64,000 nt of DNA, from assembly GCA_037138755.1 (NCBI GenBank), contig JBAXHT010000001.1, forward strand, positions 1,831,805-1,895,804. Reading direction: 5' to 3'. The DNA comes from Armatimonadota bacterium (lineage in GTDB: Bacteria; Armatimonadota; Fimbriimonadia; Fimbriimonadales; Fimbriimonadaceae). Of the stretch, positions 1 to 64,000 are shown piece after piece (within the stretch, counting starts at the first letter, position 1; each line of letters opens with the position of its first letter). Under the pieces are notes generated by a model. It was not told the DNA's origin, did no database searches, and saw nothing but the letters and a program-made list of their open reading frames with translations. Position numbers and translations under genes: made by a program.

Positions 1-169
1 TGTAGTAATCCTTCTGCAGTCCGCTGTTGGCATCATAGATGACCCCTACGTACCCAGCCGGAACCCAGTCGGTTCGCCACAAATAGATGATCAAGGCAAA
101 GAGTGGAAGAACGATGGCGAGGATCACTCCTCGCAGAACGCCCTTGAATGATGGTCGTTTTAATCTCAT
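1..169 (-). CDS. SPFH/Band 7 (prohibitin-like) membrane protein, N-terminal part
   Basis: The reading frame starts with ATG at 169 and runs off the left edge, so only about 56 N-terminal residues are visible. They show a basic start, one hydrophobic membrane segment (about residues 12-30) and then VPAGYVGVIYDANSGLQKD, which resembles the beginning of prohibitin/SPFH domains just after their membrane anchor. Such proteins form membrane-associated ring oligomers. The start overlaps the stop of the preceding minus-strand gene as ATGA, implying translational coupling. The family call rests on a short stretch and is moderate. Confidence 0.55.
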   Translation of the reverse strand, partial: MRLKRPSFKGVLRGVILAIVLPLFALIIYLWRTDWVPAGYVGVIYDANSGLQKDYY

Positions 170-426
170 AGATTTTTTTCGATCTCTGCCTCGGCTTTTT
201 CGCGGGCAAGAGATGCCTGAAGCTCTTCGTTGGCCAGGCGTTCGCGCATCTCCTTATCGAGACGCTGCTGAATGGCTTCGCGACGTGCATCGTCGGCCTG
301 CCACAGCTTTAAGTATTTGAGGAGGCGACTCCATTGCTCTTTGAAAGCAATTGCAATAACCGCCGCCGCGATGCCCACGAGGAGCAAGATTCCTAGAATC
401 GTTTCAAGAATGATTCCCACTGACAT
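166..426 (-). CDS. Small membrane-anchored coiled-coil protein
   Basis: An 86-residue protein. A hydrophobic segment (about residues 3-24, rich in I/L/G/A) is followed by a charged helix with many E, K, R and A residues, probably a short cytoplasmic coiled coil. I chose the ATG at 426 because the longer reading extends back into the prmC promoter region without hydrophobic character. It overlaps the SPFH gene by 4 nt. SPFH proteins often have small membrane partners, so a joint role is possible, but no family was recognised. Confidence 0.55.
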   Translation of the reverse strand: MSVGIILETILGILLLVGIAAAVIAIAFKEQWSRLLKYLKLWQADDARREAIQQRLDKEMRERLANEELQASLAREKAEAEIEKNL

Positions 427-460
427 AAAACAATACGGTTCTGCGGGGTCGGAGGATGCG

Positions 461-475
461 TACAATAGTGGCGCA
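461..475 (+). promoter_or_regulatory. -10-like TACAAT directly upstream of prmC
   Basis: TACAAT at 461-466 is followed by 8 nt and the ATG at 475. No Shine-Dalgarno sequence lies between them. This geometry predicts transcription starting at or next to the start codon, so a leaderless mRNA. Confidence 0.4.
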
Positions 476-1992
476 TGACCCTTGGCGATTGGATTCCTGC
501 GGCAACCCAACGGCTCGAACAAGCTGGAATCGCCTCGCCTCGCCTCGAAGCCCAGCTACTAGCCGCCCATGTGCTGCTCGTCGACCGCACTTACATCCTC
601 ACCCATCCAGAAGCAGAATTCAACGAACTGGCCGGCGAAACGCTGCTTCAAAGAAGAGAGGCCCAAGAGCCTCTCGCCTATATCCTTGGCTACCGCGAGT
701 TCTACGGCCGAAAATTCCGAGTCACCCCTTCTGTGCTCATCCCTCGCCAAGAAACTGAGCTACTAATTGAAGAAGCCCTGCAGCTCTCCCCTGGAACGCG
801 GACGCCCCCGTCTGCCCCGCGACCGAAGGGAGGCGTCACCCAACATTCTTCCAACTCCCAACCTCCAACTTCCAACTCTCCCACTAGAGTCCTCGACATC
901 GGCACCGGCTCCGGCTGCATCGCGATCACCCTAAAACTCGAACGCCCTGAATGGGATGTCTGGGCCGTCGACATCAGCGGAGCCGCTCTCCAAGTCGCCC
1001 GCGAAAACGCCGAAACCCTCGGTGCCGAGATCACCTTCCGCCACTCCGACCTCTTCTCCGGACTCGAGGGCGAAAAGTTCGACCTAATCCTCTCCAACCC
1101 CCCCTACATCGGAGTCGAAGAACCCCTCCCGGATGAGATCAAGAACCACGAACCCCCCACCGCCCTCTTCGCCGACAACCAGGGCCTCAAAATCTACCAA
1201 CAGCTAGCCGCCACCTACCGCGATTATCTAACTGAGGAGGGAACAATCATCCTTGAAATAGGTCAAACCCAGGGCAAAGCCGTCGCCGAGTTGTTCAACG
1301 GCCAAATCCTAAAGGACCTCAGCGGCAACGACCGGGCCGTCGCAAGGTACCCCCGGCGTCTCGCCGGGAAATCCGACGGCCCGGCAAGTGGAGAATCTGA
1401 CTTCCACCCCGGACAAGGATTCATCACAAAGAAAGAGGGAGATCGCCTCCCCCACTGGACCCAAGATTCTGCCATCTACCACGTCACGTTCCGACTCGCC
1501 GACAGCCTCCCCAAGAAGGTGCTCCAAGAAATGCTTGAGGAACGAGAGCGACTATCGAGGATCAAAAAACTCTCCCCCGACTCCAAACGTGCACTTGACT
1601 ACCTCTACTCCGAACGAATAGAGGACTACCTCGACAGCGGTGCCGGGGAATGTCTCATGAAACAACCCAATATTGCCGACCTCGTTGCTGAGGCGATCCG
1701 CCACTTCCAAGGGGAACGCTATGAACTCCATGCGTGGTGCGTCATGCCAAATCATGTACATCTTCTCATCGAGCCGCTCCAGCCTCACGAGCTTCCCGCA
1801 ATCTTGCACAGCCTCAAATCATTCTCATCACACGCCATAAACAAGCACTTAAGTCGAAGTGGCGCGCGTTGGATGCCTGAATACTACGACCACATCATCC
1901 GTACCGAACCAGCTTATCGCAGGGTGATTGAGTACATCCAGCAGAACCCTCGGAAAGCTGGTCTACCCGGCTGGAAATGGGTAGCTCCCTGA
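475..1992 (+). CDS. prmC: PrmC release-factor methyltransferase fused in frame to a RAYT (Y1) transposase
   Basis: A 505-residue chimera. Residues 1 to about 292 are PrmC (N5-glutamine methyltransferase of peptide release factors): N-terminal helical domain, SAM motif VLDIGTGSG and catalytic NPPYIG. An extra Pro/Ser/Thr/Asn-rich segment of about 35 residues sits just before the SAM motif and is encoded by a hairpin repeat. PrmC ends at about DRAVARY, where its stop should be. The frame then continues through a REP palindrome into a RAYT/TnpA_REP domain with the HUH motif (MPNHVHLLIEP) and the Y1 region (VIEYIQQNPRKAGL). No ATG, GTG or TTG lies in frame between the junction and the first RAYT strand, so the transposase can only be made as a fusion. 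def and fmt follow. Whether both halves are active is unknown. Confidence 0.9.
   Translation: MTLGDWIPAATQRLEQAGIASPRLEAQLLAAHVLLVDRTYILTHPEAEFNELAGETLLQRREAQEPLAYILGYREFYGRKFRVTPSVLIPRQETELLIEEALQLSPGTRTPPSAPRPKGGVTQHSSNSQPPTSNSPTRVLDIGTGSGCIAITLKLERPEWDVWAVDISGAALQVARENAETLGAEITFRHSDLFSGLEGEKFDLILSNPPYIGVEEPLPDEIKNHEPPTALFADNQGLKIYQQLAATYRDYLTEEGTIILEIGQTQGKAVAELFNGQILKDLSGNDRAVARYPRRLAGKSDGPASGESDFHPGQGFITKKEGDRLPHWTQDSAIYHVTFRLADSLPKKVLQEMLEERERLSRIKKLSPDSKRALDYLYSERIEDYLDSGAGECLMKQPNIADLVAEAIRHFQGERYELHAWCVMPNHVHLLIEPLQPHELPAILHSLKSFSSHAINKHLSRSGARWMPEYYDHIIRTEPAYRRVIEYIQQNPRKAGLPGWKWVAP
785..816 (+). repeat. Hairpin repeat family B, copy 1 (inside prmC)
   Basis: Contains CTGGAACGCGGACG, CCCC and CGTCTGC; the arms GCGGACG/CGTCTGC pair with one G-T. 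A second copy at 11787-11813 has changes on both sides of the stem. The copy is translated inside the PrmC linker and is followed by a CCAACTCCCAACCTCCAAC-type tract. Confidence 0.6.
1347..1374 (+). repeat. REP palindrome at the PrmC/RAYT junction
   Basis: Palindrome CCCGGCG-TCT-CGCCGGG at 1352-1368, with the flanks GTAC and AAATCC shared with the copy at 1995-2022 (one mismatch over 28 nt). It is translated as part of the fusion. Such palindromes are the usual substrates of the RAYT family. Confidence 0.75.
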
Positions 1993-1994
1993 AA

Positions 1995-2042
1995 GTACCC
2001 CCGGCGTCCCGCCGGGAAATCCTGGCGAGACACCAGGGATAC
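1995..2042 (+). repeat. REPIN: two inverted REP elements just after the RAYT stop
   Basis: The first half has arms CCCGGCG-TCC-CGCCGGG (2000-2016). After an AAAT spacer comes a second, inverted half with CCTGG and CCAGG arms (2021-2037), ending GGATAC. Read as its complement, the second half matches the first at most positions of 22 nt. It starts 2 nt after the RAYT stop codon, so REPs bracket the RAYT segment. Confidence 0.75.
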
Positions 2043-2094
2043 CTTCTCAGCTCACCTTGGCGGAATATTCGCCCTATCTGCCAAAATAAAGCTG

Positions 2095-2643
2095 ATGGAA
2101 ATCGTGGTTCCAGATGAGTTCAAGCACCTCTACGTCAAAACCGTAGAGCGCCCTGTCGTCAAAATCCCCGATCCCGTCCTCCGAAAAATCGCCGCCGATG
2201 TCGCCGTAGACAAGAAAGGCATCACCAAGAAGACAAACTTTCTCATCGATGAAATGATGCGCATCATGCGCAAAGCTAACGGAGTCGGCCTTGCTGCCCC
2301 GCAGGTTGGGATTAGCCAGCGTCTGTTCGTCATGGCCCCGCTCGATTTCCGCCCAACCGCCCTGATCAATCCCAAAATCATCAAAGCCGAAGGCGAGCAG
2401 ATCGGCCAAGAAGGCTGCCTCAGCATTCCCGGCCTCTATGGCGACGTCAAACGCTACGACTACATCGAAGTCGAAGCCATGGACCGAAAGGGAAGGGAAC
2501 TTGTTTTTGAACTCGAAGGAATGCCCGCCCGGGTCGCCCAACACGAGATCGACCACCTCGACGGAGTACTGTTCATTGACAAAGTCGACCCTGCAACTCT
2601 CCACTGGGAAGACCCTGAATTACATTCCCGGGACGAGGATTAA
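2095..2643 (+). CDS. def: Peptide deformylase
   Basis: A 182-residue metalloenzyme that removes the formyl group from nascent N-terminal methionine. The three family motifs are intact: GVGLAAPQVG, EGCLSIPG (Cys metal ligand) and HEIDHLDG (two His ligands and the catalytic Glu). Length is typical. fmt follows after 3 nt, the common def-fmt pair that couples addition and removal of the formyl group. An upstream REPIN separates it from prmC-RAYT. Confidence 0.95.
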   Translation: MEIVVPDEFKHLYVKTVERPVVKIPDPVLRKIAADVAVDKKGITKKTNFLIDEMMRIMRKANGVGLAAPQVGISQRLFVMAPLDFRPTALINPKIIKAEGEQIGQEGCLSIPGLYGDVKRYDYIEVEAMDRKGRELVFELEGMPARVAQHEIDHLDGVLFIDKVDPATLHWEDPELHSRDED

Positions 2644-2646
2644 CGT

Positions 2647-3552
2647 TTGAAAATTGTCTACTTCGGGACGAGTGAGTTCGCGGTTCCCGCTCTTGAAAAG
2701 CTAGCCGAACACGTTGTCCTCGTCGTGACTCAACCCGACCGCCCAAGCGGACGCGGGATGAAGCTCAAGTCGTCCCCCGTCAAGCTTAAGGCAATCGAAC
2801 TCGGCCTCCCGCTCGAAACTCCCGAAAGGGCCCGCGACCCAGAGTTCGTTCAACGGATTCAAGAGTTAGAAGCCGACGTCCATGTCGTCGCAGCTTACGG
2901 CCAAATCCTCTCAACAAAGCTTCTGGAAACGGCAAAGCGAGGAGGCATCAACCTCCATGGCTCGATTCTTCCCGAATACCGAGGCGCCGCCCCGATCCAG
3001 CGCGCCATCATGGACGGCAAAACCGAAACCGGCGTCACCCTGATGCAGATGGATAAGGGGATGGACACAGGTGACATCATCGATATCATCCACACCCCAA
3101 TCGGCCCTGACGAAACTTACGGTGAGCTACATCTCCGGCTGTCACTTATCGCCGCGGCTCAGATCGAAGGTTGGATCGACAGAATCGTCACTGGCGACTA
3201 CCCGCGCCTGCCGCAGGATCACGAGAGGGCCACGTACGCCGCGAAGATTTCAAACGAGGAACGAGAGATCAACCTGGAAAGGGACGCGCGCGACGAATAC
3301 AACCGATACAGGGGACTTAGTCCCTATCCCGGTGTTGCGATCAATACGCGTTATGGGAAGCTTAAACTCCTAGAAATCAGGTTCATGACCGACTCACCAG
3401 ATCTCTTAGTTGGAGAGCTATCTTACGCTCAACAAACCGTCATCGGTGCAACCAATGGCAGCTTCGAGTTAGTTAGGGTGCTTCCCGAAGGCAAGAGACC
3501 CATGTCAGGTCGCGAATGGGTGGCAAACCTGCGATCCGTGGGTAAGTGTTAA
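2647..3552 (+). CDS. fmt: Methionyl-tRNA formyltransferase
   Basis: A 301-residue enzyme that formylates initiator Met-tRNA using 10-formyl-THF. It begins MKIVYFGTSEFAVPAL and contains NLHGSILPEYRGAAPIQ with the family Asn-His pair, plus the downstream MDKGMDTGDI segment. The start is TTG at 2647, 3 nt after the def stop. The C-terminal tRNA-binding region is present. Confidence 0.95.
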   Translation: MKIVYFGTSEFAVPALEKLAEHVVLVVTQPDRPSGRGMKLKSSPVKLKAIELGLPLETPERARDPEFVQRIQELEADVHVVAAYGQILSTKLLETAKRGGINLHGSILPEYRGAAPIQRAIMDGKTETGVTLMQMDKGMDTGDIIDIIHTPIGPDETYGELHLRLSLIAAAQIEGWIDRIVTGDYPRLPQDHERATYAAKISNEEREINLERDARDEYNRYRGLSPYPGVAINTRYGKLKLLEIRFMTDSPDLLVGELSYAQQTVIGATNGSFELVRVLPEGKRPMSGREWVANLRSVGKC

Positions 3553-3611
3553 CGATTTGCTAAGCTCGCGGATTTAGCAAATTTACGAGTGCATTCTGAG
3601 GTTCTCGGGTT

Positions 3612-3617
3612 TATAAT
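3612..3617 (+). promoter_or_regulatory. Consensus -10 TATAAT upstream of the PEP-CTERM gene
   Basis: TATAAT lies 26 nt before the ATG at 3644, leaving a short leader that contains TAGGAA as a possible weak ribosome-binding site. Unlike many starts in this window, this gene would have a conventional leader. Confidence 0.5.
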
Positions 3618-3643
3618 CTTACTGATTGCTTTAGGAATTACTC

Positions 3644-4648
3644 ATGAATCGGATTCTCGTATTGGCATTAGCAGTTTCTTCATCGGCTTCAATCTATGCT
3701 CAGTCGTTTACGACGAGCTTGACATCTGGAAGTGGCGTTAGCGCCGCGGGCGTAAACGTGGTGCCAGGTACTCCAGGGCAAACGTTAACTGGTAGCGGGA
3801 CCTACACACTTCAACCTGCAGGAAGCGGATTCAACCGCTACGATGTTCGTGTTACGCAGAACCGGGTCATTGCTCCCTTCGGCCTGATTGATCCTCCGGC
3901 TCCATCGTCCAGCACGACGCTTAATGGCGTCACGACTACTTCGACGGCATCTAACACCAACGTGACGACTACCAGTCTGTTTGGCCGACAGTCAGGAGCA
4001 ACGTTTACACTAGGCGCAAGTGCGACTCACGGAAACATTATTGGACAGTCCGCGTCAGCTTCAACCTTGATATCGGTTGCCCAAGCTCCGTTGATCACGG
4101 GATCGTTCTCTTCGACTTCTTCCGCGTCCGCGGGATCGCCGGTCGTAGGCGTTTTGTCGAGTGCCACTCTTTGGGTGTTTAACTTCCCAGGAGACCCAGC
4201 GACGGGAACGGCCACGATCAATCTCTCGAACGCTGCTGCAAACTTCGCTCGTGGTCTGGACAGCTTGAGCGTTGCGAGCCAACACAGAGACAACCTTAGA
4301 TTGGAAGTTAGAGCCTTCTTGAATGGTGTCCAAGTTGGATCGACGGCAACTGTATCGAATACGACGCTGGGAGTCAACATCGGCTCCACAAGCTCCAGCC
4401 TTGCACTGAGCAGTATCCCTTCAATCACCTTGACTCCAGCAGATATTTACAACCAGTCCAAGGCCCTCACTGTTGAAACCAGGCTGATCGGAACGGCGTT
4501 CTTTGGAGACACAACCAACCTCGGAGACTACACAATCGCAAGTAGCACGTTTAGCGGCGTCACGGTTCAAGGAGTCCCTGAGCCTGCGTCCATTGCTGGA
4601 CTATCACTCGGTCTGCTAGCCTTCGCTCGACGACGAAAGAGCAAGTAA
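3644..4648 (+). CDS. Exported PEP-CTERM sorting-domain protein
   Basis: A 334-residue Ser/Thr/Gly-rich protein with an N-terminal signal peptide (about residues 1-19, ending IYAQ). The C-terminal anchor reads VPEPASIAGLSLGLLAFARR: the VPEP motif, a hydrophobic helix and a basic tail, as in PEP-CTERM proteins processed by exosortase-type enzymes. The middle is low-complexity and probably beta-rich. No exosortase is in this window. It is followed by a strong terminator and stands alone. Confidence 0.85.
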   Translation: MNRILVLALAVSSSASIYAQSFTTSLTSGSGVSAAGVNVVPGTPGQTLTGSGTYTLQPAGSGFNRYDVRVTQNRVIAPFGLIDPPAPSSSTTLNGVTTTSTASNTNVTTTSLFGRQSGATFTLGASATHGNIIGQSASASTLISVAQAPLITGSFSSTSSASAGSPVVGVLSSATLWVFNFPGDPATGTATINLSNAAANFARGLDSLSVASQHRDNLRLEVRAFLNGVQVGSTATVSNTTLGVNIGSTSSSLALSSIPSITLTPADIYNQSKALTVETRLIGTAFFGDTTNLGDYTIASSTFSGVTVQGVPEPASIAGLSLGLLAFARRRKSK

Positions 4649-4668
4649 CTCCAGTTTCGTGAAAACTG

Positions 4669-4702
4669 CAAGGGCACCGCTAAAACGGTGCCCTTGTTGT
4701 TT
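4669..4702 (+). terminator. Rho-independent terminator
   Basis: Stem CAAGGGCACCG / CGGTGCCCTTG with a 6-nt loop, followed by a T-rich run. It lies 20 nt after the PEP-CTERM stop and upstream of the chosen start of the next gene. Confidence 0.85.
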
Positions 4703-4747
4703 TCGGGAACTTGGACGCTTAGAAGTGACATAATTCTGAGAAGTAAT

Positions 4748-5977
4748 ATGCGATCTCGATCCGCCCGTCGTTTACTTGTCTTTGTTGTAGCACTTGGTGT
4801 GGTCGGATGGCTGTTCGTCTGGCTGATGGGGAAGAAGGGTGACATCCAACTAGGCTCAGACACAAGCACAATGATCGGTGCGATGGTTCTCCACGAGGAC
4901 GGTTCCCAAGCGGTCGTAATCGACCCCAAGGGCTCCGTAACGAAATCATCGGGGTACCTGGCTGGGCGAACAGATCGAGATTTGGCATGGGGACCAGACG
5001 GCAACCGTCTCTTTTTCATCAGTGATCGGAAAGAAGATTCGTTTCATATTTTCCGTTGGGATCCGCAGCGAAATGCGGAGCCCGAGCAAAGATCGATCGA
5101 CAAAGCAGGCCGTAGCAATCTCGTCTTTGAAGATAAGCCGGCGGTTGATGCTGACCTGGCAGGGTTAGTCACGGTCAGGGGAACAGTCCAAGAGTTTTTC
5201 CCTGTCAATGGCAAAAGTAGCCAAATCCTTCCCCCAAGTAAACAACGGGTCGAAGCCGAAGAAGGCGGAGGGGCGGGTAATACTTTCGAACTGTTGTATA
5301 ACCGATTCGGAAAGAGCTTTCGGGTTGCCCGCTGGCTCAAATCGAAGCGATTCATAGCTGCCGTGATGCGCCGCGAAGAGCGTGGAGAGACTCTGATCAT
5401 CCAGGATTTCGAGCCGGGCAAGGACGGAAAGATTAAGCCTCCAATTCAAATCTTCTCGGCTGAAAGGATTGAGATTGACGTTGATCCTGCTTCCCAAAAC
5501 TTAGTCGCGAATGTCATCGAAGTCAGCCCGCCAGAGGGTGAGGACGGGAAGCCGGTCAAGATGGGCTTTATCCACGGCATCTTCATCATTGATCCAACAA
5601 AAACAGGGCGGGATATGATCGCGCCGGTACTGCTCTCACCCGACATCAAGCAGTGCACAACTGAAATCAAATGCAGTCCAGACGGATCGACGCTTCTGTT
5701 CATCCCAGCGACCTACTCGGGCGATGGAAACGGTGCGAGTGCTGGCATTGCCTCCTGTCCTCTAAAGCCGCAGGGCGCCACTGCGGGTTCGCCGCTGGTC
5801 CAGGGTTCAGTATCGAGTCCTTCATACAGCCCAGACGGCACAAAGATCACTTTTATTAAGCGGGAAGGGGCCCACCGAGCAGTCTTCATCGCCGATTCCA
5901 ACGGATCGAACGCCAGAAACCTCACGGGGACTACTGGAGACTACTCTCGACCCCTGTTCTCACCTCAGTACAAGTAA
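4748..5977 (+). CDS. Membrane-anchored TolB/PD40-like beta-propeller protein
   Basis: A 409-residue protein. It begins MRSRSARRLLVFVVALGVV (basic stretch then a membrane anchor), followed by an extracytoplasmic domain with propeller repeats such as WGPDGNRLFFISDRKE, CSPDGSTLLFIPA and YSPDGTKITFIKREG, typical of WD40-like PD40/TolB proteins. An upstream in-frame start at 4688 falls within the terminator hairpin, so the ATG at 4748 was chosen. Specific function is unknown; such domains usually bind proteins or report strings. Confidence 0.7.
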   Translation: MRSRSARRLLVFVVALGVVGWLFVWLMGKKGDIQLGSDTSTMIGAMVLHEDGSQAVVIDPKGSVTKSSGYLAGRTDRDLAWGPDGNRLFFISDRKEDSFHIFRWDPQRNAEPEQRSIDKAGRSNLVFEDKPAVDADLAGLVTVRGTVQEFFPVNGKSSQILPPSKQRVEAEEGGGAGNTFELLYNRFGKSFRVARWLKSKRFIAAVMRREERGETLIIQDFEPGKDGKIKPPIQIFSAERIEIDVDPASQNLVANVIEVSPPEGEDGKPVKMGFIHGIFIIDPTKTGRDMIAPVLLSPDIKQCTTEIKCSPDGSTLLFIPATYSGDGNGASAGIASCPLKPQGATAGSPLVQGSVSSPSYSPDGTKITFIKREGAHRAVFIADSNGSNARNLTGTTGDYSRPLFSPQYK

Positions 5978-6028
5978 GTTCGAGTATCCTATTGTTAAGA
6001 AAGCGTCACTGTCGACGCTCTGCTTGAC

Positions 6029-6706
6029 ATGCGTACCCACTTTAACGAACGGCTCCAAGGACTTCGAACACAAGTTGTCTCGATGGGTATGTCTGCCAAT
6101 GACATGGTTCAGAAGGCAGTGGATTCTATCGTCAACGCCGACCCATCGCTGGCGAATGAAGTGGTCAAGGCAGACGACAATATGGACAGATTGGAGCGCG
6201 AGCTATTGCTCCAAACTGCGCTTATTATTGCGCAGGAAGGCCCCGTTGCCAGCGATCTCAAACTCCTTGTCTCGACCTTGGGAATCGTGAGCGAAATCGA
6301 ATCCGTGGCGGACCACGCCGTGAAGCTGGCACGCCGAGGGACAAAACTTGGCACCCTGTTCCCATCTGAACTCAAGGGGACTCTTCGCGAGTTGTGTGAC
6401 GCCGCGAAGTTACAGTTCACGAGTTCGTTGAAGTTGTACATGGAGTACGAGGTTGAGCTTGCACGGAGCATTGTGGCCGACGATGACCAGATCGATGGCC
6501 GTTACGCCACCGCGAGAAACGGAGTTCTGGAACTCATCAAGGCTGATCCAGCAAACGCACGAGCTATGCTGCGAACTATTGAGATTTTTCACGCGCTGGA
6601 GCACGTTGCCGATCACGCAGTTGCTATCTCAAAGCGGATGCAAGTCATTCACGAACCGCCAGCTCAGGCCTCAGATTCAGAGGCGAGCAGCGAAGGCTTG
6701 AGCTGA
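6029..6706 (+). CDS. phoU: PhoU-like phosphate signalling regulator
   Basis: A 225-residue all-helical protein with two PhoU repeats. Segments SEIESVADHAVKLARR and ALEHVADHAVAISKRM carry the E(x)xxD metal-binding pattern of the family. PhoU normally links the PstSCAB phosphate transporter to the PhoR kinase, but no pst genes are nearby. The 3' end overlaps the convergent CNNM/HlyC gene by 43 nt. Confidence 0.9.
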   Translation: MRTHFNERLQGLRTQVVSMGMSANDMVQKAVDSIVNADPSLANEVVKADDNMDRLERELLLQTALIIAQEGPVASDLKLLVSTLGIVSEIESVADHAVKLARRGTKLGTLFPSELKGTLRELCDAAKLQFTSSLKLYMEYEVELARSIVADDDQIDGRYATARNGVLELIKADPANARAMLRTIEIFHALEHVADHAVAISKRMQVIHEPPAQASDSEASSEGLS

Positions 6707-7980
6707 ATTCCGACCCGCGTAATCCGTCGCCGTGCCATGTTCTCAACTCGCATCAAGCCAATGCTCGACTCAATCGTATCTCCAGGTCGCGGAATCCTCT
6801 CCAGGCCATTCACGATCATATTCGCCAGAGTTTCTGTCGACTCGTCCAACTGAGGATCGAGGCCGAGCTTTGAAATCAGCTCGTCCAACCGCAGCTCAGC
6901 TTTAGCGGAGACACGACCCGAAGCATGAACTTCGACGGGTTGCCGCTCGCTCTCCGGTCCGTCTTCCATCTCGCCAAAGACTTCTTCAACGACGTCTTCC
7001 AGGCTAATCAAACCGCTCGTTCCACCGTACTCGTCCATCACGATCAGGATCTGCGTCTTCTCGTCGCGCATCGTGGTGATGATCCGTTCAATGGGCAGGT
7101 TCTCCGGAATTGCTACAAACGGACGAACGATTTTATCAAGTTTGAACTCGTTTGTCTGTACTAATCGAAGAACATCAACAAGATAAACGATGCCAACAAT
7201 ATCGTCGACATCTCCCCGGCAAACCGGGATTCGGGTATGACGAATCTTGTTGATCCTCGCCAACAATTCGCTCCCCGCAAGGTCAATATCGAGCCACTGG
7301 ATATCTAGCCGGTGAACCATCACGTCCCTTGCCGCAAGCATGTCCAACCGCAGCGCTCGCGTCACCATGTTCGCATGCTCCTTTTCTAAGACTCCGTCGG
7401 TCGAAGTCGTCTGCAAAATCGTTAGAAGCTCGTCTCGCTCAATCGTCTCCTTCCCAGTCTCTTTAACATTTATCCCCATTGGCCTCAGAATCAGCTGGGA
7501 AGTGAACGTCGCAAGCCAAATGATCGGCTTGAAGACCGCGATGAACAAGTCAAGCGCGCGGTACGCCATGAACATAAACTGCTCTGGCTTCTTTAGTGCG
7601 ATGTATTTCGGGACAAGTTCACCCAAAACAACGAGCGCAAACAAGACTGAGATGAACGAAACGATGCTGACCACCGCGGGATCTAAGAAGGTCAGAAACC
7701 GGCCCAAGTGGTACGCAACAAAAGGCTCCGTGATGGTTCCCATCGCGATTCCGACAATCGTGATTCCTACCTGGGTCCCCGCGATAAACGGCGACATGTC
7801 ATCTAGAATCCGAAGCAGGCGTTGCGCGGACTTATTGCCTTTGCGAGCGAGCGGCTCGATTCGCCCACGGCGCATTGCAACCAGCGCATACTCGCCTCCG
7901 ACAAACAAAGCACTTGCCACGACGAGGGCAATGCTGATACCGATGTTGACGGCCGGATGGCCAGAGGGTGCTTCGCTCAT
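6664..7980 (-). CDS. CNNM/HlyC/CorC-family membrane protein (DUF21-CBS-CorC)
   Basis: A 438-residue protein. The N-terminal DUF21 domain (about residues 10-200) has several membrane segments and the GGEYALVAMRRGRIE signature. A CBS pair (about 225-340, MVHRLDIQWLD and MDEYGGTSGLISLEDVVEE) and a C-terminal CorC_HlyC domain follow. Family members are implicated in Mg2+/Co2+ transport or resistance; 'hemolysin' is historical. It starts 15 nt after the stop of the polysaccharide deacetylase on the same strand. A 7-bp inverted repeat (ATAGCCC/GGGCTAT, 7985-8007) sits in the gap. Confidence 0.88.
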   Translation of the reverse strand: MSEAPSGHPAVNIGISIALVVASALFVGGEYALVAMRRGRIEPLARKGNKSAQRLLRILDDMSPFIAGTQVGITIVGIAMGTITEPFVAYHLGRFLTFLDPAVVSIVSFISVLFALVVLGELVPKYIALKKPEQFMFMAYRALDLFIAVFKPIIWLATFTSQLILRPMGINVKETGKETIERDELLTILQTTSTDGVLEKEHANMVTRALRLDMLAARDVMVHRLDIQWLDIDLAGSELLARINKIRHTRIPVCRGDVDDIVGIVYLVDVLRLVQTNEFKLDKIVRPFVAIPENLPIERIITTMRDEKTQILIVMDEYGGTSGLISLEDVVEEVFGEMEDGPESERQPVEVHASGRVSAKAELRLDELISKLGLDPQLDESTETLANMIVNGLERIPRPGDTIESSIGLMRVENMARRRITRVGIQLKPSLLASESEA

Positions 7981-7995
7981 CGAGATAGCCCATTC

Positions 7996-8859
7996 TTAGG
8001 GGGCTATATATACTTTACACCTTCCGGCCTCGACTTCGTTGAGCCACCAGTCGATGCCATACTTGCGACCATTGCCGTGGAGCCGCAGCATGTAGTATTT
8101 CGAAAAGTTCTTTTTGTCGTTCGGTGAAAACGCCGGACACCAGCCGGCCTGACAAGCCGAGGAATGCTGAATCGTCAGTCCCTTGTACTTAAATGACTTC
8201 AGCAAAGCTCGGTTTTTGGGAAACGAACCATAGGGTGGGCAGAATGGCATGTTTGCCGGAACCCCCAGCTTCTGGAGTTTAAGATTCATCCCTGCAATCT
8301 CGGACATAACTGTCGCGTCACTCATCTTGCGCAAATCGTTATGGTGAATCGTGTGGTTTCCGATCTCCGATCCCCAGCCCTGCAACATCTGGATTTTTTT
8401 CTTCTGCAGACTCTGTTGGCCCCAAAGATTTGGCAACACGTACCAGGTCCCCACGACCGGAAAATCGGGATGCTCTTCAGAGAACTTCTTCCAGATTCCT
8501 ACCGCACAAGCAGGGTCGATTGAGCCGTCCTTGAGGATGTGAAACTGGTTGTCGTGTGCATCATCAAACGTGATGACAACTGGAGTCTTGCCACTCGGCA
8601 CCTGCATCTGGTTGTTCACGTAGTCGGTCACGGTGACCGGCCGAAAGCCCATCCGATACATTCGCTCCAGGTCGCCCCGGAACTTTGAGGCAGACCGGAA
8701 CATCAAGTTGTTTCCTTCCTTAATGTGATGGTACATCACGATGAAAACCCTACCGTTCAAGTTGCCCTTAGGAGCAACTACGGGAGGCTTAACCTTTACT
8801 TTTCCGCCCTGCGCTGCGGGTTGCCCTGGGTGAAAAAGAAGAGCGAACGGAATGAACAT
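7996..8859 (-). CDS. Exported polysaccharide deacetylase (NodB-like)
   Basis: A 287-residue protein with a short hydrophobic N-terminus and NodB-fold motifs: VVITFDDAHD (Asp pair), GNHTIHHNDL (metal-binding His pair spaced by three) and FCPPYGSFPK. Substrates in the family include peptidoglycan, chitin and exopolysaccharide; which one applies here cannot be told. A good ribosome-binding site (AGGAAGGT) lies 11 nt before the ATG, with TACACT further upstream, so this is a leadered gene. Confidence 0.85.
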   Translation of the reverse strand: MFIPFALLFHPGQPAAQGGKVKVKPPVVAPKGNLNGRVFIVMYHHIKEGNNLMFRSASKFRGDLERMYRMGFRPVTVTDYVNNQMQVPSGKTPVVITFDDAHDNQFHILKDGSIDPACAVGIWKKFSEEHPDFPVVGTWYVLPNLWGQQSLQKKKIQMLQGWGSEIGNHTIHHNDLRKMSDATVMSEIAGMNLKLQKLGVPANMPFCPPYGSFPKNRALLKSFKYKGLTIQHSSACQAGWCPAFSPNDKKNFSKYYMLRLHGNGRKYGIDWWLNEVEAGRCKVYIAP

Positions 8860-8980
8860 AATGTTGGGCTACCTTCCTGTAGTGTACTGGCAAGAAAGGA
8901 GTTAAGTGGCCATCCTGGCCCTTATTGCGCCCGCCAATCCGTTGGCTGTAGGTAGGGACGCGAGGTTTGACAGAAAAGAT

Positions 8981-9787
8981 TCAGATTTCGATGACCATGC
9001 CATCAAAACCCGGAACGATGTCATAGGGTCGCAGGATTTCTTCGAGTTCAGCGTGGGTTAAATCCCCGCCCGCTGTATGGTGCGTCGTCACCACTTGGGC
9101 TCCCTCGCGCAGCGCACCCGAATGGCGCAAGCGCGAGACAACCTCGACGCACTGCGCCAAATCCATGTGACCGACGTAAGGTGTCTTCACCTTGCCGTCA
9201 GAGCACTCGATCACCAAAGCGTCCAACTGCCGCGCTACCAGAACACCATACGTCGATTCCGAATACACCCCTGTATCGGTTGCGTACAAGAATGACACTC
9301 CATTCTTGGCGAAAATCAGATTGTGGCACTCCTCTCCGGGCGTGTGCGTTGCCTCAACCGGAATCACCTCATACCCTTCGTGAAGATAGACCTCGTTCTT
9401 AAACGTCCTAACCAAATCGATAGGCCATTTCGGATACTTCTCGTTGATCAAGCCGCAGACCGTCTCATTGCCGTAGACCGTGAACTCCAGCTCTTCGCAT
9501 TCAACAAACGGAAATAACCCGTATTGCAGCTCCGACAAACAAAGATGATCCCCATCTGAATGAGTAAAGAACAACGCTGTCCAATCCCGCGCCTCTAGCC
9601 CGCAAGCGTTGAGCTGGCAAAGCGTATCCGGCCCTAAGTCAATCTTCAGGGTGCCATCAACAATCGCTGCCGCCCGAGTCCGGATCTCCTTCCCGCGATG
9701 CTGTCGAGCATATGCACTCACCCGGTCGTTCCCATAAAACGCGGGGATGCCGTCGGAGCCACCAGTGCCAAGGAGTCGAACCTGCAT
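8981..9787 (-). CDS. Metallo-beta-lactamase fold hydrolase, PhnP-like
   Basis: About 268 residues from MQVRLLGTGGSDGIPAF. Metal-site motifs: FTHSDGDHLCL in place of the usual HxHxDH, VEATHTPGEECH, YATDTG and VTTHHTAGG. The second His of the first motif is replaced by Asp, which is unusual and might change metal loading. The start at 9787 matches the family start and lies 4 nt after the stop of the upstream gene (9792), so the two are probably an operon. Confidence 0.75.
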   Translation of the reverse strand: MQVRLLGTGGSDGIPAFYGNDRVSAYARQHRGKEIRTRAAAIVDGTLKIDLGPDTLCQLNACGLEARDWTALFFTHSDGDHLCLSELQYGLFPFVECEELEFTVYGNETVCGLINEKYPKWPIDLVRTFKNEVYLHEGYEVIPVEATHTPGEECHNLIFAKNGVSFLYATDTGVYSESTYGVLVARQLDALVIECSDGKVKTPYVGHMDLAQCVEVVSRLRHSGALREGAQVVTTHHTAGGDLTHAELEEILRPYDIVPGFDGMVIEI

Positions 9788-9791
9788 CGTA

Positions 9792-10319
9792 CTAAAAGTC
9801 CTTAAGACTCCACATATTAACCCCGATTTTCGGAACAAGATGCGAACTACTAGTGTCTAAGGCCTCCGAATTGAGGCTTTTGGCGACGAGGCAGAAGTCG
9901 CTTGCCCGCTCTTTGCCCGGTCTCTCAAGCTCTTCCTGGATCGCCCGGGCCGCGGCAAACAGCTCAAATCCGTCCAGAACCTCTCCTTCAGCTGAGACCA
10001 CAATCGGCGAAAAGTAAATCTGTGTTGCCTCCAAAATCCGCCGCGGCTCTTCTTGATCTCTTGGCGCAACCTCGACCGAGCAAGTCAATTCCGAAAGCCG
10101 AGCTACCCCGTACTCAAGCCCGTCCGCAACGGGAGAAGCCAAAGCTGTAGACCGTTTATTCGTCCCATCCCGATCCCAAGCTGCCATCTGCGCCGCGATC
10201 CGGGCGTACCGAACGAACTGGCTCCGATCCCCCGGCTCTCGCTCTGGCTGAAGCAACTCAAGAAGAGCGTCGATCGATCCGTGATACTCAAGAACCCGAT
10301 AAGGGCGAAGCTCCAGCAT
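9792..10319 (-). CDS. Uncharacterised protein with a ParB-like sequence stretch
   Basis: A 175-residue soluble protein beginning MLELRPYRVLEYHGSIDAL. A stretch near residues 110-130 (PIVVSAEGEVLDGFELFAAA) recalls the ParB/sulfiredoxin nuclease fold core, where 'DGHHRLAAA' is usual; the His pair is missing, so this is weak. It is co-directional with the MBL hydrolase and divergent from ispA, 34 nt away. No function is assigned. Confidence 0.5.
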   Translation of the reverse strand: MLELRPYRVLEYHGSIDALLELLQPEREPGDRSQFVRYARIAAQMAAWDRDGTNKRSTALASPVADGLEYGVARLSELTCSVEVAPRDQEEPRRILEATQIYFSPIVVSAEGEVLDGFELFAAARAIQEELERPGKERASDFCLVAKSLNSEALDTSSSHLVPKIGVNMWSLKDF

Positions 10320-10340
10320 TGAACCTAGGTTACCCCTTGG

Positions 10341-10354
10341 TATCCTTATTCTGA
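10341..10354 (+). promoter_or_regulatory. -10-like TATCCT before ispA
   Basis: TATCCT at 10341-10346 is 7 nt from the ATG at 10354, consistent with leaderless transcription. On the other strand, TAACCT lies 7 nt before the start of the gene ending at 10319. Confidence 0.35.
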
Positions 10355-11316
10355 TGCCCCCAGAAGTCGCACTCGAGACCGCACAGCTAATGACCCTTCT
10401 GGGCGAAATGTCTGCAAAGGTGGACCAAAGGCTAAGCGAACTCCTGCCGAAAACCACCGAAGCCCCCGGCGAGCTTCACGAGGCAATGCGCTACTCCGCC
10501 CTTGCCCCCGGAAAACGCCTGCGCCCCGCCCTCGTCCTCCTCGCCGCCCAAGCCGTAGGCGGCAACGAACAAGCCGCGCTCGACGCCGGTTGCGCGCTCG
10601 AGATGATCCACGCCTTCTCTCTCATCCACGACGACCTGCCTGCCCTTGACAACGACGACCTCCGCCGAGGACTCCCCACCTGCCACATCAAGTTCGGCGA
10701 AGCCGTCGCCCTCCTCGCCGGTGACGCACTTTTCGCCCTCGCTTTCGAAGTCCTCGCCTCCCTCCCACTACCTGCCGCCCAAGTCGTCGAAATCCTCAAA
10801 GTCACCGCCAAATGCGTCGGCTCCGAGGGCCTCGTCGGCGGAGAAACGATTGACATTCTTAGCGAAGGCAAAGAAGTCTCCAAAGAAACTCTCGACCAAA
10901 TCCACCTCCGCAAAACTGCCTCCCTCATCGCCGCCGCCTGCGAGATAGGGGCACTTACTACAACTCCCCAGAATTGGGGAGTCGGTGAGCGCCAGCGAAC
11001 CGGTGGGGCTGTTGTAATCTCCGACCGGCCCACGTCCCCCCGCATCACCCTCAAAACCTATGGCGAATCCATCGGACTCGCCTTCCAAATCGCCGACGAC
11101 GTCCTCAACGAAACCGCCACCGCCGAACAACTCGGCAAAGCCGTCGGCTCCGACCGCGAACGAGGAAAAGCCACCTACCCCGCCCTCTACGGCCTCGAAG
11201 AATCCAAACAAAAAGCCCTCGACCTAGCCGCCCAAGCCTCCGCCCTCATCCAAAACTTCCCCAACGCCCCCACCCTCCGCTCCATCGCCCAATACTCAGT
11301 TCTGAGGATGAACTAA
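10354..11316 (+). CDS. ispA: Polyprenyl (farnesyl/geranylgeranyl-type) diphosphate synthase with an in-frame repeat insertion
   Basis: A 320-residue trans-prenyltransferase of isoprenoid synthesis. First Asp-rich motif HDDLPALDNDD; second QIADDVLN; lysine and GKRLRPALV motifs are present. Between GAL (residue 201) and KTYGES about 34 residues (TTTPQNWGVGERQRT and following, to RITL) interrupt the helix that normally joins these segments. This insert is encoded by a dispersed hairpin repeat (10963-11014 and flank) and contains no stop. Activity with the insert is plausible, since it falls at a surface loop between helices, but is untested. Codons here are strongly C-ending compared with neighbours. 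Confidence 0.9.
   Translation: MPPEVALETAQLMTLLGEMSAKVDQRLSELLPKTTEAPGELHEAMRYSALAPGKRLRPALVLLAAQAVGGNEQAALDAGCALEMIHAFSLIHDDLPALDNDDLRRGLPTCHIKFGEAVALLAGDALFALAFEVLASLPLPAAQVVEILKVTAKCVGSEGLVGGETIDILSEGKEVSKETLDQIHLRKTASLIAAACEIGALTTTPQNWGVGERQRTGGAVVISDRPTSPRITLKTYGESIGLAFQIADDVLNETATAEQLGKAVGSDRERGKATYPALYGLEESKQKALDLAAQASALIQNFPNAPTLRSIAQYSVLRMN
10963..11014 (+). repeat. Dispersed hairpin repeat family C, copy 1 (inside ispA)
   Basis: Perfect arms ACTCCCCA (10963-10970) and TGGGGAGT (10975-10982), followed by CGGTGAGCGCCAGCGAACCG. The same tail follows a longer perfect hairpin at 12334-12355. The copy is read through by the ispA frame. Confidence 0.7.
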
Positions 11317-11319
11317 AAA

Positions 11320-11784
11320 ATGGCCGACCCTGAGATAGTTCACGCCCTGTTACATGCCACAGGCGAGATGGTGGACCATGCACCCAGTGAAGTCGAAAAC
11401 GTCCCCGACGATTCATTCACCGAGTTCTTCAGATTCTTCTGGAGAATCCCAAAACTGGCTCTGAAGTTCTTAGCGACCTCGCTCTTCCTCTGCCCATTCC
11501 TTCTCTACATCAGCATGTTTGCCCAAGGCACCGGAACTGGAGACATCGAACCCGCAGCCAAAATCGCCGAACTCCAAGACTTGCGCTGGGCCGACCTTCT
11601 CCTCCCAACCTTCTGCGGCTTCCACTGGTTCTACTTTCGATCTCGGCGCGAAAACCAGACCGACATCGGAAAGTGGAAGACCCGCATGTACGGCCGGTGG
11701 ATCGCCCTCGCTCTCGTCGCTGGCGCGGCAGTTGCCTTGGCGTCAGTTTTGAGAGAACAGTCGATCCTCCAGACGCAAAAGTGA
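11320..11784 (+). CDS. Small membrane protein, unknown
   Basis: A 154-residue protein starting 3 nt after ispA. Two hydrophobic segments are evident, near residues 45-65 (ALKFLATSLFLCPFLLYISM) and 128-145. A charged stretch separates them. No family was recognised. It is the first of four consecutive small membrane genes downstream of ispA, and a family B repeat follows its stop codon by 2 nt. Confidence 0.6.
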   Translation: MADPEIVHALLHATGEMVDHAPSEVENVPDDSFTEFFRFFWRIPKLALKFLATSLFLCPFLLYISMFAQGTGTGDIEPAAKIAELQDLRWADLLLPTFCGFHWFYFRSRRENQTDIGKWKTRMYGRWIALALVAGAAVALASVLREQSILQTQK

Positions 11785-11786
11785 CC

Positions 11787-11813
11787 TCTCCTGGAACGCG
11801 GAAGCCACCTTCT
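11787..11813 (+). repeat. Hairpin repeat family B, copy 2
   Basis: CTCTCCTGGAACGCGGAAG, CCAC, CTTCT. Compared with copy 1, the stem changes C to A on one side and G to T on the other, so pairing is kept. Confidence 0.55.
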
Positions 11814-11890
11814 AATCTCCAAAAAGCCAGGATGCACCAATTCGAAACCAACCCCGAAGAACCGAAGTATTCTCTCCTAAGGCGAACAAA

Positions 11891-12361
11891 ATGAAAACCT
11901 GGTGGCCGTTCAGCGACCGAACAGTCAAGGTTATTATCTTGACTGGAAGCACCGTAGGATGCACCGGAGGTTTCCTCTATCTGCTAGGCGTTATGAGCCT
12001 AAATTACGACCGTTTAAACAATTCAGCAGTGGCATTCCTCGTGCTTACCGTCATCGGCTTGTTGTGCACTTTCGTGCCATTCAGCTCTTGCATGATCCGC
12101 CTCACCAGGCTACGAAAGGGAGGAGCCAGCAAGGAAGGTCTCAAACCTCTCCGCAAACTCGGAATGCTCACCCTCCTCCCCTTCTACATTCCCCATGTTT
12201 TCCTGATGGCCTCTGGGCTATGGTTCGAAACCACCGGCAAAGACCGCCTCGAACAGCTAAACAAACAAGCCTCCTACGAGTACAAACAACGCCTCCTCGC
12301 TAGAAAAGCCGCCCGGGATCGAGCCAACAAAGTACCTCCCTTAGATAAGGGAGGTCGGTGA
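11891..12361 (+). CDS. Small membrane protein with a repeat-derived C-terminus
   Basis: A 156-residue protein with three hydrophobic segments (about residues 12-35, 50-70 and 93-112). The last residues, KVPPLDKGGR, and the stop are encoded by the family C hairpin at 12334-12355, so its original 3' end was probably replaced or extended by the repeat. No function recognised. Confidence 0.6.
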   Translation: MKTWWPFSDRTVKVIILTGSTVGCTGGFLYLLGVMSLNYDRLNNSAVAFLVLTVIGLLCTFVPFSSCMIRLTRLRKGGASKEGLKPLRKLGMLTLLPFYIPHVFLMASGLWFETTGKDRLEQLNKQASYEYKQRLLARKAARDRANKVPPLDKGGR

Positions 12362-12385
12362 GCTCCGGCGAACCGGGAGAGTTAG
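12334..12385 (+). repeat. Dispersed hairpin repeat family C, copy 2
   Basis: Perfect 10-bp arms ACCTCCCTTA / TAAGGGAGGT around GA (12334-12355), then CGGTGAGCTCCGGCGAACCG, nearly the tail of the ispA copy. It covers the 3' end of one gene and abuts the TTG start of the next. Confidence 0.7.
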
Positions 12386-12389
12386 ACGA

Positions 12390-12689
12390 TTGACACCAGA
12401 CCCCGAGCTAAAAGACCTGCAACCCCTCACGTCGGACCCCAGACCGGATATGTCATGGTGGTCCGAAGGACTCTTCATCCTCTCCATCTTCCCTCCGCTA
12501 TCCCCGCTGATCTTAAAGCTGGACTACATGTTCTTGCCACTACTCGTCGTCCTCTACCCCGGAGTGCTCTCCGCGCTGTACTTCGCCCTCCTTGTCACTA
12601 AGCCTTCGCGGCTCAAGAATCGCCTAAAAGCAATAACACTCGGAACAACTCTAGGGACCCTCATCCTTGTCGGCTACTGGTACAACTAG
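12390..12689 (+). CDS. Small membrane protein, unknown
   Basis: A 99-residue protein with a TTG start directly after the family C repeat. Hydrophobic segments near residues 25-65 and 80-97. No recognised family. The TTG start is uncertain; the next gene starts 1 nt after its stop. Confidence 0.45.
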   Translation: MTPDPELKDLQPLTSDPRPDMSWWSEGLFILSIFPPLSPLILKLDYMFLPLLVVLYPGVLSALYFALLVTKPSRLKNRLKAITLGTTLGTLILVGYWYN

Positions 12690-12690
12690 C

Positions 12691-12981
12691 GTGAAGCCCG
12701 AAGTCGAAGCCGCCATCGAATCTCGCCGCCAATGGTTCTGGGTTTGGGTTGTTGGCGTGTGTGGGGGTTTCGGAGTCGCAATCTTCTTTCAAATGCTTGG
12801 ACAAAACCTTCTCGGAAACTGGGTGCTGCTGATTGCAGCACTCTTCGGGAGTGGCTTGATCCTGTTCGTTCAAACTCTTCGTCTTCAAAAAGCTCTTATG
12901 GCTTGGATCGTGTTTATCGGTGCTATTTGCGCGATCATCACCTCACTGTTTTTCGCGTTCGTGGAAGCAATGATGGGCTGA
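12691..12981 (+). CDS. Small membrane protein, unknown
   Basis: A 96-residue protein starting at GTG (VKPEVEAAIESRR). Three hydrophobic helices: about residues 16-38, 42-60 and 67-90. The GTG at 12691 was preferred over an upstream in-frame TTG because it begins 1 nt after the preceding stop. Fourth of the small membrane genes following ispA. Confidence 0.55.
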   Translation: MKPEVEAAIESRRQWFWVWVVGVCGGFGVAIFFQMLGQNLLGNWVLLIAALFGSGLILFVQTLRLQKALMAWIVFIGAICAIITSLFFAFVEAMMG

Positions 12982-13041
12982 CCCACCAGCCGGAGTCGCC
13001 AACGACTAGCGACGAAGCGCATCCCGAATCACAGAACCCGA

Positions 13042-13071
13042 TAAACAAGAAAGCCCCACCCGAGGGTGGGG
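13042..13071 (-). terminator. Terminator of the first flagellin gene
   Basis: On the minus strand CCCCACCC / GGGTGGGG forms the stem, followed by CTTTCTTGTTT. It lies about 30 nt beyond the flagellin stop. Confidence 0.75.
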
Positions 13072-13101
13072 TTGGTCTTGTCTTTCGTTGAGCAAAGGTT
13101 A

Positions 13102-14532
13102 TTAGCCGCGGAGAAGAGAAAGGACACCCTGACCGGACTGGTTGGCTTGTCCGAGGATAGCCATGCCTGCCTGCTCCATTACTTGAAGCTTGGTGTAGTT
13201 CGTCATTTCCTGTGCGATGTCGAGGTCTCGGATCGAGCTCTCGGAAGCCGACAGGTTCTCTCGCATGCTGGTAAGTGACCGGCTGTTCGTCTCAAGAACG
13301 TTGCGCTGGAAGTTACCGATCTTTCCACGCATCGAGCTGACTTCTTCGATCGCCTTGTCGATGACCGCAAGGGCATTGGTGGCGTTCTGGGCCGTCGAAA
13401 CGTCCAAGTTATTCATCGTGGTACCCGAAACGATTCCGGTGCCGAGTTGGCTTGATCCCATGTTTCGGAGGGCCAGGTTAGCAGTGACGCCAGCAAGGAA
13501 TCCGATTTGGAAGCTAGAGTCAGCCGCCATCACTCGTCCGACGGCTGCTGCTGCCGAGACTGCGTTACCACCTTCTCCAATCTGTAGCTTGTTACCATTC
13601 TGATCCGAAAGGGTGAGACCGTCTGCGCCTGATCGTCCGCCGGTGAACAGTGCTGCAATGCCGCCGATGGTGACGGTTGCCGCAGCATCCACACCTGTGG
13701 TGTTCGCAGTGGTATTGGCAGCGGAGCTGACAACGCCAGTCGTATCCGTAAACGTGATCTGTCGGTTCGATCCGGTTTGCACGGACTGGAAGGTGAGCTG
13801 GTTGCCCGCTGCGTTCCATGACGCCGTGACGCCGGTCTGAGCCGAAGCTGCATTGAAGACGTTGGCGAGAGAAGCACCAGTGGTACCGGCCGAGATGTTG
13901 AAGTTGACACCGTTGAGAGCAACGGTTCCCGATTGAAGGGCACCGGTGGTGAGCAACGAAGTCGCCGTGTAGAGCGCTCGAGTAGCTGCCGTAGTCTGAG
14001 CCAAGGTGATGAGACCGTTGGAAGTGATTGAAGTGGTTCCCAGGGATCCGCCGAAGCTGAAGCCTGCGATCTTGGTCTGGTTCGAGATCTGCGTGGTGGT
14101 ACCAGCCGATCCGTCGAGGAGCTTTCGACCCGAGTACGTAACCGTGGTCGAAATTCGGTCAATGGACGAGATGATCGAGTTGATCTGATCTTGGTTAGCA
14201 GCAACCTGAGCAGCCGTAAGAGTTGCCGAGTTACCGGATGCGATGGCAAGACCTCGAGCGTCGCTGAGTAGCTTGCTCATTTCACCGAGAGCGTTCTCGG
14301 CGGTCTTTGCATAGTTGAGAGCCTCTTGGTTGTTTCGCAGTGCGGCATCCATCGAGTTGATCTGTGAGCGGAAGAGCTCCGAAGAGATCAATCCGGCTGG
14401 ATCGTCCGATGCATCCTTGATGCGAAGACCTGAGCTGAGCTTGCCTTGCGACTTGCCGAGCATGTCTGAGACTTGATTGACGCTATTAAATGCGCTGAGG
14501 GCGCCGACGTTAGTGTTGATACGAAATGACAT
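13102..14532 (-). CDS. Flagellin A (filament protein)
   Basis: A 476-residue flagellin. N-terminal D0/D1 region begins MSFRINTNVGALSAFNSVNQ and the C-terminal D1/D0 region ends SGQGVLSLLRG. The central region contains a flagellin IN-type segment (GALQSGTVALNGVNFNIS). It is exported through the flagellar type III system; no other flagellar genes are in the window. The leader is about 190 nt with AAGGAAGG before the ATG and an inverted repeat at 14674-14726, suggesting regulated transcription. It has a close paralogue at 21222-22649. Confidence 0.95.
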   Translation of the reverse strand: MSFRINTNVGALSAFNSVNQVSDMLGKSQGKLSSGLRIKDASDDPAGLISSELFRSQINSMDAALRNNQEALNYAKTAENALGEMSKLLSDARGLAIASGNSATLTAAQVAANQDQINSIISSIDRISTTVTYSGRKLLDGSAGTTTQISNQTKIAGFSFGGSLGTTSITSNGLITLAQTTAATRALYTATSLLTTGALQSGTVALNGVNFNISAGTTGASLANVFNAASAQTGVTASWNAAGNQLTFQSVQTGSNRQITFTDTTGVVSSAANTTANTTGVDAAATVTIGGIAALFTGGRSGADGLTLSDQNGNKLQIGEGGNAVSAAAAVGRVMAADSSFQIGFLAGVTANLALRNMGSSQLGTGIVSGTTMNNLDVSTAQNATNALAVIDKAIEEVSSMRGKIGNFQRNVLETNSRSLTSMRENLSASESSIRDLDIAQEMTNYTKLQVMEQAGMAILGQANQSGQGVLSLLRG

Positions 14533-14673
14533 GTGACCTTCCTTGTGTCGTGAACCAGACTTTCCACCATTCCTTGGTTTCCAGTTTTTACGATCCCGTT
14601 TCGATTTCCTTAAACCGGTTTCGTGATCGAGATCGCTGGTTCAACGATCCTCGTTCATTTACTTGTTTCCATC

Positions 14674-14726
14674 CCCAGCACAATTACCATCCTAGTAAAA
14701 TTACCAGTATTGGTATATGTGCTGGG
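14674..14726 (-). promoter_or_regulatory. Long inverted repeat upstream of flagellin A
   Basis: Outer arms CCCAGCACA (14674-14682) and TGTGCTGGG (14718-14726) enclose ATTACCA direct copies and a short TACCA..TGGTA inverted pair. It lies between the divergent flagellin and asparaginase-like genes. It could be an operator or a leader hairpin. Confidence 0.4.
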
Positions 14727-14825
14727 TTTTGACTTTTGAGTTTTGACTTTTGGGTTTGGAGTTGGGAGATGGGAGTTGGGGGGCGAAGTCACCTGCGGAC
14801 AATCCCAGGCTGTACACTCTCCCGC

Positions 14826-15710
14826 ATGACAACTGTTCTCGCCTCATGGAAAGAGCCTGGCAAAGTCGGTATGGATGCGGCCTTAGCTGCTCGGCGTGCC
14901 GGAGCCGATCTGCTCACGATGATCGAAAAAGGTCTTGCCGCTTGCGAACTGGACCCAGAGTTGTTGGCTATCGGCCTCGGCTCTCTCCCGAACGCCGACG
15001 GCGTGATGGAACTCGATGCTTCAATCATGAACGGTTCTGATCTAAACGCAGGTGCGGTCTGCGCGGTCCAGGGACTCTGCCCAGTCATCTCTCTCGCGCG
15101 CGCGGTAATGGAGAAGACTCCGCATGTGATGCTGTCTGGCGATCAAGCCCGCAGGTTTGGCATCTCGCTTGGAATGGAGCCCATGAACCTCATGACCGCC
15201 GAGAATATCGCTAAATACGACGAGTGGAAGCGAGGCGAGGCGGACAAGTTCTACGTTCACTCTTCAACCGAGAGCCACGATACGGTGACGATGCTCGCAC
15301 TTGAAGATCTTGGTCAGCCGCACCTAGTCGCCGCCTCTGCGACCAGCGGACTCGCCTGGAAGCTGCCAGGCCGAGTAGGTGACTCGCCGATCATCGGAGC
15401 AGGGATCTACGCAGACGATGAAATCGGAGCAGCCGGAGCGACTGGGCTGGGTGAAGAACTTTGGAAGGCGAGTGCTTCGTTCCGAACTACTCGTAACATG
15501 GAGGCCGGGATGTCTGCTGTCGAAGCCTGTGAAGAAACCATCCGCCACATGATGCGCCGCCAGCCCGAGTCACTCACTTTGCCCTGCGTCGTCTTTGCCC
15601 TGAGAAAGGATGGGGATTTTGGAGCGGCGACTACCAAGGGTGAATTTCCCCTATGGATCAGCCGAAATGAACATGTGGAGTATCGCGAGTACCCCGCATT
15701 AGTGCTGTAA
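14826..15710 (+). CDS. Isoaspartyl peptidase/L-asparaginase (glycosylasparaginase-like Ntn hydrolase)
   Basis: About 294 residues. The autoprocessing site is HDTVTMLAL, with Thr as the new N-terminal nucleophile after cleavage. It is followed by the usual GDSPIIGAGIYADDEIGAAG segment. Family enzymes hydrolyse Asn, isoaspartyl dipeptides or GlcNAc-Asn. The ATG at 14826 was chosen because the family N-terminus starts there and TACACT lies 7 nt upstream. The upstream tract 14735-14785 is a TTTTGA/GGAGTTGGGAG low-complexity repeat. Confidence 0.85.
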   Translation: MTTVLASWKEPGKVGMDAALAARRAGADLLTMIEKGLAACELDPELLAIGLGSLPNADGVMELDASIMNGSDLNAGAVCAVQGLCPVISLARAVMEKTPHVMLSGDQARRFGISLGMEPMNLMTAENIAKYDEWKRGEADKFYVHSSTESHDTVTMLALEDLGQPHLVAASATSGLAWKLPGRVGDSPIIGAGIYADDEIGAAGATGLGEELWKASASFRTTRNMEAGMSAVEACEETIRHMMRRQPESLTLPCVVFALRKDGDFGAATTKGEFPLWISRNEHVEYREYPALVL

Positions 15711-15716
15711 TCATCT

Positions 15717-17501
15717 ATGGGTGTCGTCGTTGGAGTTTTTGGGCCGCATGAGGCGGGCAAGTCGAGCCTAGTAGAGGCTCTGCTCCAGCGTCCGACCAGC
15801 CAAACCCTGTTGAGCAGCCAGTGTGCCTACTATGCCTGGGATTTCGACGCGGTTCGAGCTACCTTGGTCGACACTCCAGGCTACGAGCGCTATGTTCACC
15901 ATGCTTATGCAACTGCACTTGTGACAGACGTCGCCGTCGTCTGCATCGGACCAAGCGACGCGAATCACCCAACTTGGCGAGAGTTTCTCGAGGTCGTAAT
16001 CGCATCACCCGCCACGGCCCTTGTCGTGACTGTCAGAGGTCGGCTTGCGCCCCTCGAACTGCAAAACCTGCTTGCGAGCAGCCGGTTCAGCTCGGCCCCG
16101 ATTATTGAAATCGAACGGACAGAAGAGATTCGGGCTGCAGTGGTTGAAGGAATCCACAAAGTCTCCCCGAAAACTGGGGGATTCAATTGGTACATGGCCA
16201 TTGATGGGGTCGACACGCTCCCTCGTCAAGGATATGTTGTGACGGGTGTCATTGCCCAGGGCTTGCCCCAGGCCGGATCAAGAGCCAGCGTCTTTCCTGG
16301 CGGGCATCCGACAACGATGCGCTCGGTGAGCAAAACTGACGATGTGTTCACGCTGATGGACGCCGGAAGCCGGGTTTCGATGACCCTGCTGGGTATTGAT
16401 CACTACAAACTCCGTCCAGGGATGTTGGTTGGTTCGATCGATGAGATGGGCTCGACCGACTTCTTTGAAGCGGAGATCGACTGGCTACACACACCCGGAT
16501 ACGCCTCCGAGGTTCGGATCACAATTGGAACCGAAGATGTCACCGGCCGACTTTTCCCTAGCGATCAGAATCCGAAGCTAGCTCAGATTCGGCCAACTGA
16601 ACGCATTGCCGCCCTTGTCGGCCAGCCGCTCATACTTCGTCAACTTCACCCTCCGCTTGTTTTGGGAGGTGGAGTGGTGACCACTCTTCAGGCGACGCTT
16701 CATCGGCGCCAAGAAACGGTCTTCGAGTGGGATGCAGAGGACCCAGCCGAGGCAATTATGAGGATTCTTCGTGATCGAAACGAAGGCGTCATGACTCACG
16801 AGATTTGCAAGCAAATGGGGGTAACCCAGCAGGATCTCGGGGACGTGTTCGCTGAGCTCAAGGGTTCTCGGAAAGCGATGAGCTTTGGCGGAACGTGGTT
16901 TACACCCGAAGTTTTCCTCCGAGAAGCTCAGCGGTTCCTTGGTTGCCTCTCGGAGATGCATGTTAAGGAGCCAGGTGTGGCTTTTCAACCTGCCGAGCTC
17001 GTGATGGAGCAGATGAACCGTTCATGGGATGCAAAGTGTCTCGACCTGATCATTTCCCAACTGGTCGCCCTGAAAAAGATTGATAGTGAAGGGAATTCCA
17101 GAGTCCGCATGATCGACTTCCGAATCCAGTTGACTGGGAAGCAAGATAGCTTCTTGGCGCGTGTTGAGCAAGAGCTCGATAAGCACGGCATCAATGCTCC
17201 CTACATCAGCGAGGTCGCAAAAGCCCTTGTGACTCCGACTCAAGCTGTGGACGAAATCATGAAGCTTGGCGCGTATGCGGGCCGATTGGTCGAGGTTTCG
17301 GATGGCACCTATTACACACTTGCCCAACTGGAAAAGATCAAACGGAAAGTGGCGTTGTGGGCTGGCGATAGAGAGTTCAACGCGTCTGAGCTACGTGATT
17401 TCTTGGATACGTCAAGACGGTTTGTCATTCCGCTTCTGGAGCATTTTGACAAGAGCGGATTTACGATCCGCGATGAGGATACTAGAACGGTCGCGAAGTA
17501 G
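15717..17501 (+). CDS. SelB-like translational GTPase homologue with degenerate G domain
   Basis: A 594-residue protein. The G1 loop is GPHEAGKSS (residues 9-17, instead of GHVDHGKT) and G3 is DTPGYER (52-58). No NKxD (G4) is visible where expected; the sequence reads LVVTVRG. Domains II/III follow, then winged helices; the end (ELRDFLDTSRRFVIPLLEHF) closely resembles the SelB winged-helix end that binds SECIS RNA. SelB delivers Sec-tRNA to ribosomes, but no selA, selD or selC is in this window. The lost G4 suggests changed nucleotide use or a non-canonical role. It starts 6 nt after the asparaginase gene. Confidence 0.8.
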   Translation: MGVVVGVFGPHEAGKSSLVEALLQRPTSQTLLSSQCAYYAWDFDAVRATLVDTPGYERYVHHAYATALVTDVAVVCIGPSDANHPTWREFLEVVIASPATALVVTVRGRLAPLELQNLLASSRFSSAPIIEIERTEEIRAAVVEGIHKVSPKTGGFNWYMAIDGVDTLPRQGYVVTGVIAQGLPQAGSRASVFPGGHPTTMRSVSKTDDVFTLMDAGSRVSMTLLGIDHYKLRPGMLVGSIDEMGSTDFFEAEIDWLHTPGYASEVRITIGTEDVTGRLFPSDQNPKLAQIRPTERIAALVGQPLILRQLHPPLVLGGGVVTTLQATLHRRQETVFEWDAEDPAEAIMRILRDRNEGVMTHEICKQMGVTQQDLGDVFAELKGSRKAMSFGGTWFTPEVFLREAQRFLGCLSEMHVKEPGVAFQPAELVMEQMNRSWDAKCLDLIISQLVALKKIDSEGNSRVRMIDFRIQLTGKQDSFLARVEQELDKHGINAPYISEVAKALVTPTQAVDEIMKLGAYAGRLVEVSDGTYYTLAQLEKIKRKVALWAGDREFNASELRDFLDTSRRFVIPLLEHFDKSGFTIRDEDTRTVAK

Positions 17502-17921
17502 TTACTTCTTCGCCGGAGCGTTGGTGTCTGGTGCAGGAGTTTTGGCGGCTTCCCCTGGCTTGTTGGTGTCTGGAGCTGAAGCAGGTGTATTTGCAGCTTC
17601 AGTAGGCTTGTTGGCTTCAGGGGCTGCTGGAGTCTTTGGCGCCGGAGCATTTGAGTCAGTGGTGACTGGGGCCGAGGTGCCGGCCTCAAGAACTCGGTTG
17701 GAAACAACGGTGTACAGCAAGACGAGACCCATGAACGAGACGCCCATGTACAAGGTCCACTTGGAAATAATGTCGTCGAAGCTGGCCTTACCCTTGAATG
17801 AGGTTCGCACGCTACCGCCGCCGCTCATCGCATCTCCCTTACCCGTCACCAGGACGAGGAGAGCAAAGACAATCGCGACGAGAAGCGCGAGTCCGAGTAC
17901 GAGTTTGGCGAATAATTCCAC
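17502..17921 (-). CDS. secG: Preprotein translocase subunit SecG with a long Pro/Ala tail
   Basis: A 139-residue protein. Two membrane helices (about residues 4-26 and 57-77) flank a loop with GKGDAMSGGG, typical of SecG in the SecYEG channel. A 60-residue low-complexity tail rich in A, P, T, N and K follows (repeats such as TNKPGEAAKTPAPDTN), which ordinary SecG lacks. The stop abuts the convergent SelB-like gene with no gap. Confidence 0.85.
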   Translation of the reverse strand: MELFAKLVLGLALLVAIVFALLVLVTGKGDAMSGGGSVRTSFKGKASFDDIISKWTLYMGVSFMGLVLLYTVVSNRVLEAGTSAPVTTDSNAPAPKTPAAPEANKPTEAANTPASAPDTNKPGEAAKTPAPDTNAPAKK

Positions 17922-17945
17922 AGCGACCCCAAATGATACCCAAGG

Positions 17946-19064
17946 TCACAGGTCTCCGAACTTGATTCCGAGCGGCACCGCGAGCAGGCTTGCTATCAAA
18001 TACGCCAAAAACGAGCCCGCTATGACGTGAAGAACTCCGCTGTTGAGAAGTCTCCCGAACGGGGTAGGTTTCCGGTTCGGGGCTTGCTCATAGTTGAGAA
18101 GTAGCTCGTGGGCCGCATCAATTCCACTCTGAATCTGCTTGGGAGTTGCTGGTTTTGTCGTGATGTACTGCTGAGCAAAGCTACCGAGGGGCCGCCAGAA
18201 GAACAGCGTCACCAAAACCGCCATCAGCAGTCGGAGCTCTTCATAAGGAATCCACTTGCTCTGAGAGACCCCCAAGAACAGAGAGATCGCTACTCCGATG
18301 TTGGTTCCACAACGAGGGTGAACCCTGGGCATTCGCCTCACCACGTCTGGCAGAAGTGGCTCATCCTGCTCGATAGCATGAACAACCTGGTGCTCGGCGG
18401 CATGGTATCCCGAAAGCGGGAATAGTCGGAACATCACCACCAAGCTTACGATGGGAAGCAGCGCAAGTACATTCAACCACGCAGATCCTGGTGATATCCG
18501 AGGCGAGACCAACAGGTAGATCATCTCGCCGACCAACATCGCTGAGAACATTGCGCCCCCGGTCAGCATCAAGTTCCAGCCCTTCCGTCCAGCATTCACT
18601 GCTCCGGTCGTCAGGTAGACCCCGAAAGGAGTTGCCATTCCGCCGACGATGGGCGGCTTAACCCGTTCATGGTCGGAGTGCAAGAAGGCCGAAGCGGTTA
18701 GAATTCCGCAAACCTCACCGTCGTCCGCTACGACAATCAAAGTGCCACTTGCCGCTTCCAGCTTCCGCATCGCCTCAGCCCCCGTGACATAAGGCGGAAT
18801 CGAGAGCCAGTCTCGGGCATAGTCTCCCACTGGCGAAGACTCGTCCGCAGCGAGCGATACCAGAATCGCAGCTTGTGTCAGAACGCCAACATATCGCCCG
18901 TCTCGCACAATCGGCAGAATCGCTAAACCTGCCGATTCCATTCGCTCGGCCGCGACGGCGACGCTAGAAAAGGTCTCGGCAACCGGGCAAGGTCGCATAA
19001 ATCGACCGGCGGGTTGGTTAAGCCGGTCGAGAATCACACCCTTAGTATGGTGCTTGTTGGGCAT
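17946..19064 (-). CDS. CBS-domain/DUF1385 fusion membrane protein
   Basis: A 372-residue protein. Residues 15-135 form a CBS pair (nucleotide sensor). From about 138 a DUF1385 domain follows: VGGMATPFGVYLTTG, membrane helices, then YHAAEHQVVHAIE and RVHPRCGTNIG with conserved His/Cys. DUF1385 function is unknown. The ATG at 19064 is only 11 nt from the divergent pfkA start. An alternative GTG at 19037 has CATACT 6 nt upstream and could be the true, leaderless start. Confidence 0.8.
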   Translation of the reverse strand: MPNKHHTKGVILDRLNQPAGRFMRPCPVAETFSSVAVAAERMESAGLAILPIVRDGRYVGVLTQAAILVSLAADESSPVGDYARDWLSIPPYVTGAEAMRKLEAASGTLIVVADDGEVCGILTASAFLHSDHERVKPPIVGGMATPFGVYLTTGAVNAGRKGWNLMLTGGAMFSAMLVGEMIYLLVSPRISPGSAWLNVLALLPIVSLVVMFRLFPLSGYHAAEHQVVHAIEQDEPLLPDVVRRMPRVHPRCGTNIGVAISLFLGVSQSKWIPYEELRLLMAVLVTLFFWRPLGSFAQQYITTKPATPKQIQSGIDAAHELLLNYEQAPNRKPTPFGRLLNSGVLHVIAGSFLAYLIASLLAVPLGIKFGDL

Positions 19065-19075
19065 AATCAGTAGCA

Positions 19076-20038
19076 GTGAAGCGAATTGGCGTCATCACAA
19101 GCGGCGGCGACGCCCCCGGCATGAATGCAGCGATCCGCGCGGTTGTGCGCGCTGCCCTCCACCGAGGAGCCGAGGTGATCGGGTTCTCCCACGGCTGGGA
19201 AGGCGTCATCAACGATGAATCCCAGTTAATGGAGTCAAAGACGGTCGGCGGAATCATCGACCGAGGCGGCACAATTCTTCGCTCGGCTCGCAGCAATACT
19301 TTTCGAACACCCGAAGGGCGCGTGCAAGCTTTAGGAGTTCTCAAGAAAAACGGTGTCGAAGGTCTCGTTGTGATTGGTGGCGATGGCTCGCTGACCGGAG
19401 CGCTGAAGCTCCAAGAAGAATTTGACTTCCCAGTGATGGGAGTTCCGGGTTCGATTGACAACGACATTAGCGGAACCGACTACAGCATCGGATTCGACAC
19501 CGCCGTAAACATCTCGGTTGAAGCGATTGACCGAGTGCGGGATACGGCGTATTCCCATGAGCGAGTGTTTGTCATTGAAGTCATGGGTCGCCGGAACGGC
19601 TTTATCGCCATCGAGTCTGGCCTTGCCGGCGGAGCCGAGGCGATCCTCATCCCCGAAGTTCCTTACTCACTGCTCGACATCACCAACAACCTTAGAACCG
19701 CTGCCGAGAAAGGGAAGCGGAGCTCGATCATCATCGTTGCTGAGGGTGCCGCTCGGGCGAGCGACGTGAAGATGTTCATTGAAAAGAACACTGGCTTCGA
19801 TACTCGATACTTGGTTTTGGGTCACCTTCAGAGGGGCGGTAGCCCAACAGTCTTTGATAGGGTCTTAGCTTTAAGGCTGGGTGCCCTTGCGGCAAATCGG
19901 ATGTTGAGCGGATTCAAGGGCGAAATGGCGGGGGTTGATGGATCAAAACTCGTGTCGCATCCGCTAACATATGTTCTAAGCACGGAGCGATCCATCGACC
20001 CCGAAAAACTGCTCCTCGCCGAAGTTATGTCGAGTTAG
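19076..20038 (+). CDS. pfkA: 6-phosphofructokinase (ATP type)
   Basis: A 320-residue glycolytic enzyme making fructose-1,6-bisphosphate. Motifs: ITSGGDAPGMNAAIR, VIGGDGSLTGA (Gly at the position that is Asp in PPi-dependent forms), PGSIDNDISGTD and EVMGRRNGFIA. The start is GTG at 19076 with CATAAT 8 nt upstream. The pfkB-family kinase follows after 2 nt, so both are co-transcribed. Confidence 0.93.
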   Translation: MKRIGVITSGGDAPGMNAAIRAVVRAALHRGAEVIGFSHGWEGVINDESQLMESKTVGGIIDRGGTILRSARSNTFRTPEGRVQALGVLKKNGVEGLVVIGGDGSLTGALKLQEEFDFPVMGVPGSIDNDISGTDYSIGFDTAVNISVEAIDRVRDTAYSHERVFVIEVMGRRNGFIAIESGLAGGAEAILIPEVPYSLLDITNNLRTAAEKGKRSSIIIVAEGAARASDVKMFIEKNTGFDTRYLVLGHLQRGGSPTVFDRVLALRLGALAANRMLSGFKGEMAGVDGSKLVSHPLTYVLSTERSIDPEKLLLAEVMSS

Positions 20039-20040
20039 CC

Positions 20041-20985
20041 ATGCTTGTCTCCGTCACCCTCAACCCCTGCGTCGATCACGCGCTTTTCGTCGAGAAGTTC
20101 ACGGTTGGGGACACAAACAGGGTGATCAGGGTAGAGAAAGACGCCGGCGGAAAGGGTGTCAACGTTAGTCGAGTCTTCTCGGAGCTTGGCGGAGATACCG
20201 CCGCAACCGGATTCCTTGGCGGCGCAACGGCAGCTCACATCCGTCACGTCCTTCAGGTGGAGGGTGTGGAGGACGCTTTTGTCAACATCCAGGGAGAAAC
20301 TCGCACCAACTTTTCGGTGGAAGACAATTCTGGAACCCCCCCAACGACATTGAATAGCCGAGGTCCAAACATCTCGGCAGCTGAGTGGAACCAACTGCTG
20401 ATCGACTGCAAAGAACTTGGTCGTGGCGCACGTTGGGTGGCCCTCGGGGGTTCACTCCCACCTGGGGTGCCGGATGAGGCCTTTCAAATACTGGGTGAGC
20501 TGTTTCACTCTTCAGGAGTCAAAGTGATTCTCGATGCAGACGGCGTCGCCCAAGTCCACGGGTTGCTCGCGAATCCTGACTTCATCAAGCCTAACGCCGC
20601 CGAAGCCAGTCGCTTGTTGAAGACAAAAATTGAGAGTGATCTCGAGGCGGTGGAAGCGGTCTTGGAACTGCACCAAGGCCTTGGGGGGGGCGACAGAATC
20701 GCTGTGATCTCGCGAGGAAAGGATGGTGCCGTGATGGCGACACGGGGTGGAGTTTGGGTCGGCCGATCTCCAAAAATTCACTCAACCAGCACCATTGGAA
20801 GCGGCGATTCAATGATTGCGGGAATCCTGTGGGCAATCGACACCGGAAAAACTCCTGAGGACGCGCTGCGCTGGGGGCTCGCTGCCGGAGCGGCAACCGC
20901 GATGACCGACGGAAGTGGCATCGCTCGGCTTCCGACGATCGAAGATTTATTGGATGAGGCGATTGTCGAGTCGAATCTTGCATGA
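20041..20985 (+). CDS. PfkB-family sugar-phosphate kinase (1-phosphofructokinase type)
   Basis: A 314-residue ribokinase-superfamily kinase. N-terminal VTLNPCVDHALFV, then AGGKGVNVSRVF, and the C-terminal signature STIGSGDSMIAGIL with the catalytic Asp. The sequence fits FruK/LacC/PfkB; substrate (fructose-1-P, tagatose-6-P or fructose-6-P) cannot be fixed. Its place directly behind pfkA argues for a role in the same glycolytic step. No PTS genes are nearby, which weakens a FruK assignment. Confidence 0.85.
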   Translation: MLVSVTLNPCVDHALFVEKFTVGDTNRVIRVEKDAGGKGVNVSRVFSELGGDTAATGFLGGATAAHIRHVLQVEGVEDAFVNIQGETRTNFSVEDNSGTPPTTLNSRGPNISAAEWNQLLIDCKELGRGARWVALGGSLPPGVPDEAFQILGELFHSSGVKVILDADGVAQVHGLLANPDFIKPNAAEASRLLKTKIESDLEAVEAVLELHQGLGGGDRIAVISRGKDGAVMATRGGVWVGRSPKIHSTSTIGSGDSMIAGILWAIDTGKTPEDALRWGLAAGAATAMTDGSGIARLPTIEDLLDEAIVESNLA

Positions 20986-21221
20986 GTCAGAACCGATGCG
21001 AACCTCCAGGATCACACCTGTAAATATTGCTAGCTGGTAACAATATCAGTTCGATTTAAGCACCGTGTATTTACCAGGTAACCCAGCAACCTTGGGTGGA
21101 AAATCTTCCCCGAGCTAGTTTGGTGAGTCGCCATGAAGTTCACGGAGACGGGGAGTCTTCGGAGACTGCGGGCAAGGATGTCCAAAGTCACGGCTCAACG
21201 GACAATCACGGAGGAATCGAA

Positions 21222-22649
21222 ATGCCTTTTCGAATCAATAACAATACAACAGCACAAGGTGCATTTAACAGCGTAAACCAAGTCTCGGACATGATGAGCA
21301 AGTCCATGGGCAAACTGAGCTCTGGTTTACGAATCAAGGACGCGTCGGATGATCCGGCGGGTCTCATTTCGTCTGAGCTTTTCCGCTCACAGATCAACTC
21401 GATGGACGCTGCGCTTCGCAACAACCAAGAGGCAATGAACTATGCCAAGACCGCTGAGAACGCTCTCGGTGAAATGAGCAAGCTACTCAGCGATGCTCGA
21501 GGTCTTGCCATTGCATCCGGTAACTCGGCAACCCTTACGGCTGCCCAGGTCGCTGCAAACCAAGATCAGGTCAACTCGATTATTCAGTCGATCGACCGAA
21601 TTGCTGGCGGCGTCACCTACTCCGGCCGAAAGCTCCTCGACGGATCGGCGGGTACCACGACGCAGATCTCGAACGCAACCAAGGTCGCTGGATTCAGCTT
21701 CGGCGGTGCTCTCGGTACCGTGTCGATTACGGCTAACGGTCTCATCACCTTGGCTCAGGGTACGGCCGCGACTCGCGCTCTGTACACCGCAACCTCGTTG
21801 CTCACCACCGGTGCGCTTCAGTCCGGAACGGTTGCGCTGAACGGTGTCAACTTCAACATCTCGGCTACCACGTCGGGCGCTTCTCTTGCCAACGTTTTCA
21901 ATGCGGCTTCGGCGCAAACCGGTGTTACCGCAGCATGGAACTCGACTGCCAACCAGCTCACCTTCCAGGCGACACAGACCGGATCCAACCGGCAGATCAC
22001 TTTCACGGATACCACTGGTGTTATCAGCTCTGCTGCGAACACCACGGCAAACGTGGCCGGAGTGGACGCAGTTGCAACAGTCACCATCGGTGGCGTTGCC
22101 GCCCTGTTCACTGGCGGACGAAGCGGTGCTGACGGTCTTACCCTCACAGATGCCAACGGTAACAAGTTGAACATCGGTGAAGGCGGTAACGCTACTTCCG
22201 CTGCAGCTGCTGTCGGACGAGTTGTCGCTCAAGACTCGAGCTTCCAGATTGGATTCCTCTCAGGAGTCACCGCGAACCTTGCACTTCGAAACATGGCTTC
22301 GGGTCAGCTCGGGACCGGTGTTATCTCGGGTACGACCATCAACAACCTCGACGTGAGTACGGCTCAAGCTGCTACTAACGCTCTGACGGTTATCGACAAG
22401 GCGATTGAAGAAGTCAGCCAAGTCCGAGGTCGAATCGGTAACTTCCAGCGAAACGTTCTCGAAACGAACAGCCGATCGCTCACCAACATGAGAGAGAACC
22501 TGGCGGCATCCGAGAGCTCCATCCGAGACCTCGACATCGCTCAGGAAATGACCAACTACACTAAGCTTCAGGTTATGCAGCAGGCTGGTATGTCGATCCT
22601 TGGCCAAGCAAACAGCGGCCTCGGCAGCGTCATGTCCTTGCTCCGATAA
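21222..22649 (+). CDS. Flagellin B (filament protein)
   Basis: A 475-residue paralogue of flagellin A. Most of D0/D1 and much of the central region are identical, suggesting recent duplication or gene conversion. The start is ATG at 21222, preceded by GGAGG; a longer reading from 21096 adds residues unlike any flagellin. The leader from 20986 is over 200 nt and contains a small UUCG-type hairpin (AGTCT/AGACT, 21154-21167) and an AATATTG/CAATAT inverted pair near 21036. A strong terminator follows. Confidence 0.95.
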   Translation: MPFRINNNTTAQGAFNSVNQVSDMMSKSMGKLSSGLRIKDASDDPAGLISSELFRSQINSMDAALRNNQEAMNYAKTAENALGEMSKLLSDARGLAIASGNSATLTAAQVAANQDQVNSIIQSIDRIAGGVTYSGRKLLDGSAGTTTQISNATKVAGFSFGGALGTVSITANGLITLAQGTAATRALYTATSLLTTGALQSGTVALNGVNFNISATTSGASLANVFNAASAQTGVTAAWNSTANQLTFQATQTGSNRQITFTDTTGVISSAANTTANVAGVDAVATVTIGGVAALFTGGRSGADGLTLTDANGNKLNIGEGGNATSAAAAVGRVVAQDSSFQIGFLSGVTANLALRNMASGQLGTGVISGTTINNLDVSTAQAATNALTVIDKAIEEVSQVRGRIGNFQRNVLETNSRSLTNMRENLAASESSIRDLDIAQEMTNYTKLQVMQQAGMSILGQANSGLGSVMSLLR

Positions 22650-22651
22650 GC

Positions 22652-23212
22652 TCAGGCAAGTTGATTCGAAATTGGAGGCTCTTCGGAGCCTCCTTTTTCT
22701 TTTTGAAGTTGCCCGAAAAGCTGATTCGTTTTTCGTTTGCTGGCAAACATCGTGTTCTGCTCTCGGCTCTCAATCCTCAGATCCGGGAGTCCTTCGTTTT
22801 GAATTCGGATCCATCCCCCGAGCCCGATGAGCTGATGAATGTTAAACTGCCTGGTGATTCGAGTGCTCGCGTTGATCGGCACTTCGATTGTGCGCTCTTC
22901 GCTGTTAATCTTGAGCTTGTTCCGGCTTATAGTCAGCAGGCCAACTTCGGCATGGGCGTCCAAGTAGTCAGCAGGACGGTCGAATACGAAGCCGACAAGC
23001 AACCCGTCGCTAGCGTAAATGGCAAGCAACTCCGAGCGTATCTGAGAGTTTTCCCAAAATCCAAATCGGCTGATCAGCGGAATCGCCACCAAGACTCCGA
23101 GCCCCAAACTCCAAACTCCCAACCCCAAACCGCCCGCAACTGCCACAACCAGTGCCGTCGGAATAAGCGGAACAATGTTTCCCATCCACCTCCTCCGTCG
23201 CGACCAGATCAT
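22652..23212 (-). CDS. Membrane protein with PilZ-sized soluble domain, unknown
   Basis: A 186-residue protein. Two hydrophobic stretches (about residues 12-44) are followed by a soluble beta-rich domain. The membrane part, GGLGLGVWSLGLGVL, is encoded by a GTTTGGGGTTGGGAGTTTGG-type low-complexity tract, a composition found elsewhere between genes. The C-terminal codons overlap the flagellin B terminator. TAACAT lies 6 nt before the ATG. No family recognised. Confidence 0.6.
   Translation of the reverse strand: MIWSRRRRWMGNIVPLIPTALVVAVAGGLGLGVWSLGLGVLVAIPLISRFGFWENSQIRSELLAIYASDGLLVGFVFDRPADYLDAHAEVGLLTISRNKLKINSEERTIEVPINASTRITRQFNIHQLIGLGGWIRIQNEGLPDLRIESREQNTMFASKRKTNQLFGQLQKEKGGSEEPPISNQLA
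22674..22698 (+). terminator. Terminator of flagellin B
   Basis: GGAGGCTC-TTCG-GAGCCTCC followed by TTTTT. It also lies within the 3' coding end of the convergent minus-strand gene. Confidence 0.88.
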
Positions 23213-23237
23213 CCGGTGATGTTACACTTGTAGAAGT

Positions 23238-26051
23238 ATGGCGAAGGGGAAATTCGAGGTGATCCAAATCGTTCCCTCGCCCAGTATCGCCTCGGGTCTT
23301 GTTCAGCGGTTTGGCAAGCACAGCTACGGCGTTGTCACTTCGCTATCGGACTCCTATCTCGGAGCTCTCCGAACCTTACTCGATGAATCGTCGCTTGTTG
23401 ATCTGAAGCCGTTTGGTGAGTTTGTTCGGCAAGTGCATACTCAGGTGGAGGGCAGTAGCCCTCGGCTGGCATCTTCGCGTCAGGTGCTGACCGCCATAGA
23501 ACTTGCATGTGAGACTCTGCCAAACCTCGGCCCTTTTCAAAAGGTTCGCGAAAAGGCGGGGTTTCACGAGGTCGTGCGCGATGTGATTCGGCAGTTCCAG
23601 CATTGGGATGTTTGCTTCGATTCAGTTACAGAAAGTGTGACTGGAGCAAAAGCCGAAGCTCTCCATGCCATCGCGATGGAGGTTCAAAGAACACTCGAAG
23701 AAGCTTCGGCAACTTCAACCGCAAGTTTGATGAAGGCTTGTCTCGATCAATCGCTCGATCTCGACGGGCAGGAGGCTCGGTTGCTGGTCTTCAACCGCGG
23801 CGAACTGCACCCGCTTGGGTTGCGATGGCTGACGTGGCTCTCTGGACAAGGAGCAGAAGTGCAACTCGTACTGGATCGCCACGCGACGGATGCTCCGCTG
23901 TTTCGACCCTCGCAGATCACCAGTGAACTTTTGAAGAAGCCTTCAATATCCCCGGGTCAGGGCAATGGGCTGCTGAATAACCTGTTTTCAGAGTTCGACA
24001 CTGAGGGACCCGCTCTCGATCTTGTCGAGATTCACACCGTTGGCGACCCGTTTTCCGAAGCCGAATGGGCTTTGCGCCGCGCGACCGCTCTGACCGGAGA
24101 GGGAAGTGTGACAATATTTGCTCGGGATCGGGACACATACCTCCCGGTTCTGATCGCGGCAAGTCAGCGAATGCGAGTTCCAGTGAGGTTGGCGCGTCGG
24201 ACTCCCCTACTCGCCAACGGATTTGTGAAGAGTTTGCTGGCGCTATTCGATTTGCTGGAATCCAGCGACATTCGGAAACTTGGAACCCTGCTCAAGAGCG
24301 GGTATTTGGGACTCGGATTCTCCTCAGATGTAGCAAATGCAATCGAACAAGCCCATCTCCGAGGCGGCCACGAATGGGAAGAGTTCGGCACGCTAACCAG
24401 CGAACTCGAGATGTCGGACGAGCTGAAGGCAACCGTCGAGCACCTCAGAGAGCTCCGCTCCACAATCCCGTCGCAGGCGCGAACAACCTTGGAGTGGCAT
24501 GCCTTCCTGCGGTCCGCCATCGAGCAAGCTCCCTGGTTTCAGACCGTCGTCCAGCGGGGCCATGACGGGCGAGACCAGCGGGCGTTTACCGCGCTTTTGG
24601 CCGCACTAGGGCAGGATGCCGTCGTACGCCATGCTAATCGACCGGAACCAATCGCGTTTGCGATTTGGATCAAGATTCTCAAGCAGGTCCTGGATTCGGG
24701 AGACGCAAGCGTTCCGAAGCCCCCGGATGGGATTGACATCGTCACCTCGGTCGATGAGATTGGGCTCACTGATCATGTGATCGCACTTGGCCTATTGGAA
24801 GGCGCATTCCCCCGCCGACGCTCTGAGAATCCGATCCTCAGCGACGACGACCTCGCGGCTTTTGCGGCAGTCCCACCCATTACCAATAGCTTCGATATCG
24901 CCGCTGCAGAGCGAGATCACTTCTACCGATTGTGCGCCTGCCCGTCGCGAGGCTTGATCCTCAGTTACCCTCAAATCGACGGAGATCGGGATAACATCGC
25001 GGCGTTCTACTTGGCAGAAATCAAACGAGTCTGTCCGGATGTGCGAGAGTTTGTTCATCCTCGTCGAGAGTTGCTTCCCCCGCCGGATGAGTGCGAGCTC
25101 GAATCAGATCGCGTGCTTTCGGTCGCACTTCAGGCTCCTTCCGAGCAACCACCAAGTAACCAGCTCACCAGCCAGTCGGCACAGGACCTGATCCGGTATG
25201 ACAAGTCGCCGATCCGCCCCAAGGACCTCAAGGCAATGCGGAACTGTTCGTTCCAGTTCCTCTCTCAGCGGAAACTGCCAGTCCCTTGGGAGCAAGGCGA
25301 CTATTGGCGGAGGCTGCTCCGCGTTCCGGAGCGGGCGCAATTGCTGACCAGTCCTGACCCGGAGTCGGCCGACCGAGCCCTTCGCGCCGCGTACACCAGC
25401 GTTTTGGATGAAATCCGTCCCCAGCTTCCCGCCTGGGAGTTTGATCTCTTAGAGCAAGGATCGGAGCGGGTGTTTGCCGCTCTGATCGAGCGGGAGTTTG
25501 CCGCTCGCGAGCTGTGGCATCGCGATCCTCTGAACACCCGAATCGGGGGGCGGCTCGAGGACTTCAATCCAGCGACGATTTACAAAGAGTCTTTGGCGGG
25601 AGTCACCGAGCAGAACTCGAGGCGAACGCTTCACCTCTACCGAATGAACCCTCCCGAAAAGATCACGGGTTCAAATCGAGAGGACTTGACCTTGGAGTAC
25701 GGCTCTATGATTGAAGCGGCTTGGGTCGATGTGCATGAAGTTGAGGTCGAAATCGAAGGTCTTGGCGAGCGGCGGACCAAGATCATCTACATTCCAGAGG
25801 ATGCTCCGCACCATCGGTCAACCGACGAACTGAACGTCATCAACTTGGGACAAGGCGATGCTACTCGCGATGACCTCCGAGCGACCTTGAAAAAGCTTTA
25901 TGGCGACGGACTAAAGAATGCTCGGTCTGGCCAGTTACTGGCGACCCCCGGTGACCACTGTGCCTACTGCAACGTCAGCGATCTCTGCCGGCGGTCACAG
26001 CTTGCCAGCGAAGAAGAGGATGTTTTTGGAGGTGGTGATGAAGGCCATTGA
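23238..26051 (+). CDS. AddB-like recombination protein with Fe-S cysteine cluster
   Basis: A 937-residue protein with the layout of AddB/RexB: an inactivated helicase-like region (residues ~1-600, including HVIALGLLEGAFPRR), then a C-terminal nuclease-type region. The cysteines expected to hold an Fe-S cluster are present: NCSFQFL and, near the end, CAYCNVSDLC (CxxCxxxxxC). The usual catalytic signature (GxxDRID... DYKTG) is not visible; VINLGQGDAT stands where DYKT is expected. So it may be a structural DNA-end-binding partner rather than a nuclease. The helicase gene overlaps its end by 14 nt. AddAB complexes process double-strand breaks for RecA. Confidence 0.75.
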   Translation: MAKGKFEVIQIVPSPSIASGLVQRFGKHSYGVVTSLSDSYLGALRTLLDESSLVDLKPFGEFVRQVHTQVEGSSPRLASSRQVLTAIELACETLPNLGPFQKVREKAGFHEVVRDVIRQFQHWDVCFDSVTESVTGAKAEALHAIAMEVQRTLEEASATSTASLMKACLDQSLDLDGQEARLLVFNRGELHPLGLRWLTWLSGQGAEVQLVLDRHATDAPLFRPSQITSELLKKPSISPGQGNGLLNNLFSEFDTEGPALDLVEIHTVGDPFSEAEWALRRATALTGEGSVTIFARDRDTYLPVLIAASQRMRVPVRLARRTPLLANGFVKSLLALFDLLESSDIRKLGTLLKSGYLGLGFSSDVANAIEQAHLRGGHEWEEFGTLTSELEMSDELKATVEHLRELRSTIPSQARTTLEWHAFLRSAIEQAPWFQTVVQRGHDGRDQRAFTALLAALGQDAVVRHANRPEPIAFAIWIKILKQVLDSGDASVPKPPDGIDIVTSVDEIGLTDHVIALGLLEGAFPRRRSENPILSDDDLAAFAAVPPITNSFDIAAAERDHFYRLCACPSRGLILSYPQIDGDRDNIAAFYLAEIKRVCPDVREFVHPRRELLPPPDECELESDRVLSVALQAPSEQPPSNQLTSQSAQDLIRYDKSPIRPKDLKAMRNCSFQFLSQRKLPVPWEQGDYWRRLLRVPERAQLLTSPDPESADRALRAAYTSVLDEIRPQLPAWEFDLLEQGSERVFAALIEREFAARELWHRDPLNTRIGGRLEDFNPATIYKESLAGVTEQNSRRTLHLYRMNPPEKITGSNREDLTLEYGSMIEAAWVDVHEVEVEIEGLGERRTKIIYIPEDAPHHRSTDELNVINLGQGDATRDDLRATLKKLYGDGLKNARSGQLLATPGDHCAYCNVSDLCRRSQLASEEEDVFGGGDEGH

Positions 26052-28320
26052 GCTAACTGACGAGCAGAAATCGGTTGTCGAGCGAACCACTGGAGAATTC
26101 GTGGTGATCGCATCTGCCGGTTCCGGCAAGACCACCGTTCTGTCCGAGCGATATCTGAATCTGATACAGAATCACGGAATTCGGCCCAGCCAAATCCTGA
26201 CGATTACCTTCACCAAGAGAGCGGCGGCAGAAATGAAGGGCCGTATCGTGGCCAAGCTCCGCGAACGGCACTTGCTTGACGAAGCCCAGGAAGCGGAGAC
26301 TGGCCCGATCCAGACGATTCATAGCTTCTACGAGCGGGTCCTCAGGGAGAACTCTCCGGCGGCTGGGCTCGATCCTAAATTTGAAGTGGTGACCGGAGGT
26401 GAGTCGGCACGTCTGACCACGGAGTGCATCAAGAGGGCGATCAGCTATGCCGAGGAAGAAGGCGGAGAGACTCGATTCGCGTTGAAACGTCTTGCTGGAA
26501 AGACGGAGCGCGACGGAAACGGTAGCTATGCGAAGCTCATGGACTTGGTCGGCTCCGCACTCCGAAGTTTCCGAGACAGTGGTCACCCTCGGACGTCTCT
26601 GGCTAGTCTCTACACTTCGCCAGAGGACTTTTTGCGCAACACTGACGAAGACCTGAAAGCACTTCTCCCTGCGGCATTTCGACCGCCGATTGGCGAGACA
26701 AACTGGCACGGCGACGTATTCAAAGACCTCAAGGCCAATAAGCAGCAAGGCGCTTATCCGTGGCTCAAACCGGTCATTCCTCCCGGTGACTCGCTCAATG
26801 GAGCTCGAATCATCGTCGGTCTCGCTCAACTTGCCCTCACTGCTTGGGCGATGCTTGAAGACGAGCATCGAAAAAATAATCACCTCGATTACACCGCCCT
26901 GGAAGCTCGAACAGTGCGGTTGCTAGAGAGTTCCCCTGAGGTTCGAGACCGGCTTAACAGACAGTATCGTCACGTCATGGTTGATGAGAGCCAGGATCTA
27001 AACCCCAACCAAATGAGGCTATTGAAGGCGATACAGCCTGAGTCCAAGATGCTGGTTGGCGACGATAAGCAGTCGATATTCCTCTTCCGAAACGCAGTCG
27101 GAAACTTCATTCAAGGCTACGAGAGCGACCAGATCCTGCGGCTCAGCAAGAGTCATCGCAGCGAACAGCCGATCCAGCAGCTGGTCGATATGGTCTTCGC
27201 TTCTGCGATGCAAGCCACTTATCAGCCAATGACTAGCGTCCTTAATGCGACCCTCGAAGATGCTCCCTGGCAACCAAGCCAGACGCACTCCGAGGTGCTG
27301 ATGCTTGGAGCAAAAGAGGCTTGGCACGAAGTCGTCCAACGCGTGCGAAATCTTCAATTAGAAGGCGTTAAACTGAATGATATCGCTGTTCTCACGGCAA
27401 ACCATAAGCACGGCAAAGTGATCGCAAGTTACCTTCGCCGCAACGGCATCGGAGTCCGAGAAAGTGCTGGGAAGGCCAACTATTACGCCAAGTTGGAGGT
27501 GCGAGACATCTGCAATACCCTCACAGCGTTAGCCGACCCAGAGAACCGTTTTGCCCTTATCGCCTGCCTTCGGAGTCCGGTTTGCGAACTCTCATTGGAT
27601 ACCACCGTGATGATCGGAGCGTTTGAAGGGAAACCCTTCGATTTCCAACCCGAATTGGCCGAAGACCAAGCCAAGTTTGAACGGTTCAAGAAGTGGTTTC
27701 TGCCGCTGAGAGAACTCTCAGATCGGCTTCCCGCATGGGAGGTGATCTCGCAAATCATGGCGGAATCGGACCTCCTTCAAAACCTTGCCACTCGCCAAGA
27801 GCGAAGGAAGCGAATCGAGAATGTTCGGAAGTTGCTCGTGATGGCCGCTGCGAAGCCAGAACTGAATGCATTGGAGTATGCGGCGATGATTAAGGACATC
27901 GAGCGGCTTTCGGACGCGGAAGTTGATCCATCAATCGTGGACCCGACTGAAGACCTGGTGACGACAATCACAATCCACTCAGCGAAGGGCCTCGAGTGGC
28001 CGGTTGTCATCCTCGCAGATGCAATGATGCACAAGGTGCGTTCGGTATACGCACCCGTTTTTGATCCCGAGCGAGGGTGGTTTGGCTACTGGCAACGTGG
28101 TGCGAATACCTACTCAAGCGAGTTTATCAAGGAGCAGGAGAAAGAGAATCGAGCGGCTGAGTTGTTAAGGCTCCAGTACGTGGCGATGACTAGGGCAAAG
28201 AAGAAGCTTATTCTGGTGGGATGGGAAGGGAACCGGGCGGGCTTGATTGAACTCGTTCGCTCAAGTATCGGCTCAGCCGCGTTTTCGAGCATCATCACTA
28301 CCGCCGTGACACCGGAGTAG
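26038..28320 (+). CDS. UvrD/AddA-like superfamily 1 helicase
   Basis: A 760-residue SF1 helicase with Q-motif TDEQKSVVE, Walker A ASAGSGKTT (K31), Ia ITFTKRAAAEM, Walker B VMVDESQDLNPNQ, III GDDKQSIFLFR, V ITIHSAKGLEWP and VI QYVAMTRAKKKL. It ends soon after motif VI, so it lacks the C-terminal nuclease domain of full AddA (about 1200 residues). The ATG at 26038 follows TTGGAGG and overlaps the AddB-like gene, implying a fixed ratio of the two products. Likely the motor of a reduced AddAB-type DNA-end processing complex. Confidence 0.85.
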   Translation: MKAIELTDEQKSVVERTTGEFVVIASAGSGKTTVLSERYLNLIQNHGIRPSQILTITFTKRAAAEMKGRIVAKLRERHLLDEAQEAETGPIQTIHSFYERVLRENSPAAGLDPKFEVVTGGESARLTTECIKRAISYAEEEGGETRFALKRLAGKTERDGNGSYAKLMDLVGSALRSFRDSGHPRTSLASLYTSPEDFLRNTDEDLKALLPAAFRPPIGETNWHGDVFKDLKANKQQGAYPWLKPVIPPGDSLNGARIIVGLAQLALTAWAMLEDEHRKNNHLDYTALEARTVRLLESSPEVRDRLNRQYRHVMVDESQDLNPNQMRLLKAIQPESKMLVGDDKQSIFLFRNAVGNFIQGYESDQILRLSKSHRSEQPIQQLVDMVFASAMQATYQPMTSVLNATLEDAPWQPSQTHSEVLMLGAKEAWHEVVQRVRNLQLEGVKLNDIAVLTANHKHGKVIASYLRRNGIGVRESAGKANYYAKLEVRDICNTLTALADPENRFALIACLRSPVCELSLDTTVMIGAFEGKPFDFQPELAEDQAKFERFKKWFLPLRELSDRLPAWEVISQIMAESDLLQNLATRQERRKRIENVRKLLVMAAAKPELNALEYAAMIKDIERLSDAEVDPSIVDPTEDLVTTITIHSAKGLEWPVVILADAMMHKVRSVYAPVFDPERGWFGYWQRGANTYSSEFIKEQEKENRAAELLRLQYVAMTRAKKKLILVGWEGNRAGLIELVRSSIGSAAFSSIITTAVTPE

Positions 28321-28330
28321 ACTAAGCACG

Positions 28331-29197
28331 ATGCAAGTCGCCGCCGTTCAGTTCGCTCCCGACAAGGGCAAACTTGCGCCAAACCTTGATCGGATTGCCG
28401 AAGGGATCATTCAGGCGGCGAATGAGAATTGTGATTTGGTGGCGTTTCCCGAGACGGCGACGACCGGCTACTTCTTGGAAGGTGGAGTTGTCGAGCTCTG
28501 TATGACCGCCGGCGAGTTGGCCACCGAACTGAGCCAGCGGTTGAGTGGCAAGCTCTCGCGCGAGATCGACGTCGTGACCGGATATTATCAACTTGAAGAC
28601 GGAAACATATACAATTCATCCGCCTTTTTAAGTTGCAATTCACATGGTGCCGAGCACAAGAGCAGCTATCAGAAGTTCTTTTTGCCGACCTATGGAGTGT
28701 TTGATGAAGACCGCTTTGTCTCCCGAGGACGCTCGCTGGGAGTTGTTGAAACTAAGCTCGGCAAGACTGGGATGATGATTTGCGAAGACGTCTGGCACTC
28801 GATCTTTCCGACCATGACGGCGGTCGCCGGAGCGACGACGATGGTGATTCCTTCTGCCTCACCCGCGCGAGGCTTTAACGGCGATCACATCGAGAACCAC
28901 GACCGGTACGGTCGTCTTGTCAAAGGAATCAGCGAGGAGCATGGCGTCTTCTGCATCCTCTGCCAGCTTGTCGGGTTCGAGGGCGGAAAGGGATTCGTAG
29001 GTGGCTCGATGATTACCGATCCATTCGGCCGGGTCCTCGTCGAGGCCCCGGTGGGGAAAGAAGCAATCATCGTCGCCGAACTTGACCTTGGACTGGTTCA
29101 GATCGCACGGGCTTCCACTCCGCTCATCTCCGACCTGCAGGCGGCTTGGCCCACGATCCAAACTCTAGTCACCGAAGCGGGCGAAGTCCGCCCGTAA
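28331..29197 (+). CDS. Carbon-nitrogen hydrolase (nitrilase superfamily)
   Basis: A 288-residue hydrolase. The triad is visible: Glu in VAFPETATTGY, Lys in SSYQKFFLPTYGVFDE and Cys in GMMICEDVWHS. The ICEDVW form is like amidohydrolase/glutaminase domains of NAD synthetases and related amidases. TAGACT, formed partly by the previous stop codon, lies 7 nt before the ATG. The 3' end overlaps the convergent phosphoesterase by 29 nt. Confidence 0.85.
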   Translation: MQVAAVQFAPDKGKLAPNLDRIAEGIIQAANENCDLVAFPETATTGYFLEGGVVELCMTAGELATELSQRLSGKLSREIDVVTGYYQLEDGNIYNSSAFLSCNSHGAEHKSSYQKFFLPTYGVFDEDRFVSRGRSLGVVETKLGKTGMMICEDVWHSIFPTMTAVAGATTMVIPSASPARGFNGDHIENHDRYGRLVKGISEEHGVFCILCQLVGFEGGKGFVGGSMITDPFGRVLVEAPVGKEAIIVAELDLGLVQIARASTPLISDLQAAWPTIQTLVTEAGEVRP

Positions 29198-29879
29198 GTA
29201 CCCCATTCTCCCACTGGTAGACGCCAGCAAAGCGATTGTGCGACCCACCTTGGCAGATGTAAGTGTTGCCTTCCCGGTAAGGCTCTTGCAAGAAAGTGTG
29301 CGAGTGTCCTCCAAAAATGATGTCAATCTCCGGTGCGGCTCGGGCGAGTTCGATGTCGCGCTGATGGCCGATGTGGGTAACCGCGCAAAGCAATTCGACA
29401 GACGCGCGCATTTGCCGCGCGCACTCAACGGCAACGGGAATCGGTTGAGTCCAGCGGTGAGCCCAAAGTGCCTTGTCGCGCTTTGCCTCGGTCGCCATCG
29501 GAACCATGACTCCGAAGAAGCCAATCCGAAGATCATTGACGTCCAGCGTGAATCCCCCCGCATATGCTGAAATACCATCAGACTGGTTCATATTCGCAAC
29601 GACGATCTTATGAGAAGCTCCCTCAATTTTCTTCTCAAACGCCGCTCGAATCGGATGCGTCTCGCGATTTCCGAGAACCGATACGTCTAACTGCAATTCC
29701 TGAAATTTTGCCCAAACCGGATCGGGACCCAGCGGAATCCCGAGGTTGCCGGTCCTGATGGAATCCCCCGAATCGACGTACAAATCCACTTCCTTCCGAA
29801 GTGCGGAGAGAGCGTCAAACACCTCATCCGTCAAGGTGCCGTGCATATCATTTGTGTGCAAAAACGAAACTTTTCCCAC
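29169..29879 (-). CDS. Metallophosphoesterase (5'-nucleotidase/UshA-type catalytic domain)
   Basis: A 236-residue protein with the complete metal-site set: FLHTNDMHG, VDSGDS, LGNRETH, VTHIGHQRD and GGHSHTF. It resembles the catalytic half of 5'-nucleotidases but has neither a signal peptide nor the C-terminal nucleotide-binding domain, so it is probably cytoplasmic. Start GTG at 29879, 8 nt downstream of a TATAGT shared with the divergent YHS gene. Confidence 0.82.
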   Translation of the reverse strand: MGKVSFLHTNDMHGTLTDEVFDALSALRKEVDLYVDSGDSIRTGNLGIPLGPDPVWAKFQELQLDVSVLGNRETHPIRAAFEKKIEGASHKIVVANMNQSDGISAYAGGFTLDVNDLRIGFFGVMVPMATEAKRDKALWAHRWTQPIPVAVECARQMRASVELLCAVTHIGHQRDIELARAAPEIDIIFGGHSHTFLQEPYREGNTYICQGGSHNRFAGVYQWENGVLTGGLRPLR

Positions 29880-29887
29880 CGTCCGTG

Positions 29888-29895
29888 ACTATACT
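29888..29895. promoter_or_regulatory. Shared symmetric -10 between divergent genes
   Basis: The sequence ACTATACT reads TATACT on + (29890-29895, 9 nt before ATG 29905) and TATAGT on - (29893-29888, 8 nt before GTG 29879). One AT core therefore seems to serve both strands, giving leaderless or nearly leaderless mRNAs. Confidence 0.5.
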
Positions 29896-29904
29896 TGAAG
29901 AGTT

Positions 29905-30177
29905 ATGAAGAAACTCGTGGTAGCTCTCATGCTCTGCGCGATGGTGGTTCCGGCCATCAACGCTCAGGATAAGGACAAGAAGAAGAAGGAACTGCACTGC
30001 GCCGTAATGCCGCAGGACAAGATCGACGTCAAGAAGTCAACGAAGGCTAAGCTCTTCAGCGACTACAAGGGCAACCGATACTACTTCTGCTGCGCTGGCT
30101 GCAAACCAGCTTTCGACAAGGATCCAGAGAAGTACAAGGACGCCGATCACGTTCCAATCCCAAAGAAAAAGGGTTGA
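29905..30177 (+). CDS. Exported YHS-type metal-binding protein
   Basis: A 90-residue protein with a signal peptide (about residues 1-20, ending AINAQ) and a Lys-rich linker. The mature domain has HCAVM, FSDYKGNRYYFCCAGCKPAF and DPEKY, the YHS/TRASH-like pattern (Cys pair and aromatic core) that binds heavy metals such as copper. Cys positions: CAVM, then CCAGC. Single gene between a bidirectional promoter and a terminator. Confidence 0.8.
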   Translation: MKKLVVALMLCAMVVPAINAQDKDKKKKELHCAVMPQDKIDVKKSTKAKLFSDYKGNRYYFCCAGCKPAFDKDPEKYKDADHVPIPKKKG

Positions 30178-30187
30178 TTGTTGAAAA

Positions 30188-30216
30188 GGGCGACTCTAAA
30201 AGAGTCGCCCTTTTTT
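30188..30216 (+). terminator. Rho-independent terminator
   Basis: GGGCGACTCT-AAA-AGAGTCGCCC followed by TTTTTT; 10 nt after the YHS gene stop. Confidence 0.92.
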
Positions 30217-30280
30217 GTGGAAATTTTTGGGTAAAGAGTTCGGCGAGTGGCTTGGGCCCTCATCCGAACTTGAGGCTATC

Positions 30281-30850
30281 TCAAACTCGAATTCGCTCTG
30301 CCGGTCGATTTTGAGTCGAAACGGAGGAAACCGTCTCCGGCGCTCCGAGCTCAGCTCGGCTCGCTCGAACCGATGCCCCGATTCGGTCAACGTTTGATTC
30401 CAATCGCGTCAACAAATCGGCAGCGTACTGATCTGCTCCGCGTCGAATTTGCGCTGCAGTTCGCTCGGCTTCGTTTCGCAGACCCTCGGCCTGATCTTTG
30501 GCCAGTCGGAAAACTTCGCTTTCGGCTACCAGTCGCTCCTGCTGAATCTTCGCGCTTTCGATGATTTGCATCGACTGTTCGTTTGCGGTGTCGACAAGTC
30601 GTGTCGCCTCTCGCTTTGCATTTTCGATAATCTGGTCGGCTGTCTCCTGAGCAGACTTTTTGATCTCTTCGGACTGTCGCATGTTCTGGGCTGCCCCAAC
30701 AATTTCGACCGGCAGAGACTGCTTAATCTTGTTGATTTGCAACTCAATCTCTTCCTGATCCAGCCCGTAGGTGAGTCGCCCGATGATCTTTCGGGGTTCT
30801 TCCAAGGTTAAGATTTGGAGTTCTTCGAGGAGCACAACAACGTCTTGCAT
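30281..30850 (-). CDS. Coiled-coil protein, DivIVA/F0F1 subunit-b-like
   Basis: A 189-residue protein. About residues 20-160 form a long charged coiled coil rich in A, E, Q and R (for example ESAKIQQERLVAESEVFRLA). No membrane segment is present. Similar proteins are often annotated as DivIVA-like or ATP-synthase subunit b-like; neither is proven here. It has a strong Shine-Dalgarno (TTAGGAGG) and is divergent from argB. Confidence 0.6.
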   Translation of the reverse strand: MQDVVVLLEELQILTLEEPRKIIGRLTYGLDQEEIELQINKIKQSLPVEIVGAAQNMRQSEEIKKSAQETADQIIENAKREATRLVDTANEQSMQIIESAKIQQERLVAESEVFRLAKDQAEGLRNEAERTAAQIRRGADQYAADLLTRLESNVDRIGASVRASRAELGAPETVSSVSTQNRPAERIRV

Positions 30851-30885
30851 AACGGTTTCCAGCCTCCTAATTGTGCCACTTTTTT

Positions 30886-31758
30886 ATGAGATTGTTAAGC
30901 AGTCATACTGTTTTTGTGACCGATATTCGCGGCGATATTCTCAATCAGGCTCTACCGTACATCCAGCAATTCCAGAGCCACACATTCGTCGTAAAATTTG
31001 GTGGCTCGGCGATGCGTTCACCCGAAGCAACCGAGAGTGTCATCCGTAATGTGCTCTTGCTCTCTTTGGTAGGAATACGTATCGTTCTCGTCCACGGCGG
31101 CGGCCCAGAAATCGACACTTGGCTCAAGAAACTTGGGATCGAAAAGGTAACTCACGAGGGCCTGCGAGTCACTGACGACACTACAATGGAAGTTGTTGAA
31201 ATGGCACTTGCTGGTCGAGCGAACAAGTCCTTGGTTGGGTTGATCCAGCGGTTGGGAGGCAAGGCAGTCGGACTCTCGGGAAGGGACGGCAATCTTCTTC
31301 AGGCCGAAGCGATTTCAGATCAGTTAGGAAGAGTTGGGAACGTAACGATGGTGAATGACGAGATCGTCTCCGTCGCGCTAGCTGCGGGCTTTATTCCCGT
31401 TGTCTGCTCCGTGGCCACCGATTCAAACCACCAGCCCCTCAACGTCAACGCAGACACCGCCGCCGCGGCTCTCGCCGCCGCTATCAGCGCCTCAAAGCTG
31501 ATCCTGCTCTCGGATACCGCCGGAGTGCTTTCAGACCGCAATGATCCTGGGTCAACGATTTCCAGACTGACCGCCAAAGAAGCAAGGACGATGATCAATC
31601 AGAAGCGAGCCGACGGCGGCATGATCCCCAAGCTTGAAGCAGGAATCGAAGCCGTCGAGAAAGGCGTCGGAAGTGTCCACCTCATCGACGGCTCCAGCCC
31701 AAATTCCCTCTTGCTCGAGATCTTTACCGACGCTGGCGTCGGCACCATGATTGTTTAG
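30886..31758 (+). CDS. argB: Acetylglutamate kinase
   Basis: About 290 residues; phosphorylates N-acetylglutamate in arginine synthesis. Motifs: VVKFGGSAM, LVHGGGPEI, GLSGRDGNLL, NVNADTAAAALAAAI and the C-terminal ADGGMIPKLEAG. The start is uncertain: ATG 30886 is used here, but GTG at 30871 or GTG at 30916 are possible and none has a good ribosome-binding site. No other arg genes are adjacent. Confidence 0.93.
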   Translation: MRLLSSHTVFVTDIRGDILNQALPYIQQFQSHTFVVKFGGSAMRSPEATESVIRNVLLLSLVGIRIVLVHGGGPEIDTWLKKLGIEKVTHEGLRVTDDTTMEVVEMALAGRANKSLVGLIQRLGGKAVGLSGRDGNLLQAEAISDQLGRVGNVTMVNDEIVSVALAAGFIPVVCSVATDSNHQPLNVNADTAAAALAAAISASKLILLSDTAGVLSDRNDPGSTISRLTAKEARTMINQKRADGGMIPKLEAGIEAVEKGVGSVHLIDGSSPNSLLLEIFTDAGVGTMIV

Positions 31759-31837
31759 CACCACTGAGATCGCAGACCGAAGATCCCAACGAAGCGGGGG
31801 GTCTCGCCTGACTCAGCAAGCGAAGCGAGCAGTGAAG

Positions 31838-31883
31838 CCCCCTCTCCTTTCTGGGAGGGAGAGGGGGTTGGGAGAGTGAGGGC
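31838..31883 (+). repeat. GC-rich hairpin repeat between argB and the S41 peptidase gene
   Basis: Arms CCCCCTCTCC (31838-31847) and GGAGAGGGGG (31858-31867), followed by TTGGGAGAGTGAGGG. The CCCTCTCC...GGAGAGGGGGTTGGG form is a widespread class of small dispersed repeat. It lacks a T run, so a terminator role is unlikely. Confidence 0.55.
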
Positions 31884-31908
31884 GGTAATTGACTACCTCC
31901 TCCAAGCG

Positions 31909-33138
31909 CTACCCCAAGCCGCCACGCAGGACTTCCAGAGCCTTCTCAATCACCGGATCAGGACCGTCGCCTTGCCGGACCGCAGTGACCTCGACGTCCG
32001 GAACCACGGGTCCCTTTTCGAGCCGCTTCCCTTTGATCGTCACGTAGTCGCTGACCGGATACTGAACTGAGAAGCCCTCGCTGATGTTTCGGAACACCGA
32101 CGCAAGCACTGCGCCAGCAGTTTTTGTTCCGATCACTTTCGCGCCGCGAAGCTCCTGCAATGCCGCAGCTGTAATCTCACTTGCGCTAGCTGAGCCTCGG
32201 TTGATCAGTACCGCCAATGTGCCCTTGAATGGCTCCACTTTCCCTTTGGTCGTCTTTGCCTTCACCGGTGCCCACTCTGCAATCTTTTCTGGCGTAGCCT
32301 CTTCGGTTGGCCGAGCGGTCGTGAAGTCCTTTGCTGTGGTGCGGCTAATAAACGTTCCGTAGGCCGTGTTATCAGGCATCAGACAGGAAAGTAAATGCCG
32401 GAGGTTGTTCACCGCACCTCCGCCGTTCGAACGCAAGTCCAGAATCAGGTACTTGGCTTTGCTGGCTTCCGTGACGAGTTCGTCAATATTGGCGCGTTCG
32501 TAGCCTCGGGTAAATGAGTTCACTCGTAGAACTGCCGCGTCTTCGCCAAACCAAGTCACGGTGTTCTTACGGACGGTTGAGTACTCCTTCAGTTCGATCT
32601 CAATCTCGCGCTTTTCGCCTTTCTCGTTTTCAATTTCGACCTTAAACTTAGTCCCTTTCTCACCGTTAAGAGCGTCGACAGAGGTCGGCTTTGTGCCGTT
32701 GACGGTGACAATGATGTCCTTCTCGTTGATGCCGGCCTCCTTGGCTGGCCCCTCAGGAAGAACCGCCCGAACGCGCAGCCCTTTGTCCTCAAGAATCATG
32801 TTCATTCCTGGCCCAACCGCCGTCGTTTGGGTGCGAGCTTTGGTGGAGCGCGGGTTCAGGAGCGCCATATGAGACAGCCCAAACTCTCGCAGAGTCTGAT
32901 TCACTATCCGAGTAAAAGCAGAAACATCCTTCGCCTCGTCAATTGCTGTTTGCTTCGATTCTAAGAACGATTTCCATTTTGAAAAATCCACTCCAGGAAC
33001 GAAGGCCCGTTCTGTAACGATTCCCTCAACATCGGCGAGAATCTTGGTCTTCTGCTCTGCCGACAGCTCCTGGGCCCAAGCCGAGACCGCCAGACACGAA
33101 ACGACGAACGCTCCAATGAGACGTCGAATGATTGCCAT
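31909..33138 (-). CDS. Exported S41-family (C-terminal processing) peptidase with PDZ domain
   Basis: A 409-residue protein with a signal peptide (about 1-22, ending AWAQ), an N-terminal helical region, a PDZ domain (about 130-200, EAGINEKDIIVTVNG) and the protease core. The nucleophile Ser lies in INRGSASASEITA, with Lys in VIGTKTAGA. Substrates are unknown. TAAGAT lies 6 nt before the ATG. Confidence 0.9.
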   Translation of the reverse strand: MAIIRRLIGAFVVSCLAVSAWAQELSAEQKTKILADVEGIVTERAFVPGVDFSKWKSFLESKQTAIDEAKDVSAFTRIVNQTLREFGLSHMALLNPRSTKARTQTTAVGPGMNMILEDKGLRVRAVLPEGPAKEAGINEKDIIVTVNGTKPTSVDALNGEKGTKFKVEIENEKGEKREIEIELKEYSTVRKNTVTWFGEDAAVLRVNSFTRGYERANIDELVTEASKAKYLILDLRSNGGGAVNNLRHLLSCLMPDNTAYGTFISRTTAKDFTTARPTEEATPEKIAEWAPVKAKTTKGKVEPFKGTLAVLINRGSASASEITAAALQELRGAKVIGTKTAGAVLASVFRNISEGFSVQYPVSDYVTIKGKRLEKGPVVPDVEVTAVRQGDGPDPVIEKALEVLRGGLG

Positions 33139-33158
33139 GATGGAATCTTAACGCAAAA

Positions 33159-33821
33159 CTAGTGCGTTTGTGCGCCGTCGCCGATCATCTCTTTTGCAAT
33201 TGCAACATCGAATTGCTTGTGAATGAACAGTCGAAGGCGAGTCCGGTCGTTCTCGGGAGCGTTTTGCACGAAGCTGCGAGAAACCGATTCCTGGTATCGG
33301 AATTCATTAAATGCCTTTTTGCACTCAGCGATCGACTCTTCGGTCATGTCGGCAAACGCCTTCTTCGATGTCTCGTCCATTTCGGTGAAACGGGACTCAA
33401 TTGACTTCATCTTGTACATCGGCATCGGCTTATTCACAATGCTCTCGGCGATAAGTTCTTCGACATTCGCCTGGATGCCGGCAAAAAAGGGTTGCCACAT
33501 GGTCCCGCCACCGGTGATCGCGTACCCAACTTCGTGCCCCCTCAAAGCGATTTGCTTGCAGTGGTAACGAGCGGTTTCCAAAAACTTTCTCCGCTCCGTA
33601 CTGACGCGTTTGAGTGCTCGATCATTTAGGTTCTTGAGTGCATCTCCGTAGGTCGTTTCCGCATCGCACATTCCGCGCGTATGTTCCCCGTACTTCTTGG
33701 TGTAGGCCGCAAACCACTTATCGCGTCCCATGGCCACAATCTGCTCAGGAGACTTACCCAAATAGGCCGAGCGATTCCATTGAATCGCGTAAAACCCCAC
33801 CGCCATCGCTACGAGAGCCAT
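33159..33821 (-). CDS. Uncharacterised single-pass membrane protein
   Basis: About 220 residues from MALVAMAVGFYAI, one N-terminal membrane helix, then a helical, charged domain with two Cys (RGMCDAETTY and ARYHCKQ). The longer reading frame begins inside the phosphatase gene, so the internal ATG at 33821 was chosen. No family recognised. Sits between LMW phosphatase and S41 peptidase on the same strand. Confidence 0.55.
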   Translation of the reverse strand: MALVAMAVGFYAIQWNRSAYLGKSPEQIVAMGRDKWFAAYTKKYGEHTRGMCDAETTYGDALKNLNDRALKRVSTERRKFLETARYHCKQIALRGHEVGYAITGGGTMWQPFFAGIQANVEELIAESIVNKPMPMYKMKSIESRFTEMDETSKKAFADMTEESIAECKKAFNEFRYQESVSRSFVQNAPENDRTRLRLFIHKQFDVAIAKEMIGDGAQTH

Positions 33822-33843
33822 CACATTAATTGACGCTGAAATC

Positions 33844-34290
33844 CTACTTGCGTTGCAATTTTTCGAGCAATTCCGTAGTTGCCTCATCGAGAAGCACATA
33901 GACCAGCTCGAAATCTTCCATCTCGCCGTGATAAGGATCGGGAACGTTTAGGGTCGGCGGGGCCTCGACCCACGACATCATCAGGCTGACTTTCTCGCGA
34001 CGTGCGCCCGGCCAGGCATACAAGTCATCGAGGTTTTGCTCATCCATCGCAATGATGAAGTCAAACCGTTCAAAGTCACTCGATGTCACCTGCCTGGCCC
34101 TGCTGTACTCGTGGATTCCGTGTTTCGCTAAGGTCTCGATCGCCCGTCGGTCCGGATCGTGACCAACATGCCAATTCCCCGTGCCCGCTGATTCGATCTC
34201 GAATCCGTCGCCCGCCTTGTGGCGGAACAAAGCCTCTGCCATGGGCGAGCGACAGATATTCCCTAAACAAACAAAAAGCACATTTGGCAT
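33844..34290 (-). CDS. Low-molecular-weight protein tyrosine phosphatase
   Basis: A 148-residue enzyme. The P-loop [10 protein letters not shown] (Cys8, Arg14) and the acid loop NVPDPYHG are intact. Typical roles are control of tyrosine-phosphorylated exopolysaccharide proteins; arsenate reductase activity is a related possibility. Starts 3 nt after the SnoaL-like gene, so probably co-transcribed. Confidence 0.9.
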
Positions 34291-34293
34291 GAA

Positions 34294-34665
34294 CTAGCCA
34301 GAAGGCATCGTGTTATAGAACTTCTCTTTCACGATCTTGCCGTCGGCAAACGTGTAAATCCCGATCTCCTCTAGAGGGAACCGATGACCGCTCGACTTCT
34401 GGGTCACGTCGTAGCTCATCAAGATCGCGACCTGATCAACTCCGTCCGGGAACGGGCCGGTCACCTTACCGCCATGAACCTCAAATTCGTTGCCGAACCA
34501 CTCCGCCTTCTGGAGGCATGATGCGATTCCTGTCGTCGTCGATTCAGCACTTCCGCCTGCTTCGATCGAAACCACGTCTGGGTGGTAGAGGTTGTCAAAA
34601 GCACCGTGAGGGTTGCCCGATTCAATGTATCCCTTAAGTTCGTTGCCGAGTTGGATGAGGTCCAT
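34294..34665 (-). CDS. SnoaL/NTF2-like fold protein
   Basis: A 123-residue protein with the cone-shaped NTF2 pattern: N-terminal helices, NLYHPDVVSIEAGG and a C-terminal EEIGIYTFADGKIVKEKFY. These proteins are small hydrolases, isomerases or ligand binders; no catalytic assignment can be made. TAAAGT lies 9 nt before the ATG. Confidence 0.65.
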   Translation of the reverse strand: MDLIQLGNELKGYIESGNPHGAFDNLYHPDVVSIEAGGSAESTTTGIASCLQKAEWFGNEFEVHGGKVTGPFPDGVDQVAILMSYDVTQKSSGHRFPLEEIGIYTFADGKIVKEKFYNTMPSG

Positions 34666-34741
34666 AACAAGCGAACTTTACCAGCCGAGTTCGAGCGAGT
34701 ATGTGAAATCTTCGTAAAGATTTCTCGTAAATTGATGGCAG

Positions 34742-35446
34742 ATGTTCACTGATCTTCCTCCAACTCCTCCGCAGTTCACGTTAAAGGTCGAGGGCGGCTC
34801 CGCGTTCGTCAACCGAAACGATCAGCGGATACCTGGTTCGACCGGTACCGAGTTTTCGATGACGGATATCACCGGCCGAGGCGGGTTCCAATTCTCCCGC
34901 GTCGAACTGGCATGGAGAAAAAATGATCTGGAGGAGTGGCGATTCCTTTACGCTCCCTTCCGAATCTCCGGTAGCGGAACGCTGAATGGCCCTGTCAACT
35001 TCCAGGATGCGACCTTCGCCTCCGGACTAGCATCTGGCATCTACCAATTCAACTCTTACCGAATCACTTACCGACGTCCATGGTTCTCATCCGAGCGCCG
35101 GAAATGGAAATTTGGCTACACACTGAAGGTCCGCGACGCCGAGGTAACTCTGCGACAAGGCGCCCTCTCGCGATCAGAACTTGACCCCCGGGGAATCGTT
35201 CCGCTCCTCCACGTTTCAGGATTCGAGGAGATGGGTAACGGCTGGAACGTGACCTTTGACTTCGACGGCCTTGCAGGCGGACCAGGTCGAGCATTTGACA
35301 TCGGTGTACAGTTGAACAAACGAATCAACGATCGTCAAGACCTCTACTTCGGATTGCGAACTCTCGAAGGTGGAGCTGACGTTCCTAGGGTCTACTCGTT
35401 TGCGTGGGTTAACTACGCATCCATCGGCCTGACCACCAGATTCTGA
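34742..35446 (+). CDS. Beta-barrel-like protein of unknown function
   Basis: A 234-residue protein with alternating polar/hydrophobic strands and aromatic ends (for example WKFGYTLKVRDAEVTLRQG and the final ASIGLTTRF ending in Phe), suggestive of an outer-membrane barrel. No signal peptide is present in this frame: an in-frame stop lies 9 nt upstream of the ATG. Either export is unusual, the gene is 5'-truncated, or the protein is cytoplasmic. The SDR gene follows after 5 nt. Confidence 0.5.
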   Translation: MFTDLPPTPPQFTLKVEGGSAFVNRNDQRIPGSTGTEFSMTDITGRGGFQFSRVELAWRKNDLEEWRFLYAPFRISGSGTLNGPVNFQDATFASGLASGIYQFNSYRITYRRPWFSSERRKWKFGYTLKVRDAEVTLRQGALSRSELDPRGIVPLLHVSGFEEMGNGWNVTFDFDGLAGGPGRAFDIGVQLNKRINDRQDLYFGLRTLEGGADVPRVYSFAWVNYASIGLTTRF

Positions 35447-35451
35447 CTACC

Positions 35452-36165
35452 ATGAATAAAATTGCCTTAATCACCGGTGCCAACAAAGGTATCGGCTTCG
35501 AAACCGCCCGCCAGCTTCTTGCGCTCAGCTACACCGTGCTTGTCGGGGCCCGTGATGCTGAGAAGGGAAGAGCTGCCGCCGCCACACTGGGGACTGGAGC
35601 GCACTTTGTGTACCTGGACATGACCAAGAGCACCTCATTCCAGGAGGTTGCGTCGCAAATCGAAGCTGAGTTTGGCAAATTGGACGTGCTCGTCAACAAC
35701 GCTGGAATCGGACTCGACTGGGGCGTCCCCCCGTCCGAAGTTTCGGTTGAGCAACTGAGAGAAACTTACGAAACCAACGTATTCGGCGTCATCGCCCTGA
35801 CTCAGGCAATGCTACCTTTGCTAAAGAAGAGCGCCTCCGGAAGAATCGTCAACCTGACTTCGAATATTGGTTCGCTAACCAATCAATCTACTTCTCGAGA
35901 GTTGAAGGACTACGTCGGAGCGGTGGCTTATTGCTCAAGTAAGTCTGCTCTCAATATGTTCACCGTCTTGCTTGCAAAAGAACTTCGGGAAACGAACATA
36001 AAAGTCAACTCTGCACACCCTGGCTGGGTGCAAACTGACATGGGAGGCGAACAAGCTCCGATGAAGATCGAGGACGGAGCGAAGACGAGTGTCTTCCTTG
36101 CAACGCTGCCAGAAGATGGTCCAAGCGGAAAGTTCTTCCACATGGAAAAAGAGCTTCCTTGGTGA
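35452..36165 (+). CDS. Short-chain dehydrogenase/reductase
   Basis: A 237-residue classical SDR. Cofactor motif TGANKGIGFE, NNAG motif VLVNNAGIG and catalytic pair in YCSSKSAL (Tyr-x3-Lys). The pattern resembles carbonyl reductase-type SDRs that prefer NADPH. Substrate unknown. Ends 1 nt before the convergent secreted protein gene. Confidence 0.85.
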   Translation: MNKIALITGANKGIGFETARQLLALSYTVLVGARDAEKGRAAAATLGTGAHFVYLDMTKSTSFQEVASQIEAEFGKLDVLVNNAGIGLDWGVPPSEVSVEQLRETYETNVFGVIALTQAMLPLLKKSASGRIVNLTSNIGSLTNQSTSRELKDYVGAVAYCSSKSALNMFTVLLAKELRETNIKVNSAHPGWVQTDMGGEQAPMKIEDGAKTSVFLATLPEDGPSGKFFHMEKELPW

Positions 36166-37455
36166 TCAAGATCGCTTGAACTTAGCCATCACCGCCGGAA
36201 GCATCTCGCATGCTTTCGGCTTCGAGAGTAGCATATCCTTGTTCGGGTTGTAGCGGTACCACAAGGCTTCCACAACCACCCCTTCGAACTTCTTCAGTAC
36301 GTCGATACAGTACTCTTGCTGGTCGTCAGCAATCGCCTGAAGCACAGAGTTCAGGAAGCCGAGATTACCGGTGTTCACCTTTCGATCCAGGAACACCGCC
36401 CTCGCCGCTTCGCTCTCAATAATCTCGTCAAGCGTGCCTGAAACCGTTTCTCCGGTGGGCTTCTTAATCGACCACTTTTCCTTAGCAGGCCAGTACATGC
36501 GCTTAGCGGTTTTCACCTGCGCCACTCGGTAGGGCTTAAACTGCCCCGCCCGCTGGAATACTGCAGCCAGCCGCTTATCCTTGATTACAAGTTCGTTTGC
36601 TGCCGCCCCAACCCGCTCCGAACGAGTATTCGTATCGAGAGCTACGATTAAGCCTGCCGAAGTGACATCGATTCCAAATCTGCGAAAATCTTTTCCAAAC
36701 TCAATTGGGTTGTCCGTCTTGAACTGCAACAAACTTTGTCCAAGAGAGTGTCCACCTTCTGCCAGCGCCGCAAACTGGATGAAACCAACCGAGATGAACC
36801 CAGTATCATACGTGTTCAGAGAATCGAATCCACCTTCCAGCAGAGAAACTGCTTTAAAGATTCGCGCCCCCGATTCGTCAACTCCAGCCGAATCCAGAAT
36901 CTCGTTGAGCTCCGTAATGGGCAAGGTGCCGAGCTTGGTCCCGAAAGATCGCACTCCATCCGTGAACCGATAGTAGGCAAACCGAGGACGCATGTCCAGG
37001 TTGTCTTCGTAAACATACTGCTGACCATCGATGTTCACTACAAACTTGTTTGGAGTCACCAGACTAGCAAATGGAGGCGGGTTACCCGCCAGCGAAATCA
37101 GATCTGCCGGAGCCGGGCCCGGATCCTTAACTAGGGTAGCCAAGGGCTGCGCCTTCCAACGATCGTACGCCACCCGTGCATCGATCCACGTTTCCCAAAC
37201 CGCTTCTTGGGGGTTGGCTGCCACCGGAACGAGGCTGGGATTAGACTTCGCTTTGCCGCGCAACCGATTGTATTCCCAGAGCCACTTTGAGCCTTCGACC
37301 GTTAGCCGAACACTTGGTTTGCCAGTTGAGGAGGTAACCAGCCGATTGGTCGGAGCCCAGTACTTGATGATTTGATCTTTTTCAAGCTCAGTCCACATCT
37401 GAGCCATCGAAGTTGAACTCAGTAGCATCAACAAATAAGGTAGCGACTTTCTCAT
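36166..37455 (-). CDS. Exported protein with lysozyme-like segment, unknown
   Basis: A 429-residue protein with a signal peptide (MRKSLPYLLMLLSSTSMAQ). A central segment (VSLLEGGFDSLNTYDTGFIS, then VGFIQFAALAEGG) has the Glu, Asn-x-Tyr-Asp and Gln-Phe pattern seen in lysozyme/transglycosylase-like folds that act on peptidoglycan. This is a weak analogy only. Its ATG overlaps the hslU stop (ATGA), so it is translationally linked to hslU. Confidence 0.55.
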   Translation of the reverse strand: MRKSLPYLLMLLSSTSMAQMWTELEKDQIIKYWAPTNRLVTSSTGKPSVRLTVEGSKWLWEYNRLRGKAKSNPSLVPVAANPQEAVWETWIDARVAYDRWKAQPLATLVKDPGPAPADLISLAGNPPPFASLVTPNKFVVNIDGQQYVYEDNLDMRPRFAYYRFTDGVRSFGTKLGTLPITELNEILDSAGVDESGARIFKAVSLLEGGFDSLNTYDTGFISVGFIQFAALAEGGHSLGQSLLQFKTDNPIEFGKDFRRFGIDVTSAGLIVALDTNTRSERVGAAANELVIKDKRLAAVFQRAGQFKPYRVAQVKTAKRMYWPAKEKWSIKKPTGETVSGTLDEIIESEAARAVFLDRKVNTGNLGFLNSVLQAIADDQQEYCIDVLKKFEGVVVEALWYRYNPNKDMLLSKPKACEMLPAVMAKFKRS

Positions 37456-38822
37456 ACCATCATTTTTGCTCGTTCAAGGTTGGCGACATAGTCTTCAAGT
37501 TTCGCTCTAACCGCTTTCTCGTCAAACTCAATCTTTCCTTGAGCGCCCTCCGGAGCCTCGAACAGCACATCCTGCAACAACAACTCCATCATCGTCTGCA
37601 ACCGCCGAGCCCCAATGTTATCCGTGGTCGCATTCACCTGAGCCGCAAGCCGTGCGATCTCTTTGATGCCAGAAGCAGTAAACGAAACTTCAACACCGTC
37701 AACCTTCAGCAGCTTTTGATACTGCCCAACCAAAGCATTACGAGGCTCGGTTAAAATACGATTGAAATCAACGTCGGACAAAGCCTCCAGCTCAACCCGA
37801 ATTGGTAGTCGTCCCTGCAACTCAGGAATCAGGTCGCTGGGCTTCGACATATGAAACGCCCCCGCTGCCACAAACAAAATGTGCTCGGTCGAAACCGGCC
37901 CAAACTTCGTCTGAACGGTTGAACCCTCAATGATCGGCAACAAATCGCGCTGAACACCCTCACGTGAAACGTCCGGCCCAGATCCGCCGCCCTTCCCAGC
38001 GACCTTGTCAATTTCGTCGATGAAGATAATCCCCGTCTGCTCGGCCCGCTGAACCGCCTCTCGGTGAACGGAATGGCGATCCACCAGCTTCCCAGCCTCT
38101 TCCTCCTTCAGTAAGGCCATAGACTCCGCAACCGTCGCTTTGCGCATCACTCGCTTGTTCCCAAATGGATTGGTGAGCTGATTCATATCAAACCCCATCT
38201 CCTCCATTCCCCCCGGAGTGAACACCTGCAAGAATGGGTTTGAAGGCTCCTCAACATCAAACTCAATGAACGCCTGATCGTGCTCTCCGCGAATAATCTC
38301 CTGCCGCAAGATCGCCTTCCGCCGCTCTACTTCCGCCGACTGCCGATCCCAATCAAACTCTTCCGCATCCGGATAAACCACATCTGAATTCAACTCAGAA
38401 TCCAACAGATCGACCACCCTATCCAAAGCAAATGTCGAAGCCTCCGCCTCAACCGCCGCCTGCTTTTCAACTTCAACCAGCCTCACCGCAGTAGCGACGA
38501 GGTCCCGAATCATCGACTCTACATCGCGCCCAACGTAGCCCACTTCCGTGAACTTCGTTGCCTCCACCTTTACAAATGGCGCCCGTGCCATCTGCGCCAA
38601 CCGTCGCGCGATCTCGGTCTTACCAACCCCCGTCGGACCGATCATCAGGATGTTCTTCGGCATTACGTCCGCCCGCTCCGCCTCAGGCAACTGCTGACGC
38701 CGATACCGGTTCCGCAAAGCCACCGCAATCGCCTTCTTCGCGGCGTTTTGGCCGATGATGTACTTATCAAGCTCCGCCACAATCTGGCGCGGAGTAAGGT
38801 CTTCGACCGGAGGAGTATTCAC
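37452..38822 (-). CDS. hslU: HslU ATPase subunit of the HslVU (ClpYQ) protease
   Basis: About 456 residues. N-terminal LTPRQIVAELDKYIIGQ, Walker A GPTGVGKTE, FVKVEATKFTEVGYVGRDVE, Walker B IIFIDEIDK and the C-terminal arginine/sensor region are all present. HslU unfolds substrates for the HslV peptidase. hslV normally lies immediately upstream, but here an Rhs remnant does. Start uncertain: GTG 38822 is used; a TTG at 38843 is also in frame. Confidence 0.92.
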   Translation of the reverse strand: MNTPPVEDLTPRQIVAELDKYIIGQNAAKKAIAVALRNRYRRQQLPEAERADVMPKNILMIGPTGVGKTEIARRLAQMARAPFVKVEATKFTEVGYVGRDVESMIRDLVATAVRLVEVEKQAAVEAEASTFALDRVVDLLDSELNSDVVYPDAEEFDWDRQSAEVERRKAILRQEIIRGEHDQAFIEFDVEEPSNPFLQVFTPGGMEEMGFDMNQLTNPFGNKRVMRKATVAESMALLKEEEAGKLVDRHSVHREAVQRAEQTGIIFIDEIDKVAGKGGGSGPDVSREGVQRDLLPIIEGSTVQTKFGPVSTEHILFVAAGAFHMSKPSDLIPELQGRLPIRVELEALSDVDFNRILTEPRNALVGQYQKLLKVDGVEVSFTASGIKEIARLAAQVNATTDNIGARRLQTMMELLLQDVLFEAPEGAQGKIEFDEKAVRAKLEDYVANLERAKMMV

Positions 38823-39103
38823 TAGCTTGATTCTGACATACAACCGCGGGTGCCCGAGGCCAATCCCTTTCGGAGAAAGGTTTCCGAGACCCTCCTAACG
38901 TCGCGCCCCGAAAACCTCCCTCCGAACTGCGCCCACCCGAAAGGCATACCTCCAAACAGGGTGGCCCGAGCCAAATCATGCAGGATCAACACTCGCAGTT
39001 GGATCCACAATAACTCCGACCCTCGGCGAACTCGGAATCGGACCTGATCGGCGGAACCACCTCTCGACGCCAACAAATTCTGTCGTATGATTAAGAGAAC
39101 CGG

Positions 39104-40084
39104 ATGGCGACATTGGCTGGGGATGCGACGTTGAACACCTACACCTACGATTCAGACGGCTTCAAGAAGGTCGAGAACTTGGGCGGGTCGCTTTCGACCA
39201 TCATCTGGGATGGAACGGACTATCTGCAGGTTCGGGGCACAAGCACCATCAAGACGTTCCACACCGTGGAGTCTCAGATGATGAGCTACATCGAAAGTAC
39301 GCTCCGCTACGACTTCCTCACCGACCAGTTGGGTTCGATTACCGCCATCATGGACGGCAACCAGACCAGGATCTTCGACACCCGCTACTCGGCGTACGGC
39401 CGTAACCTCTGGGCAACCGGAACCGGCTGTGGCTTTGGCTGGGTAGGAAGCTACGGCTACAAAGAGACCGGACTCGTCCACATGAGCCACTATGTGAGGG
39501 CAAGGCACTACTCGTATGTGACGGGAGCCTGGAGCACAGTCGATCCGCTGTGGCCGGATGAGAGTGCGCGTGGGTATGTGAGGGGTAGGGCGACCAGTAA
39601 CGTTGATCCGAGCGGTCTAGCTAGCTGCAATGATGACCCCTGTGGAGATGCGACTTCGTTTTGCAATCGCATGTGGAGGTACGGGAATGACAAAAATGGG
39701 AAACCTCGACAGGGAGCCGTGCTATGTTGCGATGGTAAGAAAATTACATGCATCTTCGACTTTAATCTTCCGACTGGGACGTCAGATCGGATCAAATCAT
39801 GTATCCGGAAGCATGAAGAAACTCACCACAGCCAGTGCAGTTGTCCAAAGCAAGGGGCTAAGGAATGCTTACCTCCTGATAAAACGAGCCTTGAAGAGTA
39901 TATTCGGAATGAATGCAACGGATACGCCGTCGAGATTGACTGCTATGCTAACTCGCGAAAAGAGTGTGACAAGCTTCAAGGATGGCAAAAGGTGTTCTGC
40001 CTCGCCGAGATAGAACACTGGATAAAGGATTCATGTAAGTTTCAAACCCTACTGGGATGCAGGAAGCACAAGGAGTGTAAGTGA
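39104..40084 (+). CDS. Rhs tip cassette 1: truncated Rhs core with Cys-rich HExxH C-terminal domain
   Basis: A 326-residue protein. Residues 1-170 are the end of an Rhs/YD-repeat core (WDGTDYLQV, SAYGRNLW, then VRARHYSYVTGAWSTVDPL and DPSGLA). From about 173 a variable C-terminal domain has 17 Cys and HEETH (His237-His241), with a candidate third ligand Glu270, a zinc-metallopeptidase pattern. Earlier conserved block: VLCCDGKKITC. No signal peptide. It lacks the long shell-forming Rhs N-terminus, so it is an orphan tip. The stop overlaps the GTG of the next gene. Confidence 0.85.
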   Translation: MATLAGDATLNTYTYDSDGFKKVENLGGSLSTIIWDGTDYLQVRGTSTIKTFHTVESQMMSYIESTLRYDFLTDQLGSITAIMDGNQTRIFDTRYSAYGRNLWATGTGCGFGWVGSYGYKETGLVHMSHYVRARHYSYVTGAWSTVDPLWPDESARGYVRGRATSNVDPSGLASCNDDPCGDATSFCNRMWRYGNDKNGKPRQGAVLCCDGKKITCIFDFNLPTGTSDRIKSCIRKHEETHHSQCSCPKQGAKECLPPDKTSLEEYIRNECNGYAVEIDCYANSRKECDKLQGWQKVFCLAEIEHWIKDSCKFQTLLGCRKHKECK

Positions 40085-40518
40085 TTATTCCGACTTTAAT
40101 TCTTGGCGCGGCTGGATGTGGATTAGCTTTTCAAAGGGAGCCATCCAAGGTGGAGTTACAGAGAGTCATTCTAAGTCTTCCTGTGGCTCAAGATTTCATC
40201 ATTCAGAGATCCCTAAATCATCAGGGCCGAGCTTATTGGATGGTTACTGCACGCACTCATGGACAGATCGCTACGTGCAATCACTGTGATCCTGAAAAGT
40301 TCAAGAGACGGAAGCGGATGCCGGTACAAGTAGCTAATGCACTTTGGTCGATGATTAAACAGAATGGCGACCCTGACTCATTCTGCATTGGCTACAAAGT
40401 GAGCAAAGCTCAAGCGGCTCTAAGTGTTGTAGCGCTTCCGTTGCAATTTGGAGCAGGTCTGTTCGGAAACCTTGACCTCAAAACAGGAAGATTGGAATAC
40501 GTAAAGAATATTAGATGA
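40081..40518 (+). CDS. Candidate immunity protein of cassette 1
   Basis: A 145-residue protein starting at GTG in a 4-nt overlap with the Rhs tip. The N-terminus is hydrophobic (MIIPTLILGAAGCGLAF), suggesting export or membrane attachment. A CNHC pair lies near residue 69. Base composition is AT-richer than the surrounding core. By position (small gene directly behind a toxin-type C-terminus) it is a probable immunity gene; no immunity family was recognised. Confidence 0.6.
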   Translation: MIIPTLILGAAGCGLAFQREPSKVELQRVILSLPVAQDFIIQRSLNHQGRAYWMVTARTHGQIATCNHCDPEKFKRRKRMPVQVANALWSMIKQNGDPDSFCIGYKVSKAQAALSVVALPLQFGAGLFGNLDLKTGRLEYVKNIR

Positions 40519-41495
40519 CAAATACCTACACCTACGATTCAGACGGCTTCAAGAATGTCGAGAACGTAGGCGGAAGTCTCTCCACCATCATCTGGGATGG
40601 AACGGACTATCTGCAGGTTCGGGGGCAAAGCACTATCAAGACGTTCCACACCGTGGAGTCTCAGATGATGAGCTACATCGAAAGCACGCTTCGCTACGAC
40701 TTCCTCACCGACAACCTCGGCTCCATCACCGCCATCATGGACGGGAGCCAGATACGGGTGTGGGATACAAGGTACTCGGCATATGGACGCAACCTGTGGT
40801 CCACCGGAACAAACTGTGGCTTCGGATGGGTTGGTTCGTATGGCTACCGAGAGACCGGTCTGTTCCACATGAGCCACTATGTCAGAGCAAGGCACTATTC
40901 GTATCTGACGGGAGGCTGGTCAACTGTTGACCCGCTGTGGCCGGATGAGAGTGCGTATGGGTATGTGGGGGGAAGGGTCGGAAAACATATTGACCCTAGC
41001 GGACTCTCTGAATGTGGCAACCCAGATGAGTGCGATCCGGCCGACTTCTGTGCCAGAAACTGGACCTACGATATGAACGCAGGCGGGGGACCTAGGTTCG
41101 CAACAGTTTTGTGTTGCAAAGGCAAAAAGATTACGTGTGTCTGGCCGAAACCGAGTTGGTGGAATCCCAAAGATCGGCGTCGCCCACCTCTCCCGAATGC
41201 AGACGTAGTCGAGTGTCTTAAGAAACATGAAGATCGGCACCATCAGGACTGCAAATGCAAGGGAGGCCTTGAATGTGTAGTTCCGTCGGAAAAATATCTT
41301 CCAAGTGAATGTGCTGCACATGCGATAGACATTCCGTGCTTTCAATCGAAACTTGACGCGTGCCTCAAACGTGCCTTTGGATCTATTGAGATCGCTGCAT
41401 GTGTAGGATATTATGGTTGGTGGATTCGTAACTCGTGTAAAAACATGCGTCTCTACAATTGCCCTAACATCCCGAAGGAGTGTAATAAGCGATGA
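40515..41495 (+). CDS. Rhs tip cassette 2: truncated Rhs core with related HExxH C-terminal domain
   Basis: A 326-residue protein. Core residues 1-163 nearly match cassette 1; from about 165 the C-terminal domain diverges but keeps the scaffold VLCCKGKKITC, HEDRHHQDCKC (His238-His242), SECAAHAIDIPC (Glu265) and WWIRNSC. It is therefore the same domain family with changed loops, including a Pro/Arg-rich insertion near residue 220. ATGA overlaps link it to the genes on both sides. Confidence 0.85.
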   Translation: MTNTYTYDSDGFKNVENVGGSLSTIIWDGTDYLQVRGQSTIKTFHTVESQMMSYIESTLRYDFLTDNLGSITAIMDGSQIRVWDTRYSAYGRNLWSTGTNCGFGWVGSYGYRETGLFHMSHYVRARHYSYLTGGWSTVDPLWPDESAYGYVGGRVGKHIDPSGLSECGNPDECDPADFCARNWTYDMNAGGGPRFATVLCCKGKKITCVWPKPSWWNPKDRRRPPLPNADVVECLKKHEDRHHQDCKCKGGLECVVPSEKYLPSECAAHAIDIPCFQSKLDACLKRAFGSIEIAACVGYYGWWIRNSCKNMRLYNCPNIPKECNKR

Positions 41496-42004
41496 TCTGC
41501 TCGAGTTTGGCAGCGGTGCTCCTTCGTGCGACATATGGCCAGCTGCCTCCGAATAGTTCCAATACCCCGAACGGTATTGGAGCCGCGACCGCTCCAAAAA
41601 CAGATAGCAAATATCTGATTGACTCAGTTGCATACCTATGTGCGAGGAACCCAGCAATATCTGTTCGTCTTTTCCAAGTCGTACAACTTACCGATGATTC
41701 AGCAGGAATGTTACTGCTAGCCGAAGAAGAGAAAGTCTTAACGTGTAACATAGATCGAATTCTAGATTCTGGGAATGCACTCCGCCACAGATCAACCAAG
41801 CTCAGAAATCACAAAGAAGCGATTGCGCTCGCGAAGGCTATGAAGGAATTTGGTATCACGATGCCGATGCGACTTGCTCGTATTCCTGATAGCAAATTTT
41901 GGCGATATCACGTAAGATTTTACTATGGAACACGAGTTACAGACGCAGTTTGGGCTGTACGGAAATCTGACTTAAAGCTCTATCGCAGTATGAGCCTCTG
42001 GTAA
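41492..42004 (+). CDS. Candidate immunity protein of cassette 2
   Basis: A 170-residue protein in ATGA overlap with cassette 2. The N-terminus (MICSSLAAVLLRATYGQLPP) looks like a weak signal or membrane segment. The remainder is mixed alpha/beta, with no evident similarity to the 145-residue gene of cassette 1. Position suggests immunity; function is inferred only. Confidence 0.6.
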   Translation: MICSSLAAVLLRATYGQLPPNSSNTPNGIGAATAPKTDSKYLIDSVAYLCARNPAISVRLFQVVQLTDDSAGMLLLAEEEKVLTCNIDRILDSGNALRHRSTKLRNHKEAIALAKAMKEFGITMPMRLARIPDSKFWRYHVRFYYGTRVTDAVWAVRKSDLKLYRSMSLW

Positions 42005-42009
42005 TAGGC

Positions 42010-42588
42010 GTGAATCAGAACGCATTTGAACTCGATTTACGTCTATACATTCAGACGTATGCCTACGGCTACGACGCCGTGGACAACAAGACGTTCGACA
42101 GCTTTGTTGAGCCCACGACGTTCGCCTACGATTTGGCAGGTCAGCTCGTGACAAGCGTTCAGGGAGGGTATGTGACAACGTACACCTACGACGCCAACGG
42201 CAACCAGACGAACCAAGCTCTGCCTTGGCAGAAGACGACGATGACGTACGATAAAGAGAACCGGATGGCGGTATTCGCCGAGGATGCGACGTTGAACACC
42301 TACACCTACGATTCAGACGGCTTCAAGAAAGTCGAGAACGTGGGCGGATCGCTTTCGACAATCATCTGGGATGGTACGGACTATCTGCAGGTTCGGGGCA
42401 CAAGCACCATCAAGACGTTCCACACCGTGGAGTCTCAGATGATGAGCTATATCGAAAGCACGCTTCGCTACGACTTCCTGACCGACCAGCTGGGCTCCAT
42501 CACAGCCATCATGGACGGCAGCAAGATCAGGACCTTCGACACCCGCTACTCGGCGTATTCCGAACGAATCGCGAAAAACGACGAATGA
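42010..42588 (+). pseudogene. Rhs core fragment without a C-terminal domain
   Basis: A 192-residue reading frame from GTG 42010. It extends further upstream into the Rhs core than the other copies (YAYGYDAVDNKTFDSF, TYTYDANGNQTNQALPWQ), then matches them up to SAYSERIAKNDE. There the match breaks after SAY and a stop follows, so the DPSGL junction and toxin domain are lost. Probably the broken remnant of the main rhs gene or of another tip. Confidence 0.7.
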
Positions 42589-42602
42589 AAAGCCCAAAAG
42601 CA

Positions 42603-42893
42603 GGTTGACAAACCCCTCGTTTCGTCGCCTATTAAGTGATGATCAAATTTCGATGCCGCGAGTGGAACATCCCGAAGTAGCCCGCATGTCTCACCCGCCC
42701 GACTGGGATCGCGGGCGTCTCGCCTGCTTCCGCCGATGTTCAAGTCGAAGATCCCGATGAAGTCGGGGCAAGGCAATGAACGAGGCTCCAACTCCCCACT
42801 CAAAAGCTTGTCCCCACTTGTCCCCACCAAAATCAAAAATTGAGAAACCATTTGAACCTAATGTCCCCACCAAAACGCGTCGCAGTTCTCTCC
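42603..42893 (+). repeat. Dispersed intergenic repeat D, copy 1
   Basis: Two blocks match, inverted, the region 63149-63468: 42603-42650 (GGTTGAC...CTCGTTTCGT...GTGATGATCAAATTT) and 42802-42893 (GTCCCCAC twice, then TTGAACCT and CGTCGCAGTTCTC). The middle differs and here holds a REPIN-like palindrome. No gene is evident in 42589-43045. Confidence 0.6.
42674..42730 (+). repeat. REPIN-like palindrome
   Basis: Terminal arms GAAGTAG (42674-42680) and CTGCTTC (42724-42730) and inner arms CCCGC / GCGGG. The right half contains GGGCGTCTCGCCTG, the same core as the REP elements around the RAYT gene (GGCGTCTCGCC). Confidence 0.5.
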
Positions 42894-42960
42894 CCGCTCA
42901 AGCCCCAAGACCCAAGACCTCCTACCCACCCCTACCCAGGTGAAATCGAAAAGCGAACAA

Positions 42961-43004
42961 CATTTGAACCTGACTACCCCACAAAGCGCGTCGCAGTTCT
43001 CAGC
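42961..43004 (+). repeat. Repeat D, partial direct copy
   Basis: CATTTGAACCTGA, CCCCAC and GCGTCGCAGTTCTC match 42849-42893 of copy 1, 112 nt upstream. It ends about 40 nt before the symporter start. Confidence 0.6.
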
Positions 43005-43045
43005 AAAAACCACTCACCACTCACCGCTCACTGTAAACTCCGTCC

Positions 43046-44281
43046 ATGTCCGACAACGCCGCTGGCCACAAAGCGCTCCGATCCACAGGACTCATCCTCG
43101 TCGGAATCGCCGCCGGAATCGTCGTCGGACTCCTGGTTGGTAAACAAGCCGCCCCCCTCGGCAACATCGGAAAATTCTACATCACGCTCATCAAAGCCGT
43201 CGCCGCGCCGCTGCTCTTCTTCGCGATCCTCGATGCCATCATCACCAGCGACGTCAAAATCCTCCAGGCCAAGCGCTTCCTCGGAGTCATCGCCGTCAAT
43301 ACCGTCCTCGCCACCATCATCGGAATGGGACTGGCGAACCTGATTCAGCCCGGAAGGCACCTGACCCTCAACAAGGAGGGACTCAGCGACGGCGGGCTGC
43401 TGCAGCAAGCCGAAGGGAAGAAGGCCGACCTGATCGGATTCATCGACAACCTCATACCGGACACGATTGTCGAACCCTTCACCCAGGGAAACGTTCTTGG
43501 AGTCGTCTTCCTCGCCGTCCTCGTCGGCTGCGCGCTCAAGTCGTTTCAGAAAGAAAACGACCCCTGGGTGGCAAGCTGGAACCAATTCATCCACGGCGGA
43601 CTCCGTATTTCCGAGCGGGTCATCACCTGGCTAGTAACGCTCACTCCGTTCGCCATGTTTGGCGTCATCGCCAAGAGTGTCGGAGACAGCGGATTCCAGA
43701 ATTTCAAGGGCCTCAGCTTCTACCTTGGAACCGGCCTTCTAGGGCTCGGAATTCAAACCTTCGTCGTTTACAACCTGTGGCTGATACTTAAGAAGCAAAA
43801 TTTGCGAGAGTTCTGGAAAGAGGCGATGACGCCGTGCCTGAATGCCTTTGGCATCAACTCGTCGCTCGCGACGCTGCCGCTCACCCTCAAGGCTTTGGAT
43901 AATCTGAAGGTTAGCAAAGCCAGCAGCCGAATGGCCGCCTGCATCGGCACAAACCTGAATAACGACGGAATCCTGTTGTATGAAGCGATGGCGGTGATCA
44001 TCGTCACCCAATCCCTTGGGCTCGACTATGGCTTCGCGCAACAGCTCAGCATCGCCGTCCTCTGCGTGCTCACTTCAATGGGAATCGCCGGAGTCCCCGA
44101 AGCCGGCTTCATCTCCCTAGCCGTGATCCTAGGAACCCTTGGCCTCTCCAACGAGATCCTAGTCGTCCTGTTAAGCGTTGACTGGATCCTAGCCCGGGCC
44201 CGCTCAGTAACGAACGTTGTCGCCGATATGACGACCTCAATCGTTATCGACGGACCCGTAGTTCATCGACAACCCGGATAA
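43046..44281 (+). CDS. Dicarboxylate/amino acid:cation symporter (SDF/DAACS family)
   Basis: A 411-residue transporter with about eight membrane helices and two re-entrant loops. Signature segments: FNAFGINSSLATLPLTL (serine-rich loop), GTNLNNDGILLYEA and MGIAGVPEAGFI. GltP/DctA relatives carry glutamate, aspartate or C4-dicarboxylates with Na+ or H+. TAAACT lies 6 nt before the ATG. Overlaps the convergent desulfurase by 38 nt. Confidence 0.88.
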   Translation: MSDNAAGHKALRSTGLILVGIAAGIVVGLLVGKQAAPLGNIGKFYITLIKAVAAPLLFFAILDAIITSDVKILQAKRFLGVIAVNTVLATIIGMGLANLIQPGRHLTLNKEGLSDGGLLQQAEGKKADLIGFIDNLIPDTIVEPFTQGNVLGVVFLAVLVGCALKSFQKENDPWVASWNQFIHGGLRISERVITWLVTLTPFAMFGVIAKSVGDSGFQNFKGLSFYLGTGLLGLGIQTFVVYNLWLILKKQNLREFWKEAMTPCLNAFGINSSLATLPLTLKALDNLKVSKASSRMAACIGTNLNNDGILLYEAMAVIIVTQSLGLDYGFAQQLSIAVLCVLTSMGIAGVPEAGFISLAVILGTLGLSNEILVVLLSVDWILARARSVTNVVADMTTSIVIDGPVVHRQPG

Positions 44282-45356
44282 CAATATCCGCTGCTTGGCG
44301 TGCGTCCTCCAAGGTGTTACCTCGACCAAACGAGAATCGAATCCCCTCGTTGCACTCCCACGACTTGAGTCCACAAGCCTTCAACACATGACTCGGCTCC
44401 GCCGCTCCGGAAGAACAAGCCGACCCACCCGAAGCACAAATTCCCTCACGGTCAAGCCGAATCAGCAGAGTTCCAGCATCCACAGTAGGGAAGCGAAAAT
44501 GTGCGTGCGAGCCCAACAGCTTCTCCCGAGCCGAAACCGTGGGAACTCCGCCCGCGTCCACCAGCGCGTCCCAGAAATGATCGCGCATGGATCGTACATC
44601 GCAGTAATCCAGTGTGCAAGCCGTGCCAAAACCGACTGCACCAATCAGGTTCTCGGTCCCACCGCGAACCTCGCGTTCTTGCCCACCGCCAGAAATCAGC
44701 GGTTTCATCTTCGTCCCCGGACGAACGTATAGCCCGCCGATACCCTTCGGACCATTGATCTTGTGCGAGCTCACGCTCACCAAGTCGGCCCCAAGAGCCA
44801 CCGGATCAATCGCGCCCTTGCGGAAGCCTTGGACATTGTCGCAGAAGAAAATCGCCCCTGCCGCGTGGGCAATAGAAACCGCTTCGCCAATTGGCTGAAT
44901 GAACCCAGTCTCGTTGTTAACGCTCATCATCCCGACCATGAGAGTGTTGTCATCAACCAGCTCTCGAAGCCGATCAAGGTCGAAACAAGACTCGCGCGTC
45001 ACCGGACAGTCGACAATTTCGTAGCCAAGCTTGGATAGCAACAACGCTGGACCGTGGACGCAGTGATGCTCCACCGCACTGAGAACAATCTTGCGACGAG
45101 AAGTTTCGTTAGCCAGAGCGGCGCCGACCAAAGCCAAGTTGGCAGCTTCAGTTCCACCGCTCGTGAAAATGAACTCGGGGAAAGTGCATCCAAGCGTGGC
45201 GGTAATTCGCTCTCGAGCGATATCGATCAAGTCCTTTGCCTTACGACCGGCAGTGTGTAGCGAAGACGGATTTCCGAAGAAATCCATCGCATCCGACATT
45301 GCCGCTCGGGCTTCGTCACAAATCGGCGTCGTTGCCGCGTGATCAAGGTAAATCAT
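44244..45356 (-). CDS. Cysteine desulfurase (NifS/IscS-like)
   Basis: A 370-residue class V PLP enzyme. Starts MIYLDHAATTPICDEA, PLP lysine in SVSSHKINGPKG and active-site cysteine in GGSACSSGAAEPSHVL. Provides sulfur for Fe-S cluster or tRNA thiolation. No iscU or nfu is adjacent. The start overlaps the glycosyltransferase stop (ATGA), an odd pairing that implies co-translation. Confidence 0.9.
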   Translation of the reverse strand: MIYLDHAATTPICDEARAAMSDAMDFFGNPSSLHTAGRKAKDLIDIARERITATLGCTFPEFIFTSGGTEAANLALVGAALANETSRRKIVLSAVEHHCVHGPALLLSKLGYEIVDCPVTRESCFDLDRLRELVDDNTLMVGMMSVNNETGFIQPIGEAVSIAHAAGAIFFCDNVQGFRKGAIDPVALGADLVSVSSHKINGPKGIGGLYVRPGTKMKPLISGGGQEREVRGGTENLIGAVGFGTACTLDYCDVRSMRDHFWDALVDAGGVPTVSAREKLLGSHAHFRFPTVDAGTLLIRLDREGICASGGSACSSGAAEPSHVLKACGLKSWECNEGIRFSFGRGNTLEDARQAADIVIRVVDELRVRR

Positions 45357-46264
45357 AAGAGTTTCCGAAATGTATTGTGACCCAGATAGGTCGCCACAAA
45401 CCGCAGGTAATTCTTGAACCGTCCCGGCATCAAGTGCATCGAAGCCTTGTAGGCCTCGCGAGAAGATCGAGCATCGCCGTTGAGCATCCGGACGGTGCCA
45501 AGTGCCGCCCAGCAGTGCGCCTTTGCCGCTGTAATCCGTTCTTCTGTAAATCGAGATGAGAGATCATCCAAGCGAGGCAACATCCACTCGCGCAGCATCT
45601 GGTCGTCTCGCCAGATCTTTTCGAGCTTGTGCGAAGCGTTCGCTCCGTGGACGCGGTACTGCGTAAGATTCTCGTCAACACAACCGACCTTTACTTGTTC
45701 TGCAAGTCGGAACCACAGCTCCCAGTCGCCCGAACCGAAATAGTTCTCATTGTACGGCCCAATTTGGTCGATCAAGGATCGTCGAAACACTGCCGCAGAG
45801 GCGATGATTTTGTTCTCGTAAACCAGATCAATCAGGATGTCACCCGTCTCGAATCGCGGGAACGCAAATCCGAGCGGTTTGCCTTCAAACACATCCCCTT
45901 TGCCATCGATAAACTCACCTTCGGTGTGAACCAAGCCAACTTCCGGGTGGGCATCCAGGAGCTCGACTTGCCGCTGCAACTTCTCGGGCTTCCAAACATC
46001 GTCGTCGTTGAGAACGGCTACGAATTCTCCAGTGGCGAGTTCCAAACCTCGGTTCAAAGTCCCGTAGGTACCGAGGTTTTTCTCATTGAAAACACATCGA
46101 AGATCCGGTTGGGCGGCGAGCCATTCTCGCGACCCATCGGTCGATCCATCGTCTAGAGCGATGATCTCGAAATCCCGAAAAGTTTGTGCCCTAACCGAAT
46201 CCGCCGCTGCGGGAAGATATTTTAGGTGTTGATAGCAAGTGAGCAGGATTGAAACGCGCGGCAA
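45353..46264 (-). CDS. Family 2 glycosyltransferase
   Basis: A 303-residue GT-A enzyme: N-terminal VSILLTCYQHLKYL, IALDDGSTDGS and the metal-binding NDDDVWKPEKL. A receptor-side Trp-Glu motif appears in GSGDWELWFRLAEQ. No membrane segment. Probably adds a sugar to a surface glycan. TTG start at 46264. Confidence 0.85.
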   Translation of the reverse strand: MPRVSILLTCYQHLKYLPAAADSVRAQTFRDFEIIALDDGSTDGSREWLAAQPDLRCVFNEKNLGTYGTLNRGLELATGEFVAVLNDDDVWKPEKLQRQVELLDAHPEVGLVHTEGEFIDGKGDVFEGKPLGFAFPRFETGDILIDLVYENKIIASAAVFRRSLIDQIGPYNENYFGSGDWELWFRLAEQVKVGCVDENLTQYRVHGANASHKLEKIWRDDQMLREWMLPRLDDLSSRFTEERITAAKAHCWAALGTVRMLNGDARSSREAYKASMHLMPGRFKNYLRFVATYLGHNTFRKLL

Positions 46265-46323
46265 TCTGACTATCAGTTTAGACGTTTACGAGGTCTTTCC
46301 GTGTAAGAGCTTCCTCCCTTTGG

Positions 46324-46761
46324 TCAACTCCGTGCTCTGACAATGCTTTGAGGTTGGTGAGATAGAATGTCCATCCTTGAAAGCAGATGCAATACATTTT
46401 TTCGCAAGCGGTCTAAATCGGCGATGTCGTGGATTTTGTTTAGGACCAGTTGAGTTCCGTCGCGAACCTTTTCCCACTGAACCGTCACCTGGATTCCTTC
46501 ACTAAACGAGAATTCTATGATATTGGTTTCCGCGACGATCACGGCTCCGGCTTCACCTGACCGATCGAACTTCTCCCTCCAGTTGGAGACTCCTGAGCCG
46601 CACGGCTCGTCGGCATCCCGAGCCTCACGAGAAAGGTCCACGTAGTTGGCTCGGGCTAGAAACCACTTCTCGATGGTTCCTGATCCTAACCAAGCATCCG
46701 CAACTTTGTTTTCACCAGCTTCAATGAAAACCGAGAGATCAAATGTCTCGAACGTCGGAAA
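46324..46761 (-). pseudogene. SRPBCC/AHSA1-like protein lacking a usable start codon
   Basis: The frame is open from 46761 to 46324 and reads FETFDLSVFIEAGENKVADA, then WLGSGTIEKWF, a typical SRPBCC N-terminus, and ends with a long C-terminal helix (DLDRLRKNVLHLLSRM). The only in-frame upstream ATG (46776) is followed by TAG as the fifth codon. The first in-frame standard start is GTG at 46641, which would remove the first strand and helix. A TATAGT sits just before the open frame. So it is either a nonsense-mutated pseudogene or uses a non-standard start. Confidence 0.55.
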
Positions 46762-46823
46762 CTATACTTGCCTCATTTCGAAAACTATGCTGGCGTTGGT
46801 CTACTAATTTGCGGTAACTGTCG

Positions 46824-47837
46824 CTATATTCGGGCGTTCTTGATCACTTCAACTTTAAACTCTTCGGTGCTAGCCTTGCCGCCAAGATCAATTGTTAGGC
46901 ACTGTCCTGCATCGCAAACACGAAGTACGGAGTTCTGAATCCGATCAGCTTTCTCATTTTCACCCAAGTGCCGAAGCATCATGAGTGCTGAAAACAGCAG
47001 AGCTGAAGGGTTCGCTATGCCCTTTCCAGCGATATCCGGAGCTGAGCCGTGAACTGCTTCAAATACAGCGCAATTCTTCCCAATGTTTGCGGAGGGCGCT
47101 AAACCGAGGCCTCCCACAAGACCTGCGCAGAGGTCGCTGACGATATCGCCGTACAGGTTTTCGGTTACGAAAACGTCGAACTCATCAGGGCGAGTTACAA
47201 GCTGCATGCAGCAGTTGTCAACAATGATGTCGTCGGACTTGAGTTCGGGGTAACGAGCCGCGGCCTTGTAGAACTCCTCCAGGAACATCCCATCCGTGAG
47301 CTTCATGATGTTAGCTTTGTGGACGGCGGTGACTCGCTTTCGTCCTTGCTTCTTGGCCATGTCAAAGGCGTAGTCAACAAGCCGTTGACACCCTGGACGG
47401 GTGATCACTTTGATGGCTTGCGCAACATCCGGATGAGCCTGATATTCGATGCCAGCGTACAGATCCTCGGTGTTCTCTCGAACGATGATCAAGTCGATTT
47501 TGAGGTCACTAAAGTGTCCTTCGAGTCCAGGCATTGTTTTCGCCGGGCGAACGTTTGCGAAGAGGTCAAGCGCTTGGCGAAGAATGACGTTGGCGGACTT
47601 GTGCCCTTTGCCGACCGGTGTAGTAGTTGGCCCCTTGAGCGCAACTCCGAGTTCCTTGATCCGGTTAACCGTTTGCTCTGGCATTGCATCCATGCCTTTC
47701 TCAACGGCGCCGAGACCCCCTTCCAGGAAGACCCAGTCGGCTTCAAATCCAACGGATTCGAGAATGGCGATGGTCGCATCGGTGATCTCAGGTCCAATTC
47801 CGTCGCCAGGAATCACGCCGATCTGTCGTTTGCTCAT
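46824..47837 (-). CDS. Isocitrate/isopropylmalate-type NAD(P) dehydrogenase
   Basis: About 337 residues from MSKRQIGVIPGDGIGPEI. Substrate and catalytic segments: GKGHKSANVILRQ, ANVRPAK, IVRENTEDLYAGIEY, VHKANIMKLTDG, ENLYGDIVSDLCAGL and AVHGSAPDIAGKGIANP. The RENTEDLYAGIE form is closest to NAD-type isocitrate dehydrogenases (IDH3-like) rather than LeuB. The start at 47837 fits the family; a longer frame from 47888 adds non-family residues. Confidence 0.88.
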   Translation of the reverse strand: MSKRQIGVIPGDGIGPEITDATIAILESVGFEADWVFLEGGLGAVEKGMDAMPEQTVNRIKELGVALKGPTTTPVGKGHKSANVILRQALDLFANVRPAKTMPGLEGHFSDLKIDLIIVRENTEDLYAGIEYQAHPDVAQAIKVITRPGCQRLVDYAFDMAKKQGRKRVTAVHKANIMKLTDGMFLEEFYKAAARYPELKSDDIIVDNCCMQLVTRPDEFDVFVTENLYGDIVSDLCAGLVGGLGLAPSANIGKNCAVFEAVHGSAPDIAGKGIANPSALLFSALMMLRHLGENEKADRIQNSVLRVCDAGQCLTIDLGGKASTEEFKVEVIKNARI

Positions 47838-47999
47838 TAGGAGTAATGTTGGCTGATTTGGCCGGAAAATTACTCGGGCGGTTTGCATTTGCGGTCGTCT
47901 TGATTCCGTGCTGTTGTATTTATCAGGCCCAAAGAACTGCGAAAACCTGCCACGATCCTCCAGGTTCCCGAAACAACTACCTGATTACATTAACATTGG

Positions 48000-48028
48000 T
48001 TGCAGAAAACCTCTCAAACCGCTACACT
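48000..48028 (+). promoter_or_regulatory. Sigma-70-type promoter
   Basis: TTGCAG (48000-48005), 17-nt spacer, TACACT (48023-48028). Predicted start about 48035, which excludes the upstream in-frame starts and supports ATG 48051 for the glycosyltransferase. Confidence 0.6.
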
Positions 48029-48050
48029 TATGGCTGTTTCTTGGTGTGCT

Positions 48051-49220
48051 ATGCGCTTGGTTGATATTTCACTTGATGGAGATAGAGTTCCGCTAAAACT
48101 CGAGGTAGCTTCGGGACTTGAGCTGACCGTTGTAATCCCGACTCTCAACGAGGAAAAGAACATTCCGATCATTTTCGAGAAGGTCTCGAACGCTTTGAAA
48201 GGGGTGAACTGGGAGATGGTCATTGTGGATGACAATTCAAGCGACCGTTCACCTGAAGTGATGCGCGAAATGTCTCAGAAGCATCATAACTTCCGGTTCA
48301 TTAGGCGAATCGGTAGAAGTGGACTTTCAACGGCTTGTACCGAAGGGATGTTGAGCTCGGCTGCGCCGGTTATCGCCGTCATGGATGCCGACGGGCAACA
48401 CGATGAAACCAAACTTCAGACAATGCTTGGTCTGATCCAATCAGATTCTGCCGACGTGGTGGTTGGGAGCCGGTTTAAGGAAGGCGCAGAACTGGAAGCA
48501 TTTTCCAACTTTAGGACCAAGCTCAGTCTTTACAGCAATACGCTTGCTCAGAAGCTCTTCAACTTGCCGCTGAAAGATTCGATGGGCAACTTCTTCATGC
48601 TCCGCCAAAACGTCCTGGAGGAGGCCGCCCCACACCTGTGTGGGCGTGGGCAAAAACTGCTGTTTGATATTTTGCTTGTAGGTCCGAAGGATGTACGGGT
48701 TGCAGAAGTTCCCATTGTCTTCGGTGTCCGTGAGCACGGGGACAGCAAGCTCAGTCCGCTGGCCGCTATCGACTTCGGTCTGCAGATGTGGGATCGGAAG
48801 TTTGGTCGACTGTTCCCGACCAAAGCCGTGATCGACATCTGTAGCATTCTTGGGTTCACCATGATTTCCACCCTGATTCAGTGGGCAATCATGAAGATCA
48901 GCTACGCGGCGACTGGGACGTTCCCAAACGCGGCCCTGGTGCTCCCCTTTGCCACGCTCCCATCGATTTCCCTCGCTTTTCGAATCCAGCGGGCGTTGAC
49001 CCCTAAGAGAAAGCGGGCCACAGGCGCAAATTTGGTGAGAGAGTTTTTGGCATTTTCAGCAATCTGTCTGCCCTTTATTCTTCTCACGATGTGGATCACT
49101 AGTGGACTTATTCAACCGGGTGACCCCCGGCTTCGGATGTTGTTTGGTGCCTCATTAACCTCCAGCGTGGGAGTCCTCATTGCTTCAAACTGGCGTAAAG
49201 AGGCAACTCTTCGCAGGTAG
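48051..49220 (+). CDS. Polyprenol-phosphate-type family 2 glycosyltransferase with membrane tail
   Basis: About 389 residues. The GT domain has LTVVIPTLNEEKNIP, MVIVDDNSSD and VMDADGQHDE, close to dolichol-phosphate mannosyltransferases (DPM1). The C-terminal part has about four hydrophobic segments (for example ILGFTMISTLIQWAIM and LAFSAICLPFILLTMW). Transfers a sugar onto a lipid carrier or glycan at the membrane. Confidence 0.85.
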   Translation: MRLVDISLDGDRVPLKLEVASGLELTVVIPTLNEEKNIPIIFEKVSNALKGVNWEMVIVDDNSSDRSPEVMREMSQKHHNFRFIRRIGRSGLSTACTEGMLSSAAPVIAVMDADGQHDETKLQTMLGLIQSDSADVVVGSRFKEGAELEAFSNFRTKLSLYSNTLAQKLFNLPLKDSMGNFFMLRQNVLEEAAPHLCGRGQKLLFDILLVGPKDVRVAEVPIVFGVREHGDSKLSPLAAIDFGLQMWDRKFGRLFPTKAVIDICSILGFTMISTLIQWAIMKISYAATGTFPNAALVLPFATLPSISLAFRIQRALTPKRKRATGANLVREFLAFSAICLPFILLTMWITSGLIQPGDPRLRMLFGASLTSSVGVLIASNWRKEATLRR

Positions 49221-49342
49221 TCGCAATCGACCAGGGGGAATGCATTGTCTGGGATTGCTGGCTTGGATGAGCGTTTTGAAGAAATCGCCGCTACAATGGT
49301 AGTAACTGGTACAAGTGTTGCGCGTATAACCAGTTGAAAGCC

Positions 49343-50716
49343 ATGAAAAGCCTTCGCTACTTCTCAACAATTAGTCTTCTCGCCCTGGCAACGGTGCTGG
49401 CGACCGCTCAAGACGGCGGTCTCGGTCGAGGACGAGGTGGCGGCGGCGGAAACGGGGGCGGTCAATCGAGCCCTCCATCCCGACCCTCGTCTCCTCCACC
49501 TTCGAGCAGCCCTCCTGCACGTTCCAACCCACCTCAGAGTTCACCACCTCCTTCACGCGGCGGAGACAGTAATTCTGGTTTGGGACGACCTAGCCAAGAC
49601 TCTGGTCTTGGGAGAGGAGGCTCGAGCGGTGGAAGCTCTCAATCTGGCGGACCATCGAGAGATCGGGGCGGCTCATCCGGCGGCGGTAGTACCCAAAGCG
49701 GCGGACCATCTCGTGATCGCGGAGGTTCTTCCGGTGGAAGCACTCAATCAGGCGGTCCCAGCAGAGATCGTGGTGGCTCGACTTCAGGAGGTCCAACTCG
49801 AAGTGGCGGAAGCGATAGCGGTTTGGGCCGACCTTCCACCGATGGCGGCTTGAGCCGTAACCGTGGTGGTGGAGCCTCCCAAGGCCTACCTGATCGTGGC
49901 CGAACAAACTACAACACGAATAGCAACATTCGCGTTGATCGGGCTCCAACGATCAACCCTATCAGCGCTCCTCCTGGCATCGTGCGAACCGACGAACTTG
50001 CCCTCAAGGCTCGACGCCAAGATGGCGTGTTCCGAGGCAACAACAACAACGGGTTCTTCTTCGATAACGGTTGGAGAACGGGTTACTGCCATTATAACAA
50101 TGGCTGGAATGACAACTTCTTCTTCTTCCCGAACTACTGCTTCAACCCTTGGCAGGTCGGAATAGGAGTCAACGTTGTTGTCTCGCCGTGGTACCTGTAT
50201 CCGTTCCTTCCGGGTTACCTCAACTGCAACACGGTTGTCGTGACCACCTATCGTAGCCCTTGGCTTTGGAACACCGGCGTGGCGTACGTTTACGATGACC
50301 GAGGTTGGGACAACCGCTGGGATTGGAACAATAACAGTCGCCGAAACATCGACGTCGACAACTCGCTTGAAGATCTTCGAGACGGGTTCGAGCGCTACGA
50401 TCGACGGTCACTCGGTCGGCTCGTGCCTCGCAACGGTCAGGTTGCAATCATGCGAGACGGTCGATACGACTACTCAATGAACTCAGATGACTTCTACGAT
50501 CTGATCAACGACCTCGCAAGCAATGCTGAAACGAACTCTTACCGCGTGGATCAAGTCCGCACCTATCGAGATTCCGCGAGAGTTGTGATGATCCACGATT
50601 ACAACGATCCTTGGGGTCGTCGTCAGCAGGTCTACCACTCGATGCTCTTGCAGCGAGAGGGACGTGGACAGATGGTCATTCGAGAGTTCGAGACCAACGA
50701 CCGTCGAGCTTGGTGA
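49343..50716 (+). CDS. Exported Gly/Ser/Pro-rich repeat protein
   Basis: A 457-residue protein with a signal peptide (MKSLRYFSTISLLALATV, ending TAQ). Residues about 25-185 are low complexity: Gly-rich, then Pro/Ser-rich, then 4-5 imperfect copies of SQSGGPSRDRGGSSGG. The C-terminal half is a folded, aromatic- and Asn-rich domain with GYCHYNNGWNDNFFFFPN and conserved Asp/Arg pairs. Possibly a cell-surface or matrix protein. ATG 49343 was preferred to a TTG 9 nt upstream. Confidence 0.7.
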   Translation: MKSLRYFSTISLLALATVLATAQDGGLGRGRGGGGGNGGGQSSPPSRPSSPPPSSSPPARSNPPQSSPPPSRGGDSNSGLGRPSQDSGLGRGGSSGGSSQSGGPSRDRGGSSGGGSTQSGGPSRDRGGSSGGSTQSGGPSRDRGGSTSGGPTRSGGSDSGLGRPSTDGGLSRNRGGGASQGLPDRGRTNYNTNSNIRVDRAPTINPISAPPGIVRTDELALKARRQDGVFRGNNNNGFFFDNGWRTGYCHYNNGWNDNFFFFPNYCFNPWQVGIGVNVVVSPWYLYPFLPGYLNCNTVVVTTYRSPWLWNTGVAYVYDDRGWDNRWDWNNNSRRNIDVDNSLEDLRDGFERYDRRSLGRLVPRNGQVAIMRDGRYDYSMNSDDFYDLINDLASNAETNSYRVDQVRTYRDSARVVMIHDYNDPWGRRQQVYHSMLLQREGRGQMVIREFETNDRRAW

Positions 50717-50743
50717 GGATAAGCCTTCTGGCTTCAGCCGTCA

Positions 50744-50784
50744 GCCGTCAGCTTCCACCTGTGGAAGCTGGCGGCTTCTTTTTA
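50744..50784 (+). terminator. Rho-independent terminator
   Basis: GCCGTCAGCTTCCAC / GTGGAAGCTGGCGGC (one G-T pair) with a 2-nt loop, followed by TTCTTTTTA, 27 nt after the repeat-protein gene. Confidence 0.8.
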
Positions 50785-50818
50785 TGGCTTTATCGTCATC
50801 TGATATCGAACGCAGATA

Positions 50819-51946
50819 TCAAACTCGCTTAAAAGAATCTGCAATCATCCAGCCACAGATCCCGCCGAGGTAGGCGATGTTTCCGCCCCAGAGCAAAGTT
50901 TGCATCGGGAGGAAACGGGTCGCGGAGCCCGCGCAGGCGAGGGAGAGGACGACCACGACCAGCGCGATCCCCGCTACGAAGCGAAGGTGAGAGTAGTTGA
51001 AGGATCGCTGCGCCACGCTGATACCCGCGTACAGAGCCACTGCGGCCCAGAAGTTGACGATGGCTACCGTGGTGAGCGCAAGGATCGGCGAGGATACTCG
51101 GCCTAGAGAGTTAGTTGAGGAAACGGAAAAGCGATCTAAGAAGTTGCCGGAGCACATGACGGCTCCAACAGAAACTCCGGCAAGAAAAAGCATGACAACC
51201 AGGCCGAGCGTCCAGGTGCTGATCAGTCCGATTCCAGGGGCGATCGCCGGTTCGCTGGCGATCCAGATGTATAGCGCTGTTGATACGAGGAGTAGTGCGC
51301 CAACCATTGCGCTGAGGATCGCTCGATCTTCCTTGATTGCCACTCGGCCCGTCTTGGGCTCGGCGCGGCCAGTTTTCACAAGCTCTTCGTGGCGTTGCTG
51401 GTAGATCGGATTTCGGGGATCCATCTGCGCGGCGTAGGCGTACATCTTGGCTGCCTCATCAAGATTGCCTTTTGCGCGGGCGAGGTCGCCTAGCACGGCG
51501 TAGGGAATTGGTTGGCGGTTATCTCGGGTTAAGATCGCCCTGGCCAGCTTTTCGCTCTCGACGAAGTTGCCTCTTGTAAAGATCAGGGTAAGGCGAGTGA
51601 CGTCGGCGGCCACTGTGGTGACTTTTGAACCTGCCGTACCAGCCTTCTGAGGTTGTGGCTGAGTCTGGGTTTGGGTCCTTGGAGCACTCGCTGACGGTGC
51701 GGAGGGCCGTTGGGCCTGGACACTGCGTCGTTTTTCGCCCGCGACCACCGTGTCGTAGTGACGCCTCCGTTCGGGGTCTCCTAAAACTTCGTAGGCGGTG
51801 GTCGCCCGGTGAAAGATGTCGGCTGACTCTCTAGACGCACTTTTGTCTGGGTGGTGGGCAAGAACGAGCTTTCGATACGCCGACTTGATCTCGTTCGGCG
51901 TAGCGTTGCGGGCAACTCCCAGGACTCGGTAATGGTCTTGCTGCAT
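50819..51946 (-). CDS. DnaJ-domain membrane protein with TPR-like middle
   Basis: A 375-residue protein. J-domain at residues 4-65 (YRVLGVARNATPNEIKSAYR with HHPDK). A Pro/Ala/Gln linker follows, then helical repeats (about 120-185) like a TPR pair, and four to five membrane helices in the C-terminal half. It could recruit DnaK to a membrane machine. It starts 18 nt after the GspF-like gene, so it may assist type II/IV pilus-like assembly; this is inference from position. Confidence 0.8.
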   Translation of the reverse strand: MQQDHYRVLGVARNATPNEIKSAYRKLVLAHHPDKSASRESADIFHRATTAYEVLGDPERRRHYDTVVAGEKRRSVQAQRPSAPSASAPRTQTQTQPQPQKAGTAGSKVTTVAADVTRLTLIFTRGNFVESEKLARAILTRDNRQPIPYAVLGDLARAKGNLDEAAKMYAYAAQMDPRNPIYQQRHEELVKTGRAEPKTGRVAIKEDRAILSAMVGALLLVSTALYIWIASEPAIAPGIGLISTWTLGLVVMLFLAGVSVGAVMCSGNFLDRFSVSSTNSLGRVSSPILALTTVAIVNFWAAVALYAGISVAQRSFNYSHLRFVAGIALVVVVLSLACAGSATRFLPMQTLLWGGNIAYLGGICGWMIADSFKRV

Positions 51947-51964
51947 CGCGTTTCGAGCCAGGGG

Positions 51965-53332
51965 CTACTTCATAATATCGGTAAAGCCCTTGCCGTAGTT
52001 CTGGTAGAAATTAACAATAATCGAGCCAATATATGCGGAAACGAGCAGGAGCACCAAGACTCCGGTAAAGTAGCCGAGCTGGACCGACTTGGTTTTCGCC
52101 TCGTCGTGGTAGTAGTCGGCCATTTTGTTCAGCATATGGTCGAGGTTTCCGGTTCTTTCGCCTGTGCTCAGCATGTCGATAACGATTGGCGAGAGGGCTC
52201 CCGTTGCCTTCAACGTTTCGGTAACACCAGCACCGCTCTCCAAGATTTTTCCTGCCGGATAAATCCGCGCTCGCATGTATTCATTGCCGCATGAGTCGGC
52301 AGATAGAGGAATGACACGCTGAAGCGGGACTCCAGCTCGGTACAAAGCTCCAAAGGCGCGACCGAATTTAGCCATCGCCATCTGCCGAACGGTGCCGCCC
52401 ACAAACGGGATGTAGGACATGATCATGTCCCAGAAATACTTCACCCGGTAGTTCGCAAGGCCAACCCGGAAGAACAAGAAAAGCCCGACCAGCAGGGGGG
52501 CTAGCCAGAACCAGGTTGAAGCTGTCGTGAGAGGCGACGAGAGTTTTCCGGCTTGCGCGTTGATTGAGCCAATGATTGCGTTGGCACCAAGAATGATGAC
52601 AATTGATGCGCAGACGAGCAGTTTTGGATAGATGGTGACCCGGCGATAAAGGTTTCTGAGTTCGATCTCGTCATCGGTGTACTTGGCAACGGTCTCCAAG
52701 GCTTCGTCAAGAAACCCGCCTTCTTCTCCAGTTCGGATGATGCTGAGCATCACCGGGCTGAACGCCTCGGGGTAGCGCTGCATGCCCGCTGTCATGGGTC
52801 GGCCCGCTTCGACGTGACCGCGAATCTCTCGCAGGATTGCTCCGAACCGAGGGTCTCTCGCTTGCTTGGAAAGCGTATCAAGGCTCTGAACCATCGGGAC
52901 GCCTGCCTTGAGCATTGTGGCAAGAGAAGTGTAGAAAAATGAGAGGTTCGTAAGTGAGATCTTTCCGACGAGTGGGCCGACCACGCTGGTCGCGATGTAA
53001 TGCCTTTGTCCGGTCGGCGGTCCGCCAACTCCTTCGTGGCCAGAATATCCGCCCATCTCGGCGTTCGGGGCGTAGTCTACGCTCAGTTCGTTGTAGGTCG
53101 CGCCTCGAGCGTCGGCATGAACTCCAGGAATGGATTCGTTCACAACGGGTCGTTCAGCCGGAGCAAGCCGGGCCGCCAGGGGGTCTCCTGCAGCGGCGGC
53201 GACTCCAATGGAGTGAACTTGCAGCCCTTGTAACACCAGTTTCTGCATCGCAGAATCGAGGCTGGCATCATGCAAGAGGCCCTGGGTGATCGACCCATCG
53301 GCTTGCACTGCCTGGTATTGATACGTGGGCAT
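51965..53332 (-). CDS. Type II secretion/type IV pilus inner-membrane protein (GspF/PilC family), copy 1
   Basis: A 455-residue protein. The N-terminal MPTYQYQAVQADGSITQG start is typical, then two T2SSF domains with FFYTSLATMLKAGVPMVQSLDTL-like and FGRAFGALYRAGVPLQRVI motifs. Hydrophobic segments lie near residues 235-255, 280-300 and 425-445. It is the platform protein for a pilus/secretion ATPase. TAGAAT lies 6 nt before the ATG. No ATPase, pilin or secretin is nearby. Confidence 0.88.
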   Translation of the reverse strand: MPTYQYQAVQADGSITQGLLHDASLDSAMQKLVLQGLQVHSIGVAAAAGDPLAARLAPAERPVVNESIPGVHADARGATYNELSVDYAPNAEMGGYSGHEGVGGPPTGQRHYIATSVVGPLVGKISLTNLSFFYTSLATMLKAGVPMVQSLDTLSKQARDPRFGAILREIRGHVEAGRPMTAGMQRYPEAFSPVMLSIIRTGEEGGFLDEALETVAKYTDDEIELRNLYRRVTIYPKLLVCASIVIILGANAIIGSINAQAGKLSSPLTTASTWFWLAPLLVGLFLFFRVGLANYRVKYFWDMIMSYIPFVGGTVRQMAMAKFGRAFGALYRAGVPLQRVIPLSADSCGNEYMRARIYPAGKILESGAGVTETLKATGALSPIVIDMLSTGERTGNLDHMLNKMADYYHDEAKTKSVQLGYFTGVLVLLLVSAYIGSIIVNFYQNYGKGFTDIMK

Positions 53333-53381
53333 ACCCCTATTCTATCGGTTGATTTCCCGAAAACGTCTCCCTAGAAACGGT

Positions 53382-54695
53382 TTATGGAACGTCGCTCGCG
53401 TGGTTGATCATATCCACCATGTTGGTCGCATACATTGTGTAGAGTCCGATGACCACTCCTCCGACAACAATGCCCAGCCCCAGGGCAAGACCGATGTAGT
53501 TCGCGATTTGGGCAACTCGGGTTCTTGATCCATATTGGATTCGCTCCATTTCCACGATTTGCTCCATGGACTTATCGGGCGTACCAACTTGCTCGCCAAC
53601 ATGGATCATGTCGATCTGTTGCCGTTCAAGGAGGCCGAGCCGAGGGAGAATGCTGGTCAAAGGTTCGTTTTCGCGGATGTTTCCCAAGGCTTTGAGCGCC
53701 TTTGCTCTCAAGTGCAGGTTTGGGATTGTTCCGAGCGCGTTGAAGATCGCAGCGGCGGGTGAGACTCCGGCTTTGAGCAATGAACTAAGCGCCCACGAGA
53801 CTCGTTCAACGGCTTCCGACCTAGCACGGGGTAGGGAAAAGGGCACCCACGTTCCAAGTCGGTGACGGAACTGACGAAACCTGGGGGTCATCAACAAAAG
53901 ATAGAGGCAAACGTATACTCCAGAGACGATGAATCCGCCGATGAAAAGCCCCCAGTGATCGTGGAGTTTTTCTATGAGCACTCGGCGTCCAAAGTCGGAG
54001 GGAGACTCGTTTCCGAGTGGTTTGACTGTTTCATTGAAGTGCGCTCGGGTTGCTTCCTTCGAAGCCAGGCCAAGTGCCCAGCCGCTCATGCTGGCAACGA
54101 TCAGGCCGGGAACGATGAATAAGCCATAAGCGAACTGGAAGTAGGCGAACGCCCAAGCCCGCTTCGCCGTTTCGGCGATGGCGAGCATTGCGTCGGGCAG
54201 AGTTCCGGCGATCTCTCCGACTCGGATTGTACTTGCGACGTTTGGCGCGAAGTAGCGCGACCGCAATTCCATGGAGTCGGCGAGCATCGATCCGTTTGTC
54301 GCCTCGGCTGCCATCTCTCGAAACATTCCGCTAGCATTTCCGACGGAACCTCCCGCGAGCGTGTTCAGTACCGACGCTTGGCCCACTCCGGCTCGAGTCA
54401 GATCTGCCCAGCGAGTGAAAAGCAAAAAGTAGCGACCCATCGCCGTGCAGGCTGGATCACTCACTGGCTGGGCTGGAGCTGGGTTCGGAGTTGGAGTTCG
54501 TCGGACGGGAGTGGTATGTGCGACTCTTTGGCTGGGAAGCGGAGACGCTGGCCCGACCTGACGTCCGTTCAGGGTGACCAAGGTCAGATTTTGCTTCGCC
54601 AGGAGGCCCTCAAGCTCTTTGGCCGATGCCGCTTGCAGAGTTCCCGAGACGACCCGACCGGTCGGATCTTGGGCTTCGAAGCGCATGAAAGGCAT
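53382..54695 (-). CDS. Type II secretion/type IV pilus inner-membrane protein (GspF/PilC family), copy 2
   Basis: A 437-residue GspF-like protein. N-terminal MPFMRFEAQDPTGRVVSGTL and two T2SSF domains (FTRWADLTRAGVGQASVLNTL and VSWALSSLLKAGVSPAAAI). It is divergent in sequence from copy 1 but shares the domain plan, so the pair may form a heteromeric platform or serve two machines. Its start is 17 nt from the divergent TIM-barrel gene, with a shared -10. Confidence 0.85.
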   Translation of the reverse strand: MPFMRFEAQDPTGRVVSGTLQAASAKELEGLLAKQNLTLVTLNGRQVGPASPLPSQRVAHTTPVRRTPTPNPAPAQPVSDPACTAMGRYFLLFTRWADLTRAGVGQASVLNTLAGGSVGNASGMFREMAAEATNGSMLADSMELRSRYFAPNVASTIRVGEIAGTLPDAMLAIAETAKRAWAFAYFQFAYGLFIVPGLIVASMSGWALGLASKEATRAHFNETVKPLGNESPSDFGRRVLIEKLHDHWGLFIGGFIVSGVYVCLYLLLMTPRFRQFRHRLGTWVPFSLPRARSEAVERVSWALSSLLKAGVSPAAAIFNALGTIPNLHLRAKALKALGNIRENEPLTSILPRLGLLERQQIDMIHVGEQVGTPDKSMEQIVEMERIQYGSRTRVAQIANYIGLALGLGIVVGGVVIGLYTMYATNMVDMINHASDVP

Positions 54696-54701
54696 CGTAT
54701 T

Positions 54702-54708
54702 TATGATA
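54702..54708. promoter_or_regulatory. Shared symmetric -10 between divergent genes
   Basis: TATGATA reads TATGAT on + (5 nt before ATG 54713) and TATCAT on - (7 nt before ATG 54695). The two starts are only 17 nt apart, so both mRNAs would be leaderless. Confidence 0.5.
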
Positions 54709-54712
54709 CGGG

Positions 54713-55582
54713 ATGGAGCTGGCGATTGGTTCGGGTAAACCTTGCTGCATGCAGAAGTCTCTTAACGGCGGTGCCGTCCACATCTCGATTCCTTCGCTCG
54801 AAAGGGGACTGGAGTTGTGCCGAATGGGCGGCTTTGACTCACTCGCGATGTCTCCTGGCCTGCTTGCAAATCGAAACGCGGGCGAGGTGAAGAGGCTAAT
54901 GGCCGAAGCTGGAGTGACGCCCGGAGCATGGGGAGTGCCGTTCAATTGGCGAGGGACGGCTGAAGAGCATGAGGCCGGTTTGGAATCCTTTCGCTCGCAA
55001 ACTGAGTTAATGGCGACAGTCGGGGTAACTCGCTGTGCGACGTGGATTCTGCCGGGTTCGAATGAGATGAATTTCGACGTGTTTGGACAGTTTCACGTCG
55101 CGCGTTTGACGCCAGTGGCAAAGATACTTCGCGACCATGGAATGACCTTCGGGATGGAGTTTATTGGCCCCAAAACCCTCCGCGATTCTTTCCGATACCC
55201 GTGGGTATACACGATGAATGAGATGCTCCGTGTGGGTTTGGAAATTGGTTCAAACGTGGGAGTTTTGCTCGATCTCTGGCATCTTCATACCTCTGGTGGC
55301 ACGATTAACGATATTCGTAAAGTGCAAGAAAGCAAGATCAGTCTTGTACACATCAACGATGCGCCATTGGGGGTTGACCGCGACGACCTAGTTGACAACA
55401 AGCGAGGCCTCCCTGGCTCAACTGGCGTACTGCCGTTGAAGGAGTTTATGGCTGCGCTGCGAGAAATCGGCTACTCTGGTCCCGTTGAAGCCGAGCCGTT
55501 TGACGACACGTTGAAGGATCTTGCAGAAGATGAACGTCTTACCAAGGTCGCTGATTCGATGCGGTCTGCATTTGCAGAGTAG
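54713..55582 (+). CDS. Sugar phosphate isomerase/epimerase-like TIM-barrel protein
   Basis: A 289-residue xylose-isomerase-like barrel (AP endonuclease 2 superfamily). Metal-site segments: MEFIGPKTLRDSF, LLDLWHLHTSGG, LVHINDAPLG and EAEPFDDTL, giving the usual Glu/Asp/His ligands. Substrate unknown. ATG 54713 is used; ATG 54749 is an alternative that removes 12 residues. Confidence 0.8.
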   Translation: MELAIGSGKPCCMQKSLNGGAVHISIPSLERGLELCRMGGFDSLAMSPGLLANRNAGEVKRLMAEAGVTPGAWGVPFNWRGTAEEHEAGLESFRSQTELMATVGVTRCATWILPGSNEMNFDVFGQFHVARLTPVAKILRDHGMTFGMEFIGPKTLRDSFRYPWVYTMNEMLRVGLEIGSNVGVLLDLWHLHTSGGTINDIRKVQESKISLVHINDAPLGVDRDDLVDNKRGLPGSTGVLPLKEFMAALREIGYSGPVEAEPFDDTLKDLAEDERLTKVADSMRSAFAE

Positions 55583-55601
55583 CCTTGGTGGGACGCCGGG
55601 G

Positions 55602-56429
55602 TCACCTTAGTGCAGAGCGGATCGCGACGGCTGGCTCCAGAATCTCGCGGATTCGGTGGAGGGGCCATTGGGTCGCGGCGTCGCTCATGGCGTTCGCCGG
55701 ATCAGGGTGGCACTCCAGGAACAGCGCATCAATGCCCACCGCAACCCCGGCTCGAACCATCGCGGGAATGGAATCCCGAACGCCGCCGGTTGAGGTGCCC
55801 GCTCCGCCTGGACGTTGCGCCGAGTGGGTCGCATCAAAGCAAACCGGAACGCCGAAAGAGCGCATTGTCTCCAGCCCCGGCATATCCACGATGAGGGTGT
55901 TGTAGCCAAAGGTTGTTCCGCGCTCGCAGAGCATCGTTCCTTTCGCGCCAAACGCCTTCATCTTTTCAACAATATTCAGAGTATCGCCCGGTGCCAAAAA
56001 CTGGCCCTTTTTCACGTTAACGGGCGTCCCGGTCAACGCCGCCGCCTCAAGAAGATCAGATTGTCGACACAAAAAAGCTGGAATCTGGAGGATGTCCACT
56101 ACAGATGCTACTTCGGCAGCCTGCGCGGGTAGGTGGATATCTGTGGTCGTCGGAACCCCGAATTTCTTGCCCACAGATTCGATGATTGCCAATCCGGCCT
56201 CTTGACCGGCTCCACGGACTGAACCAGCCGACGTGCGATTCGCCTTATCGAACGAGGCTTTGAAGATGTAGTTCAGGCCCAATTCGGCGCAGACCGCTTG
56301 CAACGTCCCGCAAACATCCTCGCACAAGGCTTGGGACTCGGCAAGGCATGGGCCGCCAATAATCGTCAGCGAACCATCGCCGATGGTGAACGGACCTACC
56401 GGGAACGAGTTCACTTCTTTGGCTTCCAC
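55602..56429 (-). CDS. kdsA: 3-deoxy-8-phosphooctulonate synthase (KDO-8-P synthase)
   Basis: A 275-residue enzyme condensing arabinose-5-P and PEP, the committed step to the LPS sugar Kdo. Motifs: IIGGPCLAES, YIFKASFDKANRTS, VPTTTDIH, PAFLCRQSDLL, VKKGQFLAP and CFDATHSAQRPGG. The Cys in GPC is usual in metal-dependent forms. Implies an outer membrane with LPS. The 5' end overlaps the DsbD-alpha gene by 19 nt. Confidence 0.93.
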   Translation of the reverse strand: MEAKEVNSFPVGPFTIGDGSLTIIGGPCLAESQALCEDVCGTLQAVCAELGLNYIFKASFDKANRTSAGSVRGAGQEAGLAIIESVGKKFGVPTTTDIHLPAQAAEVASVVDILQIPAFLCRQSDLLEAAALTGTPVNVKKGQFLAPGDTLNIVEKMKAFGAKGTMLCERGTTFGYNTLIVDMPGLETMRSFGVPVCFDATHSAQRPGGAGTSTGGVRDSIPAMVRAGVAVGIDALFLECHPDPANAMSDAATQWPLHRIREILEPAVAIRSALR

Positions 56430-56848
56430 ACCAGCTTGACCGCTGTCGAAGTCGGAGGAATGCAGGTGGAGGCATCGCAGAGTTGGTATCCGAAATCCAA
56501 GACGGCTTCATACCCCGTCTTCCCAGGTTTTATGCCTTTTTCAAAAGTGCCAACGAAGTCGATTTTTATCGAACCCTCGTACACGAGAGAATCGTTTCCA
56601 GAGGACATCATCTCGATACCCTTCGGGTAGGTCACCTTGGTGAGCTTGAACTTCTTAGTCTTCGTGGTGAGCGTGATCGGGTTCTCGTACTCACTCTTCG
56701 GTGGGTTTTGGTAGGCATGCCATCCGTCAGGAATCTTGACGGTGAGGGTTCCGTTAACCACGCCGTCCTTCCCCGGAGTTGCCGAAACTTTGAACTCCAA
56801 CACGGGAGCCGCGACCATCGAAAGAGCGATCAGCGAAGACGCAATCAT
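56411..56848 (-). CDS. Stand-alone DsbD N-terminal (alpha) domain protein
   Basis: About 145 residues with a signal peptide (MIASSLIALSMVAAP). The domain has VNGTLTVKIPDGWHAYQNPP and the Cys pair in YQLCDASTCIPP, matching the periplasmic alpha domain of DsbD (thiol:disulfide interchange). No membrane or gamma domain follows, so it would need an electron donor elsewhere. ATG 56848 was chosen because CATAAT lies 7 nt upstream; ATG 56857 is also in frame. Confidence 0.75.
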   Translation of the reverse strand: MIASSLIALSMVAAPVLEFKVSATPGKDGVVNGTLTVKIPDGWHAYQNPPKSEYENPITLTTKTKKFKLTKVTYPKGIEMMSSGNDSLVYEGSIKIDFVGTFEKGIKPGKTGYEAVLDFGYQLCDASTCIPPTSTAVKLVWKPKK

Positions 56849-56883
56849 AATCATCATTATGATTCAACGCCAAAGAAGTTCGG

Positions 56884-57585
56884 CTATTTCGGTTGAATCT
56901 CAAAAAATGTGATCGTTGCAGTCGGTTCTTGTCCACCAAAAACCATCAAGTAAATCTTGCCTGCTTCAAAGTCTTTGGTTGTGGTGACAACTTCAGTTTC
57001 AGTGAACTGTCGTTGCGCTGTGAGCGTCGTCGGGCCAGCATCAATTTCGTTGGAGGTGATTTGTCCGAAGTCGACCGCATTGAACGAGATCGTTGGGTTC
57101 GTACCTGGGTTCTTGAAGATAACGGCATATGAATCTTCTCCCGTGGCGCGGACGAACGAGTTGAAGGCGTAAACGCGCGCCTTATTGCCGTTGGGAGCAA
57201 CCCGATTGACTCCGAAAAAGTCGAACCTTAGCCTCTTGGCGTTTTCTGTTCCGAAATCTTTCAGGCCAAACGCCAGCGCAAGATGGTCAGTGTCCTTATT
57301 CAGGGTTCGGGCCTGGCTATCGATCACGATAGTACTGCCGTTCTCGTTGATCGAGAAGTCTTTCTCTTCAGCGGCAACCGGCTTGAACGTCGTAGTTAAC
57401 CCTCCTGAAGCTGCATTCGAAACCACAACCGAATCGTTAACAAGGAAATCTAATGCAACCGCTGGAGCCAGGTTAATCACTCGAAAATTTGGGTCGGGCA
57501 ATTCAGCGGTCGTACCACTGCCGCCACCACAGGCGAGAATCGTGATCGCCAGCGCTCCGAGACCGAGAATTCGAGCTGATTTCAT
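56884..57585 (-). CDS. DUF4397-type lipoprotein
   Basis: A 233-residue protein with a lipoprotein signal (ALAITILAC, Cys near residue 19) followed by GGGSG. The mature part FRVINLAPAVALDFLVNDSV resembles DUF4397, a beta-sandwich repeat found in surface proteins. Function unknown. Confidence 0.7.
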   Translation of the reverse strand: MKSARILGLGALAITILACGGGSGTTAELPDPNFRVINLAPAVALDFLVNDSVVVSNAASGGLTTTFKPVAAEEKDFSINENGSTIVIDSQARTLNKDTDHLALAFGLKDFGTENAKRLRFDFFGVNRVAPNGNKARVYAFNSFVRATGEDSYAVIFKNPGTNPTISFNAVDFGQITSNEIDAGPTTLTAQRQFTETEVVTTTKDFEAGKIYLMVFGGQEPTATITFFEIQPK

Positions 57586-57591
57586 TTGAAT

Positions 57592-57849
57592 CTAATTTTG
57601 ACCGAGAATCTCTCTAATGTTGTCATCAAAAACTTCATAACAGACCGGGCAGCCGACTAAACCAGTCTTTTTGACGCCCGCTCGTTTGGTTTTGCAGACG
57701 GGGCAGGCGTCGATCAGTCGGGTTTGGTTCCGATGTTGGAGGAGTCGATTGACAGGGTTTAACTTCGGGCACCCCCCACATACCGTTTCCGACAGTCCCC
57801 ATTCCGTCACACGATGAGTTTTCGGGCGGAGGCAATCGGAGCAGGACAT
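57592..57849 (-). CDS. Small double zinc-ribbon protein, McsA-like
   Basis: An 85-residue protein with four CxxC pairs: CSDC, CGGC, CPVC and CPVC. The end GCPVCYEVFDDNIREIL is close to the zinc-binding N-terminus of McsA, an arginine kinase activator. The C-terminal UvrB/UvrC motif of full McsA is absent. It lies between ilvE and the DUF4397 gene with gaps of 5-6 nt. Confidence 0.65.
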   Translation of the reverse strand: MSCSDCLRPKTHRVTEWGLSETVCGGCPKLNPVNRLLQHRNQTRLIDACPVCKTKRAGVKKTGLVGCPVCYEVFDDNIREILGQN

Positions 57850-57854
57850 TGGGG

Positions 57855-58727
57855 CTAGAACGGAACGCCGTTCTTGGTCTCTTCTCGATACAGTTCAACG
57901 AGCTGTTTCGTAATCGGGCCAGGTTTCCCGTCGCCGATTGGGCGGCTATCGAGGGTAACCATTGGGATGACCTCGGCAGCGGTTCCGGTCAGGAAGCATT
58001 CCTCAGCGGCGTAAAGGTCGAACGGAGTTAACTTGCACTCTTCAACCGCGTATCCGGCTTTTCGAGCCAGATCCATCACAGCATCTCGAGTAACGCCTTT
58101 CAGGATTCCGCTCGCCGGGTCCGGGGTGCGGATAATGCCGTTCTGGATCACAAAAATGTTATCGCCCGTACACTCAGCGACATTCCCCTGGTGATTCAGC
58201 ATGAGGCCTTCACCAGCTCCCCGGAAGTTAGCCTCTTGCTTCGCAAGAATGTTGGAAGCGTACTTGCCGATGCACTTCAAGCGAGGATCCAAAGCGTCAG
58301 CCGGGATCGTTTTGAAACTTGTGGTTACCACGTCAAGCCCCGTTTCGTATGACTCGGGCGGATAGAGCGCAAGCGTATTGATCATCACCATCACGTTGGG
58401 TTCGGTATCGATCTTGCTCGGGTCGAGGCCAAGTCCGGTTCCTCGGGTGACGTTGAGCCGAATGTAGCCCGCCTCCATGTCCGACTTCATGCAGGTGTCC
58501 AGGATGATTGCTCGTAGCTCGGGCTGCGAGATCGACATCTTGAAGTTAAGATATTTGATGCCGTGATACAGCCGATCAAGGTGCTCATCAAGCTTGAAAA
58601 CCTTGTGGTGATAGATGCGAATTCCCTCGAACAAACCGTCGCCATAAAGGTGGCAGTGATCTGCCGCAGGAATCATCGCCGTTTCAAGCGGACCAACCGT
58701 GCCATTGAACCAAACAAGCTTTTGCAC
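57855..58727 (-). CDS. ilvE: Branched-chain amino acid aminotransferase (class IV PLP)
   Basis: A 290-residue fold-type IV transaminase. Segments: HLYGDGLFEGIRIYH, catalytic Lys in CIGKYASNILAK, NVAECTGDNIFVI and the ILKGVTRDAVMD phosphate cup. Transfers amino groups to and from Val/Leu/Ile keto acids. Start GTG 58727, with CATAAT 7 nt upstream. Could also be a D-amino-acid or aminodeoxychorismate relative, but the pattern favours ilvE. Confidence 0.85.
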   Translation of the reverse strand: MQKLVWFNGTVGPLETAMIPAADHCHLYGDGLFEGIRIYHHKVFKLDEHLDRLYHGIKYLNFKMSISQPELRAIILDTCMKSDMEAGYIRLNVTRGTGLGLDPSKIDTEPNVMVMINTLALYPPESYETGLDVVTTSFKTIPADALDPRLKCIGKYASNILAKQEANFRGAGEGLMLNHQGNVAECTGDNIFVIQNGIIRTPDPASGILKGVTRDAVMDLARKAGYAVEECKLTPFDLYAAEECFLTGTAAEVIPMVTLDSRPIGDGKPGPITKQLVELYREETKNGVPF

Positions 58728-58807
58728 AATCTCTATTATGACCGCCCAAAACCTGGATCATTCGACGGGGTAACTTCGTCATAATTGTATCGCCATTACT
58801 GGCAGGT

Positions 58808-60184
58808 ATGAATGCTTTTATGAAACGCGGTGGCGTTGTTGCTTTGTCGAGTGTCGCGATTGTATCAATCGTTCTCGCAGGGGTGTCTCAAACTGTCGAA
58901 CCAAAGCTGAAAAAAGGCAGTCAAGTCGGCATCGTCGAAGTCGGTGGTTTGACTGTCAGTGAAGCCCAGAAAAAGGTCCGAATCTGGTGGGAAGCTGTTC
59001 GAGTAAAGCCGCTAACTCTCAAGATTCAAGATAAAACTGCGAAGGAGACGTTTAGTGCAACTCAACTGGGAATCGTCGTTGATGACGTCGCCTCGGTGGC
59101 TCAAGTGCCAGTCGAAGGAGTCGTTGGGCAAGTTATCGGCTCAGACGAAAAGGCAGTTTTCAATCCCATCTTTAAGCCCAATGTTGTCGACCTTGGGCGA
59201 CTTAAATCTGTCGTCTCGAAGACTTTCGGTCCTCCAACTCCTGCCAAAGTGAAGTTCGTGGATGGACAAATTCAGCGCACGCCAGAGACTCCGGTGCTGA
59301 CTCTGGACGAGCCGGGACTTTCCGCCGCTGTGATCGCGGCTGTTCAAGAAGACCAAATCGTCGACGTTCCCATCAAACAAGCTCCGAAGAAGCTGACTGA
59401 CGAAGTTCTGGCTCATATCACAGACGTGGTTGGAGAATTCAAAACAAACTTTAACGCTGGTGTCCGCGATCGGTCAAACAACATTAGACTGGCAACCGGC
59501 AAGATAGACGGATTAGTGCTCCTTCCGGGTGAGCGCTTCAGCTTCAATCAAACCGTCGGACAACGCACCGTTCAAAGTGGGTTCCGCGAGGCTCCAGTAT
59601 TTGTTAACGGACGTCATGAGACGGGAATCGGTGGGGGGATCTGCCAGGTCTCGACCACTCTCTACAATGCATCGTTGTTCGCGAACATCAAGATTGTTGA
59701 GAGGACGAACCACTCCTTGCCAGTCCCATACGTTCCCGTCGGACGAGATGCAACCGTGAACTGGGGAGCCCAGGATCTCGTATTGGAGAATAACATGGAG
59801 ACTCCTATTGTCCTTGCCGCTGAGTATAAGCCTGGCACGCTCCGATGGCGGATTCTTGGGAAAAAGGATCCTACAATAAGCGTGAAGATCACCTCTACCG
59901 GAGTGACGTCCTCTGGTCGTGGCGAGAAGCGACAGTTTGATCCGACGCTTCGGCCAGGGGCAACGAGGGTTGAACGGGGATCTGCGACTCGGTCCTGTTA
60001 CACGTTCAGGCACGTCTACAAAAACGGGGTTGAAATCAAGAAGGAACCCCTAGGACGAAGCTATTATGCAGGTTCACCAAGGATCGTCTACTACGGTCCC
60101 TCGAAGCCTCAAGCGCCGGCACCAGGGGCCCCAGGAACTGTAACACCAGTTCCTCCCCCAGCAACTGGCGGCAATCCTGAATAG
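58808..60184 (+). CDS. VanW-family exported protein
   Basis: A 458-residue protein with an N-terminal anchor or signal (VVALSSVAIVSIVLAGVSQ), two peptidoglycan-binding-like domains (about 40-200) and the VanW core: LLPGERFSFNQTVGQRT, GGGICQVSTTLYNA and NHSLPVPYVPVGRDATVNWG. A Pro/Ala/Gly tail closes it. VanW accompanies some vancomycin clusters but is widespread; its function is unresolved. Its stop abuts the convergent DUF1801 gene. Confidence 0.88.
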   Translation: MNAFMKRGGVVALSSVAIVSIVLAGVSQTVEPKLKKGSQVGIVEVGGLTVSEAQKKVRIWWEAVRVKPLTLKIQDKTAKETFSATQLGIVVDDVASVAQVPVEGVVGQVIGSDEKAVFNPIFKPNVVDLGRLKSVVSKTFGPPTPAKVKFVDGQIQRTPETPVLTLDEPGLSAAVIAAVQEDQIVDVPIKQAPKKLTDEVLAHITDVVGEFKTNFNAGVRDRSNNIRLATGKIDGLVLLPGERFSFNQTVGQRTVQSGFREAPVFVNGRHETGIGGGICQVSTTLYNASLFANIKIVERTNHSLPVPYVPVGRDATVNWGAQDLVLENNMETPIVLAAEYKPGTLRWRILGKKDPTISVKITSTGVTSSGRGEKRQFDPTLRPGATRVERGSATRSCYTFRHVYKNGVEIKKEPLGRSYYAGSPRIVYYGPSKPQAPAPGAPGTVTPVPPPATGGNPE

Positions 60185-60643
60185 TTACTTCTTTTTCTTC
60201 TTGTCCGGCACCATCGATTGGTAACGCCGTACAAACTCTTCGCACTGAATCCGGGAGACCATCTCGCCGATCGCTTCATATGCGATGGCGTCATGCTTTT
60301 TGTAGCGAATGCAACCTGCCCCCATATCGAGCTTCTTTCCGGCCGCATTGTGGGACTCAATGAACCTTTCCTTTTCGACAGGAAGGCAGTAGAGGACAAA
60401 GGCGTGCAACGCAATGTGTCCCTTGGTGTTGGTCAGCGTCAAGAAGGGAAGCGGTTGCTTTGGGTCGCAGTGGTAGCCAGCAGGAAAAACGCTGTGCGGG
60501 ACGAAGAAGCCGATCCCACCGTACTGCATCCCCTCTTCAAAGCCAGGTTGCAGATTCTGCTTGATGACCTCACGGAGTTTTGTTACAGCTTCGATTCGAT
60601 CAGCCGGTAGTCCGGCGAGGAATTCTTCGGGGGTTGTTGCCAT
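60185..60643 (-). CDS. DUF1801 (YdhG-like) protein
   Basis: About 152 residues from MATTPEEFLAGLPADR. Segments: VIKQNLQPGFEEGMQYGGIG, LHAFVLYCLPVE and LDMGAGCIRYKK match the DUF1801 pattern (frataxin-like fold, sometimes called iron chaperone). A Lys-rich end KKKKK. The in-frame ATG at 60661 would add six residues. Confidence 0.78.
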   Translation of the reverse strand: MATTPEEFLAGLPADRIEAVTKLREVIKQNLQPGFEEGMQYGGIGFFVPHSVFPAGYHCDPKQPLPFLTLTNTKGHIALHAFVLYCLPVEKERFIESHNAAGKKLDMGAGCIRYKKHDAIAYEAIGEMVSRIQCEEFVRRYQSMVPDKKKKK

Positions 60644-60682
60644 AATCGCCAAGTTTGCCATGATCGTAGGGAAAATGGAAGA

Positions 60683-61327
60683 GTGATCGACCGCTATCGA
60701 AAAATTCAGACCCGAATCGACGAGGCATGTCAGTCGGTAGGAAGGGAATCATCTTCGGTCACTCTCATCGCAGTCTCGAAAACCTATCCTGCTTCGGCGA
60801 TCAAGGAGCTATACGACTTAGGGCATCGCGACTTTGGCGAGAGTCGCCTGCAGGAACTGATCCCAAAATGGGAAGAGCTTCCCAAAGACATTCGATGGCA
60901 TTTCATCGGAAAATTGCAGTCGAATAAAACAAAAAAGGCAGCCGAGATCTCACACTCGCTTCACACGATAGAAACAACTTCTCAACTGAAAGAATTACAC
61001 AAATCAGCAAGACGAGTTGACGTGTTCATCGAACTGAATATTGCCGAAGAGCAACAAAAGAGCGGAATTTTACAAAATTCGCTTGACAGCTTTGCACAGG
61101 ATGTCATAAGATGTGAGCAGGCAAATTTGTCAGGTCTGATGACAATCGGCCCAGTCGCAGAGGATCCCGAGCAGTCGAGACCCTACTTCAGGAAGCTCCG
61201 GCAACTTGGGGAAGCGATTGGAACCAAGAATCTCAGCATGGGAATGAGCCTCGATTTTGAAGTGGCAATCCAGGAAGGAGCAACCCACATCAGAGTTGGC
61301 ACTCTGCTTTTCGGAGCACGAAATTAA
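60683..61327 (+). CDS. YggS/PROSC-family PLP homeostasis protein
   Basis: A 214-residue single-domain fold-type III PLP protein. LIAVSKTYPASAIKELYD holds the PLP lysine; FGESRLQEL, WHFIGKLQSNK and MGMSLDFEVAIQEGATHIRVG are family hallmarks. Maintains PLP balance. In several phyla this gene lies next to sepF, as here (20 nt away). Start GTG 60683. Confidence 0.9.
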   Translation: MIDRYRKIQTRIDEACQSVGRESSSVTLIAVSKTYPASAIKELYDLGHRDFGESRLQELIPKWEELPKDIRWHFIGKLQSNKTKKAAEISHSLHTIETTSQLKELHKSARRVDVFIELNIAEEQQKSGILQNSLDSFAQDVIRCEQANLSGLMTIGPVAEDPEQSRPYFRKLRQLGEAIGTKNLSMGMSLDFEVAIQEGATHIRVGTLLFGARN

Positions 61328-61347
61328 AAAGGAATCAATAAGAACTC

Positions 61348-61758
61348 ATGGAAGAGATGGTAATGGACAAACCGTCCGTGTTTGGCAAAATCGCCAACCT
61401 ATTCACACGCACTGAAGAAATCGATGATTTCGAGCCCGATGTCATGGAGCAAGCCGTGGTGCACAGCCCAATGCGACCGAGCCACCGCTATACGGTGACC
61501 ATTCGTCGCGAAATGCAGCACTTCGACGACGCCATGGCGGCCGCAAACGGCCTGAAGCACGGCGAACAACAGATTTTGAACCTGAGCCTTCTGGCCCCAG
61601 AGGTCAAAGAAAAGGTTCTCAACTTCCTTTGCGGCGTTAACTACGTTCAAGAAGGAACCTGGGAAGAGATTGGACCGGACGTTTACCTGGTCGCTCCCAA
61701 ACAAGCCTTAGTAGAGGTTGCTCCTGCAACCCCGCGGATGAACGCTCTCAAGAATTAA
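61348..61758 (+). CDS. sepF: SepF-like cell division protein
   Basis: A 136-residue protein with an amphipathic N-terminus, a linker, and a SepF core: GEQQILNLSLLAPEVKEKVL, then NFLCGVNYVQEGTWEEIG and VYLVAP. SepF tethers FtsZ to the membrane and stabilises the division ring. Neighbour of the yggS homologue, the classic ylmE-ylmF order. A terminator follows. Confidence 0.85.
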   Translation: MEEMVMDKPSVFGKIANLFTRTEEIDDFEPDVMEQAVVHSPMRPSHRYTVTIRREMQHFDDAMAAANGLKHGEQQILNLSLLAPEVKEKVLNFLCGVNYVQEGTWEEIGPDVYLVAPKQALVEVAPATPRMNALKN

Positions 61759-61783
61759 GAGAAGAGCGTCGCCTTCCTCCATT

Positions 61784-61816
61784 GCTCCCGCGTTTTGCCG
61801 ACGCGGGGGCTTTTTT
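61784..61816 (+). terminator. Rho-independent terminator after sepF
   Basis: GCTCCCGCG / CGCGGGGGC with a 9-nt loop, then TTTTTT. Confidence 0.8.
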
Positions 61817-61821
61817 GTGGC

Positions 61822-61835
61822 TATAATCCGCCAAA
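61822..61835 (+). promoter_or_regulatory. Consensus -10 seven nt before the MFS start
   Basis: TATAAT at 61822-61827, then CCGCCAA, then ATG 61835. Transcription would begin at the start codon. No clear -35 at standard spacing. Confidence 0.55.
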
Positions 61836-63142
61836 TGGATATTGCAACCAGAACTCGTGCGAAGATCACGAAGCGGCTCATCCCGTTTCTGTTGATTCTT
61901 TTTCTGCTTGCATTTCTAGATCGCACGAATGTCTCAATTGCCGCCCTCGGGATGAAGAAGGATCTCGGCTTCACCGAGGCGATTATTGGCACAGGGGCGG
62001 GGATCTTCTTCCTTGGCTACTTCCTGCTCGAGATTCCGGGGACGCTGATTGTTGAGCGCTGGAGCGCGAGGAAGTGGATCGCAAGGATCATGGTGTCGTG
62101 GGGCATCATCGCTACCTTGATGGGCTTCATCGGTCTCCCTATCTTCTCCGCTTTCGGGTTAGAAGATCAGTTTTATGGACTTCGATTCATTCTCGGTTTA
62201 GCCGAAGCGGGGTTCTTTCCAGGCGTGATTGTTTACCTCTCCCACTGGTTTCGGGCGGAGGATCGGGCGAAGACGAAGTCGCTGTTCCTGATAGGCATTC
62301 CGTTGGCGACGATCATCTCAACGCCGCTGTCCCAGTTCATCATGCATTCGGTCGATTGGATGGGATTGGCCGGTTGGCGCTGGGTGTTCTTCCTGGAAGG
62401 CGTTCCGTCGGTGATCATGGGTGTCGTGACGTGGTACTACCTCACTGATCGGCCGGAGCAAGCCACTTGGCTGGATGACGAAGAGAAGGCTTGGATAACG
62501 ACCGAGCTTGCCAACGAGAAATCGGCGAAGATGTCGCTTGGCGGCGACCAGATCAAGGCAGGGCTGCGGAATCCGCAGATTTGGCTGCTCGCACTGATCT
62601 ACCTGTTTGCCGTGACCGGCATGTACGGATTTACGTTCTTCCTGCCGGCGATTGTTGACAAGTTTAAGGGCACTTCTGTCGTGGTTCAGACTCTGATCTC
62701 TACAGCGCCGTACATGCTTGGTTTTGGAGGAATGCTCTGGGCGGGCGCGCACTCGGATCGTACTCGCGAGCGGCGGTGGCATACCGCTATTCCGTTGTTG
62801 CTAGCTTCGGTGGCGATGGGTTGCGCGGCGTTGTTTGCATCATCGACGGTTTTGGCGACAGTGTTTATGTGTCTGTTAGGGCTGACGTTGTATTCGTACC
62901 TGCCTGCGTTTTGGACGCACCCGACTTCGACGCTGACGGCTTCGTCAGCGGCGTTTGCGGTTGGGCTGATTAACTCGGTGGGGAACCTGGGCGGGTTCTT
63001 TGGGCCAAAGATTGTTGGGGAGCTGAAGACTCGGTCGGGGTCGTTCGAGAGCGCATTGTGGTTTTTGGCGGGGTGCATTTTGGTCGCAGGGGTTTTGGCG
63101 ACGATGTTACGAGCTGGGCGCGGACATGCGGTTAGCGAGTGA
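61835..63142 (+). CDS. MFS transporter, anion:cation symporter (ACS) type
   Basis: A 435-residue permease with 12 membrane helices. FLLAFLDRTNVSIAAL near the start, YFLLEIPGTLIVERWSARKW in helix 2/loop 2-3, and RFILGLAEAGFFPGVIVYLS are characteristic of the ACS family (organic anions such as tartrate, galactonate or phthalate). ATG 61835 fits the promoter; the longer frame from 61817 overlaps it. No catabolic genes are adjacent. Confidence 0.88.
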   Translation: MDIATRTRAKITKRLIPFLLILFLLAFLDRTNVSIAALGMKKDLGFTEAIIGTGAGIFFLGYFLLEIPGTLIVERWSARKWIARIMVSWGIIATLMGFIGLPIFSAFGLEDQFYGLRFILGLAEAGFFPGVIVYLSHWFRAEDRAKTKSLFLIGIPLATIISTPLSQFIMHSVDWMGLAGWRWVFFLEGVPSVIMGVVTWYYLTDRPEQATWLDDEEKAWITTELANEKSAKMSLGGDQIKAGLRNPQIWLLALIYLFAVTGMYGFTFFLPAIVDKFKGTSVVVQTLISTAPYMLGFGGMLWAGAHSDRTRERRWHTAIPLLLASVAMGCAALFASSTVLATVFMCLLGLTLYSYLPAFWTHPTSTLTASSAAFAVGLINSVGNLGGFFGPKIVGELKTRSGSFESALWFLAGCILVAGVLATMLRAGRGHAVSE

Positions 63143-63148
63143 CTTGGT

Positions 63149-63468
63149 GGAGAGAACTGCGACGGATTTTGGTGGGGAATCAGGTTCAAGGAGTTGCTCA
63201 TTTTAGGATTTTGGTGGGGACAGGTGGGGACAGCTTTTGCAGGGCGGAGTGGGTGTAGCGAAAACAGAGTGGCGGTCGTGTGTTGAGTTGAGTTCGTTGA
63301 ACGGTTTAGCTTCAGACGTGCGGATTCCTTTTTGAATGGTGGGTAGGACGAGGCAGCTTTTCTGCCACTCGTCTTGAGATATGGCTGGGCGGTATGGTGG
63401 TGGTCTGAGGGAGATTGTGAAAATTTGATCATCACTCTATAGGCAACGAAACGAGGCGAAAGTCAACC
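63149..63468 (-). repeat. Dispersed intergenic repeat D, copy 2 (inverted)
   Basis: Blocks 63149-63238 and 63421-63468 match the two blocks at 42802-42893 and 42603-42650 in opposite orientation. The middle differs, so ends are conserved while the centre varies. The whole gap 63143-63690 has no credible gene. Confidence 0.6.
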
Positions 63469-63540
63469 AGGTTCGAGTCTTTTGTTGCAGGACTTCGCTG
63501 TTAGGCCGGGCTCGGACTGTGGACGGGTGGCTCAGGCGCA

Positions 63541-63663
63541 CTTCCACCCGCCGGCCCAATGCCACACCCCACCCAAGACAGGTTTGCTCCTATCGCATTC
63601 TCCTATGTCGAACACGATAGGAGCAAACCTGCCTCGGGACCCGTGCCCCCTGGCGGGTGGAAG
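63541..63663. repeat. Nested inverted repeat, about 123 bp
   Basis: Inner perfect 17-bp arms CAGGTTTGCTCCTATCG (63579-63595) and complement (63615-63631) around a 19-nt loop. Outer perfect 12-bp arms CTTCCACCCGCC (63541-63552) and complement (63652-63663). No T run follows on either strand, so it is unlike an intrinsic terminator. Confidence 0.8.
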
Positions 63664-63690
63664 CTCGCTCGGAGTTGAAGCTTGCCAGTT

Positions 63691-64000
63691 TTACCGCAGT
63701 TCAATCGGCTCGGCTCTGAACTGCTCTAAGAACCGGAGATCGTTCTCCATGAAGTGGCGCAAATCGTCGACCCCGTAGCTCATCATCGGAATCCGCTCGA
63801 CGCCCAGCCCGAAGGCGAAGCCGGAATACCGCTCGGTGTCGATGCCGTAGTTTTCAAGAATGTTCGGGTGAATCAGTCCGGCTCCGCCGAGTTCGACCCA
63901 TTTGCCGCCGAACAGCTTAGGAGTCGAGATGGCGTAGTCGACGCCGGGCTCGACGAAGGGGAAGAAGTCGGGGCGGAATCTCACCGTAACTTCGCTGCCG
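63691..64000 (-). CDS. pheS: Phenylalanyl-tRNA synthetase alpha subunit, C-terminal part
   Basis: The visible 102 residues are the end of Phe[35 protein letters not shown] and [20 protein letters not shown] (class II motif 3). The gene extends beyond the right edge. It charges tRNA-Phe together with PheT. The stop lies 27 nt from the nested inverted repeat. Confidence 0.93.

Follow-up and report, generated by a model that had tools for sequence, protein, structure and literature searches.

A REP-associated tyrosine transposase without a standard start codon of its own lies in frame at the 3' end of prmC in an Armatimonadota bacterium

How does the gene for a release-factor glutamine methyltransferase come to end in a transposase, and does such a fusion reflect an accident, a new function of the host protein or a way of life of the mobile element? 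The question is raised by a 64,000-nucleotide stretch of an Armatimonadota genome (hereafter 'the window'), in which a single open reading frame on the plus strand (475-1992, ATG to TGA) encodes 505 amino acids without interruption. A first-pass annotation had proposed that the PrmC frame runs without a stop through a translated REP into a complete REP-associated tyrosine transposase (RAYT). This was borne out by the translation and by matches to both TIGR03534 and Y1_Tnp: the 505 codons comprise, in this order, a full PrmC, a translated REP hairpin, a disordered linker (AF2 pLDDT below 50 over aa 301-343) and a RAYT with intact HUH and tyrosine motifs (Table 1).

Table 1 Features of the prmC-RAYT locus, in window coordinates.
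Feature	Position	Strand	Evidence or state
prmC part of the fusion (release-factor Gln methyltransferase)	475..1345	+	TIGR03534, AF2, only prmC of the genome
Lineage-specific in-frame insert inside PrmC	779..889	+	Alignment break against G001; low AF2 pLDDT
Upstream REP hairpin, read as RYPRRLAGKS; stands in for the last PrmC residues and stop	1346..1374	+	REP search
Linker from REP to RAYT core, no standard in-frame start codon	1375..1413	+	Codon scan; AF2
RAYT domain with its own stop codon	1414..1992	+	Y1_Tnp, motifs, fold match
HUH motif PNHVH	1747-1761	+	Intact
Catalytic Tyr codon	1933-1935	+	Intact
Downstream REPIN (REP 1995-2022 and inverted REP 2024-2043)	1995..2043	+	REP search
def (peptide deformylase by sequence), next gene, neighbour also in G001	2095..2643	+	ORF, alignment

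Residues 25-289 of the fusion match TIGR03534 with 260 bits (cut-off 199), PF17827 (PrmC_N) is recognised as well, and both the SAM motif DIGTGSGC and the NPPY motif (in LSNPPYIG) are intact. The AF2 model of this part mostly exceeds a pLDDT of 90; values of about 48 were obtained for aa 111-130, within the region of an insert (about PGTRTPPSAPRPKGGVTQHSSNSQPPTSNSPT) that is absent from the congener G001, whose alignment breaks at 779/889. The insert is of low complexity, contains a GC-rich hairpin with one other weak copy in the genome and separates the N-terminal from the methyltransferase part of PrmC. Loss of PrmC has severe consequences in E. coli, and since a genome search found prmC in single copy, the fused gene must supply the PrmC function if that function is needed.

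The C-terminal part is recognised by Pfam Y1_Tnp (40 bits, gathering cut-off 23, aa 413-491) and, slightly below the 80-bit cut-off, by NF047646 REP_Tyr_transpos (78.9 bits). It combines the Y1 transposase domain, the HUH motif and the one catalytic tyrosine that characterise RAYTs, and the residues concerned (H114, H116 and Y174 in RAYT numbering) are conserved across 22 relatives. Modelling of the entire fusion gave a poor RAYT structure, a probable consequence of PrmC-only and RAYT-only rows having been mixed by MAFFT in the fusion-wide alignment; refolded alone, the domain reached a pLDDT of 82. The best fold match of this model is TnpA_REP in complex with a REP hairpin (PDB 4er8; Foldseek 2.3e-8, HMM 1.8e-8). 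REP hairpins flank the gene on both sides (1347-1374 and the REPIN at 1995-2043), as expected of a REPtron, and the REP begins with GGTAC or GGTAT, compared to the GTAG-type tetranucleotide in the definition of RAYTs. No second RAYT of the fused type occurs in the genome; the three other RAYTs (29-38% identical) are standalone genes.

A codon scan found no in-frame ATG, GTG or TTG between the C-terminus of PrmC and the RAYT core. Going back from the LPHW motif, the first such codon is a TTG 52 codons away, still within PrmC, while the next ones after it, GTG at 1519 and ATG at 1531, lie past the first strand of the core; the earlier claim that no internal standard start could yield the RAYT alone thus stands. 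Non-standard initiation, for example from an ATC at 1423, is possible. An ATG or GTG with a Shine-Dalgarno-like site occurs within 45 codons in 2 of 27 embedded RAYTs compared to 8 of 28 standalone ones.

What the locus may have looked like before is suggested by G001, which belongs to the same genus and shares 91% identity across the catalytic part of PrmC. Its prmC has a stop of its own (GNDRVVVACLI-stop, where the window reads GNDRAVARYPRR...) and is followed by def and fmt in the gene order of the window, without a RAYT. The alignment of the two genomes is lost a few bases ahead of the REP and picks up again shortly before def, and the spacer between prmC and def has diverged. The displacement of the PrmC stop by the RAYT, which the first-pass annotation had assumed, is thus confirmed by an unfused relative. 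Since the congener gene ends about four codons past the breakpoint and lacks a RAYT, we conclude that prmC received a REP-RAYT-REPIN unit at its 3' end; going by this alignment, the insertion would have cost PrmC its stop and roughly four C-terminal residues. Neither another PrmC-RAYT among 61 near genomes nor an insertion in prmC of a close relative was found.

The REP GTACCCCCGGCGTCYCGCCGGGAAATCC is present at 1347-1374 and again at 1995-2022, with 0 occurrences expected by chance. Matching REPs occur at five other loci of this genome, all without a RAYT, and three of them are paired REPINs. One REPIN is translated in frame within an acyl-CoA dehydrogenase (GTPGVSPGSETRRDAGD; L189 1042-1095, G000:C2:6841-6894) whose orthologue in G001 has none, and three other REP loci lie about 1-11 nt past stop codons. 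In the nine congeners searched, this REP type is absent. Because the REPs have spread here and are missing from all nine congeners, the unit resembles a REPtron of recent arrival, and the initial description of the transposase as 'domesticated' is not supported. On the simplest view, the dispersed REPINs were moved by the RAYT now carried by PrmC, or by its unit shortly before capture. One of the three REPs behind stop codons lies about 11 nt after that of prfA (L192 1073-1092, G000:C1:535472-535491), which encodes RF1, a substrate of PrmC; we take this link as a coincidence. Among the REP matches with three mismatches, a second repeated motif, GGGAYCGCRGGCGTCTCGCC, was noted (G000:C1:717153, 1196797 and 1874509; G000:C2:16586 and 106105; G000:C3:372959), possibly another REP family.

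Is the prmC fusion a singular event? A survey of 291 genomes of the phylum, many of them metagenome assemblies, returned 26 RAYT matches at E <= 1e-52, and 16 of these close relatives reside in open frames of more than 350 aa. By our count, a host is recognisable in 15 of the 16, for G141 only via sequence common to two others. The hosts within the phylum include CarB, MetH, a zinc dehydrogenase, a GH38 glycosidase, a type ISP methylase, DUF1156 proteins and a TetR regulator; LeuRS, AlaRS, FabZ, PglX, isochorismate synthase and salicylyl-CoA hydroxylase were found in other phyla. Two cases are weak, namely a 735-aa GH4 frame, in which the RAYT is N-terminal to a gene that perhaps has its own start, and a 393-aa frame of G089 without a host domain. 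In the clade of the window's RAYT, whose members all come from one family and which has an SH-aLRT value of 93 without being a starred branch, all seven members are embedded, in PrmC, CarB (three), GH38 (two) and a dehydrogenase, at mid-gene as well as end positions. No out-of-frame copies were seen within this clade, with the proviso that in-frame cases are easier to notice. The wider subfamily is only partly embedded, its other members being standalone: mapped on the tree, the embedded and standalone labels require 11 changes compared to 22.7 for shuffled labels, and embedding is therefore clustered, yet has been switched several times. Among the embedded elements, 24 of 29 are flanked by shared sequences of at least 13 nt, as are 14 of 16 among the standalone ones, compared to 10% of mismatched pairs. 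The subfamily is repeatedly found in frame within host ORFs, some of them essential, and the prmC fusion is one case among them. Two very long frames (L081 43-4164 and L085 1-4185) carry a RAYT core together with several translated REPs, and an apparent second RAYT N-terminus (KSRGELPHL...) behind the core.

The LeuRS hosts allow a view on selection. In three genomes, the RAYT-bearing LeuRS is the sole LeuRS above the cut-off, and its profile halts at 363, 364 and 278 and is resumed behind the RAYT at 365, 370 and 290, skipping 1, 5 and 11 positions, respectively. Insertion sites were read from these profile positions, since a MAFFT alignment of the three proteins forced two different sites together. 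Two of the three, the Akkermansiaceae L037 and L044, carry the same RAYT at a shared LeuRS site, and their copies differ with a dN of 0.14 at saturated synonymous sites (pS 0.74), compared to a dN of 0.16 and 0.12 for the LeuRS flanks. In this pair, amino-acid change in the embedded RAYT is as restrained as in LeuRS itself, and upkeep of an open frame alone would not hold the RAYT residues so closely. For CarB, three genomes have the RAYT at one site, across which the profile continues within 0-3 positions. One RAYT at the CarB site (L113) is very distant (27% identity to the window's RAYT), suggesting that a tolerant site was used more than once. In three genomes of the window's family (G020, G023 and G025), CarB is split into two frames covering profile positions of about 1-550 and 550-1052, the first of which bears the RAYT.

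We regard it as probable that a start-less REPtron inserted in frame into the 3' end of prmC, yielding one chain of PrmC, linker and RAYT with 505 residues, and that it belongs to a subfamily with a habit of settling in host ORFs. According to this model, a unit of REP, start-less RAYT and REPIN would insert about four codons before the prmC stop, by single-stranded DNA transposition or REP-directed insertion, and in-frame events would survive. Translation from the prmC start would then give one protein, in which a working PrmC is connected by a flexible, REP-encoded linker to a RAYT that folds independently as HUH/Y1 nuclease, recognises REP hairpins and spreads them via single-stranded DNA. 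The host gene would provide transcription and translation of the RAYT, and other members of the subfamily would settle in the same manner in host ORFs, essential ones included, without splicing. Expression as one chain, activity of the fused PrmC and of the RAYT nuclease, and a benefit of embedding for persistence of the element are all presumed here. With somewhat less conviction, and only slightly in favour, we extend this reading to an entire branch of RAYTs with an 'in-protein' life: start-less, often stop-less, in frame and with REPs as translated linkers, they would parallel inteins, though without splicing, and would be under purifying selection, with essential single-copy hosts securing expression and hindering loss.

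A normal REP-RAYT unit at the end of prmC could also have been joined to it by accidental loss of the stop, the RAYT then being made from a non-standard start or being a dying remnant. REPs are indeed common at gene 3' ends (PMC3733652), several in this genome follow stop codons by 1-11 nt and standalone RAYT relatives exist. We nevertheless hold such a chance read-through to be unlikely given 52 codons without ATG, GTG or TTG before LPHW, an intact frame with its catalytic residues and a clade whose members are all embedded, spread over four different genes and over mid-gene and end positions. Even less probable is a domesticated fusion, in which the RAYT was recruited for a new role of PrmC, for example to couple REP binding to translation termination. 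It would suit the union with an essential-type gene and the constraint on LeuRS-embedded RAYTs, but a second PrmC-RAYT is missing from the 61 near genomes, the hosts of the relatives are functionally unrelated and REPs of the same type have spread in the genome. That an assembly error joined the two genes is scarcely credible: the genome is a draft of 20 contigs, but the order prmC, REP, RAYT, REPIN and def is continuous within a 2.0-Mb contig with the neighbours known from G001, and like embedding occurs in a one-contig genome of 5.2 Mb (G008, dehydrogenase host) and in the isolate Lamprocystis purpurea DSM 4197 (L039).

If a RAYT lineage indeed lives in frame in aminoacyl-tRNA synthetases, carbamoyl-phosphate synthase, PrmC and further hosts across several phyla, with restrained protein change, this would be a new strategy of mobile genes, and the embedded RAYTs would be a natural experiment on the domain size that essential enzymes tolerate. 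Our search of open-access papers turned up no description of a complete RAYT in frame in a host gene. One classification of TnpA-Y1 proteins (PMC6006769) dropped unexpectedly long ones, which it took for gene fusions or annotation errors, and surveys may thus have filtered out embedded RAYTs.

Among known systems, the RAYT REPtrons around E. coli TnpA_REP (PDB 4er8) are alike in the HUH-Y1 fold and motifs, the flanking REP hairpins and the REPINs elsewhere in the genome; however, descriptions of known RAYTs present them as standalone genes, whereas the fused one lacks a standard start, forms the C-terminal domain of PrmC and has relatives that lie within host ORFs. Intragenic REPs and Rickettsia palindromic elements are palindromes translated in frame in functional proteins, including those of Opitutus terrae (PMC3733652), but these inserts span about 20-80 residues without an enzyme, while here the transposase itself is embedded. 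Inteins likewise sit in frame in essential conserved genes and bring a DNA-cutting domain. In contrast to the RAYT insert, which is expected to remain in the mature protein, they splice, and no Hint/intein family is among the Pfam matches of the window ORF or the 25 of 42 NCBIfam families listed. IStrons contain an IS element, in many cases of the IS200/IS605 type, that does no harm within genes because RNA splicing removes the IStron (PMC4227781), whereas the frame of the fused RAYT simply continues. We file the prmC RAYT as a RAYT with a new variant of lifestyle rather than as a new class of element.
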